DNA from: Streptomyces sp. PCS3-D2 | GTDB lineage: Bacteria; Actinomycetota; Actinomycetes; Streptomycetales; Streptomycetaceae | Assembly (NCBI RefSeq): GCF_000612545.2 | Contig: NZ_CP097800.1 | Coordinates: 4,786,501 to 4,850,500 of the forward strand | DNA length: 64,000 nt | Reading direction: 5' to 3' | In this document: piece by piece, positions 1 through 64,000 of the stretch | Layout of the letters: every line of letters begins with the position of its first letter | Numbering within the stretch: the first letter of the stretch is position 1 | Notes under the pieces: generated by a model | Told to the model about the DNA's origin: nothing | The model's database searches: none | What the model saw: the letters and a program-made list of their open reading frames with translations, nothing else | Program-made: the position numbers and the translations under genes

Positions 1-1
1 C

Positions 2-289
2 GGCGGCGAACTGGACCTGCGCGAGGCGGACTTCGCGCAGCGCGAGGTGGTGATCAACTGCGTCGCGGTCATGGGCGGCATCGAGATCACGGTGCCGCCG
101 GGGGTGGACGTGGACGTCCGGGGCTTCGGCTTCATGGGCGCCTTCGACCAGCGCGACAGCCCGGGCCCGACCCACCCGGGCGCTCCGCGGGTGGTGGTGA
201 CGGGCTTCGCGTTCTGGGGCGGTGTCGAAGTCAAGATCAAGAAGCCCAAGCGTCCCTTGGGCGGCCCGTCCCTCCGCAAGGAGCTCTGA
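2..289 (+). CDS. DUF1707/LiaF-like protein, C-terminal fragment
   Basis: The open frame enters from the left edge, so the start and N-terminus lie outside the window. The visible 95 residues are a run of short beta-strand-like repeats rich in glycine and valine (GGIEITVPPG, GFAFWGGVEVK). These resemble the C-terminal 'cell-wall-active antibiotics response' domain of LiaF and of actinobacterial DUF1707 proteins, which are usually membrane-associated and linked to envelope stress. The protein ends in a basic Lys/Arg stretch. The family call rests on the repeat pattern only; the DUF1707 N-terminal domain cannot be seen. Confidence 0.7.
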   Translation, partial: GGELDLREADFAQREVVINCVAVMGGIEITVPPGVDVDVRGFGFMGAFDQRDSPGPTHPGAPRVVVTGFAFWGGVEVKIKKPKRPLGGPSLRKEL

Positions 290-830
290 GCTTCCGGGGA
301 GGCCGTCCCCGCGGTCGGTGGTTCGGCCGGAGCGTCCGCCCGCGCGGCACGCCGCGGGGGCGGGAGGGGCGCGCCCGCAGGGCGAGCGAGCATCGCCCCG
401 TACGGGCCGTTCCGGCCGTAGGTGCGAGCCGAGGAGGCACCCCGCGCGGGGCGCCACCGCGCGCCGGATCCTGTGCGGGCCGCTGCTTCCACCCGGCTCC
501 CGCCGCGTCCCCGGCAGGGGCGGGCACGAGAGGCCGGGCGGACCGGGACCGTCTCCCCCGCGGGGGCGGTACGGCGGGTCGGGCCCACTCGGGCCCGCTC
601 CCGCAGGAGCGGACGGGCGGTCCGGTCCGGACGGGGACCGTCAGCCCCGCGGGGGCGGCCCGGCGCGTCCGGACCGGGACCGTCACCCTCGCGGGGCGGA
701 GAGCCGGGCCCGGGCCGCCCGGACCGCTGCCCCCGCGGGAGCGGAAGGGCGTGGCGGGAACTCCGCCGCCCTCTCAGGAGTCGGATGCTATGCAGACAAA
801 CCGGCACGCCCCCGGGGAAGGCAGGAGCAC
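290..830. other. 541-bp GC-rich intergenic region
   Basis: No convincing gene is present here. Open frames cross the region in several phases, but they look like GC-driven artefacts without ribosome binding sites. The stretch is very GC-rich and contains the degenerate direct repeats listed separately at 541-744. The last 20 bases carry a good Shine-Dalgarno sequence (GGCAGGAG) for the DUF445 gene that follows. Confidence 0.6.
541..744. repeat. Degenerate direct repeats (GACCGGGACCGTC...CCGCGGGG)
   Basis: A unit close to GACCGGGACCGTC followed by CCCCGCGGGGGCGG occurs at 541-574, 630-660 and 672-699. A shorter relative lacking the first half lies at 722-744. Each copy contains a small CCCCGCGGGG inverted repeat. 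Spacing between copies is irregular, so this is not a CRISPR. It may be a decayed intergenic repeat family or a set of hairpins in the leader of the downstream gene; function is unknown. Confidence 0.45.
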
Positions 831-2204
831 GTGGACAACCGCAGCACAACCGGCGACGGCGCCGGCGGCGCAGCCGCCGGTACGGCCGGCGGCACCGCCC
901 CGCCACCACCACTGCCGCCCTCGTCCCCCGCCCGCGGAGCATTCGTGTTCAACGCCGCCGACGAGGAGCGCCGCCGCGGCGTCCGCCGGATGAAGGCCAC
1001 CGCGACCGGCCTCCTGCTCCTGGTCGCGCTGGTGTACGTACTGGCCACGTACGCCCAGCACGCCTGGGGCGCCGGTGGCTGGGCCGGCTACGTCGCCGCG
1101 GCTGCGGAAGCCGGCATGGTCGGCGCGCTCGCGGACTGGTTCGCCGTCACCGCCCTCTTCAAGCGGCCGCTCGGCCTACCCATCCCGCACACCGCGATCA
1201 TCCCGACCAAGAAGGACCAGCTCGGCGTCACCCTGGGCGAGTTCGTCGGCGAGAACTTCCTCTCCGCCGACGTGGTCCGGGCCCGCCTCCACGCCCTCGG
1301 CATCGGCGGCCGCCTCGGTGCCTGGCTGGCCGAGCCCGCGCACGCCGACCGGGTCACGGCCGAACTGGCCACGGCCCTGCGCGGCGCACTGACCGTCCTG
1401 CGGGACTCCGACGTGCAGGCAGTGGTCGGCGAGGCCATCACCCGGCGGGCCGAGTCCGCCGAGATCGCGCCGGGCATCGGCAAGACCCTGCAGAAGATCG
1501 TCTCGGACGGCGGTCACCGCCGCGCCGTCGACCTCGTCTGCGCCAAGGCGCACGACTGGCTGATCACCCACGGAGACTCGATCACGGACGCCGTCCAGGG
1601 CGGAGCCCCCGGCTGGACCCCCCGGTTCGTCGACCGCAAGGTCGGCGAGCGCGTCTACAAGGAGCTGCTCCGCTTCGTCACGGAGATGCGGGACATGCCC
1701 GAGCATCCGGCGCGCGCGGCGGTCGACCGCTTCCTGCGTGATTTCGCGGCCGACCTGCAGTCGGACACGGCGACGCGCGCCAAGGTGGAACGCCTCAAGT
1801 CCGAGATCCTGGCCCGCGACGAGGTCCAGGACGTCATCGCCTCCGCCTGGTCCGCGATCCGCTCGATGATCATCTCGGCGGCGGAGGACGAGCAGAGCGA
1901 GCTGCGTCTGAGGGTCCGCGCCTCGCTGATCTCCCTGGGCGCGCGCCTGGCCACCGACGGTCGCCTCCAGGCGAAGGTGGAGGGCTGGATCGAGGGTGCG
2001 GTCGTCTACGTGGTCACCACCTACCGGGCGGAGATCACCTCGCTGATCACCGACACGGTGGCGGCCTGGGACGCCGAGCACACCTCCCGCAAGATCGAGG
2101 CCCACATCGGCCGCGACCTGCAGTTCATCCGCATCAACGGCACGGTGGTCGGCGCCCTGGCGGGCCTGCTGATCTACACGGTCTCCCGCGCCTTCGGCGC
2201 CTAG
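831..2204 (+). CDS. DUF445 family membrane protein
   Basis: The 457-residue product is a DUF445 (YjiN-like) membrane protein of unknown function. After a Gly/Pro-rich N-terminus, residues about 58-75 form a transmembrane helix. Residues 98-125 carry the family signature region (GALADWFAVTALF, then PHTAIIP). A long helical central region follows, and a second transmembrane helix lies near the C-terminus (VVGALAGLLIYTVSRAF). The GTG at 831 is chosen because GGCAGGAG lies a few bases upstream; the longer open frame to the left is the GC-rich intergenic region read through. The last codons overlap the stop of the opposite-strand AbiEi remnant. Confidence 0.85.
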   Translation: MDNRSTTGDGAGGAAAGTAGGTAPPPPLPPSSPARGAFVFNAADEERRRGVRRMKATATGLLLLVALVYVLATYAQHAWGAGGWAGYVAAAAEAGMVGALADWFAVTALFKRPLGLPIPHTAIIPTKKDQLGVTLGEFVGENFLSADVVRARLHALGIGGRLGAWLAEPAHADRVTAELATALRGALTVLRDSDVQAVVGEAITRRAESAEIAPGIGKTLQKIVSDGGHRRAVDLVCAKAHDWLITHGDSITDAVQGGAPGWTPRFVDRKVGERVYKELLRFVTEMRDMPEHPARAAVDRFLRDFAADLQSDTATRAKVERLKSEILARDEVQDVIASAWSAIRSMIISAAEDEQSELRLRVRASLISLGARLATDGRLQAKVEGWIEGAVVYVVTTYRAEITSLITDTVAAWDAEHTSRKIEAHIGRDLQFIRINGTVVGALAGLLIYTVSRAFGA

Positions 2205-2503
2205 CGCGGCGACCTCGGAGCGCCGCGGATGCCGCGAAGCGCGAGGGCCGCACCGCCGGTCAGCGCGGTGCCGGTCCCGGCGAGCGGGTCCGCGGTGGGC
2301 GGGGCGGCGTACAGCACGGCGGACAGGGCCTGCTGCCGGGCATCGGGCGGGCCGGTCTGTGGCAGGTACACGCCCGGTAGGAGCCGCTGCCCGGGGCCTC
2401 CGCGGCGGCTGCGGCCGCTGATGGTGGCGGCCGGGACGCCGGCCTGCCGGAGCTGGTGGTGGGTGGTCGTGTTCAGCCGGCGTCGGGCGAAACGCGTGTT
2501 CAT
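2201..2503 (-). pseudogene. Truncated AbiEi-like antitoxin remnant
   Basis: The 100 codons match the N-terminal part of actinobacterial AbiEi-family (type IV toxin-antitoxin antitoxin) proteins. These have a helix-turn-helix beginning like HQLRQAGVPAATI, then a GQRLLPGVYL segment and an LTGGAALALRGI segment. Family members are usually about 280-320 residues and continue into a catalytic-like C-terminal domain. Here the frame stops right after GAPRSPR, overlapping by four bases the end of the convergent DUF445 gene. No AbiEii toxin gene lies nearby. It is most likely a decayed or truncated copy, though expression of a short protein cannot be excluded. Confidence 0.55.
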
Positions 2504-2537
2504 GGCCCCGGTATGCCCGGTCGCGGGCGGTCGACGC

Positions 2538-3074
2538 TCAGGCCGAGGGGTGGTTCGGGGCGAGGAAGACGGCGACCGCGTTCCGCGTGCCGGGCAGCGG
2601 TTTCACCTCGTGCCAGCCGAGCCGGTGGTAGGTGGCCACGGTGTCGGTGGCCACCCGGGAGGTCAGCAGCCAGGCCCGCTCGGCGGGGGCGTCGGCGGTG
2701 ATCTCCGCCAGCAGGGCGCGCCCGGTGCCGTGGCCGCGCGCGTGCGGGCGTACGGCGAGTTCGTCGATCTCCAGGGCGCCGATGAGGAGCTCGCGGACGC
2801 GCTGTCGGCCGAGCTGCGCGGCGACCTGCCCGTAGGCGCGGTCCGTGGGGAAGGCGCGGGGGGTCAGCCAGGCCGTGGCGAACCCGTCGACGCCGAGGGG
2901 CGACTGTGCAAAGGCGGTGCGGAAGCCGGTGCGCCGGCTGTCCGCCTGGAGCCGTACGGCGAACTGGCGAATGGTTTCTTCATTTTCGTTCCACGGCGGC
3001 GCCGAGAAGACCTCGCCGTAGACGTCGGCCAGTTCGTCCACCAGGTCGAGGACGGCCGGTCCATAGCAGATCAC
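2538..3074 (-). CDS. GNAT family N-acetyltransferase
   Basis: The 178-residue product has the size and layout of a single-domain GNAT acetyltransferase. The acetyl-CoA-binding motif A is visible as ELAVRPHARGHGTGRALL (pattern V-x-P-x-x-R-G-x-G-x-G), followed by a beta-strand (AWLLTSR) and the late Y-x-x-x-G-W motif (YHRLGW). The GTG start at 3074 is supported by AAGGAG eight bases upstream. The substrate cannot be inferred. It stands alone between the AbiEi remnant and a divergent small membrane protein gene. Confidence 0.85.
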   Translation of the reverse strand: MICYGPAVLDLVDELADVYGEVFSAPPWNENEETIRQFAVRLQADSRRTGFRTAFAQSPLGVDGFATAWLTPRAFPTDRAYGQVAAQLGRQRVRELLIGALEIDELAVRPHARGHGTGRALLAEITADAPAERAWLLTSRVATDTVATYHRLGWHEVKPLPGTRNAVAVFLAPNHPSA

Positions 3075-3260
3075 GTGTGCAGCTCCTTGGGCCGGCTTGG
3101 GCGGCTTGGGTCGTATCGCCCCTGTCGAAGGCCGAATCTACGCCTGGGGTGTTCCCCGGTCGGGAGGTCCACAGATCCGGAGGGTGTGCGACAAATCCGA
3201 CTTCCGTACGGTGTCGTGGGCCACCCGTATCGGCCCGCCCGGCCCGGCGTTGAGCCCGGC

Positions 3261-3452
3261 GTGCGCAACAACCTCCTGAGCAGGGCACTGATGGGTCTCG
3301 CCGCCTGCGCGGTGGCGTTCTTCGTGGTCCTGGGCGTCGTGGCCGTACTGCCGCGGTCCCTCCAGGACGCGCTGCCCGACGGCGTCCTGGGCGGGGCGGC
3401 CGTCGTGCTGGCGGTGGCGGCTGCGCGCCGGTTCGCCCGCCGGGCGCGTTAG
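3261..3452 (+). CDS. Small hypothetical membrane protein (63 aa)
   Basis: The predicted 63-residue protein has two hydrophobic segments (about residues 10-30 and 41-55) and a strongly basic tail (RRFARRAR), as expected for a small two-helix membrane protein. The GTG at 3261 is the most plausible start; only a weak ribosome binding site precedes it. A longer frame extends upstream but overlaps the opposite GNAT gene and has atypical composition. No family is recognised. Confidence 0.5.
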   Translation: MRNNLLSRALMGLAACAVAFFVVLGVVAVLPRSLQDALPDGVLGGAAVVLAVAAARRFARRAR

Positions 3453-3491
3453 CCTCGTCCGGTGACGTTCGAACGGCTGGAGGTCCCCGCC

Positions 3492-3788
3492 ATGGAGCAG
3501 TTCCCCACATCGGTCGTAGCCGCAGGCGGCCTCGTCGGAGGGTACGCCGCAGCCCGCTGGACCGGCAGGCGGCCGCTCGGCGGTGTGGTTCTCGCGGCGG
3601 CCGGCACCGTCGCCGCGCGCGAGTGGCACCGCCGCACGTCGCCGACGACGACGGCCCTGCTGGGCGCGGCCTACGTCGCGGCGTTCGCGGGCTCGCACCC
3701 CCTGGCGAAGAAGATCGGTGCCTGGCCCGCGGTCTGCACGGCGGCAGCCGCCGTGGCCGCCGCAGCCTACGCGGTGGCAGACCGCTAG
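3492..3788 (+). CDS. Hypothetical alanine-rich membrane protein (98 aa)
   Basis: The ATG at 3492 is preceded by GGAGG at good spacing, so it is preferred over the in-frame GTG at 3462. The 98-residue protein is Ala/Gly-rich with two or three hydrophobic stretches (SVVAAGGLVGGYAAA, ALLGAAYVAAFAG, AAAVAAAAYAV) separated by short basic loops. It probably sits in the membrane. No named domain is recognised. It lies 39 bases after the preceding small membrane protein gene and may be co-transcribed with it. Confidence 0.65.
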   Translation: MEQFPTSVVAAGGLVGGYAAARWTGRRPLGGVVLAAAGTVAAREWHRRTSPTTTALLGAAYVAAFAGSHPLAKKIGAWPAVCTAAAAVAAAAYAVADR

Positions 3789-3866
3789 GGCGGTCGGAAT
3801 TTCACCGCGAACGTTGGGCGGACCGCCCCTTCTGGATCGTTCTCCAGAGAGGCGATATTCCGCCCC

Positions 3867-4862
3867 CTACTCCCCGTGGCACTCCGAGTACGGCTTGCCC
3901 GAGGTGCACCAGCAGGGGGCCGTGGGGGTGGGGGGCCAGGGGGTGGCCTTGCCGCGGGCCGCGAGGGTCGTGGCGTATTCGGCCAGGAGGCTGGGGGACG
4001 CGGGGGAGGTCTTCTCGGAGGCCGCGAAGGCCTCGTACGAGGGGACGCTCGCCGTGACGATGCCCAGGTTGGTGGTGCCCGAGGCGGCGAGGGCACGCAG
4101 GGAGGTCTCGATGTCGCGCAGGTGGGCCTCGTGCGAGGCGTACTCCGCGCCGAGCGTCGGGTAGCTGGTCAGCAACTCGGACAGTTCGCGCTGCGGCCAG
4201 TGGAGGATCGCCACCGGGAACGGGCGGGACAGGGCCGCACGGCGGTCGCCCAGTTCGGCGCGCAGGCGGGCGATCTCGGCGCGCAGCTCTGCGGGGTCGT
4301 CGGAGCCGAGGGCCCAGATGCGCTTGGGGTCGTGGAGCTCGTCGAGTGGGATGGGGCCGATGTGGCGCGTGTCGGCGACCATGTCCCAGTCGTCGTGCGG
4401 GCGCCCGAGGAGGCGGCGCACGCGGTGGCGGCCCGTCAGGAGGGCGGTCGTGGCCGGGGTGAGCGGGGTGGAGTCCGCGATCAGGAGCGTCGCGGCCTGA
4501 GTGAAGCAGTTCTCCGCGTCCTCCAACTCGTCGTGCGTCTCCAGGGCTTCCGCGATGACCTCCCACGGGGCCGGGTCCTTGGGGGAGGCGGCGCGGATGC
4601 CCGAGATGAGGGCGCGGGCCTCGGGCTCGTGGCCGTACTCCCAGAGGTTCGCCGCCTGGAGGGCCTTGATCAGGTGGGGGTCGGACGGTGAGGAGGACAG
4701 GAGCTGGTCGTAGAGGGTGCTCGCCCGGTCCCGTTCGTCGGCCAGTTCGAGGTGGGCCGCGGCCTGGAGGAGCAAGGGCTCCTGGTCCTCGGGGTAGCGG
4801 GTCGCCGTGCGGATGAGGCGCTCGGCTTCGGCGATGTGCTCGGCAGGCGTGTCGGGGCGCAT
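3867..4862 (-). CDS. TPR-like protein with C-terminal SEC-C zinc motif
   Basis: The 331-residue protein has an N-terminal helical region with tetratricopeptide-like pairs (AEAERLIRTAT, LLLQAAAHLELADE, ALISGIRAASP) over roughly the first 120 residues. It ends in a SEC-C zinc-binding motif, CWCTSGKPYSECHG (C-x-C, then C-H). SEC-C tails occur on SecA and on many adaptor-like proteins and usually mediate protein or nucleic-acid contacts; the partner here is unknown. No ribosome binding site precedes the ATG, but a TACGGT -10-like element lies about eight bases upstream, suggesting a leaderless transcript. It is divergent from the class E sortase gene. Confidence 0.75.
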   Translation of the reverse strand: MRPDTPAEHIAEAERLIRTATRYPEDQEPLLLQAAAHLELADERDRASTLYDQLLSSSPSDPHLIKALQAANLWEYGHEPEARALISGIRAASPKDPAPWEVIAEALETHDELEDAENCFTQAATLLIADSTPLTPATTALLTGRHRVRRLLGRPHDDWDMVADTRHIGPIPLDELHDPKRIWALGSDDPAELRAEIARLRAELGDRRAALSRPFPVAILHWPQRELSELLTSYPTLGAEYASHEAHLRDIETSLRALAASGTTNLGIVTASVPSYEAFAASEKTSPASPSLLAEYATTLAARGKATPWPPTPTAPCWCTSGKPYSECHGE

Positions 4863-4909
4863 GGTTCACACCGTACTGCCGCTGGTCAGTTGGTGGGGGA
4901 GGACTTAGG

Positions 4910-5689
4910 GTGCCGCCCGTGCGCGATCACATACCTGTGGTGGTCCAGGGGCGGGGTCGACAGGCGCGCCGGGTCGGCCCGGCGCGGATCCTGTGGGCGA
5001 CCGCCGAGCTGACCGTCACCGCGGGCGTGGTGGTGTTGTTGCTGGTGGTGCACCAGATGTGGTGGACCAACCGGCAGGCCGTCGCTGCGGCGCAGGAGCA
5101 GGTCCGGGTCCTGGAGCAGGACTGGCGGGCCGATCCCCGTCCTTCCGGTTCGCCGTCCGCTTCTTCTCCCCCCGCCTCCCCTTCCGGCCCCTCGGCCGTT
5201 CCTGCTCCCCGGCCGGAGCCCGGGTCCGCCGCCGAGCCGTCGGGGGCGCGCGAGCGGGCCTACGCCGTCCTGCGCATCCCGCGCCTCGGCCTCGTCGCGC
5301 CCGTAGCGCAGGGAATCGACCGGCGGGCCGTCCTCGACCGGGGGTACGTGGGGCAGTACCCCGGGACCGCCGGGCCCGGGGAGCGGGGGAACTTCGCTCT
5401 GGCCGGACACCGCAACACCCACGGCGAGCCGTTCCGGTACGTCAACCGGCTGCGGCCGGGCGACGAGCTGATCGTCGACGTGCGGGGGCGCAGGTACACC
5501 TACGTGGTGGGAAAGGTCCTGGGCGAGACGACCGCACGGGACACCGGGGTGATCGCGCCGGTGCCGCGGAGCGTGGTGAAGCCGGAGTACGGGTACGACG
5601 AGCCCGGCGCGTACATCACCCTGACCACGTGCACGCCCGAGTACAGCTCGAAGTACCGGCTGGTGGTCTGGGGGACCCTCAGACCATGA
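4910..5689 (+). CDS. Class E sortase
   Basis: This is a membrane-anchored transpeptidase expected to attach LAxTG-tailed proteins to the cell wall. The 259-residue product has a transmembrane segment (about 34-50), a Ser/Pro-rich linker (75-115) and a sortase beta-barrel. The catalytic triad is visible as His167 (LAGHRNTH), Cys241 (ITLTTC) and Arg250 (SSKYRLVVW). GTG 4910 follows a strong GGGGGAGGA site. A likely substrate with an LAHTG tail is encoded at 10846-11604. A second sortase (class F) lies at 21929-22606. Confidence 0.9.
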   Translation: MPPVRDHIPVVVQGRGRQARRVGPARILWATAELTVTAGVVVLLLVVHQMWWTNRQAVAAAQEQVRVLEQDWRADPRPSGSPSASSPPASPSGPSAVPAPRPEPGSAAEPSGARERAYAVLRIPRLGLVAPVAQGIDRRAVLDRGYVGQYPGTAGPGERGNFALAGHRNTHGEPFRYVNRLRPGDELIVDVRGRRYTYVVGKVLGETTARDTGVIAPVPRSVVKPEYGYDEPGAYITLTTCTPEYSSKYRLVVWGTLRP

Positions 5690-5773
5690 CCCGGGCCCCG
5701 CCGTTGTCGGTGGACCCGGTTACCATCGACCGAGGACGGTGCAGTTCACGGATGTGACGAGGGGGAGGTTCGC

Positions 5774-6118
5774 ATGGGTCGGTCACGACGCTTCGACGTT
5801 CCGCCCGCCCGGATCGCCCGGCTGCTCTCCGTACTGCTCCCGCTCGTGCTGCTCGGGGGAGCCCTCGGCCTGTTCGCGGGGGAGAGCGGGCTGGGCGCCG
5901 TGGTGGTCGCCCTCGCCGCGTCCGTCGCGTCCGTCTCCGTGGGCGCCGAGGCCCTGGCCGCCGCCGCGCGGCTCGTACGGCCCGTACCGCCGCACCGCAT
6001 ACGCACCGCGATCCGTGATCGCGAGCAGCGCACGGCGTTCCTGCCGCAGCGCGATCCCGACGCCTCGGGCCGTTCACGACCCAGGGCACCCGGCCGTCTC
6101 GCCCCGACGGCCGCGTAG
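5774..6118 (+). CDS. DUF6412 family small membrane protein
   Basis: The 114-residue product begins with a short basic segment and has two transmembrane helices (about 17-36 and 41-64), then a basic, Pro/Arg-rich cytoplasmic tail. Its form and position directly upstream of a YidC paralogue match proteins annotated as DUF6412 in Streptomyces (from memory). The ATG has a good GGGGGAGG site. It may share a transcript with the YidC paralogue and perhaps assists it, but that is inference. Confidence 0.7.
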   Translation: MGRSRRFDVPPARIARLLSVLLPLVLLGGALGLFAGESGLGAVVVALAASVASVSVGAEALAAAARLVRPVPPHRIRTAIRDREQRTAFLPQRDPDASGRSRPRAPGRLAPTAA

Positions 6119-6232
6119 GGGCGCGCAGTACTCCCCGCCTTCTGCTGACTGATCACTGTTGTCGCCCCTCGTGGGTCGTCACGCCGAAACGCAGTTCTTT
6201 CGACGTTCGACGAGACCCCTCGGAGGGCCCAC

Positions 6233-6985
6233 GTGTCCGTTCTCATCCACCTTGTCGCTGAGCTGGGCCGGCTTCTGGAGCCGGCCCTGGCCGAGTCCGC
6301 GACTGCTGCCGCGATCGTGCTGTTCACCGTGCTCGTACGGCTCGCCCTGCACCCGCTGAGCAGGGCCGCCTTCCGCGGTGCGACCCCGGTGGCCGGCCTC
6401 CTGCCCGTGCTGCTCCAGCTGCCGGTCTTCTTCCTCATGTACCAGGCGTTCTCGTCGGGGAACGAGCTGCTGGACCACCGGTTGTTCGCCGCCCCGCTGG
6501 GGTCCCGGTGGACCGACGCGCTCGGGGAGGGCGGCCTGTTCGGGGCGCAGGGGCTGGTGTTCCTCGCGCTCTTCGGGGCGATCGCGGTGGTAGCCGCGTG
6601 GAGTGCCGCGCGCGGCCGCCGGTCCGCCGCTGCGGCGGCTGCGGTTGCGGCCGCCCCGAAGAAGCCGGTGCATCCGGCGAAGGCCGCCAAGAAGGCCGGT
6701 GCCGGTGCCGGGAGTGCGGCGGTCGCGGGGCTGCCCGAGCTGAGCGCCGAGCAGCAGGAAGCCATGCGCAAGCTGGGCGGCGTCCTGCCCCTGCTGTCCT
6801 TCGGGACGCTGATCACCGCCGCCGTCGTGCCGCTGGCGGCCGGCCTCTACCTGCTCACCACCACCGCCTGGTCCGTGGCGGAGCGGGCCTGGTTGGAGTA
6901 CCGCAAGGGGCGTGTCGCGGCGCGGGTCGCGGCCGGAGCCGCCGCCGACCGGTCGGCCGACAGGGCTGTGCGTTCCAGTCTGTGA
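6233..6985 (+). CDS. YidC/Oxa1 family membrane insertase paralogue
   Basis: The 250-residue product resembles the conserved insertase core of YidC/Oxa1, which inserts and folds membrane proteins. The first core helix contains the groove arginine (VLFTVLVRLALHPLSRAAF). It is followed by LLPVLLQLPVFFLMYQAF, a typical YidC segment, and later hydrophobic helices, with a basic Ala/Lys-rich insertion around residues 125-165. It lacks a large extracellular domain, as is usual in Gram-positive YidC. GTG 6233 follows CGGAGGG. It is probably an accessory paralogue rather than the main copy, which usually lies near rnpA and the origin. Confidence 0.8.
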   Translation: MSVLIHLVAELGRLLEPALAESATAAAIVLFTVLVRLALHPLSRAAFRGATPVAGLLPVLLQLPVFFLMYQAFSSGNELLDHRLFAAPLGSRWTDALGEGGLFGAQGLVFLALFGAIAVVAAWSAARGRRSAAAAAAVAAAPKKPVHPAKAAKKAGAGAGSAAVAGLPELSAEQQEAMRKLGGVLPLLSFGTLITAAVVPLAAGLYLLTTTAWSVAERAWLEYRKGRVAARVAAGAAADRSADRAVRSSL

Positions 6986-7006
6986 ACAGGGTCTTGCGGA
7001 TGGGGT

Positions 7007-7042
7007 GGCCATCTTGGAGGATCGACCAATCCTCCGATGGCC
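7007..7042 (+). terminator. Strong hairpin after the yidC paralogue
   Basis: Two stacked seven-base arms, GGCCATC with GATGGCC and GGAGGAT with ATCCTCC, enclose a six-base loop, with a TT bulge on the left side. It starts 22 bases after the stop of the YidC paralogue. No T-tract follows, so it is either a Streptomyces-type terminator without U-run or an attenuator for the following gene. Confidence 0.55.
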
Positions 7043-7056
7043 GCAACCCATCGTCC

Positions 7057-7079
7057 GGCCCGGGGCATGCCCGTGGGCC
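7057..7079. promoter_or_regulatory. Palindrome upstream of the FAH-family gene
   Basis: A perfect ten-base palindrome GGGCATGCCC (7063-7072) is flanked by inverted arms GGCCC and GGGCC. It lies about 30 bases upstream of the FAH-family start, a position typical of an operator. The protein that would bind it is unknown. Confidence 0.35.
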
Positions 7080-7107
7080 GACCACCCACGACCACGGGAG
7101 AATGCCC

Positions 7108-7965
7108 ATGAAGCTGCTGCGTGTCGGACCGGTCGGGTCGGAGCGCCCCGCGCTGCTCGACCAGAACGGGACCCTGCGGGATCTGTCCGGCCTGATCACG
7201 GATGTGGACGGCGCGCTGCTCGCCGACGGCTCCGTGCTGTCCCGGGTGCGGGACGCGGCCGCGTCCGGTGAGCTTCCGGTCCTGGACGCCGAAGGGCTGC
7301 GAACCGGTGCGCCGGTCGGCCGCATCGGCAAGATCGTGGGCATCGGGCTGAACTACTTCGGCCACGCGGCGGAGATCGGCGCGGAGCCGCCGGCCGAGCC
7401 GATCCTCTTCCTGAAGGCCGCGGACACGGTGGTCGGCCCCGACGACACCGTGCTGATCCCGCGCGGCAGCGTGAAGACCGACTGGGAGGCCGAACTCGGC
7501 GTCGTCATCGGCAGCACCGCCCGCTACCTGGACACCGCGGAGCAGGGCCTGGCCCACGTCGGCGGCTACCTGCTGGTCAACGACGTCTCGGAGCGCGAGT
7601 TCCAGATCGAGCGCGGGGGCACCTGGGACAAGGGCAAGAACTGCGAGACCTTCACCCCGCTCGGCCCGTGGTTGGTCACCGCCGACGAGATCCCGGACCC
7701 GCAGGTCCTGGACGTGAAGCTGTGGGTCAACGGTGAGCTCAAGCAGGACGGCAACACCTCTGATCAGATCTTCCCGGTCGGTGAGGTGGTCCGGTACCTG
7801 AGCCGGTTCATGACCCTGTACCCGGGCGACGTCATCGTCACCGGCACACCGGCCGGCGTGGCGATGGGCCAGCCGGAGCCGAAGCCGTACCTGCGGGCCG
7901 GCGACGTCGTGGAGCTGGAGATCGAGCGGCTCGGCCGTCAGCGCCAGGAGGTCAAGGGCGCGTAA
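7108..7965 (+). CDS. Fumarylacetoacetate hydrolase family protein
   Basis: The 285-residue product belongs to the FAH superfamily, which cleaves or decarboxylates oxo-acids using a divalent metal. The family core is evident: GIGLNYFGHAAE (His86), the acidic metal ligands in TDWEAELGVVIG (Glu127, Glu129), LVNDVSERE (Asp159), and the late TGTPAGVAMG turn. The length fits the bacterial ureidoglycolate lyase/acylpyruvase-like subgroup, but the exact substrate cannot be assigned. Start 7108 is chosen over the in-frame ATG at 7102 because GGGAG at 7096-7100 is seven bases away from it. A palindrome and hairpin precede it. Confidence 0.85.
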   Translation: MKLLRVGPVGSERPALLDQNGTLRDLSGLITDVDGALLADGSVLSRVRDAAASGELPVLDAEGLRTGAPVGRIGKIVGIGLNYFGHAAEIGAEPPAEPILFLKAADTVVGPDDTVLIPRGSVKTDWEAELGVVIGSTARYLDTAEQGLAHVGGYLLVNDVSEREFQIERGGTWDKGKNCETFTPLGPWLVTADEIPDPQVLDVKLWVNGELKQDGNTSDQIFPVGEVVRYLSRFMTLYPGDVIVTGTPAGVAMGQPEPKPYLRAGDVVELEIERLGRQRQEVKGA

Positions 7966-8133
7966 CCGCCGTACGGGACGCGGAGGACGGGCGAGGGACG
8001 GGCGAGGGCCGGGCAGGGCGGCCGTCGGGGCGGCCCCGCCCGTCCCGCCCGCGCCGGCTCACGCGCGTGCCCGGGACGTCACGCGGTCCCGTGCTGCCTG
8101 CGGCCTTCGGTGTTCCAGGTGCTCTCCATGCCC

Positions 8134-9240
8134 TCAGTGCTCTCCGTGCGCCATGGTGACGGGAAGCTCCACCGCCACGCCTTCCCGGGACGACATGCGG
8201 GCAGCCTCCAGTACGTCGAGGCAGCGCGCGGCCTCGTGCGCCGTGACCGGGGCGGGCCCGCCGGTGCGCAGGGCGGCCGCCACCGCCGCGTAGTACGCCG
8301 GGTAGTCGCCCTGTTCGGTCGGTACCGGTGCCCCGCCACCGGTCAGCGGGGATTCGCCCGAGCCCACCCGCCCCCACAGGTGCGGCGGCTCCTCGCCCCA
8401 GGGCAGCCGCCCGTCCGGCCGCAGGCCCTCCCGCAGGGCGCCCTCCTGCGGGTCCAGGCCGTACTTCACGTAGCCGGCGCGGGAGCCGAGCACCCGGAAC
8501 CGCGGTCCGAGCTGGGCCGTGGCTGCGCTGACGTAGAGGTGTGAGCGGACCCCGTTCGCGTGGGTGAGGGCGATGAAGGTGTCGTCGTCGGTCTCGGCGC
8601 CCGGGCGGCGCGCGTCGGTCTCCGCGTAGACCCGCACGGCGGGCCCGAACAGCACGAGGGCCTGGTCGACGACGTGGCTGCCGAGGTCGTAGAGCAGGCC
8701 GCCGATCTCCTCCGGGGCGCCCGACTCCCGCCAGCCGCCCTTCAGCTGCGGGCGCCAGCGCTCGAAGCGGGACTCGAAGCGGTGGATCTCGCCCAGTTCG
8801 CCGTCCGCGAGGAGGCGGCGCAGGGTGAGGAAGTCGTTGTCCCAGCGGCGGTTCTGAAAGACGGAAAGGAGGACTCCGCGCCGGTCGGCCAGGGCGGCGA
8901 GCGCCCGGGCCTCGGCGGCGGTGGCGGCGAGCGGCTTGTCCACGACCGCCGGGATCCCGGCTTCCAGGGCGGCCGTGGCGAGCGGGACGTGCGTCTTGTT
9001 GGGGGAGGCGATCACGACGAGGTCGAGGTCGCGCTCCCACAGCTCGTCGGAGGTGGGGGCGGTGCGGACGCCGGGGAACTCGGCGCGGGCGCGGGCCTGC
9101 CGATCCGGGTCGGAGGTGACGACCGTGTCGAGGACGAGTCCGTCCGTGGCGGCCACGAGGGGGGCGTGGAAGACGGAACCGGCGAGTCCGTAGCCGATGA
9201 CGCCGACACGAAGTGGTGCAGTGGGGGTGGGGGTGCTCAT
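8134..9240 (-). CDS. Gfo/Idh/MocA family oxidoreductase
   Basis: This 368-residue NAD(P)-dependent oxidoreductase has an N-terminal Rossmann fold (VGVIGYGLAGSVFHAPL, residues 12-28), the conserved VDKPLA motif with the catalytic lysine around residue 99, and the alpha/beta dimerisation domain seen in sugar and inositol dehydrogenases. The substrate is probably a sugar or sugar-like compound. It is divergently transcribed from a ROK-family sugar regulator, with a long interrupted palindrome between the two starts, which suggests that regulator controls it. Confidence 0.85.
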   Translation of the reverse strand: MSTPTPTAPLRVGVIGYGLAGSVFHAPLVAATDGLVLDTVVTSDPDRQARARAEFPGVRTAPTSDELWERDLDLVVIASPNKTHVPLATAALEAGIPAVVDKPLAATAAEARALAALADRRGVLLSVFQNRRWDNDFLTLRRLLADGELGEIHRFESRFERWRPQLKGGWRESGAPEEIGGLLYDLGSHVVDQALVLFGPAVRVYAETDARRPGAETDDDTFIALTHANGVRSHLYVSAATAQLGPRFRVLGSRAGYVKYGLDPQEGALREGLRPDGRLPWGEEPPHLWGRVGSGESPLTGGGAPVPTEQGDYPAYYAAVAAALRTGGPAPVTAHEAARCLDVLEAARMSSREGVAVELPVTMAHGEH

Positions 9241-9245
9241 GAGGC

Positions 9246-9272
9246 CACTTTGGCAACAGCGTTGTCGAAGTG
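9246..9272. promoter_or_regulatory. 27-bp interrupted palindrome, candidate ROK operator
   Basis: The 55-base gap between the divergent oxidoreductase and ROK genes contains nested inverted repeats. The outer arms are CACTT (9246-9250) and AAGTG (9268-9272). The inner arms are CAAC (9254-9257) and GTTG (9261-9264) around an AGC centre. Position and symmetry suggest the binding site of the adjacent ROK regulator controlling both genes. The inner CAAC-n3-GTTG half-sites resemble other sugar-repressor operators in general form. Confidence 0.55.
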
Positions 9273-9295
9273 CAAGGAGGGTGGACAATGGGCCT

Positions 9296-10516
9296 GTGAA
9301 CAGGGCTAGCGGGAACGGGAGCGGGAACGGCGGCCGGGGCGACGTGTACGGTCGGCGCGGCGGGGCCAACCTGCCGGCGCTGCGCGGCCACAACGACGCG
9401 CTGGTCCTGGACCTGCTCCGGGCCGCGGGGCCGGCGGGCCTGGGGCGCACGGAACTCGCCGCCCGCACGGGACTCACCCCGCAGGCCGTCAGCAAGATCA
9501 CGGCCAGGCTCAGTGTGGAGGGCCTGGTCGCGGAGGCGGGCCGGGCCGCTTCCACCGGCGGCAAGCCGCGCACCCTGCTGAGGCTGGTGCCGGATGTCCG
9601 GCACGCCGTGGGGGTGCAGCTGGACCGCGACGAGCTCCGGGCGGTACGGGTGGACCTGGCGGGCCGCGTCGTCTCCGAGAGCAGCGGCCCGCTCGACTTC
9701 GGGACCGGACCGGAGGCGGCGGTCGAGGCGGTCGTACGGGCGGTCGCGCGGGTCGGCGCCCCGTCCGGCCTGCCGCCCTTGGGCGTGGGGGTGGCCGCGC
9801 CGGGACCGCTCGACCACCGGGCCGGGGTGATGGGGCGGGTGACCGGCTACCCGAGCTGGAAGGACTTTCCGCTGAGGGGGGTGCTGGAGGGGCGGCTGGG
9901 ACTGCCGGTGCTGCTGGACAAGGACACGAACGCCGGTGCGGCCGCGGCCGCCGGGGCGTGGCTCCGGGCCGCCTGGCCCGATCCGGATGCGGATGGGGAC
10001 GCGGACACGGGGCCGGACACCGGGCCGGACACGGGCACGGAACCGGGCGCCGGCGGGTACGCCGGCAGCGGTCCCCGCACCTGCGTGTATCTGCACGTCG
10101 GGACCGGGCTCGGCGCGGGGCTGTGGCTGGGCGACGGGGTCTACCGGGGCGTCCGCTCGGCGGCGGGCGAGTTCGGCCACCAGGTGCTCCTGCTGGACGG
10201 CCCGCCCTGCCGGTGCGGGGCCCGCGGCTGCGTGGAGGTGCTGTGCCTTGAGGCGGTGGCCCGGGGTGATCTCCCCGGGGCCGCTCGGATCCTGGGCGAG
10301 GCCGCGGCCAACCTGGTCGCGCTGCTGGACGTGGACCGGGTGCTGCTCGGCGGTCGGGTGGTGGCGGCGGCGCCGGACGTGTTCGTGTCCGGGGTCGGAG
10401 CCGTTCTCGCGGCCCGTGCGCTGGATCCGGCCCGGCCGGTGGTCGCCCTGGCGGGTGCGGGTGTGGCGGAGGGGGCGGCGGAGATGGTGCTGGCGCCGTT
10501 GTTCGGGCGCGAGTAG
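9296..10516 (+). CDS. ROK family transcriptional regulator
   Basis: The 406-residue product has an N-terminal winged helix-turn-helix (LGRTELAARTGLTPQAVSKITARL, about residues 42-65), then a ROK sugar-kinase-like domain. The ROK zinc motif is present as CRCGARGCVE, and the glycine-rich segment VHVGTGLGAGLW is clear. An unusual Asp/Gly/Thr-rich insertion of about 30 residues (DGDADTGPDTG...) sits in the middle of the domain and is encoded by short DNA repeats. GTG 9296 is used; an AAGGAGG lies 15 bases upstream, which is long, and GTG 9281 is an in-frame alternative. It probably represses the divergent oxidoreductase gene. Confidence 0.85.
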   Translation: MNRASGNGSGNGGRGDVYGRRGGANLPALRGHNDALVLDLLRAAGPAGLGRTELAARTGLTPQAVSKITARLSVEGLVAEAGRAASTGGKPRTLLRLVPDVRHAVGVQLDRDELRAVRVDLAGRVVSESSGPLDFGTGPEAAVEAVVRAVARVGAPSGLPPLGVGVAAPGPLDHRAGVMGRVTGYPSWKDFPLRGVLEGRLGLPVLLDKDTNAGAAAAAGAWLRAAWPDPDADGDADTGPDTGPDTGTEPGAGGYAGSGPRTCVYLHVGTGLGAGLWLGDGVYRGVRSAAGEFGHQVLLLDGPPCRCGARGCVEVLCLEAVARGDLPGAARILGEAAANLVALLDVDRVLLGGRVVAAAPDVFVSGVGAVLAARALDPARPVVALAGAGVAEGAAEMVLAPLFGRE

Positions 10517-10845
10517 GGCGCGGCTCGGCCGCGCGGGTCCCGTCGGTCCGCTCCGTAAGGGGCGCATGCCGGTGCTGGTGCGTCGCGGGGGCCGTGCGTT
10601 GCCGGGTGCGGCGCTGCTGCGGGGCGATACCCCCGGGCCCCCCGTGCCTCGACCGTCGGCGGTTGATCGGGACCGGTGGGGCGGGGGGGAGCGGGGTTGA
10701 CGGGTGCACCGATCGGGCGTAAACCGGAACGACTCAGGCGTGGTGCGCGGTGACGTTCGCGCCTGCGTGGGAGGGTGCGGGCAGGCCGGGGTGATGGTCA
10801 CCTCGTCCGACCATCGTCCTGTCCGGCAAGCAGCGAAGGTCTTCC
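10517..10845. other. 329-bp intergenic region
   Basis: No gene or clear RNA was recognised between the ROK gene and the LAHTG surface-protein gene. The first half is very GC-rich. The second half presumably holds the promoter of the surface-protein gene, but no convincing -10/-35 pair was picked out. Confidence 0.4.
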
Positions 10846-11604
10846 ATGCGACTGCGCAAAGCCCTTGCCCTCACCGCCTTCCTCTCCGCCGTCCTGGCCG
10901 TCACCGCCGCACCCACCGCCGGCGCGGACGTCGGCACCGGCGGCGGTGCCCGCCCCGCTCCCGCGCTGCCGTCCCGCATCCAGGCCGCCTGCGGGGACGG
11001 CACGAGTTCCGCCTTCCCCATCGGCGCGCGGATCCGCGGTGGCCCGGCCGTGTACCGCACCGGCGGCGAGCCGCAGACCTGGTACCTGGACCTGACCAAC
11101 ACCACGAACTCCCGGTGCACGGCCATCCACCCCGTCGTGGTCCTCACCGACAAGGCCCGCACCCTGCGACCCGCCCACCTGCGGATGGAGTTCGAAGCCC
11201 CGGGCGGCACCCTGCCCGCCGGGCTCGAACGCAGCGACCGCGACGAGATCATCGCCGTCTTCGACGGCGGGGACGCCTTTCCCGGCTTCACCGTGGCCCC
11301 CGGCGGTACCCACACCGTGAAGGTCTCGCTCTCCTTCGCCCCCGACGCGCCCACCGGTGAGGTCGTCGCGGACGCCGCCCTCGTCCAGCGCAAGGGCGAC
11401 GACGGGGACTGGATCGGCGAGGCGGGCGGCTACCGGTTCTCCGTCGAGGAGCCCGCGGGCTCCGTCGAGGCCGGCTCCCTCGCCCACACCGGACCCCACA
11501 CGTGGGTGTACGGGGCGGGCGCCTTGACCGCCGTCGCCGTGGGCGGAGGCCTCCTGCTGGGAGCCCGCAGACTCCGCACCCGACCCCGCGGCCGCGGGTG
11601 CTGA
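10846..11604 (+). CDS. LAHTG-tailed cell-wall surface protein
   Basis: The 252-residue protein has a signal peptide (MRLRKALALT through about residue 27, ending AGA) and an exported domain of beta-rich character with two cysteines (residues about 49 and 87). Its C-terminal sorting signal is LAHTG at residues 212-216, a hydrophobic helix (YGAGALTAVAVGGGLLLG) and a basic tail (ARRLRTRPRGR). LAxTG is the motif recognised by actinobacterial class E sortases, so the sortase at 4910-5689 is a plausible partner. The function of the exported domain is unknown. Confidence 0.75.
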   Translation: MRLRKALALTAFLSAVLAVTAAPTAGADVGTGGGARPAPALPSRIQAACGDGTSSAFPIGARIRGGPAVYRTGGEPQTWYLDLTNTTNSRCTAIHPVVVLTDKARTLRPAHLRMEFEAPGGTLPAGLERSDRDEIIAVFDGGDAFPGFTVAPGGTHTVKVSLSFAPDAPTGEVVADAALVQRKGDDGDWIGEAGGYRFSVEEPAGSVEAGSLAHTGPHTWVYGAGALTAVAVGGGLLLGARRLRTRPRGRGC

Positions 11605-11622
11605 CGCCGTCCCGCCCGCACT

Positions 11623-11696
11623 GGAGTCCGCCCCCCGGCTGAAGTCCGTCCGCCCGTGATGACGTCGGCCGGCCCGTGGGGAAGTCCGCCCGCCCC
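11623..11696. repeat. GAAGTCCGCCCGCCC-like direct repeats
   Basis: Three related elements occur upstream of the GntR gene: GGAGTCCGCCCCCCG at 11623, GAAGTCCGTCCGCCCG at 11641 and GAAGTCCGCCCGCCCC at 11681. They could be binding sites or simple sequence drift in a GC-rich spacer. Confidence 0.3.
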
Positions 11697-11730
11697 CGGA
11701 GTCACGTACGGCGGCCGCGACCGCCCCGCA

Positions 11731-11736
11731 TAGAGT
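11731..11736 (+). promoter_or_regulatory. -10 element of a probable leaderless gntR transcript
   Basis: TAGAGT lies six bases before the GTG start of the GntR-type regulator, the spacing seen in leaderless Streptomyces promoters. No Shine-Dalgarno sequence precedes that start, which supports the idea. Confidence 0.45.
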
Positions 11737-11742
11737 CCCGCT

Positions 11743-12507
11743 GTGGAAAAGAACCTCCAGAGCCACCGCCCCGGCTCGCCCGTGCGGTCCGGCATCCCCG
11801 AGCACGGCCGCATCCCCAAGTACTACGCCGTCAAGGCCCGGATCGCCGAGCTCCTCGACGCGCTGGGCGAGGGCGGGACACTGCCCACCGAGCGCGATCT
11901 GGCCGAGCGGTACGAGGTCTCCCGCGAGACCGTCCGGCAGGCCCTGCGCGAGTTGCTGCTGGAGGGCCGGCTTCGCCGCTCCGGCCGGGGGACCGTCGTC
12001 GCCGGGCCCAAGCTGGAGCAGCCGCTGTCCCTCGCCAGCTACACGGAGGGGGTGCGCCGTCAGGGGCACCGGCCGGGCCGGCGGCTGATCGGGCTGGAAC
12101 AGTTCCCCTGCCCGCCCGACCTCGCGCCCGGGATCGGTGCCGAGCCCGGCCAGCCCGTCTGGCACCTGGAACGGGTCCTGCTCGCCGACGACGAGCGCGT
12201 CGGCCTGGAGAGCACATACATCCAGGTGGCCCGTGCCCCGCGCCTGGACATCGATTTCCAGCCGGACTCCTCCTTCTACGGATATCTCCGCGACAGCCTC
12301 GGCATCTCCTTCGGCGAGGCCGACGAGAAGCTGGAGACCGTGCTCGCCACCCCTCGCGAGGCCCTGCTGATCGGCACCCCGCCGGCCCTGCCCATGCTGC
12401 TCATCCACCGCTTCTCGCGGGACGGGGAGGGCCGCCCCTTGGAGCGGGTGCGTTCGCTCTACCGCGGTGACCGGTTCAGCTTCACGACCCGCCTGCGCGC
12501 CGAATAA
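11743..12507 (+). CDS. GntR family (HutC/UTRA) regulator of phosphonate genes
   Basis: The 254-residue product has an N-terminal GntR winged helix (LPTERDLAERYEVSRETVRQ, about residues 46-65) and a UTRA effector-binding domain (LERVLLADDERVGLESTYI onward), placing it in the HutC subfamily with DasR and PhnF. It sits directly upstream of the phosphonate catabolism and transport genes, so it is the likely local regulator. HutC proteins often bind GGTCTAGACC-like palindromes. Close relatives (GGTCTGGTCC, GGTCTGGACC) occur at 12570-12579 and 18588-18597. The effector is probably a phosphonate or its metabolite (inference). Confidence 0.85.
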   Translation: MEKNLQSHRPGSPVRSGIPEHGRIPKYYAVKARIAELLDALGEGGTLPTERDLAERYEVSRETVRQALRELLLEGRLRRSGRGTVVAGPKLEQPLSLASYTEGVRRQGHRPGRRLIGLEQFPCPPDLAPGIGAEPGQPVWHLERVLLADDERVGLESTYIQVARAPRLDIDFQPDSSFYGYLRDSLGISFGEADEKLETVLATPREALLIGTPPALPMLLIHRFSRDGEGRPLERVRSLYRGDRFSFTTRLRAE

Positions 12508-12563
12508 CCCGACGTCAAATCAACCGTAGCCACTGAAAAAGGGTGCAGCGATATCACAGAAAG

Positions 12564-12582
12564 ATAACGGGTCTGGTCCAAT
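12564..12582. promoter_or_regulatory. Operator-like motif ATAACGGGTCTGGTCCAAT
   Basis: This 19-base element lies 74 bases upstream of the FAD oxidoreductase start. Its first 14 bases (ATAACGGGTCTGG) and the following CC recur at 18582-18600, upstream of the alkaline-phosphatase-superfamily gene. The GGTCTGGTCC core resembles HutC-type GntR operators, so it is a candidate target of the regulator encoded at 11743. Confidence 0.55.
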
Positions 12583-12655
12583 CGTCGAGGCGCGTTCACC
12601 GGCGCGTCGCCGGACCGCCCCTCCCGGGTCACGGCCGGCACCCACCGTTGGCGGC

Positions 12656-13783
12656 GTGAGAGTCATAGTCGTCGGAGGCGGCGTGGTCGGCACCATGCAC
12701 GCCTGGCAAGCAGTCGAACGCGGCCACGAGGTCGTCCAGATCGAGCGGGAGGCCGAGGCGCGCGGCGCCTCACTGCGCAATTTCGGCCAGATCTGGGTCA
12801 GTGGACGGGCCGGGGGCGAAGAGCTCGACACCGCCCTGCGCGCCCGCGAGCTGTGGGAGCGGATCGGCGCGGAGGTGCCCGGCCTGGGCTTCCGCGCCAT
12901 CGGCTCCCTCACTCCCGTCCGCAACGCCCGCGAACACGCCGTCGCCGAGGCGGCCCTGGCCCGGCCGGACGCCGCCGCCCGCGGCTACGAACTTCTCGGC
13001 GCCGGGGAGGCGCGCAGGATCAACCCGGCCCTGCGCGGCGACTTCGAAGCCGCCCTGTGGTGCGAGCGGGACGCGGCCGTCGAACCGCGCACCGCTCAGC
13101 TGCACCTGCGCGAGGCCCTGCGCGCCAAGGCCGGCAGCCGCTACACCTTCCTGCCCGGCCGCGAGGTCCGCGAGGTCACCGGCCCCGGCGCAGTCCGCGA
13201 CGACCACGGCGACGTCCACCGCGGCGACGCCGTGGTCCTGGCCACCGGCGCCTGGTTGACCGGGCTGGTCCGCGAACTGGTCCCGGACCTGCCCGTGCGC
13301 CGGGTCCGGCTCCAGATGATGCAGACCGCGCCGCTCGGAGAGGCGCTCACCACCTCCGTCGCGGACGCCGACAGCTTCCGCTACTACCCCGCCTACCGGT
13401 CCGCGGCCCTCGACGAGCTGAACGCCGGCCAGGCCCAGACGCCGATCGCCGCCGCGCACCGGATGCAACTGCTGATGGTCCAACGCCAGGACGGCGGACT
13501 GACGATCGGCGACACCCACGCATACGAGCACCCCTTCGCCTTCGACACCGTCGAGGATCCGTACGAGCACCTCACCGAGGTCGTCGAGTCCTTCCTGGGC
13601 CGCTCACTGCCGAAGATCAGGCAGCGGTGGGCCGGCGTGTACGCGCAGTGCACGGACACCTCCCGCGTCGTCCACCGCCAGCAGGTCGCCGACGGCGTCT
13701 GGCTGGTGACCGGACCCGGCGGGCGCGGCATGACCTGCTCCCCCGCCATCGCCGAGACCACCGCGAACGAACTGGGCTGGTAA
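12656..13783 (+). CDS. hpnW: FAD-dependent oxidoreductase, TIGR03364 type, phosphonate cluster
   Basis: The 375-residue product is a DAO-type flavin oxidoreductase. The N-terminal dinucleotide motif is VIVVGGGVVGTMHAWQAVERG (G-x-G-x-x-G), and the FAD-binding GAWLTGLVREL and late GPGGRGMTCSPAIAE segments are present. Together with an adjacent phosphonatase-like hydrolase it matches the TIGR03364 (HpnW) family found in phosphonate clusters. Related enzymes oxidise 2-aminoethylphosphonate or its N-methyl derivative to phosphonoacetaldehyde; that reaction is inferred here. It starts with GTG and has only a weak ribosome binding site. The operator-like motif upstream suggests control by the GntR protein. 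Confidence 0.8.
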   Translation: MRVIVVGGGVVGTMHAWQAVERGHEVVQIEREAEARGASLRNFGQIWVSGRAGGEELDTALRARELWERIGAEVPGLGFRAIGSLTPVRNAREHAVAEAALARPDAAARGYELLGAGEARRINPALRGDFEAALWCERDAAVEPRTAQLHLREALRAKAGSRYTFLPGREVREVTGPGAVRDDHGDVHRGDAVVLATGAWLTGLVRELVPDLPVRRVRLQMMQTAPLGEALTTSVADADSFRYYPAYRSAALDELNAGQAQTPIAAAHRMQLLMVQRQDGGLTIGDTHAYEHPFAFDTVEDPYEHLTEVVESFLGRSLPKIRQRWAGVYAQCTDTSRVVHRQQVADGVWLVTGPGGRGMTCSPAIAETTANELGW

Positions 13784-13788
13784 TCCCG

Positions 13789-14562
13789 ATGACCGACACC
13801 ACCGAAACCACCGGCACCACTCGCGCCGAAGCCACCGACACCACCCGCACCACCACCGGCACCACCACCGGCGCCGGCCGGCTGGTCGTCCTCGACATGG
13901 CCGGTACCACCGTCGCCGACGGCGGCCTGGTCGAGCGCGCCTTCGAGCGGGCGGCGGGGCGCCTCGGCGTCGAGCCCGGCACCCCCGACCACGCCGAGAA
14001 GCTCCAGTACGTCCTGGCCACCATGGGCGAGTCCAAGATCTCTGTCTTCCGACACCTCTTCGGCAGGGAGGAGCTGGCCCGTCGCGCCAACTCCGCCTTC
14101 GAGGAGGCCTACGCGGAGCTCGTCGACGGCGGCCTGGTCGCCGAGGTCCCCGGCGCCCGCGCCGCGATCGAGGAGCTCCGTGCCGACGGCCGGACCGTCG
14201 CCCTGACCACCGGCTTCGCCCGCGTCACCCAGGACGCCATCCTGGACGCACTCGGCTGGCAGGACCTCGCGGACCTCACCCTCTGTCCCGCCGACGCGGG
14301 CGGCCGCGGCCGGCCCTTCCCCGACATGGTGCTGACCGCGTTCCTGCGGACCGGTGCCGCGGCCCGGGTCGCGGATGTCGCCGACATCGTGGTCGTCGGC
14401 GACACGGCCTACGACATGCTCAGCGGGCGGCGCGCCGGAGCGGGCATCGTGGCGGGCGTCCTCACCGGCGCCCACGACCGCGCGGCGCTGACGCGGAACG
14501 GCGCGACCCACATCCTCGGCTCCGTCGCCGAACTCCCGCGGCTCCTCACGGAGTCGGCGTGA
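13789..14562 (+). CDS. Phosphonatase-like HAD hydrolase
   Basis: The 257-residue HAD-superfamily enzyme is of the PhnX-like type, expected to act on phosphonoacetaldehyde or a related compound from the preceding oxidoreductase. The nucleophile motif is VVLDMAGTT (Asp36). A lysine in the cap (MGESKISVFRHLF, Lys83) sits where PhnX carries its Schiff-base lysine, judged by eye. VVGDTAYDM supplies the metal-binding acid motif. The first 30 residues are a Thr-rich low-complexity run that may not be part of the fold. The gene starts five bases after the previous stop and ends in a GTGA overlap with the ATPase gene, so all are one operon. Confidence 0.8.
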   Translation: MTDTTETTGTTRAEATDTTRTTTGTTTGAGRLVVLDMAGTTVADGGLVERAFERAAGRLGVEPGTPDHAEKLQYVLATMGESKISVFRHLFGREELARRANSAFEEAYAELVDGGLVAEVPGARAAIEELRADGRTVALTTGFARVTQDAILDALGWQDLADLTLCPADAGGRGRPFPDMVLTAFLRTGAAARVADVADIVVVGDTAYDMLSGRRAGAGIVAGVLTGAHDRAALTRNGATHILGSVAELPRLLTESA

Positions 14563-15608
14563 GCGGTATCCGCTTCGACGGGGTCAGCGTCGCCTACGAC
14601 GGCAACACCGTGCTGGACCGCCTCGACCTGACCGTGGAGGCGGGCGAGGTGATGGCGCTGCTCGGACCCTCCGGCTCGGGCAAGACCACCGCCCTGCGCG
14701 CAGTCGCCGGCTTCGTACGGCCCGGCGCGGGACGGGTGCTCATCGGCGGCCGGGACGTCACCGCACTCCCGCCGCACCAGCGCGGCATCGGCATGGTCGT
14801 CCAGCAGTACGCGCTCTTCCCGCACATGCGGGTCGAGGACAACGTCGCCTTCGGCCTCAAGGCCCGGAAGGCGCCGAAGGCCGACGTCCCCGGCCGGGTC
14901 GCCGAAGCCCTGGAGATGACGGGCATGGCCGCCTACGCCCGGCGCTACCCGCGCGAGCTGTCGGGCGGCCAGCAGCAGCGGGTCGCCCTCGCCCGCGCCC
15001 TCGCCATCCGCCCCGGCGTGCTCCTGCTGGACGAACCGCTCTCCGCCCTCGACGCACAACTGCGCTCCGGGATGCTCGCCGAACTGGCCCGACTGCACCG
15101 CGAACTGCCCGACGTGTCCATCCTGTACGTCACGCACGACCAGGTGGAGGCGCTCACCCTAGCCGACCGGATCGCCGTCATGGATCGCGCCCGGCTGCAG
15201 GACTGCGGAACACCGCAGGAGCTGTACCGGGCCCCGCGCACGGAATTCACCGCCTCCTTCGTCGGCGACGCGAACCTGCTCCCGGTCACGGTGGCGGACG
15301 GCGGCGCCGTCTTCGAGGGCCGCGCGCTGACCCTCGACCCGGGGCGCGCGGCGCCGGGAGCCGCGGCCACCCTGTGCGTACGGCCGCACCTGCTCGGTCT
15401 CGGTACCGGCCCCAACGCGCTGAGCGGCACCATCACCGAGGTGCAGTGGCGGGGTTCCACGCACCGGCTGTACGTCGACGTCGGCGGACACCGGGTGAAG
15501 GCGGACCTTCCCGAACTGCGGGAGACGCCCTCGCTGGGAGACCCGGTCACGCTGCACTTCGAGCCGCGCGACGCCGTGCTGCTGGCCGCAGGGGTGACCC
15601 GTGCCTGA
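14559..15608 (+). CDS. ABC transporter ATP-binding protein, phosphonate importer
   Basis: The 349-residue ATPase powers the importer encoded with it. It shows Walker A GPSGSGKT (residues 36-43), the signature LSGGQQQR, Walker B LLLDEP and the switch histidine in VTHDQ. A C-terminal TOBE-like regulatory domain begins around residue 245. This layout matches the PotA/AfuC/PhnT class. The start codon overlaps the previous stop (GTGA), implying translational coupling. Confidence 0.9.
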   Translation: MSGIRFDGVSVAYDGNTVLDRLDLTVEAGEVMALLGPSGSGKTTALRAVAGFVRPGAGRVLIGGRDVTALPPHQRGIGMVVQQYALFPHMRVEDNVAFGLKARKAPKADVPGRVAEALEMTGMAAYARRYPRELSGGQQQRVALARALAIRPGVLLLDEPLSALDAQLRSGMLAELARLHRELPDVSILYVTHDQVEALTLADRIAVMDRARLQDCGTPQELYRAPRTEFTASFVGDANLLPVTVADGGAVFEGRALTLDPGRAAPGAAATLCVRPHLLGLGTGPNALSGTITEVQWRGSTHRLYVDVGGHRVKADLPELRETPSLGDPVTLHFEPRDAVLLAAGVTRA

Positions 15609-16551
15609 CGCCGCGCGGCAAGCCCCGCCGCCCCCGCCGCCGGGCTCCGCCGCACCCCCGCCGCCCGACCCGGTGCCCCCGGTCCTCCCCGCTCCCGGTC
15701 CCGCCCTCGCGGCCCCCGGGGCGCCCCCGCGGGGGATCCCGCGCAGTGTGTGGGCGGTGCCGCCGGTGGCCGTGCTCGCGCTGCTGTTCCTGTATCCCCT
15801 CGCGCTGGTCGTCCAGCAGTCCCTCACTCCCGACGACGGCGGCGGCGCCTTCGACGCCTATGCCCGCGTCTTCGGGTCGCAGGCCTTCCGCGACGCCCTC
15901 GGGACCACCGTCTGGCTCGCGGTCGGAGCCACCCTCGGCTGCCTGCTCCTCGGGTTCACGCTCGCGCTGATCATCGCGTTCGTGCCCTTTCCCGGAGCCC
16001 GCGCCGTCGCCAGGTTCATCGATGTCTTCCTCTCCTTCCCCTCCTTCCTCATCACTCTCGCCCTCCTCTTCCTCTACGGCACCGTCGGCATGGCCAACGG
16101 CCTCGTCACCGGGTTCACCGGCGCCGCCGAGGGGCCGTTCCGCTTCCTCACCACCCCCTGGGGCGTCCTGCTCGCGGAGATCACCTACTTCACGCCCTTC
16201 GTGATCCGCCCGCTCCTCGCCGCGTTCTCCCAGCTCGACACGGCCCAGCTGGAGGCTGCCGCGAGTCTGGGCGCGCGCCCCGCCCGGATCGTGCGGCGGG
16301 TGATCCTGCCCGAGGCCCTCCCGGCTCTCGCGGCCGGCGGCAGCCTCGTCCTCGTCATGTGCCTCAACGAGTTCGGGATCGTCCTGTTCACCGGGGCCAA
16401 GGGGGTCACGACCCTGCCGATGCTCATTTACGGCAAGGCCATCCTCGAATCCGACTACCCGGCCGCCTGCGTGGTCGCCGTCGTCAACATCGTGATCTCC
16501 GTAGGCCTGTTCGGCCTCTACCGGATGGTGGGCAAGCGTGCTGGTGCATAG
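15601..16551 (+). CDS. ABC transporter permease 1, phosphonate importer
   Basis: The 316-residue inner-membrane permease has a Pro-rich cytoplasmic N-terminus of about 45 residues and six or so transmembrane helices. Its EAA loop is LEAAASLGARPARIVRRVILPEALP, the site that docks on the ATPase. Its start lies inside the end of the ATPase gene (8-base overlap). It forms a heterodimer with the following permease. The combination with a 2-aminoethylphosphonate-type binding protein suggests phosphonate uptake. Confidence 0.85.
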   Translation: MPDAARQAPPPPPPGSAAPPPPDPVPPVLPAPGPALAAPGAPPRGIPRSVWAVPPVAVLALLFLYPLALVVQQSLTPDDGGGAFDAYARVFGSQAFRDALGTTVWLAVGATLGCLLLGFTLALIIAFVPFPGARAVARFIDVFLSFPSFLITLALLFLYGTVGMANGLVTGFTGAAEGPFRFLTTPWGVLLAEITYFTPFVIRPLLAAFSQLDTAQLEAAASLGARPARIVRRVILPEALPALAAGGSLVLVMCLNEFGIVLFTGAKGVTTLPMLIYGKAILESDYPAACVVAVVNIVISVGLFGLYRMVGKRAGA

Positions 16552-17335
16552 CAAGACCGGCCGCTGGGCCGCCTGGGGCCTTTTCGGGCTTCTGTTCCTG
16601 CCGCTCTTCGCGCTGCCCCTGGCCGTCGTGGTCGCGGCGTCCTTCGCCACCCACTGGTCCGGAGCCTTCCCCTCCGGCCCGACCGCCGCCCACTACGCCG
16701 CCGCCGTGCGCGGCGAGTCCCTCCAGGCCCTCACCACCAGCCTGGTCACCGCCGTCGCGGCCAGCCTCCTCGCGCTCACCGTCGGCACCTGGTCCGCGCT
16801 GGCCGCCGCCGCGCTGGGAAAGCGGGGCAAGCGGCTCCTGGACGCGCTGTTCATGCTGCCCGTGGCGGTGCCGTCCGTGGTCGTCGGCCTCGCCGTCCTC
16901 GTCGCCTTCAGCCGCCCGCCCGTCCTGCTCAACGGCACCGCCCCGATCGTCGTCCTGGCCCACACCGTCCTCGTCACGGCGTTCGCCCACCAGTCGGTGT
17001 CCGCCGCCATCGTCCGGCTCGACCCCGCCTACGAGCAGGCGGCGGCCTCCCTCGGCGCCCGTCCCGGGTACGTGCTGTGGCGGGTCCGGCTGCCCCTCCT
17101 GCTGCCGTCCCTCACGGCCGCGGCCGGACTCTGCTTCGCCCTGTCCATGGGTGAGCTCAGCGCCACGATGATGCTCTACCCGCCGGACTGGGTGCCCCTC
17201 CCGGTCCGTATCTTCACCGCCACCGACCGCGGTTCGCTCTTCGGCGGATCCGCCGTCGCCGTCGTCCTGATGGCCACCACCGTGCTGGTCCTGCTGTCCG
17301 TCTCCCGCATCCGCACCAGGGCCTCGTACCGCTGA
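16538..17335 (+). CDS. ABC transporter permease 2, phosphonate importer
   Basis: The 265-residue membrane protein has about six transmembrane helices and an EAA loop (YEQAAASLGARPGYVLWRVRLP) matching that of the preceding permease. The GTG start overlaps the previous gene by 14 bases, indicating coupled translation. It is the second half of the phosphonate importer's membrane channel. Confidence 0.85.
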   Translation: MLVHSKTGRWAAWGLFGLLFLPLFALPLAVVVAASFATHWSGAFPSGPTAAHYAAAVRGESLQALTTSLVTAVAASLLALTVGTWSALAAAALGKRGKRLLDALFMLPVAVPSVVVGLAVLVAFSRPPVLLNGTAPIVVLAHTVLVTAFAHQSVSAAIVRLDPAYEQAAASLGARPGYVLWRVRLPLLLPSLTAAAGLCFALSMGELSATMMLYPPDWVPLPVRIFTATDRGSLFGGSAVAVVLMATTVLVLLSVSRIRTRASYR

Positions 17336-17454
17336 TTCCCTCCGCCCCCGCCGAGCCGGGCGGATCCCCACCGATCGCAGTCGATCGCGGCCGGTCTCCG
17401 TCGAACTCCGCCCGTCCCCCGCCCGCCGAATCCTGTACCCCGTAAGGAAGTTCC

Positions 17455-18537
17455 ATGCCCAGAACCCTCGTGCTCCGCGCCTGCGCCGCGGTCACCGGCA
17501 GCCTCGCCCTCACCGTCTCACTCACCGCCTGCGGCGGCTCCTCCACGGCCGGCCCCGCCGAGTCCGGGGAGACCGAGAAGGTCGTCACCGTCTACAGCGC
17601 CGACGGCCTCAAGGGCGAGAAGGGCGACGGCTGGTACGACCGGGTCTTCGCCGACTTCACCAAGAAGACCGGCATCGAGGTCAAGTACGTCGAGGGCGGC
17701 TCGGGTGAGATGGTGCAGCGCGCCGTCCGCGAGAAGACCAACACCCAGGCCGACGTGCTGATCACCCTGCCGCCCTTCATCCAGCAGGCCGACGGCAAGG
17801 GCCTGCTCCAGCCCTATGTGCCCCGGGGCGCCGACAAGGTCAACGGCGCGGACAAGTCCACCGACGGCAAGTGGACCTCGGTCGTCAACAACTACTTCGG
17901 CTTCGTCTACAACAAGAAGGAGCTCGCCGAGGCCCCCAGGACCTGGGAGGAGCTGCTGGACGCCCGCTACAAGGACAAGCTCCAGTACTCCACGCCGGGC
18001 GTCGCGGGCGACGGCACCGCCGTCCTCATCAAGTCGATGCACGACTTCGGCGGCAAGGAGCCGGCGATGGAGTACCTGAAGAAGCTCCAGGCCAACAACG
18101 TCGGCCCGTCCTCCTCCACCAGCAAGCTCGCGCCCAAGACCGACAAGGGCGAGCTGCTCGTGGCCAACGGCGACGTCCAGATGAACTTCGCGCAGTCCAA
18201 GTCCATGCCGAACCTGGGCATATGGTTCCCCGCGAAGGAGGGCGGCAGGCCCACCACCTTCGCCCTGCCGTACGCGGCGGGCCTGGTCGCCAAGGCCCCG
18301 CACTCCGAGAACGGCAGGAAGCTCCTCGACCACCTGCTCGGCGAGGAGGCCCAGCGGCTGGTCAGCGAGGTGGGCGGCGGCTTCCCGGCCCGCAGCGACG
18401 TCAAGCCGACCGACGCCAACGCCGTCGAACTCACCAGGCTCATGACGGGTGTCGAGATCTTCGAGCCGGACTGGGCGGACATCGACAAGAACCTCACCGA
18501 CTACGTGGACGCGTGGAAGTCGGCAACCGGAAGCTGA
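17455..18537 (+). CDS. 2-aminoethylphosphonate-type ABC substrate-binding lipoprotein
   Basis: The 360-residue product carries a lipoprotein signal peptide with lipobox LTAC (Cys26). The mature domain is of the iron/phosphonate-type family 1 binding proteins (VTVYSADGLKG, later NYFGFVYNKKEL, typical of PhnS-like proteins). It would capture the phosphonate outside the membrane and deliver it to the two permeases. It follows permease 2 after 119 bases and is probably co-transcribed, perhaps with an internal promoter. A hairpin follows its stop. Confidence 0.85.
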   Translation: MPRTLVLRACAAVTGSLALTVSLTACGGSSTAGPAESGETEKVVTVYSADGLKGEKGDGWYDRVFADFTKKTGIEVKYVEGGSGEMVQRAVREKTNTQADVLITLPPFIQQADGKGLLQPYVPRGADKVNGADKSTDGKWTSVVNNYFGFVYNKKELAEAPRTWEELLDARYKDKLQYSTPGVAGDGTAVLIKSMHDFGGKEPAMEYLKKLQANNVGPSSSTSKLAPKTDKGELLVANGDVQMNFAQSKSMPNLGIWFPAKEGGRPTTFALPYAAGLVAKAPHSENGRKLLDHLLGEEAQRLVSEVGGGFPARSDVKPTDANAVELTRLMTGVEIFEPDWADIDKNLTDYVDAWKSATGS

Positions 18538-18548
18538 CCTGTCGCCTC

Positions 18549-18566
18549 CCGGTCACCCATGACCGG
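18549..18566 (+). terminator. Short hairpin after the phosphonate operon
   Basis: Arms CCGGTCA and TGACCGG enclose a four-base loop, starting 12 bases after the stop of the binding-protein gene. The stem is short and lacks a U-tract, so termination may be partial. A second hairpin (GGACCGAA/TTCGGTCC, 18593-18617) follows and overlaps the operator-like motif. Confidence 0.45.
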
Positions 18567-18581
18567 CACAGTGACACTCGC

Positions 18582-18600
18582 ATAACGGGTCTGGACCGAA
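18582..18600. promoter_or_regulatory. Operator-like motif ATAACGGGTCTGGACCGAA
   Basis: This shares ATAACGGGTCTGG-n-CC with the element at 12564-12582. The GGTCTGGACC core is nearly palindromic and resembles HutC-type GntR operators. It lies about 150 bases upstream of the alkaline-phosphatase-superfamily gene, suggesting that gene belongs to the same regulon. Confidence 0.55.
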
Positions 18601-18750
18601 GACCGCACCTTCGGTCCGGGCCCGGCGCCGGCCGGGGGTGTCCTGCCGATCGCGCCGGGCCCGCGGGCCCTGGCACCGCACCCCCTGGCACCGCACCCCC
18701 TGGCACGTCACCCCCAGCGCCCCTTCCCACGTTCACTCCCGGAGGAGTTC

Positions 18751-20280
18751 GTGTCTCCTGCCGTCCCCGCCGTCCCTGCCGGACGCACCCTCGCCGTGGC
18801 CGCCACCGCCACCGCCCTGATCGCCGCCGCCCTCGGCGCCCCCACCGCCACCGCCGCCGCGGCCGGCACCAGCGACAAGGTCCTCGTCATCGGCGTCGAC
18901 GGCGCGGTCCTCGACCGCGTCAAGGCCGCCGACGCCCCGCACCTGCAGGGCCTGATGGCCCAGGGGCTGACCGCCCGCAGCACCCTCTACGCGAGTCCGA
19001 TGGCCGCCACCTCCTCGGGCCCCGGCTGGTCCACCATCGCCACCGGCGTCTGGCCCGACAAGCACGGGGTGAAGGACAACTCCTTCATCGGCAAGAACTA
19101 CGCCGCCCACCCCGACTTCCTCACTCGCATCGAGAACGCCAAGCCGGCGCTCAACACGTACGCGGCCGCGGACTGGGAACCCATCACCTCCACCGACCAG
19201 AACGGCCCGATCTTCTCCGCCAAGGTCGACAAGCGCCTCTCCCTCAAGGGCGACCGCGACGGCTACCGCAAGGAGGACCCGAAGGTGGCCGCCGCGGCCG
19301 CCACGGAACTGCGCACCCAGAACCCGGACGCCGCCTTCGTCTACCTCGGCGAGATCGACGCCGCCGGCCACTCCCACGGCGCCGCCAGCCAGCAGTACCT
19401 CGACGCCGTCGCCCGCGTCGACGCCCTGGTCGGCCAGCTCCTCGCCGCCGTAGAGAACCGCCCGACGTACGGTCGGGAGAACTGGAAGATCCTGGTCACC
19501 ACCGACCACGGCCACACCTCCTCGGGCGGCCACGGCGGCTCCACTCTCGCCGAACGCGGCACCTTCGTGATCGCCAAGGGCGCCGGGATCCCCGCCGGTT
19601 CGGTCCGCGACGACGTCAAGCTGGCCGACGTGGCCGCGACCGCCCTCGCCCAGGTCGGCGTCAGCGCCCCCGGCATCGACGGCGTCCCGCTGGGCTCCCC
19701 GGACGCCGACCCCTTCGACACCGTGCGCCCCGCCCTCCAGGCCCGGGTGGACGAGACGGGCATCCCGGCCGGAGTGAAGGGCTTCACGCACACCCCGCCC
19801 GCCGGCTGGTCCGTCGACAACTCGAAGATGGGCACGGGCGGTGTCAGCGAGTGGGCCGGCTGGGCCTTCGCGACCGACGAGTTCTGGACCCAGTCGCAGC
19901 GCGACCAGTGGCGCGAGCTGAACGTCCGCTCCCGTGACGTCTTCGCCGTCGCCGACTCCGACGAGTGGGACGACAAGGCCCACACCGGCACCTTCGACTC
20001 CACCCTCGTCACCCCCAAGTGGCCGGTCACGGGCGGCAGTACACGCACCCTCACCTTCCAGACGCACTACCGCCACGAGGCGGGCCAGACCGCCCAGGTC
20101 CTCGTCTCGTACAACGGCGCCGCCCCGACGGTGGTGAAGACCTACACCGCCGATGCCGTCGCCAAGACCGAGTCCCTCGCCCTCCAGGTCCCGACCGGAG
20201 CCACCGACGTCCAGGTCCGATTCCGTTACAGCGGCGACAACAACTGGTTCTGGACCGTCGACGACGTCCGGCTGGGCTGA
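18751..20280 (+). CDS. Secreted alkaline phosphatase superfamily enzyme
   Basis: The 509-residue protein has a signal peptide (about residues 1-36) and a type I phosphodiesterase/phosphatase-like catalytic domain. The two-metal-site motifs are visible: VIGVDGA (Asp50), the nucleophile region AATSSGPGWSTIATG, EIDAAGHSHGA, and TTDHGHTSSGGHGG. A C-terminal beta-sandwich of about 100 residues (GSTRTLTFQTHYRH to WTVDDVRLG) may bind carbohydrate or substrate. GTG 18751 has GGAGGAG upstream. It follows the phosphonate operon and shares its operator-like motif, so it may release phosphate or phosphonate groups outside the cell; the substrate is unknown. Confidence 0.8.
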   Translation: MSPAVPAVPAGRTLAVAATATALIAAALGAPTATAAAAGTSDKVLVIGVDGAVLDRVKAADAPHLQGLMAQGLTARSTLYASPMAATSSGPGWSTIATGVWPDKHGVKDNSFIGKNYAAHPDFLTRIENAKPALNTYAAADWEPITSTDQNGPIFSAKVDKRLSLKGDRDGYRKEDPKVAAAAATELRTQNPDAAFVYLGEIDAAGHSHGAASQQYLDAVARVDALVGQLLAAVENRPTYGRENWKILVTTDHGHTSSGGHGGSTLAERGTFVIAKGAGIPAGSVRDDVKLADVAATALAQVGVSAPGIDGVPLGSPDADPFDTVRPALQARVDETGIPAGVKGFTHTPPAGWSVDNSKMGTGGVSEWAGWAFATDEFWTQSQRDQWRELNVRSRDVFAVADSDEWDDKAHTGTFDSTLVTPKWPVTGGSTRTLTFQTHYRHEAGQTAQVLVSYNGAAPTVVKTYTADAVAKTESLALQVPTGATDVQVRFRYSGDNNWFWTVDDVRLG

Positions 20281-20391
20281 CCGCCCGCCCTCCCGCGTCC
20301 GGGCTGTGGACGGCCGAGACGTCCGCAGCCCGGCCCGGATAGGGTGGTACAGACCAGAGGCAGCAGGTCAGCGAGAGCGGAGAACAGTCCC

Positions 20392-21171
20392 GTGGCAGAG
20401 CGCAAGCCGATCGAATCGTGGCTCACCGACATGGACGGGGTCCTCATCCACGAGGGCACGCCGATCCCGGGCGCCGATGCCTTCATCAAGCGGCTGCGCG
20501 AGTCGGGCAAGCCCTTCCTGGTGCTGACCAACAACTCCATCTACACCCCGCGCGACCTCCAGGCCCGCCTCGCCCGCATGGGTCTGGACGTCCCCGTCGA
20601 GAACATCTGGACCTCCGCCCTGGCCACCGCGAAGTTCCTCGACGACCAGCGCCCCGGCGGCACGGCCTACGTCATCGGCGAGGCCGGTCTGACGACCGCC
20701 CTGCACGACATCGGCTACGTCCTCACCGACCACGAGCCCGACTACGTGGTGCTGGGCGAGACCCGCACCTACAGCTTCGAGGCCATGACCAAGGCGGTCC
20801 GCCTGATCAACGCCGGGGCGCGCTTCATCTGCACCAACCCCGACGAGACCGGTCCCTCCACCGAGGGCCCGCTCCCCGCCACCGGCGCCGTCGCCGCGCT
20901 GATCACCAAGGCGACCGGCAAGCAGCCGTACTTCGCGGGCAAGCCGAACCCGCTGATGATGCGCACCGGCTTGAACGCCATCGGCGCGCACTCGGAGACC
21001 AGCGCGATGATCGGCGACCGGATGGACACCGACGTGCTCGCCGGTCTGGAGGCCGGCATGCGGACCTTCCTGGTACTGACCGGGCTGACCAGTGAACAGG
21101 ACACCGAGAAGTTCCCCTACCGCCCGACCGAGACGGTCGCCTCGATCGCGGACCTGGTCGACCTGGTCTGA
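20392..21171 (+). CDS. HAD-IIA family phosphatase (NagD-like)
   Basis: The 259-residue cytoplasmic phosphatase has the HAD type IIA layout: nucleophile LTDMDGVL (Asp13), the VLTNNS motif, a large cap domain, and IGDRMDTDVLAGLEAGM supplying the metal acids. NagD-like enzymes dephosphorylate nucleotides or sugar phosphates; the substrate is not predictable. GTG 20392 is preferred because it starts the conserved core, with GCGGAGA upstream. It seems to be a single-gene unit. Confidence 0.9.
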   Translation: MAERKPIESWLTDMDGVLIHEGTPIPGADAFIKRLRESGKPFLVLTNNSIYTPRDLQARLARMGLDVPVENIWTSALATAKFLDDQRPGGTAYVIGEAGLTTALHDIGYVLTDHEPDYVVLGETRTYSFEAMTKAVRLINAGARFICTNPDETGPSTEGPLPATGAVAALITKATGKQPYFAGKPNPLMMRTGLNAIGAHSETSAMIGDRMDTDVLAGLEAGMRTFLVLTGLTSEQDTEKFPYRPTETVASIADLVDLV

Positions 21172-21295
21172 CGGACGGCGGCCCGTACGGCCGTCCGGGC
21201 GTACCGCGTTTGGGGCGTACGGCTGACACGTACGGCGCCGCTCCGGATGCGGAGCGGCCTGCCGCGCGTGAATCTCCTTGTCGAGGAGGTTCACC

Positions 21296-21916
21296 ATGCG
21301 CAGTGTTCCGATCGCTGTCCGCACCGCCGCCGTGGCCGCCGCTCTGGCCGCGTTCTCCGCGGTGACCGTCGTGTCCGCGCCCGCCGCCCTCGCGGGTGAG
21401 GAGGACCGTGGCGACCGCGGCAGCATCACGGTCGACCCGAACCCGGCCGCCCCGGGAGCGCAGGTCAAGCTGCGGGTCCACGGCTGCGAGGGCAACCGGG
21501 GGGCGGCCAAGTCCTCCGTCTTCGTCTCGGACGCCGATCTCTACGGACGCGACGGCGGGCGCCGCAGTCCGCTCTACGGCGACGCGATGATCAGCTCGCA
21601 CGCCTCGCCGGGCTGGCACGCCGTCCGGGTGTACTGCGACGGCGGTGAGAAGTTCACCGGCTCCGTGCAGGTCGCCGCCCGCCGCCACCCCTCCCACCAC
21701 GCCTCGCCGATCTGGCCCGTCCACGCGGGCGGCGGCGGCATGGCGGACCGCCCGGCCGAGGCTCCCGGCCTGCTCACGGCGGCGAAGAAGGAGCACACGG
21801 GCGGCGACGGCCCGGGGACGCCGCACACGGTGATCGGCGCCGTGCTCGCCGCGGTGGCCACGCTGGCCGTCGCGGGCCGCGCCCTGGCCCTGCGCCGTCG
21901 CCGCAGCGGCGAGTGA
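21296..21916 (+). CDS. Exported membrane-anchored protein paired with class F sortase
   Basis: The 206-residue product has a signal peptide (to about residue 33, ALAG), an Ig-like beta domain (ITVDPNPAAPGAQVKLRVHGC) with two cysteines that may form a disulfide, a His-rich linker, and a C-terminal helix followed by RRRR. No LPxTG-like motif is present (only KEHTGG before the helix), so it is probably membrane-anchored. A near-perfect GAGGAGG site sets the start. It lies 12 bases upstream of the class F sortase gene, a pairing common in Streptomyces. Confidence 0.75.
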   Translation: MRSVPIAVRTAAVAAALAAFSAVTVVSAPAALAGEEDRGDRGSITVDPNPAAPGAQVKLRVHGCEGNRGAAKSSVFVSDADLYGRDGGRRSPLYGDAMISSHASPGWHAVRVYCDGGEKFTGSVQVAARRHPSHHASPIWPVHAGGGGMADRPAEAPGLLTAAKKEHTGGDGPGTPHTVIGAVLAAVATLAVAGRALALRRRRSGE

Positions 21917-21928
21917 GGCGGGCGGCGC

Positions 21929-22606
21929 GTGGGCGAGGAGTGGCGGACGGACGAGGCCAAGGCTTCCGCCGGGGGTCGGTTGCTGACCTTCGCGGCCTGG
22001 TCGGTGCTGGTGCTGGGCCTGTGGCTGTGGGGCCGTGAGCTGACCGTGCCGCCGGCCCCGCTCGCCGGGCAGGGCGGCGGAGGATTGAGCGCGGGGCTGC
22101 CGGCCGCGCACGCCCCCGTCGCGGGATCGCTGCCGCAGCGCGTCGACGTGCCGTCCATGGGGATCCAGGCCCCGGTGGTCTCCCGGGGTCTGGACAAGGA
22201 CGGTGCGATCGATCCGCCGCCGTACGACAGCCCCGGCACGGTGGGCTGGTGGGGGCAGGGCGTCCAGCCGGGGGCGGTGGGGACGGCACTGATGGTGGGA
22301 CACGTCGACACGCGGTCCAAGCCGGCGGTCTTCTACGGCCTGAGCACGGCGAAGCCGGGTGACAAGGTGCGCGTGGTGCGGGCGGACGGCTCCGTCGCCG
22401 AGTTCACGATCGAGGACGTACGGGTCTACGAGCGTGCTGCCTTCGACGCGCACAGGGCGTACGGCCCACGGGTGCCGGGCCGTGCGGAACTGCGGCTGGT
22501 GACCTGCGGGGGGACGTACGACAAGACGGCCAAGGAGTACACGGCGAACGTGGTGGTCTCCGCCTATCTCACCGGCGTGGGAGTCCGCTCCGGCACGTCG
22601 GTCTAG
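21929..22606 (+). CDS. Class F sortase
   Basis: The 225-residue protein has a single N-terminal transmembrane segment (about 21-40) and a sortase barrel. The catalytic His lies in LMVGHVDTR, the catalytic Cys in RLVTCGG, and a late basic residue region follows. The LVTCGG form and the compact size fit class F sortases of actinobacteria, whose substrates are poorly defined. It is translated just after the exported protein gene and is probably coupled to it. Confidence 0.85.
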   Translation: MGEEWRTDEAKASAGGRLLTFAAWSVLVLGLWLWGRELTVPPAPLAGQGGGGLSAGLPAAHAPVAGSLPQRVDVPSMGIQAPVVSRGLDKDGAIDPPPYDSPGTVGWWGQGVQPGAVGTALMVGHVDTRSKPAVFYGLSTAKPGDKVRVVRADGSVAEFTIEDVRVYERAAFDAHRAYGPRVPGRAELRLVTCGGTYDKTAKEYTANVVVSAYLTGVGVRSGTSV

Positions 22607-22640
22607 CGCGCCCGGCGCACGGAGCCCTCGCACGGGAACG

Positions 22641-22678
22641 AAGAAGCCCCTCACAGGTTTCCCTGTGAGGGGCTTCTT
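22641..22678. terminator. Bidirectional terminator, sortase and tRNA-Lys
   Basis: A perfect 17-base-pair stem (arms 22641-22657 and 22662-22678, starting AAGAAGCCCC) has a four-base loop and A/T-rich ends. It lies between the convergent class F sortase gene and the minus-strand tRNA-Lys and would end transcription from both sides. Confidence 0.9.
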
Positions 22679-22685
22679 CCGTCTG

Positions 22686-22759
22686 TGCGCCGCCAGGGAC
22701 TCGAACCCCGGACCCGCTGATTAAGAGTCAGCTGCTCTAACCAACTGAGCTAGCGGCGC
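22686..22759 (-). tRNA. tRNA-Lys (CUU), copy 1
   Basis: The 74-base cloverleaf is complete: acceptor arms GCGCCGC and GCGGCGC, D arm GCTC/GAGC, anticodon stem GCTGA/TCAGC with loop CTCTTAA (anticodon CTT), T arm with TTCGAGT, and discriminator A. CCA is not encoded. A TAGAGT -10-like element (22775-22780 on the minus strand) lies 15 bases upstream, and all three copies share GTCAGCA next to the 5' end. The sequence is identical to the copies at 29235 and 39212. Confidence 0.97.
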
Positions 22760-22944
22760 TTGCTGACAGGGAAAACTCTACCCCACCTCCGCGGGTGCTC
22801 ATGACCAGCCACGCCCACCTTGTCCGATTAACCCATGTTTGGGCAGTTTATCGTGCACGATATGTCTGCGCCGCCCGCATCTGACGCTCTACCAGATGCG
22901 GCCCCGGTCGACCACTGGAACAGCAGGGGAGTGGACGGAACCGC

Positions 22945-24330
22945 ATGACGATGCAGCCCCCGGCGCATGTGCAGATGCCCATGCCCGCTTTCGAGGAGTA
23001 CGAGCCCGCGGGCGACTGCGTGTGCCGGGGCTGCGCCCAGCGCCGCCGGGACCTCGCCCGCGCCGGAGCCATACCGCTTCGGGACGGCGGCCACCCCGCC
23101 GCGCGCGGCGCGCGGCGGGCGCTGGTCGTGGCCACCGCAGCCGGAGTGGTCCTCGGCGGTGGCGGCGGCACCGCGGTGGCCCTGAGCGCACCCGCCACCG
23201 GACCGGTGGCCCTCGACGACCCCGGCAGCCCGCAGGGCGGCCGCGCCCCCCTGCACGGCCCGAAGGGCATGCCGGGCAACCCCGGGGCGCCGGCCCGGCC
23301 CGGCGCCGTCAAGCGGATCGACCGCACGACGATCATCAACAGGGCCAAGCTGTGGCTGGACGCGCGGGTTCCGTACAGCATGTCCGCGTACTGGTCGGAC
23401 GGCTACCGGCAGGACTGCTCGGGCTACGTCTCCATGGCCTGGAACCTCGGCTCGAACGAGTGGACCGGCAGCCTCGACACGTTCGCCACCAAGATCACGA
23501 AGGAGGAGTTGCTGCCGGGGGACATGCTGCTCTTCCACAACCCGGCGGACCCCAACAACGGCTCGCACGTGGTCCTCTTCGGCGGATGGGTCGACGAGAC
23601 GCGCACCCACTACGTCGCCTACGAGCAGACGCGCCCCACGACGCGGAAGCAGGCCACGCCCTACGGCTACTGGGCCAATGCGGCGAAGTACGTCCCCTAC
23701 CGGTTCAACGGGGTGACCGGCGGCATCGTCCCGGAGGCCCCGGGCACCGTCCCCGCCCCCGAAGCGCCGGCGGCGGGCCCGAAACCCGGCGACCCCGCCA
23801 GGACCTTCCCGGGCGCGGACACGTTCGGCCCGGGCGCCGTCAACGACCACGTCGCCCAGCTGGGCCGGATGCTGATCGAGCGCGGTGCCTACCGCTTCTA
23901 CCCCAAGGGGGTGGCCGACCGGACGTGGAGCGACCACGATCGGCTCGCCACCCAGGCCTTCCAGCGGGCGCAGGGCTGGACGGGCGCCGACGCCGACGGC
24001 GTGCCCGGCGCGCACACCTGGCGCCTGCTCGTCGACAAGCAGGGCAAGAACATCCCGCCGACGGTGGGCGCGGCGCCCGGCCCCGGCGGCGTACGGGCCT
24101 ACCCCGGCGCCGCGGTGTTCCGCCCGGGGCAGTCGCACCCGGCCATCGAGGCCCTCGGCCGACAGTTGGTGAAGAAGGGCTTCGGCAGGTACTACACGTC
24201 CGGGCCGGGCCCCCGCTGGGGCGAGGCCGACCGCCGCAACGTCGAGGCCTTCCAGCGCGCGCAGGGCTGGCGCGGGGCCGCGGCCGACGGCTATCCGGGC
24301 CCGGAAACGTGGCGTCGGTTGTTCGCATGA
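22945..24330 (+). CDS. Cell-wall hydrolase-like protein, CHAP/NlpC-like plus two PG-binding domains
   Basis: The 461-residue protein has a cytoplasmic N-terminus with a CVCRGC cysteine cluster (residues 25-30), one transmembrane helix (58-80), and an NlpC/P60-like cysteine peptidase domain with Cys158 (YRQDCSGYVSMAW) and His208 (GSHVVLFGGW). Two peptidoglycan-binding-type repeats follow (about 275-340 and 385-461, each with an AFQRAQGW motif). It probably cleaves or binds peptidoglycan from the outer face of the membrane. The next gene, an SPFH protein, starts within a dozen bases, suggesting a joint role in envelope organisation. Confidence 0.85.
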   Translation: MTMQPPAHVQMPMPAFEEYEPAGDCVCRGCAQRRRDLARAGAIPLRDGGHPAARGARRALVVATAAGVVLGGGGGTAVALSAPATGPVALDDPGSPQGGRAPLHGPKGMPGNPGAPARPGAVKRIDRTTIINRAKLWLDARVPYSMSAYWSDGYRQDCSGYVSMAWNLGSNEWTGSLDTFATKITKEELLPGDMLLFHNPADPNNGSHVVLFGGWVDETRTHYVAYEQTRPTTRKQATPYGYWANAAKYVPYRFNGVTGGIVPEAPGTVPAPEAPAAGPKPGDPARTFPGADTFGPGAVNDHVAQLGRMLIERGAYRFYPKGVADRTWSDHDRLATQAFQRAQGWTGADADGVPGAHTWRLLVDKQGKNIPPTVGAAPGPGGVRAYPGAAVFRPGQSHPAIEALGRQLVKKGFGRYYTSGPGPRWGEADRRNVEAFQRAQGWRGAAADGYPGPETWRRLFA

Positions 24331-24341
24331 CGGAGGTAACG

Positions 24342-26537
24342 ATGTTTCCCACGCGCACCACCTCGACGACGGGCACCCTCCGCCTGCCGGCCGCGCCCGA
24401 GCCCGCCCCGACCTCCTTCGGTTGGGCCGCCACCACCCCGACCCTGTCCCTGCGGGCCGCACCCCCGCCGGCTGCGGAACGGGCTCCGTCCCACACCGGC
24501 GACGGGCCCGCCGCGCCGCCCGCCACCGGGTCCGTTCCGCCGCCGGCCGGTGAGGCCGTGCCCGGTCCCGTCCCGGTGCCCGCGGCCGCATCGGGTGCGG
24601 TGTCGGCGGAGCCGCCGGGGGAGTCCTGGCCCGCGCCCGCCGCATCGGCGGCGCCCGTTCCGACCCCGTCCGGGCCGGGGGAGCCGTGGCCCGTGCCCGT
24701 CGGGCACGGTTCGACGGCGGTGCCCGCCCGGCCCTCCGTATCGGCGCCGGCCGGGTCGGCCTCCTCCGGGCCGGCCCCCGCCGCCGTTGCGTGGCCCGCC
24801 GTCGCACCGCACGGGGTACCGGTTCCCGCCGGACAGGCCCCGCCCCGGGCTGCCGAGCCGTCTGCGGTGTCTGCCCGGCAGCCCGGGCCCGCCGCACAGA
24901 CCCCGCAGACCCCGGACGGGTGCGGTTCCGCGGCCGTGCCGGGGGCGGTGCTCGCGGGGGTGCCCGCAGCGCAGGCCCCGCGGGCCGTACCGCTCGGCAC
25001 GTACGCCGTGCCCCCGGCGGTGGAGCAGCCCGTGGGGCCCGCCCCGGAGACGGCCTCCGAGCCGCCCGCCGTTCCGGCGCCCGCCGGTGAGGCCGAGCCT
25101 CTGGCGGCGCGGGCGCCGCACGCGTCCTCGTCGCAGCCGGCGCCCCGCCCGGCGGACAGGGTTTCCGGACCCCTCCTCCCTGCTCCTGCGGCGGCTCCGC
25201 TCGCGCACGGCGAGACGGCCGGGGTGGACGACGGCTCCGGCCGCGTCCCGGCGCCGGGTCCGCAGGCGGCCGAGGCGGCCGAGGCCGCGGCGCGGGGGCG
25301 GGCCGAGCCCGAGCACACCCGGGCGGGCTCGGAGGGCGGACGGCCGGACGCCGGTGTCCCGCACCCGCAGTGCGGGGAGCGCGAGGAGTCCGGTGCCGCC
25401 CCGAACTCGGGCGTGCCCGGACCGGGCGTCGCCGAGATCGTCGCCCGGGCGGTGACGCGCGCCATGGAGGAGGACAGCGCCCGGGACCTCCCGAACGCCG
25501 CCGCCCCCCACCGCGGGACCGCCGTCACCGAGGTCCCGTTGCACCTCCCGTTCCGTGCCGCGTCGACCGGCCTCCTGCCCCAGCGCGCCCCCGCGGCGGT
25601 GGCCCGCCCCGTGCGCCCCGCCCCCGGCCGCCGGGTCCCCCGCGGCGACGACCAGCTCCGCGAGCACCGTGGCCCGGTGCTGCCCGGCTGGGTCGGCGTG
25701 GCCGTCGGCGGCCTCGCCCTCGTCGGCTGCACGGCGGTGCTCTGGCGGGCGGGGGCCGTCCCCGACGCCTTCGCGGCCGCGTTCGGGGCCGCCCCCCGCG
25801 CCTACCGCGGACTGCGTGCCGCCGACTGGCCGCCGCTGGCCTTCCTCGGCGTCGTGGCCCTCGTGGCGCTCGGCGGCCTCGGCCGGGCGCGTACCGGCCA
25901 CGCCTGGGTGCTCACGCTCTTCGGCCGCTACCGCGGCACGGTCCGCCGAACCGGTCTGACCTGGGTCAGCCCTCTCCTGCTGCGCCGCCGGGTGGACGTA
26001 CGCCTGCGCCACTGGCGCAGCGACCCGATGCCCGCCGTCGACTCCGGCGGACTGGCCCTCCAGGTGGTTGTCCAGGTCGTCTGGCAGGTCAAGGACACCG
26101 CCCGTGCCACGCTCGCCGTCGCGGACCACACCGGATACCTCGCCGAGCAGGTCGAGTCCGCCATGGCCCGCGTGCTCTCCCAGCTTCCGGCGGACGCCTT
26201 CCACGAGGACGCCCCGACCCTGCGCGACGCCGAGGCCGTCGGCGACGCGCTGACCCGGATGCTGGCGGCCGAGACCGAGGCGGTCGGGATCGAGGTGTTC
26301 TCGGCCCAGCCGACCCGGATCGAGTACGCGGCCGAGGTCGCCGAGGCCATGCGCCGCCGCCGGGTCGCGGCGATCGACGCCAAGCATCGGGACACGGTGC
26401 TGGCCTCGGTGGTGGACGCGGTGGACGACACCGTCCACCGGCTGACCTCGCGCGGACTCGTCGAGCTCGACGACTACGAGCGCAAGGCCCTGGTGAAGGA
26501 CCTCACGGTCGCCTTCTGCACGGGACGCGCCGACTAG
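24342..26537 (+). CDS. SPFH/band 7 protein with long Pro/Ala-rich N-terminus
   Basis: The 731-residue protein has about 430 residues of Pro/Ala/Gly-rich low-complexity sequence. Two hydrophobic segments follow (GWVGVAVGGLALVGCTAVLW and WPPLAFLGVVALVALGGL, about 449-520), then an SPFH/band 7 domain (HAWVLTLFGRYRGTVRRTGLTWVSP to the C-terminus). SPFH proteins form membrane scaffolds. ATG 24342 is chosen because GGAGG lies five bases upstream; ATG 24327, overlapping the previous stop, is an alternative. The disordered half is unusually long for the family. Co-transcription with the cell-wall protein is likely. Confidence 0.8.
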   Translation: MFPTRTTSTTGTLRLPAAPEPAPTSFGWAATTPTLSLRAAPPPAAERAPSHTGDGPAAPPATGSVPPPAGEAVPGPVPVPAAASGAVSAEPPGESWPAPAASAAPVPTPSGPGEPWPVPVGHGSTAVPARPSVSAPAGSASSGPAPAAVAWPAVAPHGVPVPAGQAPPRAAEPSAVSARQPGPAAQTPQTPDGCGSAAVPGAVLAGVPAAQAPRAVPLGTYAVPPAVEQPVGPAPETASEPPAVPAPAGEAEPLAARAPHASSSQPAPRPADRVSGPLLPAPAAAPLAHGETAGVDDGSGRVPAPGPQAAEAAEAAARGRAEPEHTRAGSEGGRPDAGVPHPQCGEREESGAAPNSGVPGPGVAEIVARAVTRAMEEDSARDLPNAAAPHRGTAVTEVPLHLPFRAASTGLLPQRAPAAVARPVRPAPGRRVPRGDDQLREHRGPVLPGWVGVAVGGLALVGCTAVLWRAGAVPDAFAAAFGAAPRAYRGLRAADWPPLAFLGVVALVALGGLGRARTGHAWVLTLFGRYRGTVRRTGLTWVSPLLLRRRVDVRLRHWRSDPMPAVDSGGLALQVVVQVVWQVKDTARATLAVADHTGYLAEQVESAMARVLSQLPADAFHEDAPTLRDAEAVGDALTRMLAAETEAVGIEVFSAQPTRIEYAAEVAEAMRRRRVAAIDAKHRDTVLASVVDAVDDTVHRLTSRGLVELDDYERKALVKDLTVAFCTGRAD

Positions 26538-26702
26538 GGCCGGCCGGGGGCGTGGGGCAGGCGGGGCCTTCGCGATGCGCCCGGGCGGGGCCGGGGCACG
26601 TACCGCGTCGGGAGCGGGAGCGGGAACGGGTGGCCGGAAGAGACCGGACCACCCGTTCTCTCATTGGTATGGACATGGCCAACTCTCGTCAATAATCTGG
26701 GA

Positions 26703-26718
26703 CTTGGTCTAGACCTGA
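26703..26718. promoter_or_regulatory. DasR-responsive element (dre) upstream of the LPMO gene
   Basis: The sequence CTTGGTCTAGACCTGA contains the perfect palindrome GGTCTAGACC (26706-26715), the core of the 16-base dre consensus bound by the N-acetylglucosamine-responsive repressor DasR. It also matches the 12-base chitinase-promoter repeat (TGGTCTAGACCT). It lies 48 bases upstream of the LPMO start. Confidence 0.75.
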
Positions 26719-26765
26719 ATCCCCTGCGCGCGCTCGCCGAACTCCCCCCACGTCCAAGGAGCATC

Positions 26766-27374
26766 ATGCGTAACGTCCGCGTGCCCGGACGGGCCGGCGT
26801 CGCCGCGCTCGGTCTCGGCCTCGTTGCCGCAGTCACCCTCGTCGGCGCCCCCAGCGCCAGCGGTCACGGCTACACCGACACCCCCATCAGCCGCCAGAAG
26901 CTCTGTGCCAACAGGACGGTCTCCGACTGTGGTGCGATCCAGTGGGAGCCGCAGAGCGTCGAGGGCTTCAAGGGCTTCCCGGCCGCCGGCCCCGCCGACG
27001 GCAAGATCTGTTCCGGAGGCCTTTCGCAGTTCGCCGAGCTCGACAACCCGCGCGGCGGCGCCTGGCCCACCACCAAGGTGACCAGCGGTCAGGGCTATTC
27101 CTTCCGGTGGCAGTTCACTGCCAACCACTCCACCACCGACATCAAGTACTACGTCACCAAGAACGGCTGGACCGGCACCAAGGCCCTCACCCGCGCCGAT
27201 CTCGAACCCCAGCCCTTCCTCACCGTCGCCTACAACGGCGCCCGCCCCGCGATGACCACCGTGCACCAGGGCGCCATGCCAAGCGGCAAGACGGGCCGGC
27301 ACCTCATCCTGGCGGTCTGGACCGTCAACGACACCCCGATGGCCTTCTACGCCTGCTCGGACGTTCAGTTCTGA
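26766..27374 (+). CDS. AA10 lytic polysaccharide monooxygenase, chitin-binding
   Basis: The 202-residue secreted protein is a single-domain AA10 LPMO (CBM33), a copper enzyme that oxidatively cleaves chitin. Signal cleavage after ASG would expose His34, and with His121 (FTANHSTTD) this forms the copper histidine brace. Family motifs GAIQWEPQSVEG and the C-terminal AFYACSDVQF are present, with paired cysteines. The ATG follows AAGGAG. A dre site upstream predicts DasR control, and a GH18 chitinase with similar sites lies 4.5 kb away. The size and sequence fit Streptomyces Chb-type chitin-binding proteins. Confidence 0.93.
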   Translation: MRNVRVPGRAGVAALGLGLVAAVTLVGAPSASGHGYTDTPISRQKLCANRTVSDCGAIQWEPQSVEGFKGFPAAGPADGKICSGGLSQFAELDNPRGGAWPTTKVTSGQGYSFRWQFTANHSTTDIKYYVTKNGWTGTKALTRADLEPQPFLTVAYNGARPAMTTVHQGAMPSGKTGRHLILAVWTVNDTPMAFYACSDVQF

Positions 27375-27400
27375 CCGTACGTCAGCTACCCTCCGGCGGC

Positions 27401-29086
27401 ATGCGGACGACGACAGCACCCGAAACCGTCGCGGAGCTCATAGCGCGCCAATGGGGCGACCACCGGCCCGGGCTGAAGCACGCGGAAGGCGTCCTCACCC
27501 ACCACCGGACCGCCCGCGAAGCCGCCGCACGCGCCGCGCTCCTCGTCGACCTCATGCCCGCGGAGGCCGAGCCGCACCTCGGGGTCCTGCTCGACAACAC
27601 CCCCGAGTTCCCGTTCTGGCTCGGCGCGGCGGCCCTCGCCGGGGCCGCCGTCGCCGGGATCAACCCCACCCGGCGCGGCCCCGAGCTGGCCCGGGACATC
27701 CTGCACACCGAGTGCCGGCTCCTGATCACCGAGCCCGCCCACCTTCCCCTGCTGCGCGGCCTCGACCTGCCGGGCGTACGCGTCCTGATCACCGGCACCG
27801 AGGAGTACGAGGCCCTCCTCGCGCCCTACGCGGCCGCCAAGCCCGGCGACGCCGCACTGCGCACCCCCGGCCCGGACTCCCGCCTCCTCCTCTACTTCAC
27901 CTCCGGCTCCACCGGCGCTCCCAAGGCCGCCATCTGCAGCCAGGGCCGGCTCGCCGCCGCCGGAGCCTCGCTGGCCCGCAGCTTCTCCGTCGGCCCGGCC
28001 GACGTCCACTACGTGTGCATGCCGCTCTTCCACGGCAACGCCGTCATCGCCGACTGGCTCCCGGCGCTCGTCGGCGGGGCCGCGGTGGCCCTGCGGCGGC
28101 GCTTCTCCGCCTCGGCGTTCCTGGACGACGTACGGGCGTACGAGGCCACCTACTTCACCTACGTCGGGCGGGCGATCCAGTACCTGCTGGCCACCGGGCC
28201 CCGCCCCGACGATCGTGTCCACCGCCTGCGGCTCGGCTTCGGCACCGAGGCCGGGGCGGTGGACGCGGCACGCTTCGCCGAGCGATTCGGCGTCCGCCTG
28301 GTGGAGGGCTACGGCGCCACCGAGGGCGGCGCCTCGATCCAGCGCACCCCGGACACCCCGCCGGGCGCCCTGGGGCGGGCGGGTGCGGGCGACGACCTGG
28401 CGGTCATCGACCCGGAGACGGGCGCGGAATGCCCTCCGGCCGTCCTGGACGGGGGCGGCCGCCTCCTCAGCGGCTCGGCCGCCATCGGGGAACTCGTCAA
28501 CCGGGGCCACAGCCTGTTCGAGGGCTACTGGCGCAACCCCGAGGCGGAGGCCGACCGCACCCGCGACGGCTGGTACTGGACGGGCGACCTGTTCTTCCGC
28601 GACGCGGCGGGCTTCCTCTACTTCGCGGGCCGCACCGACGACCGGCTCCGCGTCGACAGCGAGAACCTCGCCGCAGCGGTGATCGAGAACATCCTGGCCC
28701 GCTGGCCGCAGGCAGCCGCGGTGGCCGTCTACGGGGTCCCGGACGAGGTCGCCGGCGACCAGGTGATGGCGGCCCTGTCCCTCCGGGAGGGGGCGGAGTT
28801 CTCCCCGGACGCCTTCGCCGCCTTCCTCGCCGACCAGCCGGATCTGGGCACGAAGATGCTTCCGCGCTATGTCCGCGTCGTCCCGGAGATGCCGGTCACC
28901 GCGACGAACAAGGTCCACCGGGTGTCCCTGCGCCGGGCGGGCTTCCGATGTGCCGACCCGGTCTGGCACCGGTCCCCCGCGGGGGGCTACACCCTCCTGA
29001 CCCCGCCCGAGCTCATGGCCCTGCTGGCCCGGTACGCGGCGCAGGGCCGCACGGACCTCCTCGACCGCGAAGCGGGCCGCCGCTAA
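27401..29086 (+). CDS. AMP-binding acyl-CoA ligase family protein
   Basis: The 561-residue product is an adenylate-forming enzyme that would activate a carboxylic acid as its acyl-AMP and then CoA thioester. The P-loop-like motif is LLYFTSGSTGAPKAA, followed by EGYGATEGG and the late hinge and catalytic region (YWTGDLFFRDAAGFLYFAGR, and TNKVHR with the conserved lysine). The composition and order resemble CaiC/fatty-acid CoA ligases, but the substrate is unknown. It starts 26 bases after the LPMO stop with only a weak ribosome binding site. A CTGAC-n5-GTCAG inverted repeat spans the LPMO stop codon. Confidence 0.85.
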   Translation: MRTTTAPETVAELIARQWGDHRPGLKHAEGVLTHHRTAREAAARAALLVDLMPAEAEPHLGVLLDNTPEFPFWLGAAALAGAAVAGINPTRRGPELARDILHTECRLLITEPAHLPLLRGLDLPGVRVLITGTEEYEALLAPYAAAKPGDAALRTPGPDSRLLLYFTSGSTGAPKAAICSQGRLAAAGASLARSFSVGPADVHYVCMPLFHGNAVIADWLPALVGGAAVALRRRFSASAFLDDVRAYEATYFTYVGRAIQYLLATGPRPDDRVHRLRLGFGTEAGAVDAARFAERFGVRLVEGYGATEGGASIQRTPDTPPGALGRAGAGDDLAVIDPETGAECPPAVLDGGGRLLSGSAAIGELVNRGHSLFEGYWRNPEAEADRTRDGWYWTGDLFFRDAAGFLYFAGRTDDRLRVDSENLAAAVIENILARWPQAAAVAVYGVPDEVAGDQVMAALSLREGAEFSPDAFAAFLADQPDLGTKMLPRYVRVVPEMPVTATNKVHRVSLRRAGFRCADPVWHRSPAGGYTLLTPPELMALLARYAAQGRTDLLDREAGRR

Positions 29087-29213
29087 GGAGGGCGGTGTTC
29101 CGGAACGGAGAAAGGCGCAGGTGGGGAGTGGGCTCGGGGCCGTCCGGGCCGGGGCGGCCGCCCGCCGCGGGTACCCGCGCGGGGCGTGGTGTGGAGCACC
29201 CCTGAGGACCGGG

Positions 29214-29219
29214 TAGTAT
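29214..29219 (+). promoter_or_regulatory. -10 element of tRNA-Lys copy 2
   Basis: TAGTAT lies 15 bases before the tRNA 5' end. The same distance separates TAGAGT and TAATGT from copies 1 and 3, which supports all three as promoters. Confidence 0.6.
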
Positions 29220-29234
29220 TTTCTCTGTCAGCAG

Positions 29235-29308
29235 GCGCCGCTAGCTCAGTTGGTTAGAGCAGCTGACTCTTAATCAGCGGGTCCGGGGTTCGAGTCCCTG
29301 GCGGCGCA
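29235..29308 (+). tRNA. tRNA-Lys (CUU), copy 2
   Basis: The 74-base sequence is identical to copies 1 and 3, with anticodon CTT in loop CTCTTAA and discriminator A without encoded CCA. It is on the opposite strand to the other two copies. The 5' flank GTCAGCAG closely matches their GTCAGCAA, and a strong hairpin terminator follows. Confidence 0.97.
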
Positions 29309-29314
29309 CCTGTC

Positions 29315-29352
29315 CTTCGGGCGGTTTCCGGTTCACCGGGAACCGCCCGAAG
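29315..29352 (+). terminator. Terminator of tRNA-Lys copy 2
   Basis: A 17-base-pair stem (arms 29315-29331 and 29336-29352, beginning CTTCGGGCGGTT) with one T-G wobble and a four-base loop is followed by TGTTTT. It also faces the 3' end of the minus-strand IclR gene. Confidence 0.88.
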
Positions 29353-29435
29353 TGTTTTCCGGCCGGCCCCGAACGGTCTCGCCCGGGCCTCCTGCTGTGG
29401 GCCACTGGTCGGCGCCACCTCCCGCTGGGGCGCCG

Positions 29436-30194
29436 CTAGAGGGTGAGCGACAGCAGCAGCGGCGCGGCCTTCCGGTTCAGGGTGTCGGCCGCGGCGCGCA
29501 GCCGGTGCGCGTGCTCGACCGGCATCGACAGCGCCAGGCAGCCGACCGAGGCCCCCGCCGTGATCGGGACGGCCGCGCAGACCGTGCCCACGGCGTACTC
29601 CTGCAGGTCCAGCATCGGGACGGTGGCCGGCTGGGCGTCCAGCTTGGAGAAGAGGACCCGCTCGTTCACGATCGTCTTCGACGTGAGCCGGGCGATCTTG
29701 TGTCGGGACAGGTGGTCGCGCCGCCCGTTCAGGTCCAACTGGGTCAGCAGGCACTTGCCGACCGCGCTGGCGTGCGCAGCCGACCGGAAGTCGACCCACT
29801 CGTGGACCTTCGGGGTGCGAGGGCTGTCCGCGAACTGCGTGATCCTGACCTCGCCGTCCACGTACCGGCTGATGTAGACGGCCGCGCCGACCGAATCGCG
29901 CAGCCGGTCGAGGGTCTCTTGGAGGTTGTCGGTCAGGGCCTGCTGGCGGTCGGTGCCGGACCCGAGCAGGACGAGGGAGTCCCCTATGGCGTACGCGCCG
30001 TCCGCCACCTGCAGGACGTATCCCTCCCGGCGCAGCATCAACAGCATGGGGGCGAGATGGACTGCGGGCAGGCCGGTCTCACGCGCGATCTGCATGTCGG
30101 TCACACCGCCGGTGTGCCGTGCGATCGTTTCGAGTACGCGCAGTGCGTACTGCACCGAGTGGAACGGCGCGGTCGGCTCGGGCTTCAGCGCCAC
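29436..30194 (-). CDS. IclR family transcriptional regulator
   Basis: The 252-residue product has an N-terminal winged helix (ALRVLETIARHTGGVTDMQIARETGLPAVHLAPML, about 16-50) and a C-terminal IclR effector domain (AAHASAVGKCLL, VCAAVPITAGASVGCLALSMP). GTG 30194 is preceded by a GGGGGGA site. It is divergent from the LLM flavoenzyme gene, which may be its target; the effector is unknown. The 252-base divergent spacer contains no motif that could be assigned with confidence. Confidence 0.88.
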   Translation of the reverse strand: MALKPEPTAPFHSVQYALRVLETIARHTGGVTDMQIARETGLPAVHLAPMLLMLRREGYVLQVADGAYAIGDSLVLLGSGTDRQQALTDNLQETLDRLRDSVGAAVYISRYVDGEVRITQFADSPRTPKVHEWVDFRSAAHASAVGKCLLTQLDLNGRRDHLSRHKIARLTSKTIVNERVLFSKLDAQPATVPMLDLQEYAVGTVCAAVPITAGASVGCLALSMPVEHAHRLRAAADTLNRKAAPLLLSLTL

Positions 30195-30446
30195 GGTTTC
30201 CCCCCTAGCAGGTTGTTACCGCTTGCCTTACCACGATAGCCATCAAGAGGCCCCTGTGGAGCGTCGGTTGGGGAGATTGATGGCTCGATCGCGTCCGTCT
30301 GCCTCGATCTATGACGCAGGCATATGCCGTGGTCACACGTCCCGCGCCGTCGCTCCGGGAATGCCCGGCGACCGGTCACGGTTCGAGTTCTTCGTACGGT
30401 TTCGCGCGGACGTCGCGCGGACGTGGACGACGGTACGGGAGCGACG

Positions 30447-31610
30447 ATGAGTGACACCGGGGACGCGGGCGGCGCGGCGAGCGGGCGGCGCGGAGGCGGC
30501 GCCGACGGCCCGGCCGTCGATGCGCAGGACGGCCCCGGCGGCATACGGGGTACCGCCCTCGGCCGGGCGCCCGTACCGCTCTCCGTCCTGGACCTGGTCA
30601 CCGTCGGCGCCGGCAGCACCGCGCACGACTCCCTGCGCACCAGTGTGGCGATCGCGCGCCTCGCCGAATCCCGCGGCTACCACCGCCACTGGGTCGCCGA
30701 GCACCATTCCATGCCCGGCGTCGCCAGCTCCTCGCCGGCCGTGATCCTGGCCCACCTCGCCGCGCACACCTCCCGCATCCGGCTCGGCTCCGGCGGGGTG
30801 ATGCTGCCCCATCATGCCCCGCTCGCCGTCGCCGAACAGTTCGGCACCCTGGAGGCGCTCGCCCCGGGGCGGATCGACCTCGGGCTCGGCCGGGCCCCCG
30901 GCACCGACGGCCGCACGGCCGCCGCACTGCGCGGGCCCGGACGGCTCGATGAGGGTGCGGACGAGTTCCCGCGCCGGCTCGCGGAGCTCACCCGCTTCCT
31001 CGACGACGACTTCCCCGACGGGCATCCGTACGCCCGCGTGCACGCCGTACCGGGCCCGGTGCAGGGTCCGGCCGGGCGGCCGCCGCTATGGCTGCTCGGC
31101 TCCTCCGGCTTCAGTGCGCAGCTCGCCGGAGAGCTGGGCCTGCCCTTCGCCTACGCCCACCACTTCTCGGCGGCGGGCACGCTGCCCGCGCTCGACCTCT
31201 ACCGCAGGAGCTTCCGGCCCTCGGCCGTCCTGGATGCCCCCTACGCCGTCATCGGGGTGTCGGCGCTCGCCGCCGACACCGACGAGGAGGCCCGCGCCCA
31301 GGTGCTCACGGGCGCGCTGTCGATGCTGCGGCTGCGCGCCGGGCGCCCGGGGCTGGTGCCCACGCCCGAGGAAGCGGCCGCGTACCCCTACACCCCGCTG
31401 GAGCGGGAGTTCGTGGACGGCTGGCTCGCCAACATCGTCCACGGCACATCCGGCGCGGTCGCCGACGGCCTCGACGGCCTCGCCCGACGCACCGGGGCGG
31501 ACGAGCTGATGCTGACGACCAACGCCCACAGCGGGGCCGCGCGACTGCGCTCCTACGCTCTGGTCGCCGATGCCTACGGCATGCCGGAGTCGGCGCCCTC
31601 GGTCGGCTGA
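30447..31610 (+). CDS. LLM class flavin-dependent oxidoreductase
   Basis: The 387-residue product is a luciferase-like monooxygenase (F420- or FMN-dependent). After a disordered Gly-rich N-terminus (about 35 residues), the TIM-barrel core shows PLSVLDLVTVG, RHWVAEHHSMPGVASSSPAV and RIRLGSGGVMLPHHAPLAVAEQFGTLEALAPGRIDLGLGRAPG, all typical of the family. The ATG follows GGGAG. The substrate cannot be assigned. It is divergent from the IclR regulator. Confidence 0.87.
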   Translation: MSDTGDAGGAASGRRGGGADGPAVDAQDGPGGIRGTALGRAPVPLSVLDLVTVGAGSTAHDSLRTSVAIARLAESRGYHRHWVAEHHSMPGVASSSPAVILAHLAAHTSRIRLGSGGVMLPHHAPLAVAEQFGTLEALAPGRIDLGLGRAPGTDGRTAAALRGPGRLDEGADEFPRRLAELTRFLDDDFPDGHPYARVHAVPGPVQGPAGRPPLWLLGSSGFSAQLAGELGLPFAYAHHFSAAGTLPALDLYRRSFRPSAVLDAPYAVIGVSALAADTDEEARAQVLTGALSMLRLRAGRPGLVPTPEEAAAYPYTPLEREFVDGWLANIVHGTSGAVADGLDGLARRTGADELMLTTNAHSGAARLRSYALVADAYGMPESAPSVG

Positions 31611-31678
31611 CGTCAGGAGAACGGGGTTTGGCTGGTTTGTTGCCGAAACCTTGCCGGAGGCTGTCTCAAGGGAGCCTT

Positions 31679-31711
31679 AAACCGCTCGTCACCCGGGGTG
31701 GCGAGCGGTTT
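31679..31711 (+). terminator. Terminator after the LLM oxidoreductase gene
   Basis: A 15-base-pair stem (arms starting AAACCGCTCG at 31679 and ending CGAGCGGTTT at 31711) has one T-G wobble and a three-base loop. A/T-rich ends flank it. It lies 68 bases after the LLM stop. Confidence 0.75.
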
Positions 31712-31753
31712 CTGATGTGCGCTCACGTCTCTGACTTGGGTAAATGGCGCGGG

Positions 31754-31783
31754 AGTGGTCTAGTCCTTCTTTGGTCCGAACCA
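31754..31783. promoter_or_regulatory. DasR box and chitinase-promoter direct repeats
   Basis: AGTGGTCTAGTCCTTC (31754-31769) matches the dre consensus at most positions. It forms a direct-repeat pair with TGGTCCGAACCA (31772-31783), four bases downstream of the first 12-mer TGGTCTAGTCCT. Paired 12-base repeats of this type are characteristic of Streptomyces chitinase promoters, which are regulated by DasR and chitin-induced systems. They lie 84-113 bases upstream of the chitinase start. Confidence 0.7.
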
Positions 31784-31866
31784 TTGACGCGGGGCGTGAG
31801 TGATCGCTATCACTTCTCTCACCCGAACCTCCAGCACTCTCCTCCCAGCCCCCCCGGAGGCAGTAC

Positions 31867-33558
<1,692 letters not shown>

Positions 33559-33585
33559 TCTCCCCCCACCCCGCGCCGAGCGACG

Positions 33586-33623
33586 CCTCCGCCCCGCCCC
33601 CTCTCCCAGGGGCGGGGCGGAGG
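33586..33623 (+). terminator. Terminator after the chitinase gene
   Basis: A perfect 15-base-pair GC-rich stem (arms 33586-33600 and 33609-33623, beginning CCTCCGCCCC) with an eight-base loop lies 28 bases after the chitinase stop. Confidence 0.85.
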
Positions 33624-33716
33624 TGTGTGACATGGTTGCCGGATTCCGGACACCCTGCCGTAGTGACCTCGTTACGCTCGGCCACAAGCCCGCTTCCCGC
33701 TTGGGGGTGCCGTCCC

Positions 33717-34565
33717 ATGGTCCTGGCCCGCGACATCGATCCCAGCGCCTCGCCGCTGGACTACTACAGCTACGAGCTGCGCCGCCTGAGAGAGGAAGCG
33801 GGCCTGAAACAGTCGCAGCTCGGCGCGATCATCTTCTGCACGGGCTCCCTGATCGGCATGGTCGAAAACGGCCGCCGCGTCCCGACCCGCGACTTCTCGG
33901 AGCGGGTGGATGCGGCCCTGAATACGGGCGGGGTGTTCTCCCGCCTGGTGGGGCTTGTCCTGCGGACCCAGTTGCCGAACTGGTTCCAGGCGTACGCCGA
34001 GATGGAAGCGAGGGCCACACACATCTCTTCGTTCCAGCCGCAGCTGGTGTACGGACTCCTGCAGACGGAGAGGTACGCGCGAGCGGTACTTCGCGCAGGG
34101 TGGGGCGAGAGCCTCGATGACGCGGTTGCGGCTCGGTTGGAACGCCAGCGCATCCTCAGCAGGGAGCGTCCGCCACTGGTCTGGGTGGTCTTGGACGAGG
34201 CCGTGCTGCACCGCCCGTTCGAGAGTCCCGAGATCATGCGGGAGCAACTGGACCGGTTGCTGGAGTTTCGGGACCTGAGGACCGTGCGTATTCAGATCCT
34301 CCCGTTCAGCTCCGGGCAACACCCGGCCACAGTAGGGGCGTTCAATGTTCTCCGATTCGAGAAGGAACCGGATGTCGTCTACGCCGAGAGCTACGGCTCG
34401 GCCCATGTGACGGCGAATCCCGAGACGGCCAGCGACTGTGCACATCGCTACGATCATCTGCAGGCTGCCGCGCTCTCCATGGACGATTCCGCGGCACTGA
34501 TCGCCCGCGTACGGGAGGAACGTTATGGGAACCCAGAACAGTCTGACGGGCGCGCTTTGGCGTAA
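33717..34565 (+). CDS. XRE-family regulator with DUF5753 domain
   Basis: The 282-residue product has an N-terminal XRE helix-turn-helix (LRRLREEAGLKQSQLGAIIFCTGSLIGMVENGRR, about 20-55) and a C-terminal DUF5753 domain (FQAYAEMEARATHISSFQPQLVYGLLQTERYARAV onward). Proteins of this class (WhiJ/Scr1-like) are abundant in Streptomyces, are usually paired with a small DUF397 protein, and affect development and antibiotic production. The ATG at 33717 follows a G-rich site. The DUF397 partner overlaps its end. Confidence 0.88.
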   Translation: MVLARDIDPSASPLDYYSYELRRLREEAGLKQSQLGAIIFCTGSLIGMVENGRRVPTRDFSERVDAALNTGGVFSRLVGLVLRTQLPNWFQAYAEMEARATHISSFQPQLVYGLLQTERYARAVLRAGWGESLDDAVAARLERQRILSRERPPLVWVVLDEAVLHRPFESPEIMREQLDRLLEFRDLRTVRIQILPFSSGQHPATVGAFNVLRFEKEPDVVYAESYGSAHVTANPETASDCAHRYDHLQAAALSMDDSAALIARVREERYGNPEQSDGRALA

Positions 34566-34785
34566 GTCCAGCTACAGCGGTGGGACCGGCGGCGACTGCG
34601 TCGAGTGCGCCCCGCTCGACGGCGCCGCCTGGCGCAAGGCTTCGTACAGCAGCACCAACGGCGGCGAGTGCGTCGAGGTGGCCGCGCAGCCGTGCCGGGT
34701 CGCCGTCCGGGATTCCAAGAACCCCGACGGGCCCGCCTTCACCGTCGGGGCGGCGGCGTTCGCCGCCTTCGCCTGCAGCGTCTGA
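34525..34785 (+). CDS. Tandem DUF397 protein, partner of the XRE regulator
   Basis: The 86-residue protein contains two copies of the DUF397 core: WRKSSYSGGTGGDCVE (residues 12-27), then WRKASYSSTNGGECVEVA with the C-terminal VAVRDSKNPDGPAFTV. The first copy is short and lacks the usual VAVRDSK part, so it is a partial internal duplication. The start lies 41 bases inside the XRE gene behind a perfect GGGAGGAA site, so the two are co-expressed. Members of this pair type likely modulate the partner's DNA binding. Confidence 0.87.
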   Translation: MGTQNSLTGALWRKSSYSGGTGGDCVECAPLDGAAWRKASYSSTNGGECVEVAAQPCRVAVRDSKNPDGPAFTVGAAAFAAFACSV

Positions 34786-34790
34786 CCCGC

Positions 34791-34825
34791 CGAGCCGCTT
34801 CGAGGCAGGCCCTCGAAGCGGCTCG
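34791..34825. terminator. Bidirectional terminator, DUF397 and ALF-repeat genes
   Basis: A perfect 15-base-pair stem (arms 34791-34805 and 34811-34825, starting CGAGCCGCTT) with a five-base loop lies between the convergent genes. Confidence 0.85.
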
Positions 34826-34843
34826 TGGTGCGGGTGGGGCCGG

Positions 34844-35548
34844 TCAGACCTGGTACTGGCCGACCGTGATGAAGTGCCGCAGCTCCTCGGGGGTGCCCTC
34901 GATCGCCTTCTCGGCGGCGGCGCGCAGCGCGGCGCTGATGCCCGGGCGGGCCAGGATGCGGGCGACGTCCACGCGGTCGTCCTCGGCCCGGGCGAGCCGC
35001 AGCCCGGTGGCGAGGAACGCCGCACGGTCGGCCGGGGTGCCGTCCAGGGCCTTGCTGGCCTCGCGCTTGACGCCCTTTCCGGTGGCCGGGTTGGTGTGCA
35101 GGATGCGGGCGATGGCGACCATGTTGTCTTCGTCCTGAGCCTTGGCGTAGCCGGTGGTCAGGAAGGCGACGCGGTCCTCGGGCGTGCCGCTGAGGGCACT
35201 GTTCGCCTCGCGGATCACACCCCTGCCGCTCGCCGGGTCGGCGAGGATGCGGGCGATGGCGACCATGTTGTCCTCGTCCTGAGCCTTGGCGTAGCCGGTG
35301 GTCAGGAAGGCGACGCGGTCCTCGGGCGTGCCGCTGAGGGCACTGTTCGCCTCGCGGATCACACCCCTGCCGCTCGCCGGGTCGGCGAGGATGCGGGCGA
35401 TGGCGGCGGTGTTCTCCGCGTCCGAGCCGATCACCGTGCTCGCCGACGCCGTGACCGGCGCGGCGGTGGCCAGGGACGGAGTGGCGAGCAGCAGGGCCGG
35501 TGCCAGGGCGCCGACGGTCAGGGCGAGGGCGGTGCGGGTCATTTTCAT
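34844..35548 (-). CDS. Exported ALF-repeat protein
   Basis: The 234-residue product has a signal peptide (about residues 1-29, ATAA) and then four imperfect 48-residue helical repeats of the ALF type (AIARILADPASGRGV, then ALSGTPEDRVAFLTTGYAKAQDED). The second and third repeats are almost identical. ALF repeats are common in Streptomyces secreted proteins of unknown function and may act as binding scaffolds. The start at 35548 follows GGGGGA; a second Met two codons later is possible. It is transcribed in the same direction as the upstream c-di-GMP gene, 159 bases away. Confidence 0.8.
   Translation of the reverse strand: MKMTRTALALTVGALAPALLLATPSLATAAPVTASASTVIGSDAENTAAIARILADPASGRGVIREANSALSGTPEDRVAFLTTGYAKAQDEDNMVAIARILADPASGRGVIREANSALSGTPEDRVAFLTTGYAKAQDEDNMVAIARILHTNPATGKGVKREASKALDGTPADRAAFLATGLRLARAEDDRVDVARILARPGISAALRAAAEKAIEGTPEELRHFITVGQYQV
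35102..35405. repeat. 144-bp near-identical tandem repeat in the ALF gene
   Basis: Blocks offset by exactly 144 bases (48 codons) are identical or differ at single positions; for example GAGCCTTGGCGTAG recurs at 35137 and 35281. The near-identity at synonymous positions means a recent duplication or gene conversion, because the outer repeats have diverged at the protein level. Confidence 0.85.
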
Positions 35549-35706
35549 GGGGTCCCCCGGATCGAAAGAGCTGTCCGGTCGCGACAGCAAGACGATCTTC
35601 GCAAGGGGGATCCGGTGGGACAACTGCCCAGTAGGCCAGGCCGTTCGGTTCCCGTCGGCGGCCAATCTCACACTCCCGAACGTCCGCCGGCCGCCGGCCG
35701 CGGCCG

Positions 35707-37587
35707 TCAGACCGGCGGATGCGGAGCCGGTACGTCCGCCTGGGCGGCGGGCTTCGTCCGGCGGCCGATCATGCCGGCGATCACGTCCGGGGGGACCGCC
35801 CGCGAGTACAGCCAGCCCTGCCCGGTGTCGCAGCCCACGCGCCGCAGCCGGGCCGCCTGTCCGGCCGTCTCCACGCACTCCGCGGTCACCGTGAGGCCCA
35901 GCCGGTGGGCGAGCTGGACCAGGGCTTCGACGATGGTCTCGTCGGCCGGGTTCGGGTGCGCGCCCTCGTCGTAGCGGAAGCCGCGTACGAAGGAGCCGTC
36001 CAGCTTCAGCACCGAGACCGGCAGCCGGCTGAGGTAGGCCAGGTTCGAGTAGCCGGTGCCGAAGTCGTCGATGGCGATGCGCACCCCCATGTCGCTCAGC
36101 GCCTGGAGCGCCTGGAGCGGCCGTCCGGCCGAGCCCATCACCGCCGACTCGGTCAGCTCCAGCTGGAGCAGCTGTGGGGCCAGGCCCGTCTCGGCCAGGA
36201 TCTCCGCGACGTCGCCCACCAGGTCCGAGTCCCACACCTGCCGCACGGCGACGTTGACGGACACGAAGACCGGGGCGTCGCTCGGCTGTTCGATCTGCCA
36301 GCGGCGTGCCTGCCGGCATGCCGTCCGCAGGACCCACTGGCCCAACTGGACGATGGAACCGTCCTCCTCGGCGATGCCGATGAACCGATTCGGCGTCAGC
36401 GTGCCGAACTGCGGGTGCCGCCAGCGCACCAGGGCCTCGACACCGCGCAGCGCACCGCTCTCCAGGTCCACCAGCGGCTGGTACTCCAGGGCGAACTCGC
36501 CCCGTTCCACGGCCGGCCGGAGCGTCGAGGACAGCGCCTGCCGAGTCATGCGGTGCGCGTTGCGCTCCGGGTCGAAGAGGGTCCAGCGGGCTTTGCCGTC
36601 CGCCTTGGCCCAGTACAGGGTCGTGTCGGCGGCCTGCATCAGCCCGGTCGCCGAGGTCCCGTCCGTGGCCCGCTCGACCACGCCGATGGAGGCGGAGACC
36701 GACAGCCGCTGTCCGGCCAGGTCGAACGGCTCCTGCACGGCCGTCAACACGCTGCGCGCCAGGTCCGCGAGCTGCTCGGTGCCGGTGGAGTCCTCCACGA
36801 GCACGGCGAACTCGTCTCCGCCGAGCCGTGCTACCAGGTGCCCGCCCGTGCGCCCGTAGCCGGACTGGTCCGCGCACTGGGTGAGGCGGGAGGCGACGGC
36901 CGTCAGCAGCCGGTCGCCGACGCGGTGGCCGAGAGTGTCGTTGACGGCCTTGAAGCCGTCGAGGTCCAGGTAGCACAGCCCGATCCGGCCGGTGCCGCCG
37001 CCGTGGTCGTACGTGGAGGCCTCCAGGGCGGCGGAGAGCCGCTCGAAGAACAGCGCCCGGTTGGGCAGCCGCGTGACCGGGTCGTGCATCTGGAGGTGCC
37101 GCAGCCGGGCCTGGAGGTCGCGCCGGTCGCTGATGTCGGAGACGGACAGCAGGACGTTCCCGGTGCCGGGTACGGGCCCCAGGGTGACCTCGGTCCACAG
37201 CGAGTGCCCATCGGGGTGCTTGAGGCGGCGGGTGCAGCGCAGCCGGGCCTGGCGGCCGCGCAGGACCTCCTGGTACGCGGCCCAGGTGCGGGCCTCCGCG
37301 GCCAGGTCCACCAGGTCGGCGGCGGACCGGTGGACGAGCAGGTGCGGTTCGCTGCCCAGCAGACAGGCGAAGGCCTGATTGGCCGTCACCACGTAGCCCT
37401 CGCGGTCCACGACGGCCATGGGGAGGTGTGCCGCGTTGAAGGCGGCCCGGTAGTCGCGCAGTTCGGACTCGGCGCGATGAGACGCCGACGGAACCGACGG
37501 CAGCACCGGCACTGATGGGTGACGCTCCGTAGTGGCCGATCGGATGCTGTCGGCCGCCGAACCGGTTCCTTCTGAGGTTCCGCTCAC
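35707..37587 (-). CDS. cdgA: PAS-GGDEF-EAL cyclic di-GMP protein (CdgA-like)
   Basis: The 626-residue protein has a PAS sensor (about 45-155), a GGDEF domain with an intact active site (ARLGGDEFAVL, residues 256-260) and an EAL domain (GVEALVRWR, residues 384-386; later LELTES, IDDFGTGYSN, LKLDGSF and AECVE). Both catalytic sites look intact, so it could synthesise and degrade c-di-GMP. The RxxD inhibitory site before GGDEF appears absent (RTGG instead). The layout matches S. coelicolor CdgA, which controls development and antibiotic production. It starts with GTG behind a weak ribosome binding site. Confidence 0.85.
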   Translation of the reverse strand: MSGTSEGTGSAADSIRSATTERHPSVPVLPSVPSASHRAESELRDYRAAFNAAHLPMAVVDREGYVVTANQAFACLLGSEPHLLVHRSAADLVDLAAEARTWAAYQEVLRGRQARLRCTRRLKHPDGHSLWTEVTLGPVPGTGNVLLSVSDISDRRDLQARLRHLQMHDPVTRLPNRALFFERLSAALEASTYDHGGGTGRIGLCYLDLDGFKAVNDTLGHRVGDRLLTAVASRLTQCADQSGYGRTGGHLVARLGGDEFAVLVEDSTGTEQLADLARSVLTAVQEPFDLAGQRLSVSASIGVVERATDGTSATGLMQAADTTLYWAKADGKARWTLFDPERNAHRMTRQALSSTLRPAVERGEFALEYQPLVDLESGALRGVEALVRWRHPQFGTLTPNRFIGIAEEDGSIVQLGQWVLRTACRQARRWQIEQPSDAPVFVSVNVAVRQVWDSDLVGDVAEILAETGLAPQLLQLELTESAVMGSAGRPLQALQALSDMGVRIAIDDFGTGYSNLAYLSRLPVSVLKLDGSFVRGFRYDEGAHPNPADETIVEALVQLAHRLGLTVTAECVETAGQAARLRRVGCDTGQGWLYSRAVPPDVIAGMIGRRTKPAAQADVPAPHPPV

Positions 37588-37932
37588 CGTTGGCCCCGCA
37601 GTGTTCGTGAGTGTCCGTGCAGGAAAGTGTGCCGATCATAGAGGCTGCCGGGAGGCCCTATCCAGCGGCGTCACCGGATGAGACGCGGCGGTTCGGCGTG
37701 ATGACGGATCGTCGGACCGGGACCGCCTGATCGATTCCGTGCGGCTCTGAGCGGGTCGCGCCCCCTCCTGATCTCTGGTGATCGGTCGTGACGCTCTGTA
37801 GGTGGTGGCGTGAAGTCCGGGGGTCACCGGCTTGCCGTACCGCTCACTCGTGTGGGGCAGCGGAACAGGGCATAAGTAAGACAATCGCCTCAAGGTGGCT
37901 AAACAGGAACGAATCCACCACCGGAGGTCGAT
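37588..37932. other. 345-bp divergent intergenic region
   Basis: This spacer separates the divergent PAS-GGDEF-EAL and M6 protease genes. It is less GC-rich than its surroundings, as expected for a double promoter region, but no convincing conserved operator was identified. A GGAGG at the right end serves the protease start. Confidence 0.4.
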
Positions 37933-39168
37933 GTGACGCGTCAGCAGACACCCGGGGGAGTGGACCGCTCTCGCGTCCGAAGTACCGCCGCGGCGCTCAC
38001 TTCCCTGACGGCGCTCGCCGCCATGTCGCTCGTCGCGGGTCCCGCGGTGGCCGATTCCGGCGCCGGGCCCTGCGCCCTGACCCGCACGGCGGCGCACCAC
38101 TCCCTGGGGCTGGACTCCTGGAACGGCTCCTACCCCAAGCCCGAACGCACCCTCGACGCGGTGATGGTCTTCCTCTCCTTCCCTGATCACCGGGGCACCC
38201 TGACGCCCGAGCTGCTCACCCGCGACTACTTCCCCGCCACCAGCGACTTCTTCGAGCAGGCCTCCTACGGCCGGTTCCGCCTGGTCCCGCACCCGCAGAA
38301 GGAGTGGATCCAGATGCCGCTCCCGTCCACCGCGTACGGCATAAAGCGTGACTGGGCCCCCGGCGACCGGGCCGCCTACCTGCGCGATGCGGTCGCCGCG
38401 GCCGACCCCCGGGTGGACTTCGCCCAGTACGACATCGTCTACTTCGTCGCCGACCCCGACGCCCCCGGGGTGGACTCCGACGCCACGAAGGTCGTGAACT
38501 TCGACCGCCCGATCATCGCGGACGGTGCGGAGCTGCGCCGGATCGTCACCGTCTTCGAGCGCCACCCGCCGGACCGCAACGTACTCGCGCATGAGACCGG
38601 CCACGTCTTCGACCTGCCGGACCTCTACCACCGCCCCACCGACGGCAAGGGCGACTGGGACACCTACGTCGGCGACTGGGACGTCATGGGCAGCCAGTTC
38701 GGGATGTCCCCGGACCTCTTCGCCTGGCACAAGTGGAAGCTGGGCTGGCTGGACGCCTCCCAGGTGGACTGTGTGCAGTCGGGCTCGTCGCTGCACACCC
38801 TGCAGCCGCTCGGGCAGGCACCGCCCAGCGGCGGCACGGGCGGGACCCGGCTCGCGGTCATCCGGACGGGGCCGGGCAGCGCGATCGCCGTCGAGGCCCG
38901 GGGCTCGTCCGGCAACGACGGCGGCACCTGCACCGAAGGCGTCCTCGTCTACCGGGTACGCAACGAAGCGGCCTCCGGCGGCGGCCCCATCGAGGTGCTG
39001 GACGCGCACCCGCAGACGGAGGCGTGCTGGGACCGCTCGGTCTACCCGCCGCTGGCCGACGCCCCGCTGGAGGTGGGCGAGACGTACACGGTGCCGGGGG
39101 AGCGGATCACCATCGAGGTGGCCGACCGCACCAGGTCCGGCGCGTACACGGTGAAGATCACGACATGA
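37933..39168 (+). CDS. Secreted M6-type metalloprotease
   Basis: The 411-residue product has a signal peptide (about residues 1-41, AVA) and an M6-like metalloprotease domain with zinc motif LAHETGHVFDLPDLY (H-E-x-x-H, then D), followed by a conserved DVMGSQFGMSPDLFAWHKWKLGW. The C-terminal region (about 290-411) is beta-rich with cysteines. GTG 37933 follows GGAGG. Secreted proteases of this type are linked to nutrient scavenging or development. A terminator and tRNA-Lys follow. Confidence 0.88.
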   Translation: MTRQQTPGGVDRSRVRSTAAALTSLTALAAMSLVAGPAVADSGAGPCALTRTAAHHSLGLDSWNGSYPKPERTLDAVMVFLSFPDHRGTLTPELLTRDYFPATSDFFEQASYGRFRLVPHPQKEWIQMPLPSTAYGIKRDWAPGDRAAYLRDAVAAADPRVDFAQYDIVYFVADPDAPGVDSDATKVVNFDRPIIADGAELRRIVTVFERHPPDRNVLAHETGHVFDLPDLYHRPTDGKGDWDTYVGDWDVMGSQFGMSPDLFAWHKWKLGWLDASQVDCVQSGSSLHTLQPLGQAPPSGGTGGTRLAVIRTGPGSAIAVEARGSSGNDGGTCTEGVLVYRVRNEAASGGGPIEVLDAHPQTEACWDRSVYPPLADAPLEVGETYTVPGERITIEVADRTRSGAYTVKITT

Positions 39169-39171
39169 CGA

Positions 39172-39203
39172 AGAAGGCCCCCCACTTGCGTGGGGGGCCT
39201 TCT
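39172..39203. terminator. Bidirectional terminator, protease and tRNA-Lys copy 3
   Basis: A perfect 14-base-pair stem (arms 39172-39185 and 39190-39203, beginning AGAAGGCCCC) with a four-base loop separates the protease gene from the convergent tRNA. Confidence 0.9.
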
Positions 39204-39211
39204 CCCGTCTG

Positions 39212-39285
39212 TGCGCCGCCAGGGACTCGAACCCCGGACCCGCTGATTAAGAGTCAGCTGCTCTAACCAACTGAGCTAGCGGCGC
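39212..39285 (-). tRNA. tRNA-Lys (CUU), copy 3
   Basis: The 74 bases are identical to copies 1 and 2 (anticodon CTT, no encoded CCA). The -10-like TAATGT (39301-39306 on the minus strand) is 15 bases upstream, and the 5' flank GTCAGCAA is shared. The start of the promoter overlaps the 3' end of the next minus-strand gene. Confidence 0.97.
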
Positions 39286-39303
39286 TTGCTGACGAGGAAG
39301 ACA

Positions 39304-39900
39304 TTAGCAGGAGGATCGGCGGAACGAAAAATCGATATCCCCAGGTCCCGTCGGTGCGGCGGTGCGGGCCGCCCGTACGAAGGCCCAGAGCAGGGCCTCG
39401 GGCCCGGGGAGCCAGGGTTCCCGGACGTCGGGGGCTGCGAGCCAGCGTGACCCGCCGGGGCCGGAGGCGAGCGGCGGGACGGTGACGGCGTCGCCGCGGC
39501 CGTGACACAGCGGCGCCGGGGCGCGGCGTGAGGTCCCCCACTCCTCCCACGCCAGCAGGGCGGGCAGCCGGGGTGCGGTGCCGGGGGTGGCGAAGAGCAG
39601 CATCCGACCGCGGTGCACGGCGACCGGGCCGGAGCCGGGCCCCTCGGCCCGGAGCAGGTCCAGGACGCGGCGCCCGAGCAGCACCGGGACGTTGACGACG
39701 TCGAAGGCGCGCCCGCAGGGCAGCGTGGCCGGCAGCCCCGGCCGGGCCTGCCACAGGGCGAGGGTGCGGCGGGGCTGCGCGGAGGCCGAGGCGAGCCAGG
39801 CGGCCCCCTGCGCGGTGACGTGCGGGGCGGGTGTGGTGCGCGGGCGCTCGCCGGGCGCGTGGAGGGCGGTGCATCCGTGGGCCGTCGTCAGCGTCGTCAT
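39304..39900 (-). CDS. Primase/polymerase-like hypothetical protein
   Basis: The 198-residue product contains segments such as LPCGRAFDVVNVPVLLGRRVLDLL, VAVHRGRMLLFATPGTA and CHGRGDAVTVPPL. These resemble Streptomyces proteins annotated as bifunctional primase/polymerase N-terminal-domain (Prim-Pol-like) proteins. The fragment lacks other recognisable polymerase motifs, so enzymatic activity is doubtful. The ATG at 39900 is used; an upstream extension exists in the frame but has no support. Its stop lies inside the tRNA-Lys promoter region, and it may share a transcript with that tRNA. Confidence 0.6.
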   Translation of the reverse strand: MTTLTTAHGCTALHAPGERPRTTPAPHVTAQGAAWLASASAQPRRTLALWQARPGLPATLPCGRAFDVVNVPVLLGRRVLDLLRAEGPGSGPVAVHRGRMLLFATPGTAPRLPALLAWEEWGTSRRAPAPLCHGRGDAVTVPPLASGPGGSRWLAAPDVREPWLPGPEALLWAFVRAARTAAPTGPGDIDFSFRRSSC

Positions 39901-40042
39901 ATGCCAAGGTCTACCTGCCGTAGCGGGTCGAACCCGCGGAGTTACCGAAAGCCGGGACGGGGCGGGCGGGTAGGCGGTACATTGCCCCCGCATATGCCGG
40001 ATGCGCGGTGTCCGGCCGCGCGGGCGGCCGGCCGTGCCGCCG

Positions 40043-40387
40043 TCAGGCCAGGTCGGCGCGGCCGCGCTGCAGGGTCTCGCCGAACTCGATCATCTTGAGG
40101 GCGTAGTCCTCGGTCCACTCCGCCCGCTCGGCGATGGCTCCCGGGGTGAGCCGGTCGAACCGCCGGGGGTCCGCCAGCTGCGCGGCGGCCAGCGCCTGGA
40201 ACTCCACCGCCCGCTCCTGCGCCGACCGGAAGGCCAGCGTCAGCTCGGTCGCACGGGCCAGCAGCTCGCGCGGGTCCTCGATCGACTCCAGGTCGAAGAA
40301 GTGCTCCGGATCCGCCACGGCCTCCGAGGGTTCGAAGAGCAGCGGCGCCGGCCGCAGCCGTCGCTCGGTCCGCTCGGGCTCTGCCAT
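40043..40387 (-). CDS. Hypothetical protein (114 aa)
   Basis: A strong AGGAGG site six bases upstream and normal codon use support this 114-residue protein. It is acidic and mostly helical (ELLARATELTLAFRSAQERAVEFQALAAAQLADP). It contains no transmembrane segment, signal peptide or recognised family motif. It seems to be a single gene between the Prim-Pol-like gene and the FMN reductase gene. Confidence 0.72.
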   Translation of the reverse strand: MAEPERTERRLRPAPLLFEPSEAVADPEHFFDLESIEDPRELLARATELTLAFRSAQERAVEFQALAAAQLADPRRFDRLTPGAIAERAEWTEDYALKMIEFGETLQRGRADLA

Positions 40388-40592
40388 TCCTGTCCTCCTG
40401 CTGCGCGTGCGAAATCCTTCCGGGCCACCGTCCATTGTCCAGCGCCCCGCAAGGGTGCGCGCCGACGGGTTGGAACGCCCGTACGGCCGGTGAGGTGCGC
40501 GAGCAGCTGGGCGGGTCCCGTGGCGGGGGAGTCGATCAGGTGATCGGCCGTCAGTCGTTGGCGGCCCGCGCCCGCCCCGCGCGGCGGTCCGC

Positions 40593-41174
40593 TCAGGCGG
40601 TGACGGCCTCGGCCGTGAGCTCCGCCTCGCGCCCGGCCGCCAGGGCGGCCACGTCGGCCAGTACCGCGGCCAGCTCGCCGGAGAGGGCCTCGGGGGCCTC
40701 GAAGCCCTCGGCGCCGATCAGCTTGGGGATGCCCGGGACCGCGACGGAGTGCTCGGCGGGCAGCATGCCGAGGCGGGTCAGGATCGGGAGCAGCATCTCG
40801 GCGGCCGGGGCGCCGCCGGTGGGGCCGGCGCTGTAGCTGACGATGCCGACCGGCTTGCCCTTCCACTCCTCGTAGAGGAAGTCGATGGCGTTCTTGAAGG
40901 GCGCGGTGAAGCCGCCGTTGTACATCGGCAGGACGAAGAGGAAGGCGTCGGCGGAGTCGACCAGGGCGCTCCAGTCGCGGGTGTGCTGGTGGGCGTAGTT
41001 CCCGGTGGAGGCGTACTCCGGCTCGTCCAGGAAGGGCAGTGCGATCTCGGCGAGGTCGACGGGGGTGACCTCGAAGCCGCCGTGGTCGCGGGCCTGGGCG
41101 GTGACCCACTGGGCGAGCGGGCGGCCGGAGGAGGTGGGGCGGGTGGCGGCGGAGACGACGTGCAGGCGGGTCAT
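40593..41174 (-). CDS. NADPH-dependent FMN reductase family protein
   Basis: The 193-residue flavodoxin-like enzyme shows the FMN-binding start (HVVSAATRPTSSGRPLAQWV), the LPMYNGGFTAPFKNAIDFL segment and VSYSAGPTGGAPA, typical of NAD(P)H:FMN or quinone/azo reductases. GGGAG precedes the ATG at 41174. It is divergent from a MarR regulator with repeated operator-like motifs between them, so it is probably induced by an electrophile or antibiotic-like signal through that regulator. Confidence 0.87.
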   Translation of the reverse strand: MTRLHVVSAATRPTSSGRPLAQWVTAQARDHGGFEVTPVDLAEIALPFLDEPEYASTGNYAHQHTRDWSALVDSADAFLFVLPMYNGGFTAPFKNAIDFLYEEWKGKPVGIVSYSAGPTGGAPAAEMLLPILTRLGMLPAEHSVAVPGIPKLIGAEGFEAPEALSGELAAVLADVAALAAGREAELTAEAVTA

Positions 41175-41202
41175 GGGGGCGACTCCCGGTCGATGAGTTG
41201 TT

Positions 41203-41264
41203 GATGTGTCATCTATCAAAGCGTTATATGAGTGACGTGTCAACCAGGTAGATGATGTGTCATC
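41203..41264. promoter_or_regulatory. Three operator-like repeats, GATGTGTCATC type
   Basis: Identical 11-mers GATGTGTCATC occur at 41203-41213 and 41254-41264, and a related GACGTGTCAAC lies at 41234-41244. Each is an imperfect palindrome. They sit in the divergent spacer between the FMN reductase and MarR genes, so they are the probable MarR binding sites. The last one is next to the -10-like TACAGT (41273-41278). Confidence 0.65.
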
Positions 41265-41285
41265 GATCTGGCTACAGTGGAATGC

Positions 41286-41768
41286 ATGACCCCCGCATCC
41301 GAGCCCCGCTGGCTCACCGAGGCCGAGCAGGACGCCTGGTACGCCTGGCGGCGGATGTTCCCGCTGGTCGACGCGGAGATCGCGCGCGACCTCAACCAGG
41401 ACAGCGGGCTGTCGGAAGCCGACTACGACGTGCTGTCCGTGCTCGGCTCCACCGACGGCCGCCGCATGCGCATCAGCGCACTGGCCGAGCTGATGCAGTG
41501 GTCCCGCAGCCGGCTCTCCCACCAGCTCACCCGCATGGAACAGCGTGGCCTCGTCCGCCGCGAGGACGTCGCGACCGACGGCCGCGGCGCGGAGGTGGTC
41601 CTCACCGACACCGGGGTGGCCGCGATCACCGACGCCGCACCGCTCCACGTCGAATCGGTGCGCCGCCACCTGATCGACGTCCTGACCCCGCAGCAGCTGC
41701 AGGCCCTGGCCGAGGTGGGCGAAGTGCTCCGGCGCCGCTTCGGCGCCCACCGCAAGGCCGGGGGCTGA
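41286..41768 (+). CDS. MarR family transcriptional regulator
   Basis: The 160-residue protein has the MarR winged helix: DYDVLSVLGSTDG, then MRISALAELMQWSRSRLSHQLTRMEQRGLVRRE (about 55-90) and the wing DGRGAEVVLTDTG. No ribosome binding site precedes the ATG, but TACAGT lies eight bases before it, suggesting leaderless transcription. It probably represses itself and the divergent FMN reductase through the repeats described separately. Confidence 0.88.
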   Translation: MTPASEPRWLTEAEQDAWYAWRRMFPLVDAEIARDLNQDSGLSEADYDVLSVLGSTDGRRMRISALAELMQWSRSRLSHQLTRMEQRGLVRREDVATDGRGAEVVLTDTGVAAITDAAPLHVESVRRHLIDVLTPQQLQALAEVGEVLRRRFGAHRKAGG

Positions 41769-41787
41769 AGCGGAGCGCCCCGACCCC

Positions 41788-43137
41788 CTACGGCCGCCAG
41801 GACACCCGGTGCTCCGCCAGGTGCGCCAGGACGGAGTGGTTGGCCTCCCAGCCGTCCGGGAACTTCATCGTCACGCCCAGCTGCACCGGCTCGGTCGACG
41901 GATGGTCGTCCAGCAGCTCCGCTATGCCCGCCCGGGCCACCACCACGCAGGCGTGCCGGTGTCGGGAGGCCAGCACGCACAGCCGGCCCGTCTCCAGATG
42001 GAAGGCGGTCGCGTCCGGGCGCCCCGACAGCGGGTGCAGCACCACGGTGAGGTCGTACTCGCGGCCCTGCAGCCGGTTCGCCGTGTCCACCGTGACCCCG
42101 CCGACCCCGAGGGCGGCCAGCGCCGCACGAACCGCCGCCGCCTGGTCGCGGTGTGCCGTACCGACCGCGATCCGGTCGGCCGTCAGCGGCACCGGCCCCG
42201 CGGACTGCTCGTCGGAGGTCACCGCCCCGCGGTCCAGGACCCGGCGCACCACCCGGGCCACCGCGCCGACCGCCTCCGGATCGGTGCGCGGCGTGTGCCG
42301 CGCCGGCAGCTCCAGCAGGCCCCAGCCCGCCTCGGCGGCCTCGTCCAGCACCCGGTCCGGGCCCGACCCGTCCGAGGGCACCCCGTACGAGAGCTTCCGA
42401 TCGCCCGGCCCCGTACCGCTGCGGAACTGCGTGTACGGGTAGAAGGCGCGCGAGACCAGCGGCGCCGCCGTCGCCGGGAGCCGCCAGGACACCGGCAGCC
42501 GGTGCTGCGGCAGCTGCGGGTTGTGCGCGAGCAGCGTGCTCACCGCAGACGCCGACGGGTCGTAGGACAGCCCCGCCCACTGCTCCGCACCCACCACGCT
42601 GAACGGGTCCAGCTGCCCCGGGTCGCCCACGAACAGCGCCCGCTCGAACAGCCCGGCCACGGCCAGCAGAGCGTCGGAGCGCATCTGGTACGCCTCGTCG
42701 ACGATCGCGTGCTGCCACGGCTCGACGTCCTTCACGAACGCCCACTTCGCGGCCGTGGAGAGGGTGATCGGCAGTTCCGCGAGGTCCCCCGGCCTGGCCG
42801 AGAGGGTCACCGACGGCAGCTCCCGCAGCGCCGGGTCGTAGGAGTCGCCCTCGCTGCTGTGCAGCCGGCCGACCTTCAACTCCGGGTCCTTCTCGGCCAG
42901 CCGCAGCACCAGGTCGTCGACCTGCGCGTTCGTCTGCGCCACCACCATCAGCCGGCGGCCGGCCGCGGCCAGCTCCCGGGACGCCCGGACGACGAGCGTG
43001 GACTTCCCGGCGCCGGGCGGGGAGTCGACCACGACACCCTGCTCGGTCCCGTGCAGGGTGTCGTGCAGGATCGCGGCGGTCGCCCGGGCGGCCGCCGCAC
43101 CCGGATCGAAGGCGGCGGGCGCGGACACGGGAGTCAC
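41788..43137 (-). CDS. SF1 helicase (UPF1/Dna2-like), third gene of nuclease-helicase unit
   Basis: The 449-residue product is an SF1B-type helicase. Motif I is DSPPGAGKSTLV (about residues 38-49), motif Ia lies near VVAQTNAQVDDL, Walker B/motif II is AIVDEAYQ (about 144-151), and motif III is FVGDPGQLDP. Motif V is DTANRLQGREYDLTVV, and a motif VI-like stretch is LASRHRHACVVVAR. It ends about 50 residues later, so it is a compact helicase without an extra nuclease domain. It overlaps the preceding gene by four bases (GTGA). With the nuclease at 44711 and the unknown protein at 43134 it forms an operon resembling a split Dna2/AddAB-like machine. Confidence 0.87.
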   Translation of the reverse strand: MTPVSAPAAFDPGAAAARATAAILHDTLHGTEQGVVVDSPPGAGKSTLVVRASRELAAAGRRLMVVAQTNAQVDDLVLRLAEKDPELKVGRLHSSEGDSYDPALRELPSVTLSARPGDLAELPITLSTAAKWAFVKDVEPWQHAIVDEAYQMRSDALLAVAGLFERALFVGDPGQLDPFSVVGAEQWAGLSYDPSASAVSTLLAHNPQLPQHRLPVSWRLPATAAPLVSRAFYPYTQFRSGTGPGDRKLSYGVPSDGSGPDRVLDEAAEAGWGLLELPARHTPRTDPEAVGAVARVVRRVLDRGAVTSDEQSAGPVPLTADRIAVGTAHRDQAAAVRAALAALGVGGVTVDTANRLQGREYDLTVVLHPLSGRPDATAFHLETGRLCVLASRHRHACVVVARAGIAELLDDHPSTEPVQLGVTMKFPDGWEANHSVLAHLAEHRVSWRP

Positions 43138-44723
43138 AGGATGTCCTCCTCGGTGACGGCGTCGGGCAGGTGGAGGGCGGCCCCGGACCCCGGCGGACCA
43201 CCGTGGGTCCACGGCGTCCGCTCCGGGTCCGGGAGCTTCGGGCCGCCGCGCGCGTCGTGCTCGAAGAGCGTCCAGCACACGCGGTCCCCCTCCTCCGGTA
43301 CGGAACCCGGCTCCGGGTCCCGGCCGCGTCCCATCTTGTCGAGGAGCCGCAGCACCACCTGCCCGTCCTCCTCGAAACGGACGAACCGCGCGCTCTGCGA
43401 CCGTCCGTCCCCGTCCAGCACGCGGTACACCGTCGCACCGCCGCCGTCCGCGAGCTGCGGCCGGTCCTGCGAGGACACCGTCACCAGCGGCCGCGGACTG
43501 GGCCGCTTCGACTCCGTCCACTCCATCACGACCTCGGTGACCTCGCCCTCGAAGGCCTCGCCCGCAAGCCGCCGGCCCGCCATGACCAGGGGGTCGTCCA
43601 GCGCCTCCTGAGCGTCCAGCCGCACCTGCTCGGTCTCCCGCGTGGCCAGCTTCTGGGCCGCCGTCACCGCGTCGTCGCGGCGCGGCTGCGGCGGCTCGCC
43701 GGCCCGTACGCGGTCCCGGTGGCCGGTGTACGACCAGCGGTCGCGCGTCCAGCGCTCCTCCGCCCGCTCGCCCGGCGGCAGGGCGCGGGCCAGGCCGATC
43801 GCGGTCCAGGTGGCCCGCCAGGTGCTCGACATCTGCTCCACGACCAGCCGACGCACCGCGCGCTCGGCCTCGCGCACCGCGCGGTCGTCCTCCCCGGGCC
43901 CGGCCGCCAGGGCCGCGCGCGCCGCGTCGTAGCGGGCGATGGCCGGCGCGAGCAGCTTGTTGTCGAAGGCCGGGTCGGTGGCCGGACCGGCCGGCGGGCA
44001 CAGCAACTGCCCGTGCCCGTCGCGGCCCAGCTCGGCGCGCAGGGCCGCCTCGGCACCCGACCCGCCCGCGGGCGGGTCGATCCAGGCCAGGAGTGCGCCC
44101 AGGTGCTGGTCCTCCAGATTGCTCTGGCCCGTCGCCCAGTGCCGGGACAGCAGGTCCGTCGCCGACAGCAGCATCGAGGATCCGGGCACTCGGGCCCGCT
44201 CGCCCAGGTGCGTGAACCAGCGCCCCAGCAGCGGCACCCGCGACGGCGCCGGATGGGGATGGTCCGGATCCTCCTCGGCGGTGCGCCTGAAGCGCATCGA
44301 CCGCCCGAGCAGCCGCACGTACTCGATGCCCGCCCGGCTCGGCACGATCAGCTGCGGGGCGTCCACGCACAGCTCGGTCTCGACCTTCACCCGCTTGCCC
44401 GTCTCCGGGTCGGTCTCGCTCCGCTCGGCCGGCTCCACGTCGTCGGCGTACGCCTCGATGTGCGCCAGCACGTGGACCGCGAGGTCCGCGAGGAACGCCC
44501 AGCGCAGGTCCCGGTCGCGGGGCTGGGGTATCACGAAGACCCGCGGCTCGTCCGGATCGGTGCCGACCATCGCGCCCAGCGGCGCTCCGGCCTCGCCGGC
44601 CGTGGTCAGCGGCACGAAGACCAACGGCTTGTCGCTCAGGTGGCGGTGGCGCACGGTCGCGAGCGGCTGCGCGCGGCCGGCGCGGACGGCCTCCAGCCGG
44701 GCCAGGGTGCTCAGCAGGGGCAT
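43134..44723 (-). CDS. Unrecognised 529-aa protein between nuclease and helicase
   Basis: No family is recognised. The protein has an N-terminal region with repeated beta-strand-like segments (LVFVPLTTAGEAGAPLGAMVG, RVFVIPQPRDRDLRWAFLADLAVHVLAHIEAY), a helical Arg/Ala-rich centre (about 230-380), and a C-terminal beta-rich part (VVMEWTESKRP to DRVCWTLFEHD). It has no signal peptide or membrane helix. It starts inside the nuclease gene (13-base overlap) and ends overlapping the helicase start, so it is coupled to both. A role as a nucleic-acid-binding or regulatory subunit of the nuclease-helicase unit is inferred from context only. Confidence 0.72.
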   Translation of the reverse strand: MPLLSTLARLEAVRAGRAQPLATVRHRHLSDKPLVFVPLTTAGEAGAPLGAMVGTDPDEPRVFVIPQPRDRDLRWAFLADLAVHVLAHIEAYADDVEPAERSETDPETGKRVKVETELCVDAPQLIVPSRAGIEYVRLLGRSMRFRRTAEEDPDHPHPAPSRVPLLGRWFTHLGERARVPGSSMLLSATDLLSRHWATGQSNLEDQHLGALLAWIDPPAGGSGAEAALRAELGRDGHGQLLCPPAGPATDPAFDNKLLAPAIARYDAARAALAAGPGEDDRAVREAERAVRRLVVEQMSSTWRATWTAIGLARALPPGERAEERWTRDRWSYTGHRDRVRAGEPPQPRRDDAVTAAQKLATRETEQVRLDAQEALDDPLVMAGRRLAGEAFEGEVTEVVMEWTESKRPSPRPLVTVSSQDRPQLADGGGATVYRVLDGDGRSQSARFVRFEEDGQVVLRLLDKMGRGRDPEPGSVPEEGDRVCWTLFEHDARGGPKLPDPERTPWTHGGPPGSGAALHLPDAVTEEDIL

Positions 44724-45880
44724 TCCGGGCTCTCCGGGACGTGCGGGCGGGGCAGGGCGGCGGCCCGTTCCAGCGCCTCGGCGCGCAGCGTGGCCGCGCG
44801 GTGCAGGGCGGCGGCGGTGGGGTCCTCGGTGCAGCCGGCGCCGGCGGCGGCCGCAAGGGCCTCCTCGACGGTGGTCAGCGCGCCCAGCTCGCCCCGTACG
44901 GAACGGCCCAGGGCCGTCACCTCGCCGGCGGCGCGGGCCCGCTCCCGGCAGTGGAACGCCAGCTCGCAGGCGGCCAGGCACTCGGGCGCGTAGGCGGCGT
45001 CCACCGCGGACACCGCCTCGGCCAGCTCCTCGGCGGGCCGCTCCGGGTCGAAACTGAGCCCCTCGGGCAGTGCGGCGGCCAGCTCGTCGACCCGGGTCAG
45101 CCGGTCCAGCTGGCGGCGGGTCACGGAGCGCTCGCGGCGGATGTCGACGGGAGCGGCGGTGGGCAGGTTGGAGAAGTCCTTCGGGCAGACCAGCAGCACG
45201 CTGTGGCCGACCTCGGCACCGGCCAGCTTCCCGGCGATCCGCTCCAGGGCCAGGACGTAGACGGCGGCCTGGCGGGCCGCCGCGCCCACCTTCGCGGCGT
45301 CCGCGGCCGCGTCGATCATCGGGAACGACTTGATCTCCACCACGGTCCAGCGGCCGTCGGGGTGCACCACGACGGCGTCCGGCTCCAGGTATGCCGGGGT
45401 GCCGGCCACCTCCAGGGCCAGCATCGGGTGGTCCAGCAGGGTCCAGTCCTTCGCCGAGGTGGCCTCGCGCAGGGCCAGGGCGGTCCGGGCGGCGCGGCCC
45501 TCGGGCCCGGCGGCCGTCAGGTCGGGGACGAGGGCGCCGGCGCCGGGAGGCTCGGCGGACGCGTCCAGGTGCGCGTGCACCAGCCGCAGCAGCTCGGCCC
45601 CGCCGTCCCCCTTGACCTTCGCCTCGAAGGAGTTGCCGCGGATGATGGCGAACTGCGACTGGCCGAAGGCGGCGGGCGAGCCCAGGGCCGTGGCGAGGGC
45701 GTTCTTGTCCACGCCGGCGCCGTCGAGCAGGGCGCGTCTGCCGCAGCCGGGGTTGGCGGCGAGGGCCGCGAGCGCCCGGGCGTCGAGCGGGCGGGGTGGT
45801 ACGGCGGGGCCTCGCAGGCCGGCGAGCCGCTGCCGCAGCGTGGTCGGCTGCGCGGGGCTGCTGGGCGGGTAGGAGCTCAC
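44711..45880 (-). CDS. RecB/Cas4-like PD-(D/E)XK nuclease with putative Fe-S cysteines
   Basis: The 389-residue product shows the PD-(D/E)XK core: GNSFEAKV (about 82-89), EPDAVVV (Asp168), VEIKS (Glu182, Lys184) and the RecB-family Q-x-x-x-Y motif (QAAVY, Gln204 and Tyr208). One upstream cysteine (Cys46) and a C-terminal trio (Cys301, Cys305, Cys311 in CLAACELAFHC) match the arrangement that holds a 4Fe-4S cluster in Cas4, AddB and Dna2. It is the first gene of a unit with an unrecognised protein and an SF1 helicase, so it probably cuts DNA in a helicase-coupled process. There is no CRISPR array nearby. Confidence 0.8.
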   Translation of the reverse strand: MSSYPPSSPAQPTTLRQRLAGLRGPAVPPRPLDARALAALAANPGCGRRALLDGAGVDKNALATALGSPAAFGQSQFAIIRGNSFEAKVKGDGGAELLRLVHAHLDASAEPPGAGALVPDLTAAGPEGRAARTALALREATSAKDWTLLDHPMLALEVAGTPAYLEPDAVVVHPDGRWTVVEIKSFPMIDAAADAAKVGAAARQAAVYVLALERIAGKLAGAEVGHSVLLVCPKDFSNLPTAAPVDIRRERSVTRRQLDRLTRVDELAAALPEGLSFDPERPAEELAEAVSAVDAAYAPECLAACELAFHCRERARAAGEVTALGRSVRGELGALTTVEEALAAAAGAGCTEDPTAAALHRAATLRAEALERAAALPRPHVPESPECPC

Positions 45881-46005
45881 CGCGGAAGTCTCCCATCCGC
45901 CACTGACAATCGTGTGCGGAGCCGGGAAAAGGGCCGGTGGGAGAGCAGGTCGGGGGCGTGATGGATGATGGACGGACGAGGAAACGCACCGACCGGGAGA
46001 TTCTC

Positions 46006-46602
46006 ATGGCCCCCCGCATCCTGCTGGCCCGGCACGGCCAGACGGCGTGGTCCCAGCTCGGCAAGCACACCGGGCGCACGGACGTGCCGCTGCTGGAGGA
46101 GGGCAGGCAGGGCGCGAAGCTGCTCGGCGAACGCCTGGCCCGCGACCCGTGGCGGGGCCTGCCCGGCCTGCAGGTGCGCACCAGCCCGCTGGTCCGCGCG
46201 AGCGAGAGCTGCGACCTGGCGGGCTTCGGCGCGCGGGCCGAGCCGTGGGACGCGCTGCTGGAGTGGGACTACGGCGACTACGAGGGCATGACGCCGTCGG
46301 AGATACAGGCGGTCCGGCCGGGCTGGCTGATCTGGCGCGACGGCGTCCCCGGCGGCGAGTCCGTCGCGGACGTCTCCGCGCGCGCGGACGAGGTCGTGGC
46401 GTGGGCGCGCTCGGCGGAGCGGGACGTTCTCGTCTTCGCCCACGGGCACATCCTGCGCACCCTGGCCGCGCGCTGGCTGGGCTTCGACGCCTCCTTCGGC
46501 GCCCGGATCCGCCTTGAGCCGACGTCCCTGTCGGTCCTCGGCTGGGCCTACGGCGCGCCCGCGCTGGAACGCTGGAACGACACGGGCCACCTGGACGTCT
46601 AG
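46006..46602 (+). CDS. Histidine phosphatase family protein
   Basis: The 198-residue product is a phosphoglycerate-mutase-like phosphatase. The catalytic RHG motif is LLARHGQT near the N-terminus, and the second histidine lies in [20 protein letters not shown] is also typical. Start 46006 is chosen because GGGAGA lies at good spacing and it begins directly before the conserved core; an upstream in-frame extension lacks support. The substrate is unknown. It is divergent from the nuclease-helicase unit and convergent with the TPR regulator. Confidence 0.85.
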
Positions 46603-46627
46603 CACCGGCTCCGCGGGCCGGGCCGGC

Positions 46628-47965
46628 CTACGCGGAGGCGTGGCGGGCCAGGAAGGCGCCCACGCGGGGGGAGCGTTGGTGGGGGACCAGGGCCGTGGCC
46701 GTCCGCGCCAGCATCGAGCGGACCCGCGTCGACTGGACCTCGGCGAGGAGGTCCAGCACCCGACCGCCCGCCCACGCGGCCTCGTCGGGGGCGTCCGCCC
46801 GCGCCAGGTCGCCGGTCAGCTCGGCGGTGTAGAGGGCGACGTTCCGGGCGAAGTGCGGATCCTGGAGGTCGGCCGCCCGCCGCGCGTGCCGCGCCGCGCG
46901 GGCGTGTTCCCCGAGTGCCGACCAGCACCGCGCCTCCAGCGACTCCAGTTCCGCCTCACCGAAGAAGGACATCCACTCGGGGTCGGCCTCCGCGGGCCCC
47001 CGGGAGAACTCCCGGTGTGCCCGCGCCAGCGACTCCTCGCAGGCCCTGCGGTCGTCGAGTCCCGCCCATCCGCCCGCCTCCCGCAGCGCGAGCAGCGACA
47101 GCAGCCGGGGCGAGCCGAGGCCGGACGCGGCCCGCCGGCCCGCCTGGGCCGCCCGTACCGCCTCGCGCGCGCGGCCGGTGTCCCGGGCGAGGAAGGACAT
47201 GTTGCTGAAGGCGTGCGCCTCCAGGCCCGCGTCCCGCGCCACCCGGGCCGTGGCTAGGGCCTCCGCGTAGTGCGAGCGGGCGTCGTCGAAGCGGCCCGAG
47301 TCATGGGCCAGCCAGCCGACCGAGACGGCCAGTTCACCGGCGCCCGCGTGCAGCCTGTCCTCGGTGGACTGCCGCGTCGCCCCGGCGTCGAGGAGGGCGT
47401 AGGCGGTGCGCAGCGGCTCGGACGCCTTGCGGTACAGGGCGTCCGCCCCGTGCCGGTCGTCCAGCAGTCGGATCCGGCGTACGGCGTCCTCGACGGCGGC
47501 GGCCTCGGACTCGCCGGCGCGGGCGGGCGGCCGGCGGGAGTCGCCGAGCAGGGTGATGCCGAGCGTCGCGGCCGCCACGGTCGCGGAGCCGCCCGCCATG
47601 AACGCGCGACGCAGCACGTCGCTCTCCTTGGCACTGGAAGGGGAAGGGGAAGGGGGAGGGGGAGGGGGGATGGGGACCGGGTGGGGGCCGCGGTGCGCAG
47701 AGCGCCCGCGGACGCTCTCGCGGGGGGAGAAGCCCAGGTCGGCCAGGGTCCGGCCGGGGTACATGTGGAGGAAGACCCGCTCGTAGGCGTAGTTGGGACA
47801 GCGGATCTCGCCGGACTCGACCCGGCCGATGTAGCGCGCGTCGCAGGAAACCGTTTCTCCGATCTCCTTCGCCGCCCGCCGTACCAGGGCCGCGAACTCG
47901 GCAGGGGAGTGCTGCCCGCGCAGCCGCCGGAACGTGGAGTTGGGTGAGTGGGGGAACGCCGCCAT
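46628..47965 (-). CDS. XRE/TPR regulatory protein (NsdA-like)
   Basis: The 445-residue protein begins with a helix-turn-helix-like domain (FAALVRRAAKEIGETVSCDARYIGRVESGEIRCP, about 22-55). A low-complexity Pro/Ser stretch is encoded by G-rich DNA near 47640-47680, then a hydrophobic segment (FMAGGSATVAAATLGITLLG). Tetratricopeptide repeats fill the C-terminal half. This is the form of NsdA/NsdB-type negative regulators of Streptomyces development. The ATG at 47965 follows GAGAGG. It is divergent from the small protein gene at 48216. Confidence 0.75.
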   Translation of the reverse strand: MAAFPHSPNSTFRRLRGQHSPAEFAALVRRAAKEIGETVSCDARYIGRVESGEIRCPNYAYERVFLHMYPGRTLADLGFSPRESVRGRSAHRGPHPVPIPPPPPPSPSPSSAKESDVLRRAFMAGGSATVAAATLGITLLGDSRRPPARAGESEAAAVEDAVRRIRLLDDRHGADALYRKASEPLRTAYALLDAGATRQSTEDRLHAGAGELAVSVGWLAHDSGRFDDARSHYAEALATARVARDAGLEAHAFSNMSFLARDTGRAREAVRAAQAGRRAASGLGSPRLLSLLALREAGGWAGLDDRRACEESLARAHREFSRGPAEADPEWMSFFGEAELESLEARCWSALGEHARAARHARRAADLQDPHFARNVALYTAELTGDLARADAPDEAAWAGGRVLDLLAEVQSTRVRSMLARTATALVPHQRSPRVGAFLARHASA

Positions 47966-48215
47966 GGACGTGACCTCTCTGGCAAGGAACGCAGCGCCGG
48001 TGCGGTGGCTGGTGCCGTGGGGCCCGGCGCGCATGAACGTACCGCCAGTGACGGGGTGTTCACACGATGTTTAGCTACAAAACGGATATCTCACCCGTGA
48101 TCTGCCATGAACTGCCATCCTTTGCAGCGTCTTGGTGCCGCACCCGTTGACGTTCCCGCGCGTTGAACCCATGCGGATGCGGATCGAGGAGGGGTTCCCC
48201 TTGGTGGAGGCCGGC

Positions 48216-48617
48216 ATGGAGAGCACTGGAACGAACACCGCGCCCGGGCCTGCGGGGGTTCCGGACCTGGACCTGGTGACCGTGCCCACGCGGCAGGGCC
48301 TGGAGGCGGTGGACATCATCCGCCGGTCCGCCGGCCGCTCCGGCCCGGTGGGACCCGTCCTGCACGACGGGTCCGGCGACACCCTCGGCTTCCTCGTCCC
48401 GCCCGGCACCGCCGACGCCTGGGACCTGCCGGGCAGCGCCTGTACGCAGTCCGACGGGCGGGGGATGCGTTTCGGCGACGCCGTCTCGCCCACCGCGGGC
48501 GCCACGGGCTGGCTGCTCCCGCCGGAGGCGGTCGGGCCGGTCACCGACCCCGAGGTGTTGCGCGCGGCGCTCGGCGAGGCGGCCCGGCTGATCGAGGCCG
48601 CGGACAACTGCCGCTGA
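48216..48617 (+). CDS. Conserved-type hypothetical protein (133 aa)
   Basis: The ATG at 48216 has GGAGG at five bases, so it is preferred over earlier in-frame starts. The 133-residue protein has no signal peptide or membrane helix. It contains a central segment VGPVLHDGSGDTLGFLVPPGTADAWDLPGSACT and resembles small Streptomyces proteins found opposite TPR-type regulators. Function is unknown. It ends 31 bases before the spermidine-synthase-like gene. Confidence 0.65.
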   Translation: MESTGTNTAPGPAGVPDLDLVTVPTRQGLEAVDIIRRSAGRSGPVGPVLHDGSGDTLGFLVPPGTADAWDLPGSACTQSDGRGMRFGDAVSPTAGATGWLLPPEAVGPVTDPEVLRAALGEAARLIEAADNCR

Positions 48618-48648
48618 CCCCTCTCGCCGGGCCGCCGCGCACAATGGG

Positions 48649-49530
48649 GTGGTGGCAGGCAAGGACAGGAACAAGGGCAGGCAGCGGGGGCGCGGCGGCG
48701 CCGAGACGGTCGTCGGGCAGGTGGACGGCGGCCGGGCGGAGCTGGAGCCGGACCGGGAGCGCACAGCCGCCTGGACCCTGCTGATCGACGGCGCCCCGCA
48801 GTCGCACGTCGATCTGGACGATCCCGGGTACCTGGACTTCTCCTACCAGCGACGGATCGGCCACCTCATCGACCTCGCCGCGCCCGCCCGCCGGCCGCTG
48901 AACGTCGTGCACCTGGGCGGCGGCGCCTTCACCCTCGCCCGCTACACCGCGGCGTCCCGCCCCCGCTCCGCCCAGCAGGTCGTGGAGATCGACTCCGCCC
49001 TGGTGGCCTTCGTACGGGAGCACCTGCCACTGGATCCGCAGGCGCGGGTCCGGGTCCGGGCGGTGGACGCGCGGGCCGGCCTGGCGAAGGTGCCGGACGG
49101 CTGGGCGGACCTGGTGATCGCGGACGTGTTCAGCGGGGCGCGCACCCCGGCGCATCTGACGAGCGCCGAGTTCCTGGACGACGTACGCCGGGCCCTGGCG
49201 CCCACCGGGTGGTACGTGGCGAACCTCGCGGACGGGCCGCCGCTGACCCACCTGCGTGGCCAGATCGCGACGGCGGCGTCCCGGTTCACCGAGCTGGCGC
49301 TGGCCGCGGACCCGGTGGTGTGGCGGGGGAAGCGCTTCGGCAACGCCGTGCTGGTGGCTGCCGACCGGGAGCTGCCCGTCGCGGAGTTCACCCGGCGCGT
49401 CGCGGGCGACCCGCATCCGGGCCGGGTCGAGCACGGCCGGGCACTGGCGGACTTCGCCGGCGGCGCGGCCCCGGTCGGGGACGCCTCCGCGGTGGCCTCC
49501 CCGCAGCCTCCGCCCTCCGTCTTCCGCTAG
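48649..49530 (+). CDS. Spermidine-synthase-like (SAM-fold) protein
   Basis: The 293-residue product has a class I SAM-dependent fold of the spermidine synthase type: YLDFSYQRRIGHLIDL, the glycine motif VVHLGGGAFTLARYTA, then VVEIDSAL and ADVFSGARTPAHLTSAEF. The classical polyamine-binding residues are not all evident, so it may be a related transferase of unknown substrate. The start is one of two adjacent GTG codons (48649, 48652) without a clear ribosome binding site. It is not in an obvious polyamine pathway context. Confidence 0.75.
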   Translation: MVAGKDRNKGRQRGRGGAETVVGQVDGGRAELEPDRERTAAWTLLIDGAPQSHVDLDDPGYLDFSYQRRIGHLIDLAAPARRPLNVVHLGGGAFTLARYTAASRPRSAQQVVEIDSALVAFVREHLPLDPQARVRVRAVDARAGLAKVPDGWADLVIADVFSGARTPAHLTSAEFLDDVRRALAPTGWYVANLADGPPLTHLRGQIATAASRFTELALAADPVVWRGKRFGNAVLVAADRELPVAEFTRRVAGDPHPGRVEHGRALADFAGGAAPVGDASAVASPQPPPSVFR

Positions 49531-49753
49531 GGAAGAGGGCAACCCCCTTGTGCGGGCGGGACTCCTGGAAGAGGATCAGGTTCAGTTCCCGTTTTGGATC
49601 CAGCTTCAGTTCCCCTTCCTCACCCCCTATCCCCTTCCGCCTCACCTTTCCGCTTCCGCTTACCCTTCCCCTTCCGGCGGTCGTTCGCACGGCGCGGCCT
49701 GTGAACACCATCCGGTCTGTCCTCCATGTGACGCGCTCAGGAAACGGCCGACG
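49531..49753. other. 223-bp intergenic pyrimidine-rich tract
   Basis: No gene is seen. From about 49580 to 49680 the plus strand is strongly C/T-rich with runs such as CCCTATCCCCTTCC and a short CAGTTCCC duplication. It may affect DNA structure or transcription, but no specific signal was identified. Confidence 0.4.
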
Positions 49754-50389
49754 ATGCCCGATCTCCCCGCTTCATCCGGTGCTCCGACCCCGAGCACGCC
49801 CAGTACCGCAAGCTCCGACTACACGCGCAGACTCGCCCGTCTGGAGCGGTCCGGGCTCAAACGGCTGCTGCCCACGCAGGCCCCCTACCGGTGGCACCTC
49901 CAGCGGCTCCGGCTGGGCCGGGTGCTCGACGTCGGCTGCGGGCTGGGGCGCAACCTGCTCAACTGCGGACCCGACAGCGTCGGCGTCGACCACAACCCGC
50001 ACTCGGTGCGGACCTGCCGTGAGCGCGGGCTGAACGCCTACACCCCGGACGGCCTGGCCGAGGCCCCCGACTGCGGTCCCGGGTCCTTCGACAGCCTGCT
50101 GGTCGCGCACGTGCTGGAGCACGTCGAGGAGGGGACGGCGGCGAGCCTGCTGGAGCAGTACCTCCCGCTGGTCAGGCCGGGCGGCTCGGCCGTCATGATC
50201 ACCCCGCAGGAGGTCGGCTTCCGCTCCGATGCCACCCACATCCGCTGGGTGGGCTTCGAGGAGCTGCGCAGCCACGCCGCGAAGGCCGGGGTGGCGGTCC
50301 GACGGACGTACTCCTTCCCCTTCCCCCGCCTGATGGGCAAGGTCTTCCCGTACAACGAGTTCGTGCTGGTGGGTACGGTCCCCGCCTGA
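49754..50389 (+). CDS. Class I SAM-dependent methyltransferase
   Basis: The 211-residue product has a UbiE/Methyltransf_11-type core: VLDVGCGLGRNLL (motif I, about residues 56-68), GVDHNPHSV, the ESFDSLLVAHVLEH-like stretch (FDSLLVAHVLEHVEEG), and VRPGGSAVMITPQ. AGGAAA precedes the ATG. The substrate is unknown. It appears to be a single-gene unit followed by a convergent gene. Confidence 0.85.
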   Translation: MPDLPASSGAPTPSTPSTASSDYTRRLARLERSGLKRLLPTQAPYRWHLQRLRLGRVLDVGCGLGRNLLNCGPDSVGVDHNPHSVRTCRERGLNAYTPDGLAEAPDCGPGSFDSLLVAHVLEHVEEGTAASLLEQYLPLVRPGGSAVMITPQEVGFRSDATHIRWVGFEELRSHAAKAGVAVRRTYSFPFPRLMGKVFPYNEFVLVGTVPA

Positions 50390-50450
50390 TCCTCGCAAAG
50401 GGCCGGCCCCTGCCGGTCCGGCCCTGCGCGCCGTCGACCGGTGCCCCGGC

Positions 50451-50993
50451 TCAGGGGTCGACGATCTCCACCATCGGCGGGTGGTCGTGCCAGGTGCAGA
50501 AGACCGACACCTCCCGGCCGTCCCGGGTGAAGGTGACCCGGATCCAGAAGTCCTGCTTCCACACCTGCATGCGCCAGCCGGCCGCCGGTGTCGCCGAGAC
50601 CAGCTCGGCCGAGGAGGCACCCAGCGAGAAGGTGACCCGGCCGCCGGAGACCGGATAGGCCCGCACCTCCCCCGCGTTCCGGCCGCCCTCCTGCTGCCCT
50701 CCGCCCGGGGAGGCCGCGGGCTTCTGCGACGGCTTGTCGGCGGAGGAACCGGCGGACGGCGACGCGGTCGGGCCGGGCGACTGGGACGGCGCGCCGGACG
50801 GGGTCCCCGACGGGGACTCCTCGGGCTGTGCCCGCCGGGTCGAGGAGGACAGCGGCTGCCCGGTCAGCGGCACCGCGAGCGGCCGGTCGTAGGCCGTGCC
50901 CGACATGACGGTGTGGACGCCCCACCAGCACAGCGTCACCGCCGCCCCGGTCGCGAGCATCCATGCCGCGGCATGCACAAGTCCTCTTCGCAT
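50451..50993 (-). CDS. Exported/membrane-anchored Ser/Pro-rich protein
   Basis: The 180-residue protein has an N-terminal transmembrane or signal helix (HAAAWMLATGAAVTLCWWGVHTV), a Ser/Pro/Gly-rich linker of about 65 residues, and a C-terminal beta-rich domain (VTFSLGASSAELVSATPAAGWRMQVWKQDFWIRVTF) of unknown function outside the membrane. The ATG has no ribosome binding site but a CAGTAT-like -10 lies close upstream, suggesting a leaderless transcript. It is divergent from a two-component system that may control it. Confidence 0.75.
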   Translation of the reverse strand: MRRGLVHAAAWMLATGAAVTLCWWGVHTVMSGTAYDRPLAVPLTGQPLSSSTRRAQPEESPSGTPSGAPSQSPGPTASPSAGSSADKPSQKPAASPGGGQQEGGRNAGEVRAYPVSGGRVTFSLGASSAELVSATPAAGWRMQVWKQDFWIRVTFTRDGREVSVFCTWHDHPPMVEIVDP

Positions 50994-50995
50994 CA

Positions 50996-51010
50996 GTGCA
51001 CATACTGCAC
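50996..51010. promoter_or_regulatory. GTGCA-n5-TGCAC inverted repeat in the divergent promoter
   Basis: Perfect five-base arms (50996-51000 and 51006-51010) lie directly upstream of the exported protein gene, between it and the response regulator gene. It is a candidate response-regulator binding site. Confidence 0.4.
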
Positions 51011-51072
51011 CACGTGCCATAAGAGCGGCCCGACACCCCGTGCAGTCGTCCGGATGGACTACGGTGCGGCCC

Positions 51073-51762
51073 ATGGCAAGTGTGCTCGTGGTCGAGGACG
51101 ACCAGTTCGTACGTTCCGCCCTCATCCGACACCTGACCGAGGCCTCGCACACCGTGCGGAGCGTCGGCACGGCCCTGGAGGCGCTGCGCGAGGTCGCCCA
51201 CCACCGCTTCGACGTGGTCATCCTCGACCTCGGCCTGCCCGACCTGGACGGGTCGGAGGCGCTGAAGATGCTGCGCGGCATCACCGACGTGCCCGTGATC
51301 ATCGCCACCGCGCGCGACGACGAGGCCGAGATCGTCCGGCTGCTCAACGACGGCGCCGACGACTACCTGACCAAACCCTTCTCCGTCGAACACCTCTCCG
51401 CCCGGATGGCCGCGGTCCTGCGCCGGGCGCGGGCCGCCGCCGGAGCCGAGCCGCCCTCGCGGGTCCTGCGCGTCGGCGGCCTCGCCATCGACCCGCTGCG
51501 CCGCCAGGCCGAACTCGACGGGGCGGTACTCGACCTCACCCGCCGGGAGTTCGACCTGCTGGCCTTCCTCGCCGGGCGGCCCGGAGTGGTCGTGGCCCGG
51601 CGCGAACTGCTCGCCGAGGTCTGGCAGCAGTCCTACGGGGACGACCAGACCATCGACGTCCACCTGTCCTGGCTGCGCCGCAAACTCGGCGAGACCGCGG
51701 CCCGGCCGCGCTACCTGCACACCCTGCGCGGGGTCGGCGTGAAGCTGGAGCCACCGCAGTGA
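51073..51762 (+). CDS. OmpR/PhoB-type response regulator
   Basis: The 229-residue protein has a receiver domain with phosphorylation site Asp52 (VVILDLGLPDLDG), acidic pocket VEDD and the conserved lysine in YLTKPF, followed by a winged-helix DNA-binding domain (LTRREFDLLAFLAGRPGVVVARRELLAEVW, LRRKLGE, RGVGVKL). No ribosome binding site is present; TACGGT (51060-51065) lies seven bases before the ATG, so it is probably leaderless. The histidine kinase gene follows after seven bases. Confidence 0.92.
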   Translation: MASVLVVEDDQFVRSALIRHLTEASHTVRSVGTALEALREVAHHRFDVVILDLGLPDLDGSEALKMLRGITDVPVIIATARDDEAEIVRLLNDGADDYLTKPFSVEHLSARMAAVLRRARAAAGAEPPSRVLRVGGLAIDPLRRQAELDGAVLDLTRREFDLLAFLAGRPGVVVARRELLAEVWQQSYGDDQTIDVHLSWLRRKLGETAARPRYLHTLRGVGVKLEPPQ

Positions 51763-51769
51763 TGCCGCG

Positions 51770-53170
51770 ATGAGATGGGCCCTGGTCAAGGTGTGCCTCG
51801 CGGTCACCGCGATGGTGGTCGTGGCCTTCGCCGTACCGCTCGGGCTCGTCGTCCAGGAGATGGCGAGCGACCGGGCCTTCTCCAACGCCGAGCGGCAGGC
51901 CGCCACCATCGGCCCCACGCTGTCGATCACCACCGACCCGGCGCAGCTGAGCAAGGCCGTGGAGTCCACGCAGATGGGCGCGGCCCGACGGATGGCCGTC
52001 CACGTGCCCGCGATCGGCGACAGCCCGCCGGTGAGCATCGGCAAGGGCCGGGCCGGGGAGCGCGCGGTCGCGGAGACCCGGCGGATGGGGCGGGCCACGA
52101 CGGCCACGGTGCCCGGCGGCGGCTCCGCGCTCCTCCAGCCGACCGCGCTCGGGTCCGGGGACATCGCCGTGGTGGAGGTCTTCGTACCGGAGAGCGAGGT
52201 CAGCAATGGCGTCGCCACCGCCTGGCTGGTGCTGGCGGGCGTCGGACTGGCCCTGATCGTGGGTTCGGTCGCGGTCGCCGACCGGCTGGGCGCCCGGCTG
52301 GTCCGGCCGGCCGAACGGCTCGCGGACGCCGCGCACCAGCTGGGCGAGGGGCGGCTCGGGACGCGTGTGCCCGAGGCCGGGCCGAAGGAACTGCGCTCCG
52401 CCGCCGTCGCGTTCAACGCGATGGCGGACCAGGTGGTGGAGCTCCTCGCCAACGAGCGGGAACTGGCCGCGGACCTGTCGCACCGGCTGCGCACCCCGCT
52501 GACGGTGCTCCGGCTCAACACCGCCTCGCTCGGGGACGGTCCGGCCGCGGACCAGACCCGGGCGGCCGTGGAACAGCTGGAGCGCGAGGTCGACACGATC
52601 ATCCGGACTGCCCGGGAACAGCGCCCGGCCACCGGCCTGGTCGGGGCGGGAGCGGGCTGCGACGCCTCCGAGGTGATCTGCGACCGCATGGGCTTCTGGT
52701 CGGCGCTCGCGGAGGACGAGGGCCGCGAGGTGCGGCTCGCCGGGGTGGACCGTGCGGTACGGATCCCCGTGGCCCGGCCCGAACTCGCCGCCGCCCTCGA
52801 CGCCATGCTCGGCAACGTCTTCCGGCACACCCCCGAGGGCACCCCCTTCGCGGTCGACGTCCACGACGCGGGCGACGCCGTGATCGTGCTCGTCTCGGAC
52901 GCGGGACCCGGCATCTCCGACCCGGACGCCGCCCTGCGCCGCGGCAACGACGGCGCCCGGGACGGGTCCACCGGCCTCGGGCTGGACATCGTGCGCCGGG
53001 TCGCGGAATCGACCGGCGGCGACGTGCGGCTGGGCCGCTCGGTGCTCGGCGGCACCGAGGTCCGCGTGTGGATCGGCCTGGACGGGCGGAGCACGGGCGG
53101 CCCGGGCGCGGGGCGGCCCGGCCGCGGCCGACGCGGCAACCGACGTAACCGGGGGCGCGCCACGCCGTGA
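51770..53170 (+). CDS. Sensor histidine kinase
   Basis: The 466-residue kinase has two transmembrane helices (about 7-28 and 147-170) around an extracytoplasmic sensor loop, a HAMP region (171-223), a dimerisation domain with His238 (ADLSHRLRTP), and an ATPase domain with an N-box (MLGNVFRHTPEG), DAGPGI and GLGLDIVRR. A basic Gly/Arg-rich tail of about 25 residues follows. It is the partner of the response regulator immediately upstream. The signal is unknown. Confidence 0.92.
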   Translation: MRWALVKVCLAVTAMVVVAFAVPLGLVVQEMASDRAFSNAERQAATIGPTLSITTDPAQLSKAVESTQMGAARRMAVHVPAIGDSPPVSIGKGRAGERAVAETRRMGRATTATVPGGGSALLQPTALGSGDIAVVEVFVPESEVSNGVATAWLVLAGVGLALIVGSVAVADRLGARLVRPAERLADAAHQLGEGRLGTRVPEAGPKELRSAAVAFNAMADQVVELLANERELAADLSHRLRTPLTVLRLNTASLGDGPAADQTRAAVEQLEREVDTIIRTAREQRPATGLVGAGAGCDASEVICDRMGFWSALAEDEGREVRLAGVDRAVRIPVARPELAAALDAMLGNVFRHTPEGTPFAVDVHDAGDAVIVLVSDAGPGISDPDAALRRGNDGARDGSTGLGLDIVRRVAESTGGDVRLGRSVLGGTEVRVWIGLDGRSTGGPGAGRPGRGRRGNRRNRGRATP

Positions 53171-53222
53171 CCGGGGGCGCGCCTAGCAGGCAGGATGTCC
53201 TGATCTCGGTACGGTCCGCGGC

Positions 53223-53387
53223 ATGGACACCCTCATCTTCGGCGGGCTCCTCGCCACGCTGGTCGCCATGTACCGGGAGACGTCCCGGATGGTCGTGCTC
53301 GGGGCGTGGTGGGCCGTGCTCGTCGCCGTCACCCTGCTGATGGCACACCACATCACCGGCAGCCTGGCCCTGACACTGAGCTGGTGA
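53223..53387 (+). CDS. DUF5993 small membrane protein
   Basis: The 54-residue open frame (MDTLIFGGLLATLVAMYRE to LALTLSW) has two hydrophobic segments. Its position directly before a DsbB-like gene and its content (M-D-T-L-I-F start, HH-T motif) match DUF5993 proteins, which recur as DsbB partners. Its stop overlaps a possible GTG start of the DsbB gene (GTGA). It is probably a membrane cofactor of that enzyme; the function is unproven. Confidence 0.75.
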   Translation: MDTLIFGGLLATLVAMYRETSRMVVLGAWWAVLVAVTLLMAHHITGSLALTLSW

Positions 53388-53389
53388 CC

Positions 53390-54040
53390 ATGGCGACGAT
53401 CGAGACCCTCGTCCCGGAGACCGCGCCCGAGAGCCCGCCGCTGGGCAAAGTCCAGTACTGGTTCGCCTGCCTCTTCGCCGTCGGCTGGACGGGCGTGGTG
53501 TGCGCCGGCCTCGTGCACCAGTTCGTGCAGGGGGAGCACCCGTGCCCGCTCTGCGTGGTGCAGCGCATGTTCATGCTGCTGGCGGCGCTGGGAGCGGCGT
53601 ACATCATCCGCACGGCGCTGCACCGCGGCTCGGTGACGGGCCGGCACTACATGACGGGCTGGGGCCTGACCCTGATCGCGCTCGTCGGAGGCTCCGTCGC
53701 GGCCTGGCGACAGACGACGCTCCACATCCTGCCGGGCGACAAGGGGTACGGGGGCGAGGTGTTCGGCCTCCACCTGTACGTGTGGGCGCTGATCCTCTTC
53801 CAGGCCTCCGCGCTCGTCGTCGGCATCGCCCTGGCCACCGCGCACACGACGGCGGATCGCGGCGTCCCGGCGACCGGGCCGGGCCCGCTGCGCACGGCGG
53901 GGCTGTTCGCGCTGTGGTTCCTGGGCGCGGTCATCGCCGTGAACCTGCTGGTCGTCTTCGCGGAGGAGGGCTACCACTGGTTCCTGCCGGACGATCCGAA
54001 CGGGTACCGGTTCTTCTCCGACCTCGGGATGTCGGACTAG
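53390..54040 (+). CDS. DsbB-like disulfide bond formation protein
   Basis: The 216-residue membrane protein has four transmembrane helices and the quinone-side redox pair in HPCPLCVVQR (Cys52 and Cys55). The second periplasmic cysteine pair found in E. coli DsbB is absent: the only other cysteines (27 and 38) lie in or near the first helix. It therefore belongs to a variant DsbB class, probably passing electrons from a thioredoxin-like partner to quinone. ATG 53390 is used; GTG 53384, overlapping the previous stop, is possible. It is coupled to DUF5993. Confidence 0.85.
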   Translation: MATIETLVPETAPESPPLGKVQYWFACLFAVGWTGVVCAGLVHQFVQGEHPCPLCVVQRMFMLLAALGAAYIIRTALHRGSVTGRHYMTGWGLTLIALVGGSVAAWRQTTLHILPGDKGYGGEVFGLHLYVWALILFQASALVVGIALATAHTTADRGVPATGPGPLRTAGLFALWFLGAVIAVNLLVVFAEEGYHWFLPDDPNGYRFFSDLGMSD

Positions 54041-54110
54041 GGCACGACCCGGAAGACCGGAAGGGACGCGCGCCGCGGCGCCCCCCCCACCGAACGGAAG
54101 GAAGCGACAG

Positions 54111-54773
54111 ATGCGCTACGCAGTCCTCGGCACCGGCATCGTCGGCCGCACCGTGGCCGCCCGGCTCGCATCCCTGGGCCACCAGGTGGTCATCGGAACC
54201 CGGGACCCCGGGGCGACCCTCGGCCGGGCCGAGTACGCGGACTGGCAGGAGGCACACCCCGGCGTGGGGCTGGCCGGCTTCGCCGAGGCGGCCCGGGACC
54301 GCGAGGTGCTGGTCAACGCCACGAGCGGGCGGGGCAGCGTCGCCGCACTGACGGCGGCGGACGCCGCCCGCCCGGCGGGCAGGGTCCTGATCGACATCGC
54401 GAATCCGCTGGACTTCTCGGGCGGCTTCCCGCCGGTCCTGGACCCGGTGAACGACGACAGCCTCGGCGAGCTGATCCAACGGACCTTCCCCGGGCTGCGC
54501 GTGGTCAAGACGCTGAACACGATGAACTGCCGGATCATGGTGGACCCGGCGCGGGTCGCCGGAGAGCACCACGTCTTCGTCTCCGGCGAGGACGCGGACG
54601 CCAAGGCGACGGTGCGCGAGCTGCTCCACTCCTTCGGCTGGCCGGAGGCGAGCGTCCTGGACCTCGGCGGCATCGAGACGGCCCGGGGCACGGAGATGCT
54701 GCTGCCGGTCTGGCTCCGGCTGATGGGCGCACTCGGCCACACGGACTTCAACTTCCACATCCAGGGCGCCTGA
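54111..54773 (+). CDS. F420-dependent NADP reductase-like oxidoreductase
   Basis: The 220-residue product has an N-terminal Rossmann fold with YAVLGTGIVGRTVAARLASLGH (G-x-G-x-x-G) and VVIGTRDP, and a C-terminal segment (VKTLNTMNC, FVSGEDADAK, LDLGGIETARGTEMLLP) characteristic of F420H2:NADP oxidoreductase-like proteins. It would transfer hydride between NADP and F420 or a related acceptor. A GGAAGGAAG site precedes the ATG. It seems to be a separate unit, convergent with bglC. Confidence 0.82.
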   Translation: MRYAVLGTGIVGRTVAARLASLGHQVVIGTRDPGATLGRAEYADWQEAHPGVGLAGFAEAARDREVLVNATSGRGSVAALTAADAARPAGRVLIDIANPLDFSGGFPPVLDPVNDDSLGELIQRTFPGLRVVKTLNTMNCRIMVDPARVAGEHHVFVSGEDADAKATVRELLHSFGWPEASVLDLGGIETARGTEMLLPVWLRLMGALGHTDFNFHIQGA

Positions 54774-54886
54774 CGGGACGGCGGGACGAGGCCGGTCCGC
54801 CGGCCGGCCGCGCCGGGACCGGCCAGACCGGCCACCGGGGGGTGCGTCCGGACCGGACACCCCCGGTGGGCCGTGGAACCCGCCGG

Positions 54887-56302
54887 CTACATGACCCCCT
54901 TGCGGGCCAGCCGGGCGTACCAGTGGGCGCTGGAGCGCGGTGTGCGGACCTGGGTGTCGTAGTCGACGTGGACGATGCCGAAGCGCTTGCTGTATCCGTA
55001 GGACCACTCGAAGTTGTCCAGCAGCGACCAGAGGAAGTAGCCCTCCACCGGGGCCCCGTCCGACAGCGCGCGGTGGACGGCGGCGAGGTGGGCCTCCAGG
55101 TAGGCGATGCGCTGCGGGTCGTCCAGGTCCGGGGCGTAGGCCGCGCCGTTCTCCGTGACCATCAGCGGCAGGCCGGGTGCCTCGCGGGTGAACCGCATCA
55201 GCAGGTCGTAGAGGCCGGTCGGGTCGATCGACCAGCCCATGTCGGTCTGGTCGCCCGGGGGCTGGTGGAAGGCCACCGCGTCCGCGCCGGGCCACGGGGA
55301 GTGGGACGCGGCGCCGTGGCCGTCGGCGCGCGGGCCGCCCCCGTCCGGGGCGGCGGACACCACCGCCGGCGTGTAGTAGTTCACGCCGAGGAAGTCCGGC
55401 GGCCGGTGGATCAGCGCCTCGTCGCCGGTGCGGACGAACGACCAGTCCGTCAGGGAGGCGGTGTCGGTGAGCAGGTCCTGGGGGTAGGCGCCGTGCAGCA
55501 GCGGCCCGGTGAAGATCCGGTTGGCCAGTGCGTCGATGCGGCGGGCGGCGTCCAGATCGGCCGCCGAGCCGGTCAGCGGCCTTACCGCGCTGGGGTTGAG
55601 GGCGATGCCGACCCGGGTCCGGCCCGGGAGGGCCGCCGCGGCCATGCCGTGGGCCAGGTTGAGGTGGTGGGCGGCGCGCAGCGAGTCGGCGGCGGAGGTG
55701 CGGCCGGGGGCGTGCACTCCGGAGGCGTAGCCGAGGAAGGCGCTGCACCAGGGCTCGTTGAGGGTGGTCCAGAGCTCCACGCGGTCGGCGAGCGCGTCGG
55801 AGACCTGCTCCGCGTACCGGGCGAAGGCGTAGGCCGTCTCGCGCTCGGGCCAGCCGCCGGCATCCTCCAGCTCCTGCGGGAGGTCCCAGTGGTAGAGGGT
55901 CACGCACGGCCGGATGCCGTGGGTGAGGAGCTCGTCGACGAGCCTGTCGTAGAAGCCGGTGCCGCCGGCCAGGACGCGCGGCCAGGACACCGAGAACCGG
56001 TAGGAGCCCAGGCCCAGTTCGGCCATGAGGGCGACGTCCTCGCGCCACAGACGGTGGTGGTCGACCGCGACGTCGCCGGTGTGGCCGCCGTACACCTTGC
56101 CCGGAGTGCGGCAGAAGGTGTCCCAGATGGAGGGCCCGCGCAGTGCGGCCGCGCCCTCGATCTGGAAGGCGGCCGTGGCCGTGCCCCACAAGAACCCGTC
56201 GGGGAAGCGGAGCTGCTCCCCGCCCGGATCCGTTGCGTTCGACGTGCGGTCCGTGCGGTCCGTGCGGTCCGTGCGGTCCGTGTGCGCCGGGGTGTCAGTC
56301 AT
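54887..56302 (-). CDS. bglC: GH1 beta-glucosidase of the cellobiose operon
   Basis: The 471-residue intracellular enzyme hydrolyses cellobiose and cello-oligosaccharides taken up by CebEFG. GH1 landmarks are all present: [15 protein letters not shown], the acid/base Glu in TTLNEPWC, and the nucleophile in MVTENGAAY, with [18 protein letters not shown] near the end. The N-terminus has a four-copy Asp-Arg-Thr stretch encoded by a 9-base DNA repeat. The start overlaps the end of cebG (ATGA), so it is the last gene of the operon. Confidence 0.93.
56237..56280. repeat. 9-bp tandem repeat in the bglC 5' end
   Basis: GTGCGGTCC (plus-strand reading) is repeated about four times within codons 8-22 of bglC and encodes an Asp-Arg-Thr run. 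The 9-base unit keeps the frame, so copy-number changes would only alter the disordered N-terminus. Confidence 0.7.
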
Positions 56303-57123
56303 CCCTTTACCGCTCCCTGCATGATGCCGCCGACGATCTGGCGGCCGAAGACGAGGAACACCACAAGCAGCGGGAGCGTGCCGAGCAGCGCACCCGCCAT
56401 GATCACGGACTGGTCGGGGATGTATCCCCGGCCGAGTCCGGTCAGGGCCACCTGTACCGTCGGGCTGCCGTTCTGGGTCAGTGCGACGATGGGCCAGAAG
56501 AAGTCGTTCCAGGCCATGACGAAGGTCAGCATCCCCAGCACCGCCATGGCCGGGCGGGCCGCGGGGAAGACCACGTGCCACACGACCCGGAGGGAACTGG
56601 CACCGTCCGTGCGGGCCGCTTCCACCAGCTCCGTCGGCAGCGCGTGCACCAGGTACTGGCGCATGAAGAACACGCCGAAGGCGCACACCAGGGAGGGCAG
56701 GACCACCGCCTGGAGCCGGTCGGTCCACGACAGCTTCGCGATCAGCATGTACAGCGGCACCACGCTCAGCTGCGGCGGGACCAGCATCGTCCCCACCACC
56801 AGCGCCATCAGCATCCGGCGTCCGCGGAAGTGCAGCTTGGCGAAGGCGAAGCCCGCCAGGGTGGAGAAGAGGACCGTCCCGATGGTGACGGTGCCCGCCA
56901 CGATGACCGTGTTCAGCAGGGCGGTGCCCATGTTCGCGTCGGTCCAGGCGATCTGCAGGTTGCGTCCCAGGTTTCCGCCGAACCAGAACGGCGGCGGGGT
57001 CTGGGCCAGACGCGTGTTGGTGCGGGAGGCCGCGATCGCCGTCCACACCAGGGGGAAGAGCGAACCGGCGGTGAAGAGGCCGAGCACCCCGTAGGTGAGC
57101 CGGCCCGCGCGCAGTGATCTCAT
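56299..57123 (-). CDS. cebG: Cellobiose ABC transporter permease CebG
   Basis: The 274-residue permease has about six transmembrane helices and the EAA-type loop [26 protein letters not shown]. Gene order cebE-cebF-cebG-bglC with an adjacent LacI regulator identifies it as the CebG subunit. Its start overlaps the cebF stop (ATGA) and its stop overlaps the bglC start. No ATPase gene lies in the operon, as expected since the shared MsiK ATPase usually serves this transporter. Confidence 0.88.
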
Positions 57124-58115
57124 CGCGTGTCCCCCCGTCCGCGCAGCAGCCGCGCCGCCCCGGCGATCAGCAGCAGGAGCAGGAACATCGCCCAGGCGAT
57201 CGCCGAGGCCCGCCCCAGGTGCAGGTTCACCCAGCCCTGCTCGTACAGGTACAGGCCGAGCGTCTGGAACTGGTGGTCCGAGCCGCCCGTCGCGCCCGCG
57301 CCGCCGTTGAACAGCAGCGGCTCGCCGAACAGCTGGGTCGCCCCGATCGTCGACACCACACCGGTGAACAGGATCGTCGGCCACAGCGAGGGCACCGTGA
57401 CGTGCAGGAACTGCTGCCAGCGCGAGGCCCCGTCCAGCGCGGCCGACTCGTACAGCTCGCCCGGCACCGCCTGCATGGCCGCCAGGTAGATCAGCGCGTT
57501 GTAGCCGGTCCACCGCCAGATCACGATGGTGGAGACCGCCAACTGCGAGGCGAAGGTGCCGTTCTGCCAGTCCACCGGGCCGACGCCGGCCGCCGAGAGC
57601 GCCCAGTTGATCATTCCGTAGTCCCGGCCGAAGAGCAGGACGAAGACGAGCGTGGCCGCCGCCACCGAGGTGGCGTACGGGGTGAGCACGGCGACCCGGA
57701 AGAAGGCGGAGCCGCGCAGCCGGTAGTTGAGCAGATGGGCCACGCCCAGCGCGATCGCCAGCTGCGGGACCGTGGAGAGCAGCCCGATGGTGACCGTGTT
57801 GCGCAGCGCGTTCCAGAAGAACTCGTCGTCCCACAGCCGGGTGAAGTTGCGCAGGCCTACCCACGTCATGCTGTCGGGGTCGGTCAGCTCCACCTGGTGC
57901 AGTGCCGCCCAGCCCGTGTAGAGCAGCGGGAACAGCCCGAAGGCGGCGAAGAACAGGAAGAAGGGCGCCACGAAGGCGTACGGGCTCCAGCGCAGGTCCC
58001 AGCGGTAGCGGCGCGAGCGCCACACCTGGCCCGGCCTGCCCCGGCCGCCCCCGTCTGCCGCCGCCCGCTCCGGGGCGGCGGCAGACGGGGACAGGACAGC
58101 CGTCTCGTCCGTCAC
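57120..58115 (-). CDS. cebF: Cellobiose ABC transporter permease CebF
   Basis: The 331-residue permease has an Ala-rich cytoplasmic N-terminus (about 45 residues), six transmembrane helices and a conserved EAA loop ([23 protein letters not shown]). It pairs with CebG to form the channel. GTG 58115 starts seven bases after the cebE stop, so it is co-translated. Confidence 0.88.
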
Positions 58116-58122
58116 CGGCGCC

Positions 58123-59472
58123 TCACTGGTCCAGGGCGTTGTCGATGGCCTTCACCGCGGCCTCCCAGCCCTCCTGCGCGCTGCGGCCCTTCTGGTCGAC
58201 CTGGAGCATTCCGATGTCGGCCAGGTTCTGCGCGATGACCAGGTCCTTGGGGCCCACCACCGTCACCGGCACGCCCTGCGCCGCCTTCGAGAAGATCTCA
58301 CCGATCGGCGCACCGCCGAAGTACTCGTGCCTCGCCCCCGATACCGCCGGCAGCGTGTAGGCGGCGCTCGCGCTCGGGAAGCTGCCCCGCTTCTCGAAGA
58401 GCTTCGCCTGCTGTTCCGGCGCCGTCAGCCAGGCCGCCAGCTTGGCCGCCTCCTCGGCGTGCTTGCCGGCCTTCGGGACCACCAGGAAGGAACCGCCCCA
58501 GTTGCTGGGCTTCGGCGCCTGCGCCACGTCCCACTTGTCCTTGCCCGACGGGCCCGCCTTGTCCTGGATGTAGCCGAGCATCCACGCCGGGCAGGAGACC
58601 GTCGCGAAGGCTCCGTTGGCGAAGCCCTGGTCCCAGCCCGGGGTGAACTGCTGCAGTTTGGCGCTGAGGCCCGCGGTGGCGAAGGACGCCGCCAGGTCGA
58701 AGGCTCCGCGGACCGCCGGGTTGGTCTTGTAGACGACCTTGCCCTGGGCGTCGTAGAACCGCTCGGCGCTGCTGCCCGTCACCGCGGCCATGACCCCCGA
58801 TGCCGAGTCCACGAAGGCCTTGCCGTCGCCCGCCTTCGCCTTGTACGCCTTGCCCGCCTCCAGGTACTTGCCCCAGTCGCCCGCCCACAGCGCGCCGACC
58901 GCCTCCCGGTCCGAGGGCAGCCCGGCCGCCTCGAAGAGGTCCTTGCGGTAGCAGATCCCCTGCGGCCCGATGTCGGTGCCGAGACCGACCGTGGCCCCGC
59001 CCTTGGCGGCGGGCGCCGTGCCCTGGGCCCACTTCCACGGCAGGTACGCGGCCTTGTCCACACCGGGCACCTTGCCCAGGTCCACCAGTTTGTCGGCCTG
59101 GGTGGCGGTGATCTCGGCGATGTTGTTGACCTCGACCGCCTGGATGTCGGCGAGGCCGCTGCCGGTGCCCAGGTGCGTCAGCAGTTGGGGGTAGTAGTTC
59201 TCGTTGCGCTCGATGGAGGTCTGCTCGATGCGGACGCCCGGGTTCTGCGCCATGTACGCGTCGTAGAGCCCGGCCTCCTGGAGACCGAAGGCCCCGAAGA
59301 CTCCCACGGTCAGGGTGGTCCGGCCGGTGCCGCCGGCCGACGGACCCGCCTTCGGGTCCGTCTCGGGATCCTGCGCGCACCCCGCGAGCAGCAGCGCGGC
59401 GGCGCCCATCGAGGCGACCGCCGTGACGAGGGTTCTTCGGGCTCGTGCTCGGGACGGGGACTGGGCTCGCAT
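58123..59472 (-). CDS. cebE: Cellobiose-binding lipoprotein CebE
   Basis: The 449-residue protein has a lipoprotein signal with lipobox LLAGC (Cys32) and an extracellular sugar-binding domain of the family 1 class (GVFGAFGLQEAGLYDAYMAQNPGVRIEQTS, later PAWMLGYIQDKAG). It delivers cellobiose or cellotriose to CebFG. GGGAGGA precedes the ATG. A perfect CebR box lies upstream, between it and cebR. Confidence 0.9.
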   Translation of the reverse strand: MRAQSPSRARARRTLVTAVASMGAAALLLAGCAQDPETDPKAGPSAGGTGRTTLTVGVFGAFGLQEAGLYDAYMAQNPGVRIEQTSIERNENYYPQLLTHLGTGSGLADIQAVEVNNIAEITATQADKLVDLGKVPGVDKAAYLPWKWAQGTAPAAKGGATVGLGTDIGPQGICYRKDLFEAAGLPSDREAVGALWAGDWGKYLEAGKAYKAKAGDGKAFVDSASGVMAAVTGSSAERFYDAQGKVVYKTNPAVRGAFDLAASFATAGLSAKLQQFTPGWDQGFANGAFATVSCPAWMLGYIQDKAGPSGKDKWDVAQAPKPSNWGGSFLVVPKAGKHAEEAAKLAAWLTAPEQQAKLFEKRGSFPSASAAYTLPAVSGARHEYFGGAPIGEIFSKAAQGVPVTVVGPKDLVIAQNLADIGMLQVDQKGRSAQEGWEAAVKAIDNALDQ

Positions 59473-59524
59473 GGTTCCTCCCTGAAGGGTGGGCGACAAC
59501 GTGGGGGTGTCGTGTGACACAGTG

Positions 59525-59538
59525 TGGGAGCGCTCCCA
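59525..59538. promoter_or_regulatory. CebR box TGGGAGCGCTCCCA
   Basis: A perfect 14-base palindrome, identical to the known CebR operator consensus of Streptomyces, lies 53 bases upstream of cebE and 39 bases upstream of the divergent cebR. CebR bound here represses cebEFG-bglC until cellobiose or cellotriose is present. Confidence 0.92.
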
Positions 59539-59576
59539 CAGTAGTCAAGGGGTAGATTCACGACCGGGAGGAAGCC

Positions 59577-60620
59577 ATGAACGGGAACGGGCGCAGCGGG
59601 GGACGGCCGACCCTGGAAGAGGTCGCGGTGCGCGCCGGAGTCGGGCGCGGCACCGTGTCCCGGGTGATCAACGGGTCCTCCAGGGTCAGCGAGCAGACCA
59701 GGGCCGCCGTCGAGGCGGCCGTGACCGAGCTGGGGTACGTGCCGAACCGCGCGGCCCGCGCCCTCGCGGCCAACCGCAACGACGCGATCGCCCTCGTGAT
59801 CCCCGAGCCCGAGGCCCGGTTCTTCGCCGAGCCGTACTTCTCCGAAGTGGTCCGCGGGGTCGGGGCGGCCCTCGCGGAGACCGACATCCAGCTCGTCCTC
59901 ACTCTGGCCGGCAGCGACCGCGAGCGCCGCCGCCTCGCGCAGTACCTCTCCGGACACCGGGTCGACGGCGTGCTGCTGGTCTCCGTCCACGCCGGGGACC
60001 CGCTCCCGGAGCTGCTGGTGGAGCTGGGCATCCCGACGGTGATCAGCGGCCGGCGTTCCGCGGCGGAGACGCTGCCCTGTGTGGACTCCGACAACCTGGC
60101 GGGAGCCGCCGAGGCCGTGCGCCACCTGCTCGACCGGGGCCGCCGTACGATCGCCACGATCACCGGCCCGCTGGACGTGTACGGAGCCCGCTGCCGGCTC
60201 GACGGCTACCGCCAGGCCCTGGCCGCCGCCGGCCGCCCCGTGGACGAGCGGCTGGTGGCGGTCGCCGACTTCACCGAGGAGGGCGGCCGCCGGGCCATGC
60301 GCGAGTTGTTGGAGCGCAGCCCCTCGCTCGACGCGGTCTTCGCCTCCTCGGACGTCATGGCGGCGGGCGCCCGGCGGGAACTGCGTGCGGCCGGGCGCCG
60401 GATCCCGCACGACGTGGCCCTGGTCGGCTTCGACGACTCGGTGGTGGCCCGGCACATGGATCCGCCGCTGACCAGCGTCCGGCAGCCCATCGAGGAGATG
60501 GGCCGGACCATGGCGAGCATGCTGCTGGACCGCGTCTCGGGACGAGGGGGGAGTGCCGTGGCCGCGGGCGGGCCGGCGGTCGTCCTGCCGAACAGGCTGG
60601 TGGTGCGGGAGTCGTCCTGA
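59577..60620 (+). CDS. cebR: LacI-family repressor CebR
   Basis: The 347-residue LacI regulator has an N-terminal helix-turn-helix (TLEEVAVRAGVGRGTVSRVINGSSRVSEQTRAAV, about residues 12-45) and a periplasmic-binding-like sensor domain (VDGVLLVSVHAGDP, DNLAGAAEAVRHLLDRG, ALVGFDDSVVARHMDPPLTSVRQPIEEMG). The CebR box, cebEFG and bglC next to it identify it as CebR, which senses cellobiose. In S. scabiei it also links to thaxtomin control (family knowledge). GGGAGGAAG precedes the ATG. Confidence 0.92.
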   Translation: MNGNGRSGGRPTLEEVAVRAGVGRGTVSRVINGSSRVSEQTRAAVEAAVTELGYVPNRAARALAANRNDAIALVIPEPEARFFAEPYFSEVVRGVGAALAETDIQLVLTLAGSDRERRRLAQYLSGHRVDGVLLVSVHAGDPLPELLVELGIPTVISGRRSAAETLPCVDSDNLAGAAEAVRHLLDRGRRTIATITGPLDVYGARCRLDGYRQALAAAGRPVDERLVAVADFTEEGGRRAMRELLERSPSLDAVFASSDVMAAGARRELRAAGRRIPHDVALVGFDDSVVARHMDPPLTSVRQPIEEMGRTMASMLLDRVSGRGGSAVAAGGPAVVLPNRLVVRESS

Positions 60621-60671
60621 CCCTCACCGGGGCGCCTTGGCCCCGGAGTCCCGGAGCCCCGGGACGTGCAG

Positions 60672-60705
60672 AAGGCCCCGGTCCGCTTCCGCGTACCGGG
60701 GCCTT
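60672..60705. terminator. Bidirectional terminator, cebR and tRNA-His
   Basis: A perfect 11-base-pair stem (AAGGCCCCGGT with ACCGGGGCCTT) has a 12-base loop. It lies between the convergent cebR and tRNA-His and would serve both. Confidence 0.85.
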
Positions 60706-60712
60706 TCCGCAG

Positions 60713-60785
60713 GGTGAGTGACGGGACTTGAACCCGCGGCCACCTGGACCACAACCAGGTGCTCTACCAGCTGAGCTACACCCAC
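60713..60785 (-). tRNA. tRNA-His (GUG)
   Basis: The 73-base cloverleaf has acceptor arms GTGGGTG and CACTCAC (one G-T wobble), D arm GCTC/GAGC, anticodon stem CCTGG/CCAGG with loop TTGTGGT (anticodon GTG), and T-loop TTCAAGT. Discriminator C pairs with the extra G encoded at -1 (60786), a tRNA-His hallmark. It lies upstream of orn on the same strand, with which it may be transcribed independently. Confidence 0.96.
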
Positions 60786-60891
60786 CATGTCCGGTCGGAA
60801 AACCGACCGGCCGAAGAAAAGGGTACAGGGTCCGGGAGGGTGCTCGCTCCACCCTTGTGCGCCCCCTCTCCGGAAGGGGCCCGGCAGGAAC

Positions 60892-61494
60892 CTATGCGCC
60901 CGGCGCCGTGTGCCTGGCGGCGATGCTGCGGGCGGTGTCGGAATCGGGCCCGGGCTGTGGCACGAAGACCGCCTCGCGGTAGTAGCGCAGCTCGGTGATG
61001 GAGTCCCTGATGTCCGCCAGCGCCCGGTGGTTGCCGTTCTTCGGGGGGCTGTTGAAGTACGCCCGCGGGTACCAGCGGCGCGCCAGCTCCTTGACCGAGG
61101 ACACGTCCACGATCCGGTAGTGCAGGTAGCCCTCCAGCGCGGCCATGTCGCGCAGCAGGAAGCCGCGGTCGGTGCCGACCGAGTTCCCGCAGAGCGGTGC
61201 CTTGCGCGGCTCCTTCACGTGCTCCCGCACGTACGCCAGGACCTGCGCCTCGGCGTCCGCGAGGGTGGTGCCACCGGCCAGCTCGTCGAGCAGGCCGGAG
61301 GCGGTGTGCATCTCGCGGACCACGTCGGGCATGGTCTCCAGGGCGCGGTCCGGCGGGCGGATCACGATGTCCACGCCCTCGCCGAGCACGTTGAGCTCCG
61401 AGTCGGTGACCAGCGCGGCCACCTCGATAAGTGCGTCGTCCGTCAACGAGAGCCCGGTCATCTCGCAGTCGATCCACACCATGCGATCGTTCAT
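60892..61494 (-). CDS. orn: Oligoribonuclease Orn
   Basis: The 200-residue enzyme is a DEDDh 3'-to-5' exoribonuclease that degrades very short RNAs and pGpG, closing c-di-GMP turnover. Motif I is [10 protein letters not shown], motif II lies in [15 protein letters not shown], and motif III is [14 protein letters not shown] 61494 is preferred over the in-frame GTG at 61503 because AAGGTGGGA lies at good spacing and it matches the family start MNDRMVWID. In Streptomyces orn is required for normal development (family knowledge). Its substrate pGpG comes from proteins such as CdgA at 35.7 kb. Confidence 0.93.
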
Positions 61495-61517
61495 GTGTCC
61501 CACCTTATGCGGTCCCC

Positions 61518-61555
61518 CGCGGAGCGGACCGCATATCGCGGAGCGGACCGCACAT
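61518..61555. repeat. CGCGGAGCGGACCGCA direct repeat between orn and adpA
   Basis: Two copies of GCGGAGCGGACCGCA occur back to back in the spacer between the adpA 3' end and the orn start. They include small inverted repeats. Function is unknown. Confidence 0.45.
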
Positions 61556-61559
61556 GCGG

Positions 61560-61595
61560 AAGGTCCCCCATCGGCGGTGACCGATGGGGGACCTT
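61560..61595 (-). terminator. adpA terminator
   Basis: A perfect 15-base-pair stem (arms AAGGTCCCCCATCGG and its complement) with a six-base loop lies 24 bases downstream of the adpA stop on the minus strand, between adpA and orn. Confidence 0.85.
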
Positions 61596-61618
61596 CGCCG
61601 TCGTACCCGTCGTGGGGG

Positions 61619-62791
61619 TTACGCGTGTTCCCGCAGGACCCGGTTCGGGGCGTACAGCTCCGTCACCGTGGAACCCGTCGCGGCCAGGGCAGCCGCCGCC
61701 CGGTGGGGCTGCGGGGTGCGCTGGTGCGGCACCGGTCCCGTGGAGATCTCCGCCACCTGCGCGACGTCGGCCTGCGGCCGGCGTGCCCGGTAGGCGGAGC
61801 GGTACGCAGCCGGGGAGGACCCCAGCTGCCGCCGGAAGTGCCCGCGCAGGGCGACCGGCGAGCGGAACCCGCAGCGTCCGGCGACCTCGTCGACCGAGTA
61901 GTCGGAGGTCTCCAGCAGCCGCTGGGCCTGGAGCACCCGCTGGGTGATCAACCACTGGAGCGGCGCGCTGCCGGTGAGCGAGCGGAACCGCCGGTCGAAG
62001 GTGCGCCTGCTCATGTAGGCGCGGGCGGCGAGGGTCTCCACGTCGAACTGCTCGTGGAGGTGTTCCAGTGCCCAGGCGACGACCTCGGCCAGCGGGTCGG
62101 CGCCGATCTCCTCCGGAAGCGACCGGTCGAGGTAGCGCTCCTGCCCGCCGGTGCGACGCGGCGGCACGACGAGCCTGCGGGCCAGGGCCCCGGCCGCCTC
62201 GCTGCCGTGGTCGGTGCGCACGATGTGCAGGCAGAGGTCGATTCCGGCCGCCGTGCCCGCGGACGTGAGCACGTCGCCGTCGTCGACGAAGAGTTCGCGC
62301 GGATCGACGTGCACGGACGGGTAGCGCTTGGCCAGCGTCGGCGCGTACATCCAGTGCGTCGTCGCGGGCCGGCCGTCCAGCAGACCGGCGGCCGCGAGCA
62401 CGAAGGCCCCGGTGCACAGTCCGACGATCCGGGCCCCTTCCTCGTGCGCCAGACGCAGGGCGTCGAGCGCCTCCGGAGGCGGCGGTGAAGTGATGGAGCG
62501 CCAGGCGGGAACGACGACGGTGCCTGCCCGGGCGATCGCCTCCAACCCGTACGGCGCGGTCAGTTCGAGTCCGCCGGTGGTCCTGAGCGGACCGTCCTCA
62601 CCGGCGCACACGAGCAGTCGGTAGCGTGGAACTCCCGCGTCCTGCCGGTCAATGCCGAACACGGATAGTGGAATGGAACTCTCGAAGATCGGTCCGCCGC
62701 TGAAGAGCAGCACCGCGACGATCTCCCTGCGGCGACGCCCCGCGAGCTTCCTGCCGGCGTCCGCGACGACGGCGGTGGAATCCTGGCTCAT
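61619..62791 (-). CDS. adpA: AdpA, AraC-family developmental regulator
   Basis: The 390-residue protein has an N-terminal DJ-1/PfpI-like dimerisation domain ([39 protein letters not shown], about 25-200) and a C-terminal AraC DNA-binding domain with two helix-turn-helices ([21 protein letters not shown] and [25 protein letters not shown]). Its position next to orn and the ceb locus is that of Streptomyces adpA, the pleiotropic activator of sporulation and secondary metabolism. Unlike almost all known adpA genes it contains no TTA codon (no TAA trinucleotide on the plus strand from 61622 to 62791). In the linker, Leu225 ([11 protein letters not shown]) is CTT. bldA-dependent translation is therefore not expected. 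Confidence 0.92.
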
Positions 62792-63167
62792 GGCGCTAAG
62801 CCCCCCTTGGGTGTCGCGACTCCTTGGTCTGGTCGCACCTGCACGTTTCCCCTCGGCCTTGCACGTGGATCCCCCGCCGTAAATACATGATCGAATCTAC
62901 TGCGTCCCGTGGTGTCGGCGTGACAAGTTCAGCACGCAGCGCTATGTCGACTTCTCAACTTGGCGAAAAGCATTCGATCAGGAAGGGTTCCACTCCGCTA
63001 CCCGGGTGGGAAGCGCACATCAGGGCTGTGGCCAGTACCAGTAGGGCCAAATCGTCCCCTGAGGAATGTCGTCGCTGGTGGTAAGCGCGTCGACGGGACA
63101 TTCCGGCAAGGAGGGCACCCTGCCGGGAAGTTGGCTGAAAACGTGCGGGTGTGGGTGTGCGAATGAG
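62792..63167. other. adpA upstream region (376 bp)
   Basis: This non-coding stretch is less GC-rich than its surroundings and would hold the adpA promoter and regulatory sites (AdpA autoregulation, BldD and butyrolactone-receptor sites in other species). No perfect consensus for any of these was found by eye. It also contains the 3' end context of the next minus-strand gene. Confidence 0.5.
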
Positions 63168-63593
63168 TCAGTCATGCGGGGACGGCGAGTCGGAGGCCCG
63201 GCAGCCCCGGCGGCCCGCGGGCCCGCCGCGCGAGTGCCGTCGGCGGTGCGCCGACGGAGGGTGCCCCTCCGCCCGGACGCGGGCCGCGTTCCGCTCCGAG
63301 TGTCGCAGCAGGACCAGGCAGGCGGCCGTGACGACGAGCAGGCCGAGGGTGGCGACCGCCGCCCCGCCGAAGGAGGTTCCGTAGACGACGAGGACCACCG
63401 GGACGAGCAGGCAGCTGAAGACCGCCCAGCGCACCACGTCACCCGCGGGGTCGTCATGGGGGTGCCCGGAGGGCCGCACGGACGGGTGAAGCGGCCGTCG
63501 GGGAGGGCCGGCGAGGTGCGGGCCCGGGTCGGGGAAGCGGGCGGACTGGGTCGGCTGAGCGGGCTGGTCGGGGTGAACCGGATGGCCGGACAC
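63168..63593 (-). CDS. Small integral membrane protein (141 aa)
   Basis: The GTG at 63593 has GGGAG at six bases, so it is chosen over the longer frame. The 141-residue protein has a His/Pro/Gln-rich N-terminus of about 55 residues, two transmembrane helices (WAVFSCLLVPVVLVVYG and AAVATLGLLVVTAACLVLL), and an Arg/His-rich C-terminus. No family is recognised. It is transcribed towards adpA. Confidence 0.65.
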   Translation of the reverse strand: MSGHPVHPDQPAQPTQSARFPDPGPHLAGPPRRPLHPSVRPSGHPHDDPAGDVVRWAVFSCLLVPVVLVVYGTSFGGAAVATLGLLVVTAACLVLLRHSERNAARVRAEGHPPSAHRRRHSRGGPAGRRGCRASDSPSPHD

Positions 63594-63915
63594 GGCGTAC
63601 TCCCTGCGGGCTCTTCCTGGACGGTCGGACGCATGTCCAACGTCGCCCGGAGGGGCTCGGTCACTGCGCGCACGGGTGGCAACGCGCCGTCTCGTCACTG
63701 GCTGTAGGGGACAGCGGACATTGCCAAGGCGCGCTCGCTCCGGCATGCTCCCTGGGACGCTCTCCAAGTGCGGCAAGCCCTGGGCAGGACAGGAGTGTCG
63801 CCGTACCCTGGTGGGTATGGGCTTGGGAAGATGCTTCCCGGACAGAGCTCCGTCACACTGCGTCGCCGATTTCGCCCCTGTTGCTTCCTCCAAGGACCTC
63901 TTCGCCGAGACACCC
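63594..63915. other. 322-bp divergent intergenic region
   Basis: No gene is assigned here. A TACCCT -10-like element near 63804 precedes a possible earlier in-frame ATG (63817) of the downstream gene. Confidence 0.4.
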
Positions 63916-64000
63916 ATGGCCGGTCACGAACTCCCCGAACCCGCGGACCGCAAGCGCAAACGGCTCGCCGACCCCGCGTCGGCCGCCGAGCTGCGTGCGG
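63916..64000 (+). CDS. Probable universal stress protein, N-terminus (cut by edge)
   Basis: Only 28 codons are visible (MAGHELPEPADRKRKRL and the following Ala-rich stretch) before the right edge. This beginning resembles the N-terminus of a Streptomyces universal stress protein (UspA-like) recalled from annotation, but the conserved ATP-binding core is not in the window. An in-frame ATG at 63817 would add 33 residues; the start at 63916 fits the recalled family better. Treat the function as tentative. Confidence 0.45.
   Translation, partial: MAGHELPEPADRKRKRLADPASAAELRA

Follow-up and report, generated by a model that had tools for sequence, protein, structure and literature searches.

Among the helicase-nucleases described so far, Bad of Geobacillus is a single chain of 1245 aa in which an iron-staple nuclease is followed by a central domain that resembles no known family and then by an SF1B helicase, and in Geobacilli it adjoins a type III-like methylase gene (PMC7430649). 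Eukaryotic DNA2 shares this nuclease-then-helicase order. AddAB and AdnAB are likewise helicase-nucleases for DNA ends; AddB carries iron-staple cysteines (PMC7430649), and in Streptomyces the principal helicase-nuclease is reported to be AdnAB (PMC5869714). Wadjet (JetABCD) cuts circular DNA and Rad50 complexes sense ends; a joint module is absent from the passage on them in PMC10586767.

The locus analyzed here lies in a stretch of 64,000 nucleotides of Streptomyces sp. PCS3-D2, referred to as the window in its full length. An earlier note on this DNA had described three minus-strand genes overlapping by 13 and 4 bases between positions 41788 and 45880, and the ORF coordinates agree with that description. 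The trio is not a chance set of open reading frames. Its features are the following.

45887..45909, minus strand: RecA-NDp-like box, TTGTCAGTG-N8-GAGACT, 6 bases before the nuclease GTG
44711..45880, minus strand: nuclease gene, 389 aa, GTG start; iron-staple-type (Cas4/AddB/DNA2-like) PD-(D/E)XK nuclease
44711..44723, minus strand: overlap of the nuclease and middle genes, 13 bases
43134..44723, minus strand: middle-subunit gene, 529 aa, ATG start; outside known families
43134..43137, minus strand: overlap of the middle and helicase genes, 4 bases
41788..43137, minus strand: helicase gene, 449 aa, GTG start; compact SF1B (UPF1/DNA2-like) helicase
Helicase motif residues (protein numbering): Walker A K45, DE 147-148, Q175, Q357, R392

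The order nuclease, central part outside known families, SF1B helicase is common to Bad and the trio, but the single chain of Bad corresponds to three genes here, and the two are likened by order (PMC7430649). Bad lies near a methylase gene, and a distant trio in another genome (locus L078 of G165) likewise lies near an N6/N4 methylase gene. Eukaryotic DNA2 shares the order of the trio and is the best solved relative of its helicase, whereas the trio consists of three chains and includes a middle subunit. At E up to 1, none of the three proteins was matched by a Pfam model specific to DNA2. In the DNA2/Bad family, nuclease and helicase sit in a single polypeptide; the trio is split over three overlapping genes, and therefore we describe it as working like DNA2 rather than filing it as a DNA2/Bad member. 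The earlier proposal of a Dna2-like nuclease-helicase set is nevertheless supported by the helicase sequence, the cysteine pattern and the gene order, and in our reading the three proteins make up a DNA2-like machine with three subunits.

In the nuclease, the earlier note had placed D168, E182, K184, a QxxxY motif and cysteines 46, 301, 305 and 311, and it had made its reading depend on conservation of such motifs in orthologues. All these residues were found at those positions, with QxxxY as Q204-Y208, and they are nearly invariant in relatives. The alignment comprised 96 rows, in which the window protein stands twice beside 94 further loci (three of a single strain); a row of 294 aa had been removed. 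C46 was kept in 96/96 rows and C301, C305 and C311 in 95/96 each; Q204 and Y208 were each kept in 95/96, E182 and K184 in 94/96 and D168 in 92/96, this last residue being lost in three Planotetraspora copies. All nine residues were kept in 40/40 further Streptomyces core copies, chosen from the 142 Streptomyces genomes with the middle gene. Four spanning cysteines together with D, E-x-K and QxxxY make up the iron-staple pattern of the DNA2/Bad family, which the window nuclease has, as AddB has the cysteines (PMC7430649); the protein would carry an Fe-S cluster.

Profile comparisons of the nuclease gave fainter signals. The Pfam model PDDEXK_1 matched the window protein weakly, below its cut-off (E 0.008), and at E up to 0.1 it picked up 7 of 47 relatives, with 7.7e-4 as the best value. 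When the nuclease profile was compared by hhalign with 18 Cas4-like sequences, the score was 31.5, against at most 20.6 for 20 column shuffles, with a stated probability of 18%. At that probability, the default alignment places D168, E182/K184 and Q204/Y208 in register with their Cas4 counterparts, and under more permissive settings C301/305/311 align as well. The Pfam model Cas_Cas4 matched neither the window nuclease nor any other protein of the window genome. A profile search of the PDB put two designed repeat proteins at the top, no stretch passing on its own, and scans of viral contigs confirmed no relative of the nuclease.

The helicase gave clearer results, and its description in the earlier note as a compact SF1B, Dna2/UPF1-like enzyme holds. 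AAA_11 and AAA_12 of Pfam both matched above cut-off, and DNA2 was the best match among solved structures (E 2.7e-8). Each of eight key residues is retained in at least 89 of 90 copies. An SF1B helicase of the UPF1/DNA2 type is also what the DNA2/Bad family contains. The helicases of AddAB and AdnAB, in contrast, are UvrD-like, and a UvrD-type model was absent among the Pfam matches of the window helicase. A tblastn search of phage records returned no helicase relative at E 1e-5.

The middle protein belongs to no recognised family, as had been claimed: nothing in Pfam, NCBIfam, PADLOC or PHROGs matched it at E up to 1, and a profile search of the PDB was equally negative. A profile of 49 relatives, however, aligned with a profile of four plasmid proteins (hhalign probability 95%, E 1.8e-8) that directly precede the same type of helicase on plasmids of Rhodococcus, Mycolicibacterium, Xylanimonas and Euzebya; these four loci were inspected out of 48 plasmid records with a helicase match. 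Upstream of the pair, a VWA gene takes the place of the nuclease in 3 of the 4 plasmids, accompanied in 2 of these 3 by an annotated MoxR or AAA ATPase gene; on the Euzebya plasmid the place is taken by a cytosine methyltransferase gene. Since the plasmid homologues pair with the same helicase and the nuclease is replaced upstream, the middle protein and the helicase look like a constant pair. Among the 49 relatives, weak matches to barrel-type models were obtained (TOBE 3, KOW 1, ProQ C-terminal 1, RimP SH3 1); unrelated models matched too, among them DUF3458_C with a better value (2 members, E 4.4e-4). The Walker A motif of the helicase begins near residue 40. From these weak matches and the early Walker A, we infer that the small barrel domain typical of DNA2/UPF1-type helicases is probably contributed by the middle protein. 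The DNA2 barrel model PF21123 gave no match anywhere, 14 control genomes included, and so carries no information on the trio.

The earlier note also made its reading depend on the three genes occurring together in other genomes. In a draw of 296 genomes across the phylum, matches were found for the nuclease in 15 genomes, for the middle protein in 13 and for the helicase in 41, many of the latter being weak matches to other SF1 helicases. All 9 Streptomyces of this draw, the window genome included, had the three genes, adjacent in every case. The middle gene was present in 142 of 150 Streptomyces genomes. Of the eight without it, six had none of the three genes (five of these six being at least 98% complete) and two were fragmented assemblies with pieces. 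The genes neighbouring the trio are largely common to the window and 8 other core loci, which thus show conserved synteny, and seven core Streptomyces rows formed one clade in a FastTree tree of 84 loci. Outside the genus, one genome (G204) has the helicase about 36 kb from the nuclease and middle genes. The Streptomyces trio is a genus-wide core set, probably vertically inherited. Neither of the two conditions named in the earlier note as refuting, separate occurrence of the genes and loss of the nuclease motifs in orthologues, was borne out. In 6 of the 8 core loci, a further gene stands between a phosphatase gene and the nuclease; by our reading it resembles a PAP2 phosphatase.

We apply the name RecA-NDp and its consensus to the box before the trio. 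The box has TTGTCAGTG at the fixed spacing to the -10 that characterizes RecA-NDp (PafBC-type) promoters. Its chance expectation in the window is 0.05 with up to one mismatch, and the same search finds another site at 5704. Given the distance to the GTG, the trio mRNA would probably be leaderless. The strict box was found in 8 of the first 9 core loci, with one change in L071, and in 25 of 40 further Streptomyces genomes. A relaxed form, chosen after the core-locus boxes had been viewed, was found in 48 of 49 core loci; the GTG follows 7 bases further on in 47 of them and 6 bases further on in the other. Counting both strands of the window and of 8 core loci, 448,000 bases in all, the relaxed form has 8 occurrences, which is the number of those loci carrying the box. 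The frame of the PAP2-like gene covers the box in other loci, and the box is also present where that gene is not called (in the window, and with one change in L071).

Across the window genome, the pattern TTGTCAGTG-N9-AG-N2-T had 10 matches and its reversed control 0. Five matches have TAG at -10 and precede recA, ruvC, UDG (uracil-glycosylase), WGR and DUF4132 genes. The five with another base at -10 are that of the trio and four without a recognised repair gene downstream: no ORF was found at L202 and no convincing one at L208, L204 leads to a protein of no family and L206 to a YunG/hydrolase. The first T of the -10, present before recA, ruvC and UDG, is absent from the trio box; the window has G there, and the 25 strict boxes of the 40 further genomes have C, G or A. 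As it is conserved across the core loci and yet lacks this T, the trio box, judged by its sequence, is related to the damage box and conserved, without being a perfect copy of it. In the literature, actinobacterial genes of the damage response, among them SCO6735 of S. coelicolor, carry RecA-NDp elements (PMC9411070), and mycobacterial PafBC is described as acting through this motif (PMC6789036); one study reports that S. venezuelae does not conserve the PafBC motif of mycobacteria (PMC9380542). The trio would be induced by DNA damage. The proposal of a role in DNA repair gains support from the RecA-NDp-like box, with the missing first T of the -10 as a reservation.

A tblastn search of a plasmid collection returned three records. 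On two of them, plasmids of Streptomyces, the Jet genes A to D follow immediately after the trio; the third, a Nonomuraea record, had no SbcCD or Jet match. The plasmid relatives carry a fourth gene, termed gene 4, in front of the trio. When 84,980 species genomes were scanned with a gene-4 alignment, 338 relatives were obtained; the best 80 of these were kept, a sample that leans to the Wadjet-linked first sequence. Neighbours were counted within up to 10 kb on each side of the gene-4 loci, and Wadjet types were named from PADLOC and Pfam results on representatives, plus plasmid annotation.

In these best 80 of 338 loci, the nuclease and middle genes were present in 80/80 and the helicase in 76/80, several loci being cut by contig ends. 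SbcC or SbcD was found in 52 and Wadjet genes in 40 (type I 18, type II 11, type III 11); one of the 40, L117, is counted on a single weak match of 79 bits, and L225, with one match of 46 bits, was not counted. Three loci (L093-L095) come from one strain, which corrects the figures to 38/78 for Wadjet and 50/78 for SbcCD. Wadjet was present in 40 of the 52 SbcCD-positive loci and in 0 of the 28 SbcCD-negative ones, several of which are cut by contig ends. The SbcCD genes lie upstream in most of the 52 loci and downstream in six (L131, L132, L138, L141, L144 and L153). Three SbcD proteins of the module share only 28-30% identity with the one encoded in the window genome. The best 80 of 338 loci fall into 8 named families, 2 unassigned and one contig labelled Melainabacteria, with Wadjet in 7 families. 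One gene-4 relative lies near a pPIWI-RE gene, and some module copies lie near linear ends.

Wadjet of types I to III is thus a recurrent neighbour of gene-4 relatives. The FastTree tree covers those 84 loci in which each of the three genes has its usual length. On it, the Wadjet type switches at least 14 times among the Wadjet loci, the presence of Wadjet 6 times and that of SbcCD 5 times. Type I and type III labels were more clustered than shuffled labels and type II hardly so (62 of 500 shuffles were as low). Because Wadjet type changes at least 14 times, the Wadjet link looks functional. In the draw of 150 Streptomyces genomes, gene 4 was found in 14, with the trio in 14/14, SbcCD in 10/14 and Wadjet in 6/14; Wadjet accompanied 6 of the 10 SbcCD-positive copies and 0 of the 4 others, one further match of 46 bits not being counted. 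At least 5 of these 14 strains are also among the best 80 of 338, and two gave sequences of the search alignment. A literature search, from which subscription papers and most preprints were left out, returned no report of a trio/SbcCD/gene-4 module with Wadjet.

The four genus-draw copies without SbcCD share a second PD-(D/E)XK protein; in the L076 copy of this protein, cysteines 302, 522, 525 and 531 look iron-staple-like. In all four, the trio nuclease carries E182L and K184R and keeps its cysteines. Since these changes coincide with the second PD-(D/E)XK protein, nuclease activity seems to have moved to the neighbour. A TGGA repeat with a 10-base period precedes gene 4 in 60 of the 79 loci with a readable upstream region among the best 80 of 338; of 4534 control stretches, 3 have one. 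The presence of a RecA-NDp box ahead of gene 4 was also considered; the single match in the best 80 of 338 (L164), where the start lies off the contig, is an artefact of slicing.

The window trio has no gene 4, SbcCD or Jet genes of types I-III beside it, in contrast to the six-gene module linked to Wadjet. SbcCD and Wadjet types I-III gave no match in the window or 8 other core loci, gene 4 none in the window genome, and no trio protein matched any Jet model of PADLOC at E up to 1. A single SbcD passes the family cut-off in the window genome, 1.7 Mb from the trio. The gene between the phosphatase gene and the nuclease was considered as a fourth subunit and was dropped, as it did not cluster with gene 4. 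The anti-phage role suggested in the earlier note finds SbcCD and Wadjet beside the four-gene relatives in its favour, and neither beside the window copy. Taken at the level of sequence, the repair and anti-phage halves of the suggestion are both supported, from different branches.

Altogether, it is reasonably probable that the trio is a DNA2/Bad-like, three-subunit end-processing machine that forms a repair core with a damage promoter in Streptomyces and a clean-up device at the side of Wadjet in the four-gene relatives. The three proteins, presumed to form an active complex, most likely process DNA ends. Starting at a broken end, the helicase would travel on single-stranded DNA, linked to the iron-staple nuclease by the middle subunit, and the nuclease would cut the strand. 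The middle subunit would probably also add the small barrel missing from the compact helicase. Polarity would be 5'-3', and cleavage would concern single-stranded DNA. In Streptomyces, the core trio would be a repair set expressed from a DNA-damage promoter of the RecA-NDp type. The four-gene relatives in Actinomycetota would have gained a dedicated SbcCD (Mre11-Rad50) pair, positioned beside Wadjet, and would destroy the linear DNA left by the Wadjet cut, in a putative hand-over. More tentatively, and with somewhat less than even confidence, SbcC, SbcD, gene 4, nuclease, middle protein and helicase may together be one exchangeable clean-up machine for Wadjet I, II and III in Actinomycetota, a counterpart of MRN plus DNA2, of which the Streptomyces trio would be the damage-induced housekeeping relative.

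The trio might instead serve defence everywhere, the core included, degrading incoming linear or linearised foreign DNA, with a promoter that senses the single-stranded DNA made by invasion. We consider this unlikely: Wadjet near 40 of the best 80 of 338 gene-4 loci, the copy near a pPIWI-RE gene and the N6/N4 methylase gene near the distant trio L078 fit such a role, but the core copies stand in conserved synteny and form one clade, the window and 8 core loci contain no SbcCD or Wadjet matches, and recA, ruvC and UDG are preceded by a box of the same type as the core one. That same damage-type box would suit a set devoted purely to housekeeping repair of breaks, the Wadjet link of its relatives being a mere co-residence of mobile genes in islands or at chromosome ends. 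Some module copies do lie near linear ends, where Wadjet is also enriched (PMC10482375), and the best 80 of 338 loci were selected by likeness to a Wadjet-linked query. Co-residence fits poorly, however, with three Wadjet types that change at least 14 times on the tree and with the confinement of Wadjet to SbcCD-positive loci, both in the best 80 of 338 (40/52 versus 0/28) and in the genus draw (6/10 versus 0/4), and we judge it improbable.

A helicase acting on RNA in the manner of UPF1, within an RNA surveillance or Mokosh-like system, appears very improbable to us. The PADLOC models MkoA and MkoC match the helicase (E 5.8e-10 and 8.5e-8), but their best-scoring stretches span just 69 and 83 of its residues, the nuclease and the middle protein have no match of any kind in PADLOC at E up to 1, and the partners of the relatives, SbcCD and Wadjet, indicate DNA.

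As regards the fate of plasmid DNA after the Wadjet cut, a recurrent neighbour of Wadjet with parts for binding ends (SbcCD), unwinding and cutting is a direct candidate for dealing with this DNA. If this is true, the module would be a bacterial parallel to end resection by MRN–DNA2, built from split DNA2-like parts. Streptomyces itself would gain, beside AdnAB (PMC5869714), a second helicase-nuclease, one with a damage-type promoter box.

The catalytic residues E182 and K184 were missing from the trio nuclease in four Streptomyces copies that carry gene 4 and lack SbcCD (L217-L220), and the cysteines were retained. In each of them, a second PD-(D/E)XK protein adjoined the nuclease devoid of these residues. 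In the L076 copy, this second protein featured iron-staple-like cysteines.

A pair resembling the other two partners was observed on plasmids. In four plasmid loci (L166-L169, from Rhodococcus, Mycolicibacterium, Xylanimonas and Euzebya), a middle-like protein was paired with a trio-type helicase. This pair was accompanied by a VWA gene in three of the four plasmid records examined, and in two of these three also by an annotated MoxR or AAA ATPase gene. In one genome outside Streptomyces (G204), approximately 36 kb separated the helicase from the nuclease and middle genes (L074 and L073 being parts of this trio), a separation that we attribute to an insertion or a rearrangement.

The surroundings of the trio were also analyzed. 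A PAP2-like gene preceded the nuclease in 6 of the 8 core loci, which are copies of the core Streptomyces trio. In the window, this gene was missing from the corresponding interval (45881-45936) and the RecA-NDp-like promoter box was retained. The window also contains three tRNA-Lys (CTT) genes, at 22685, 29235 and 39211, spanning less than 17 kb; these are possibly marks of integrated elements.

Gene-4 modules were located at each end of the chromosome contig, about 24 kb from the tips, in two Streptomyces genomes (G343 and G417), and 4.7 kb from one contig end in a third (G383). In 60 of 79 loci among the best 80 of 338 gene-4 relatives, the stretch immediately preceding gene 4 carried direct repeats of TGGA recurring every 10 bases; such repeats were detected in 3 of 4534 control stretches. 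These repeats are a candidate operator, perhaps for a shared regulator.
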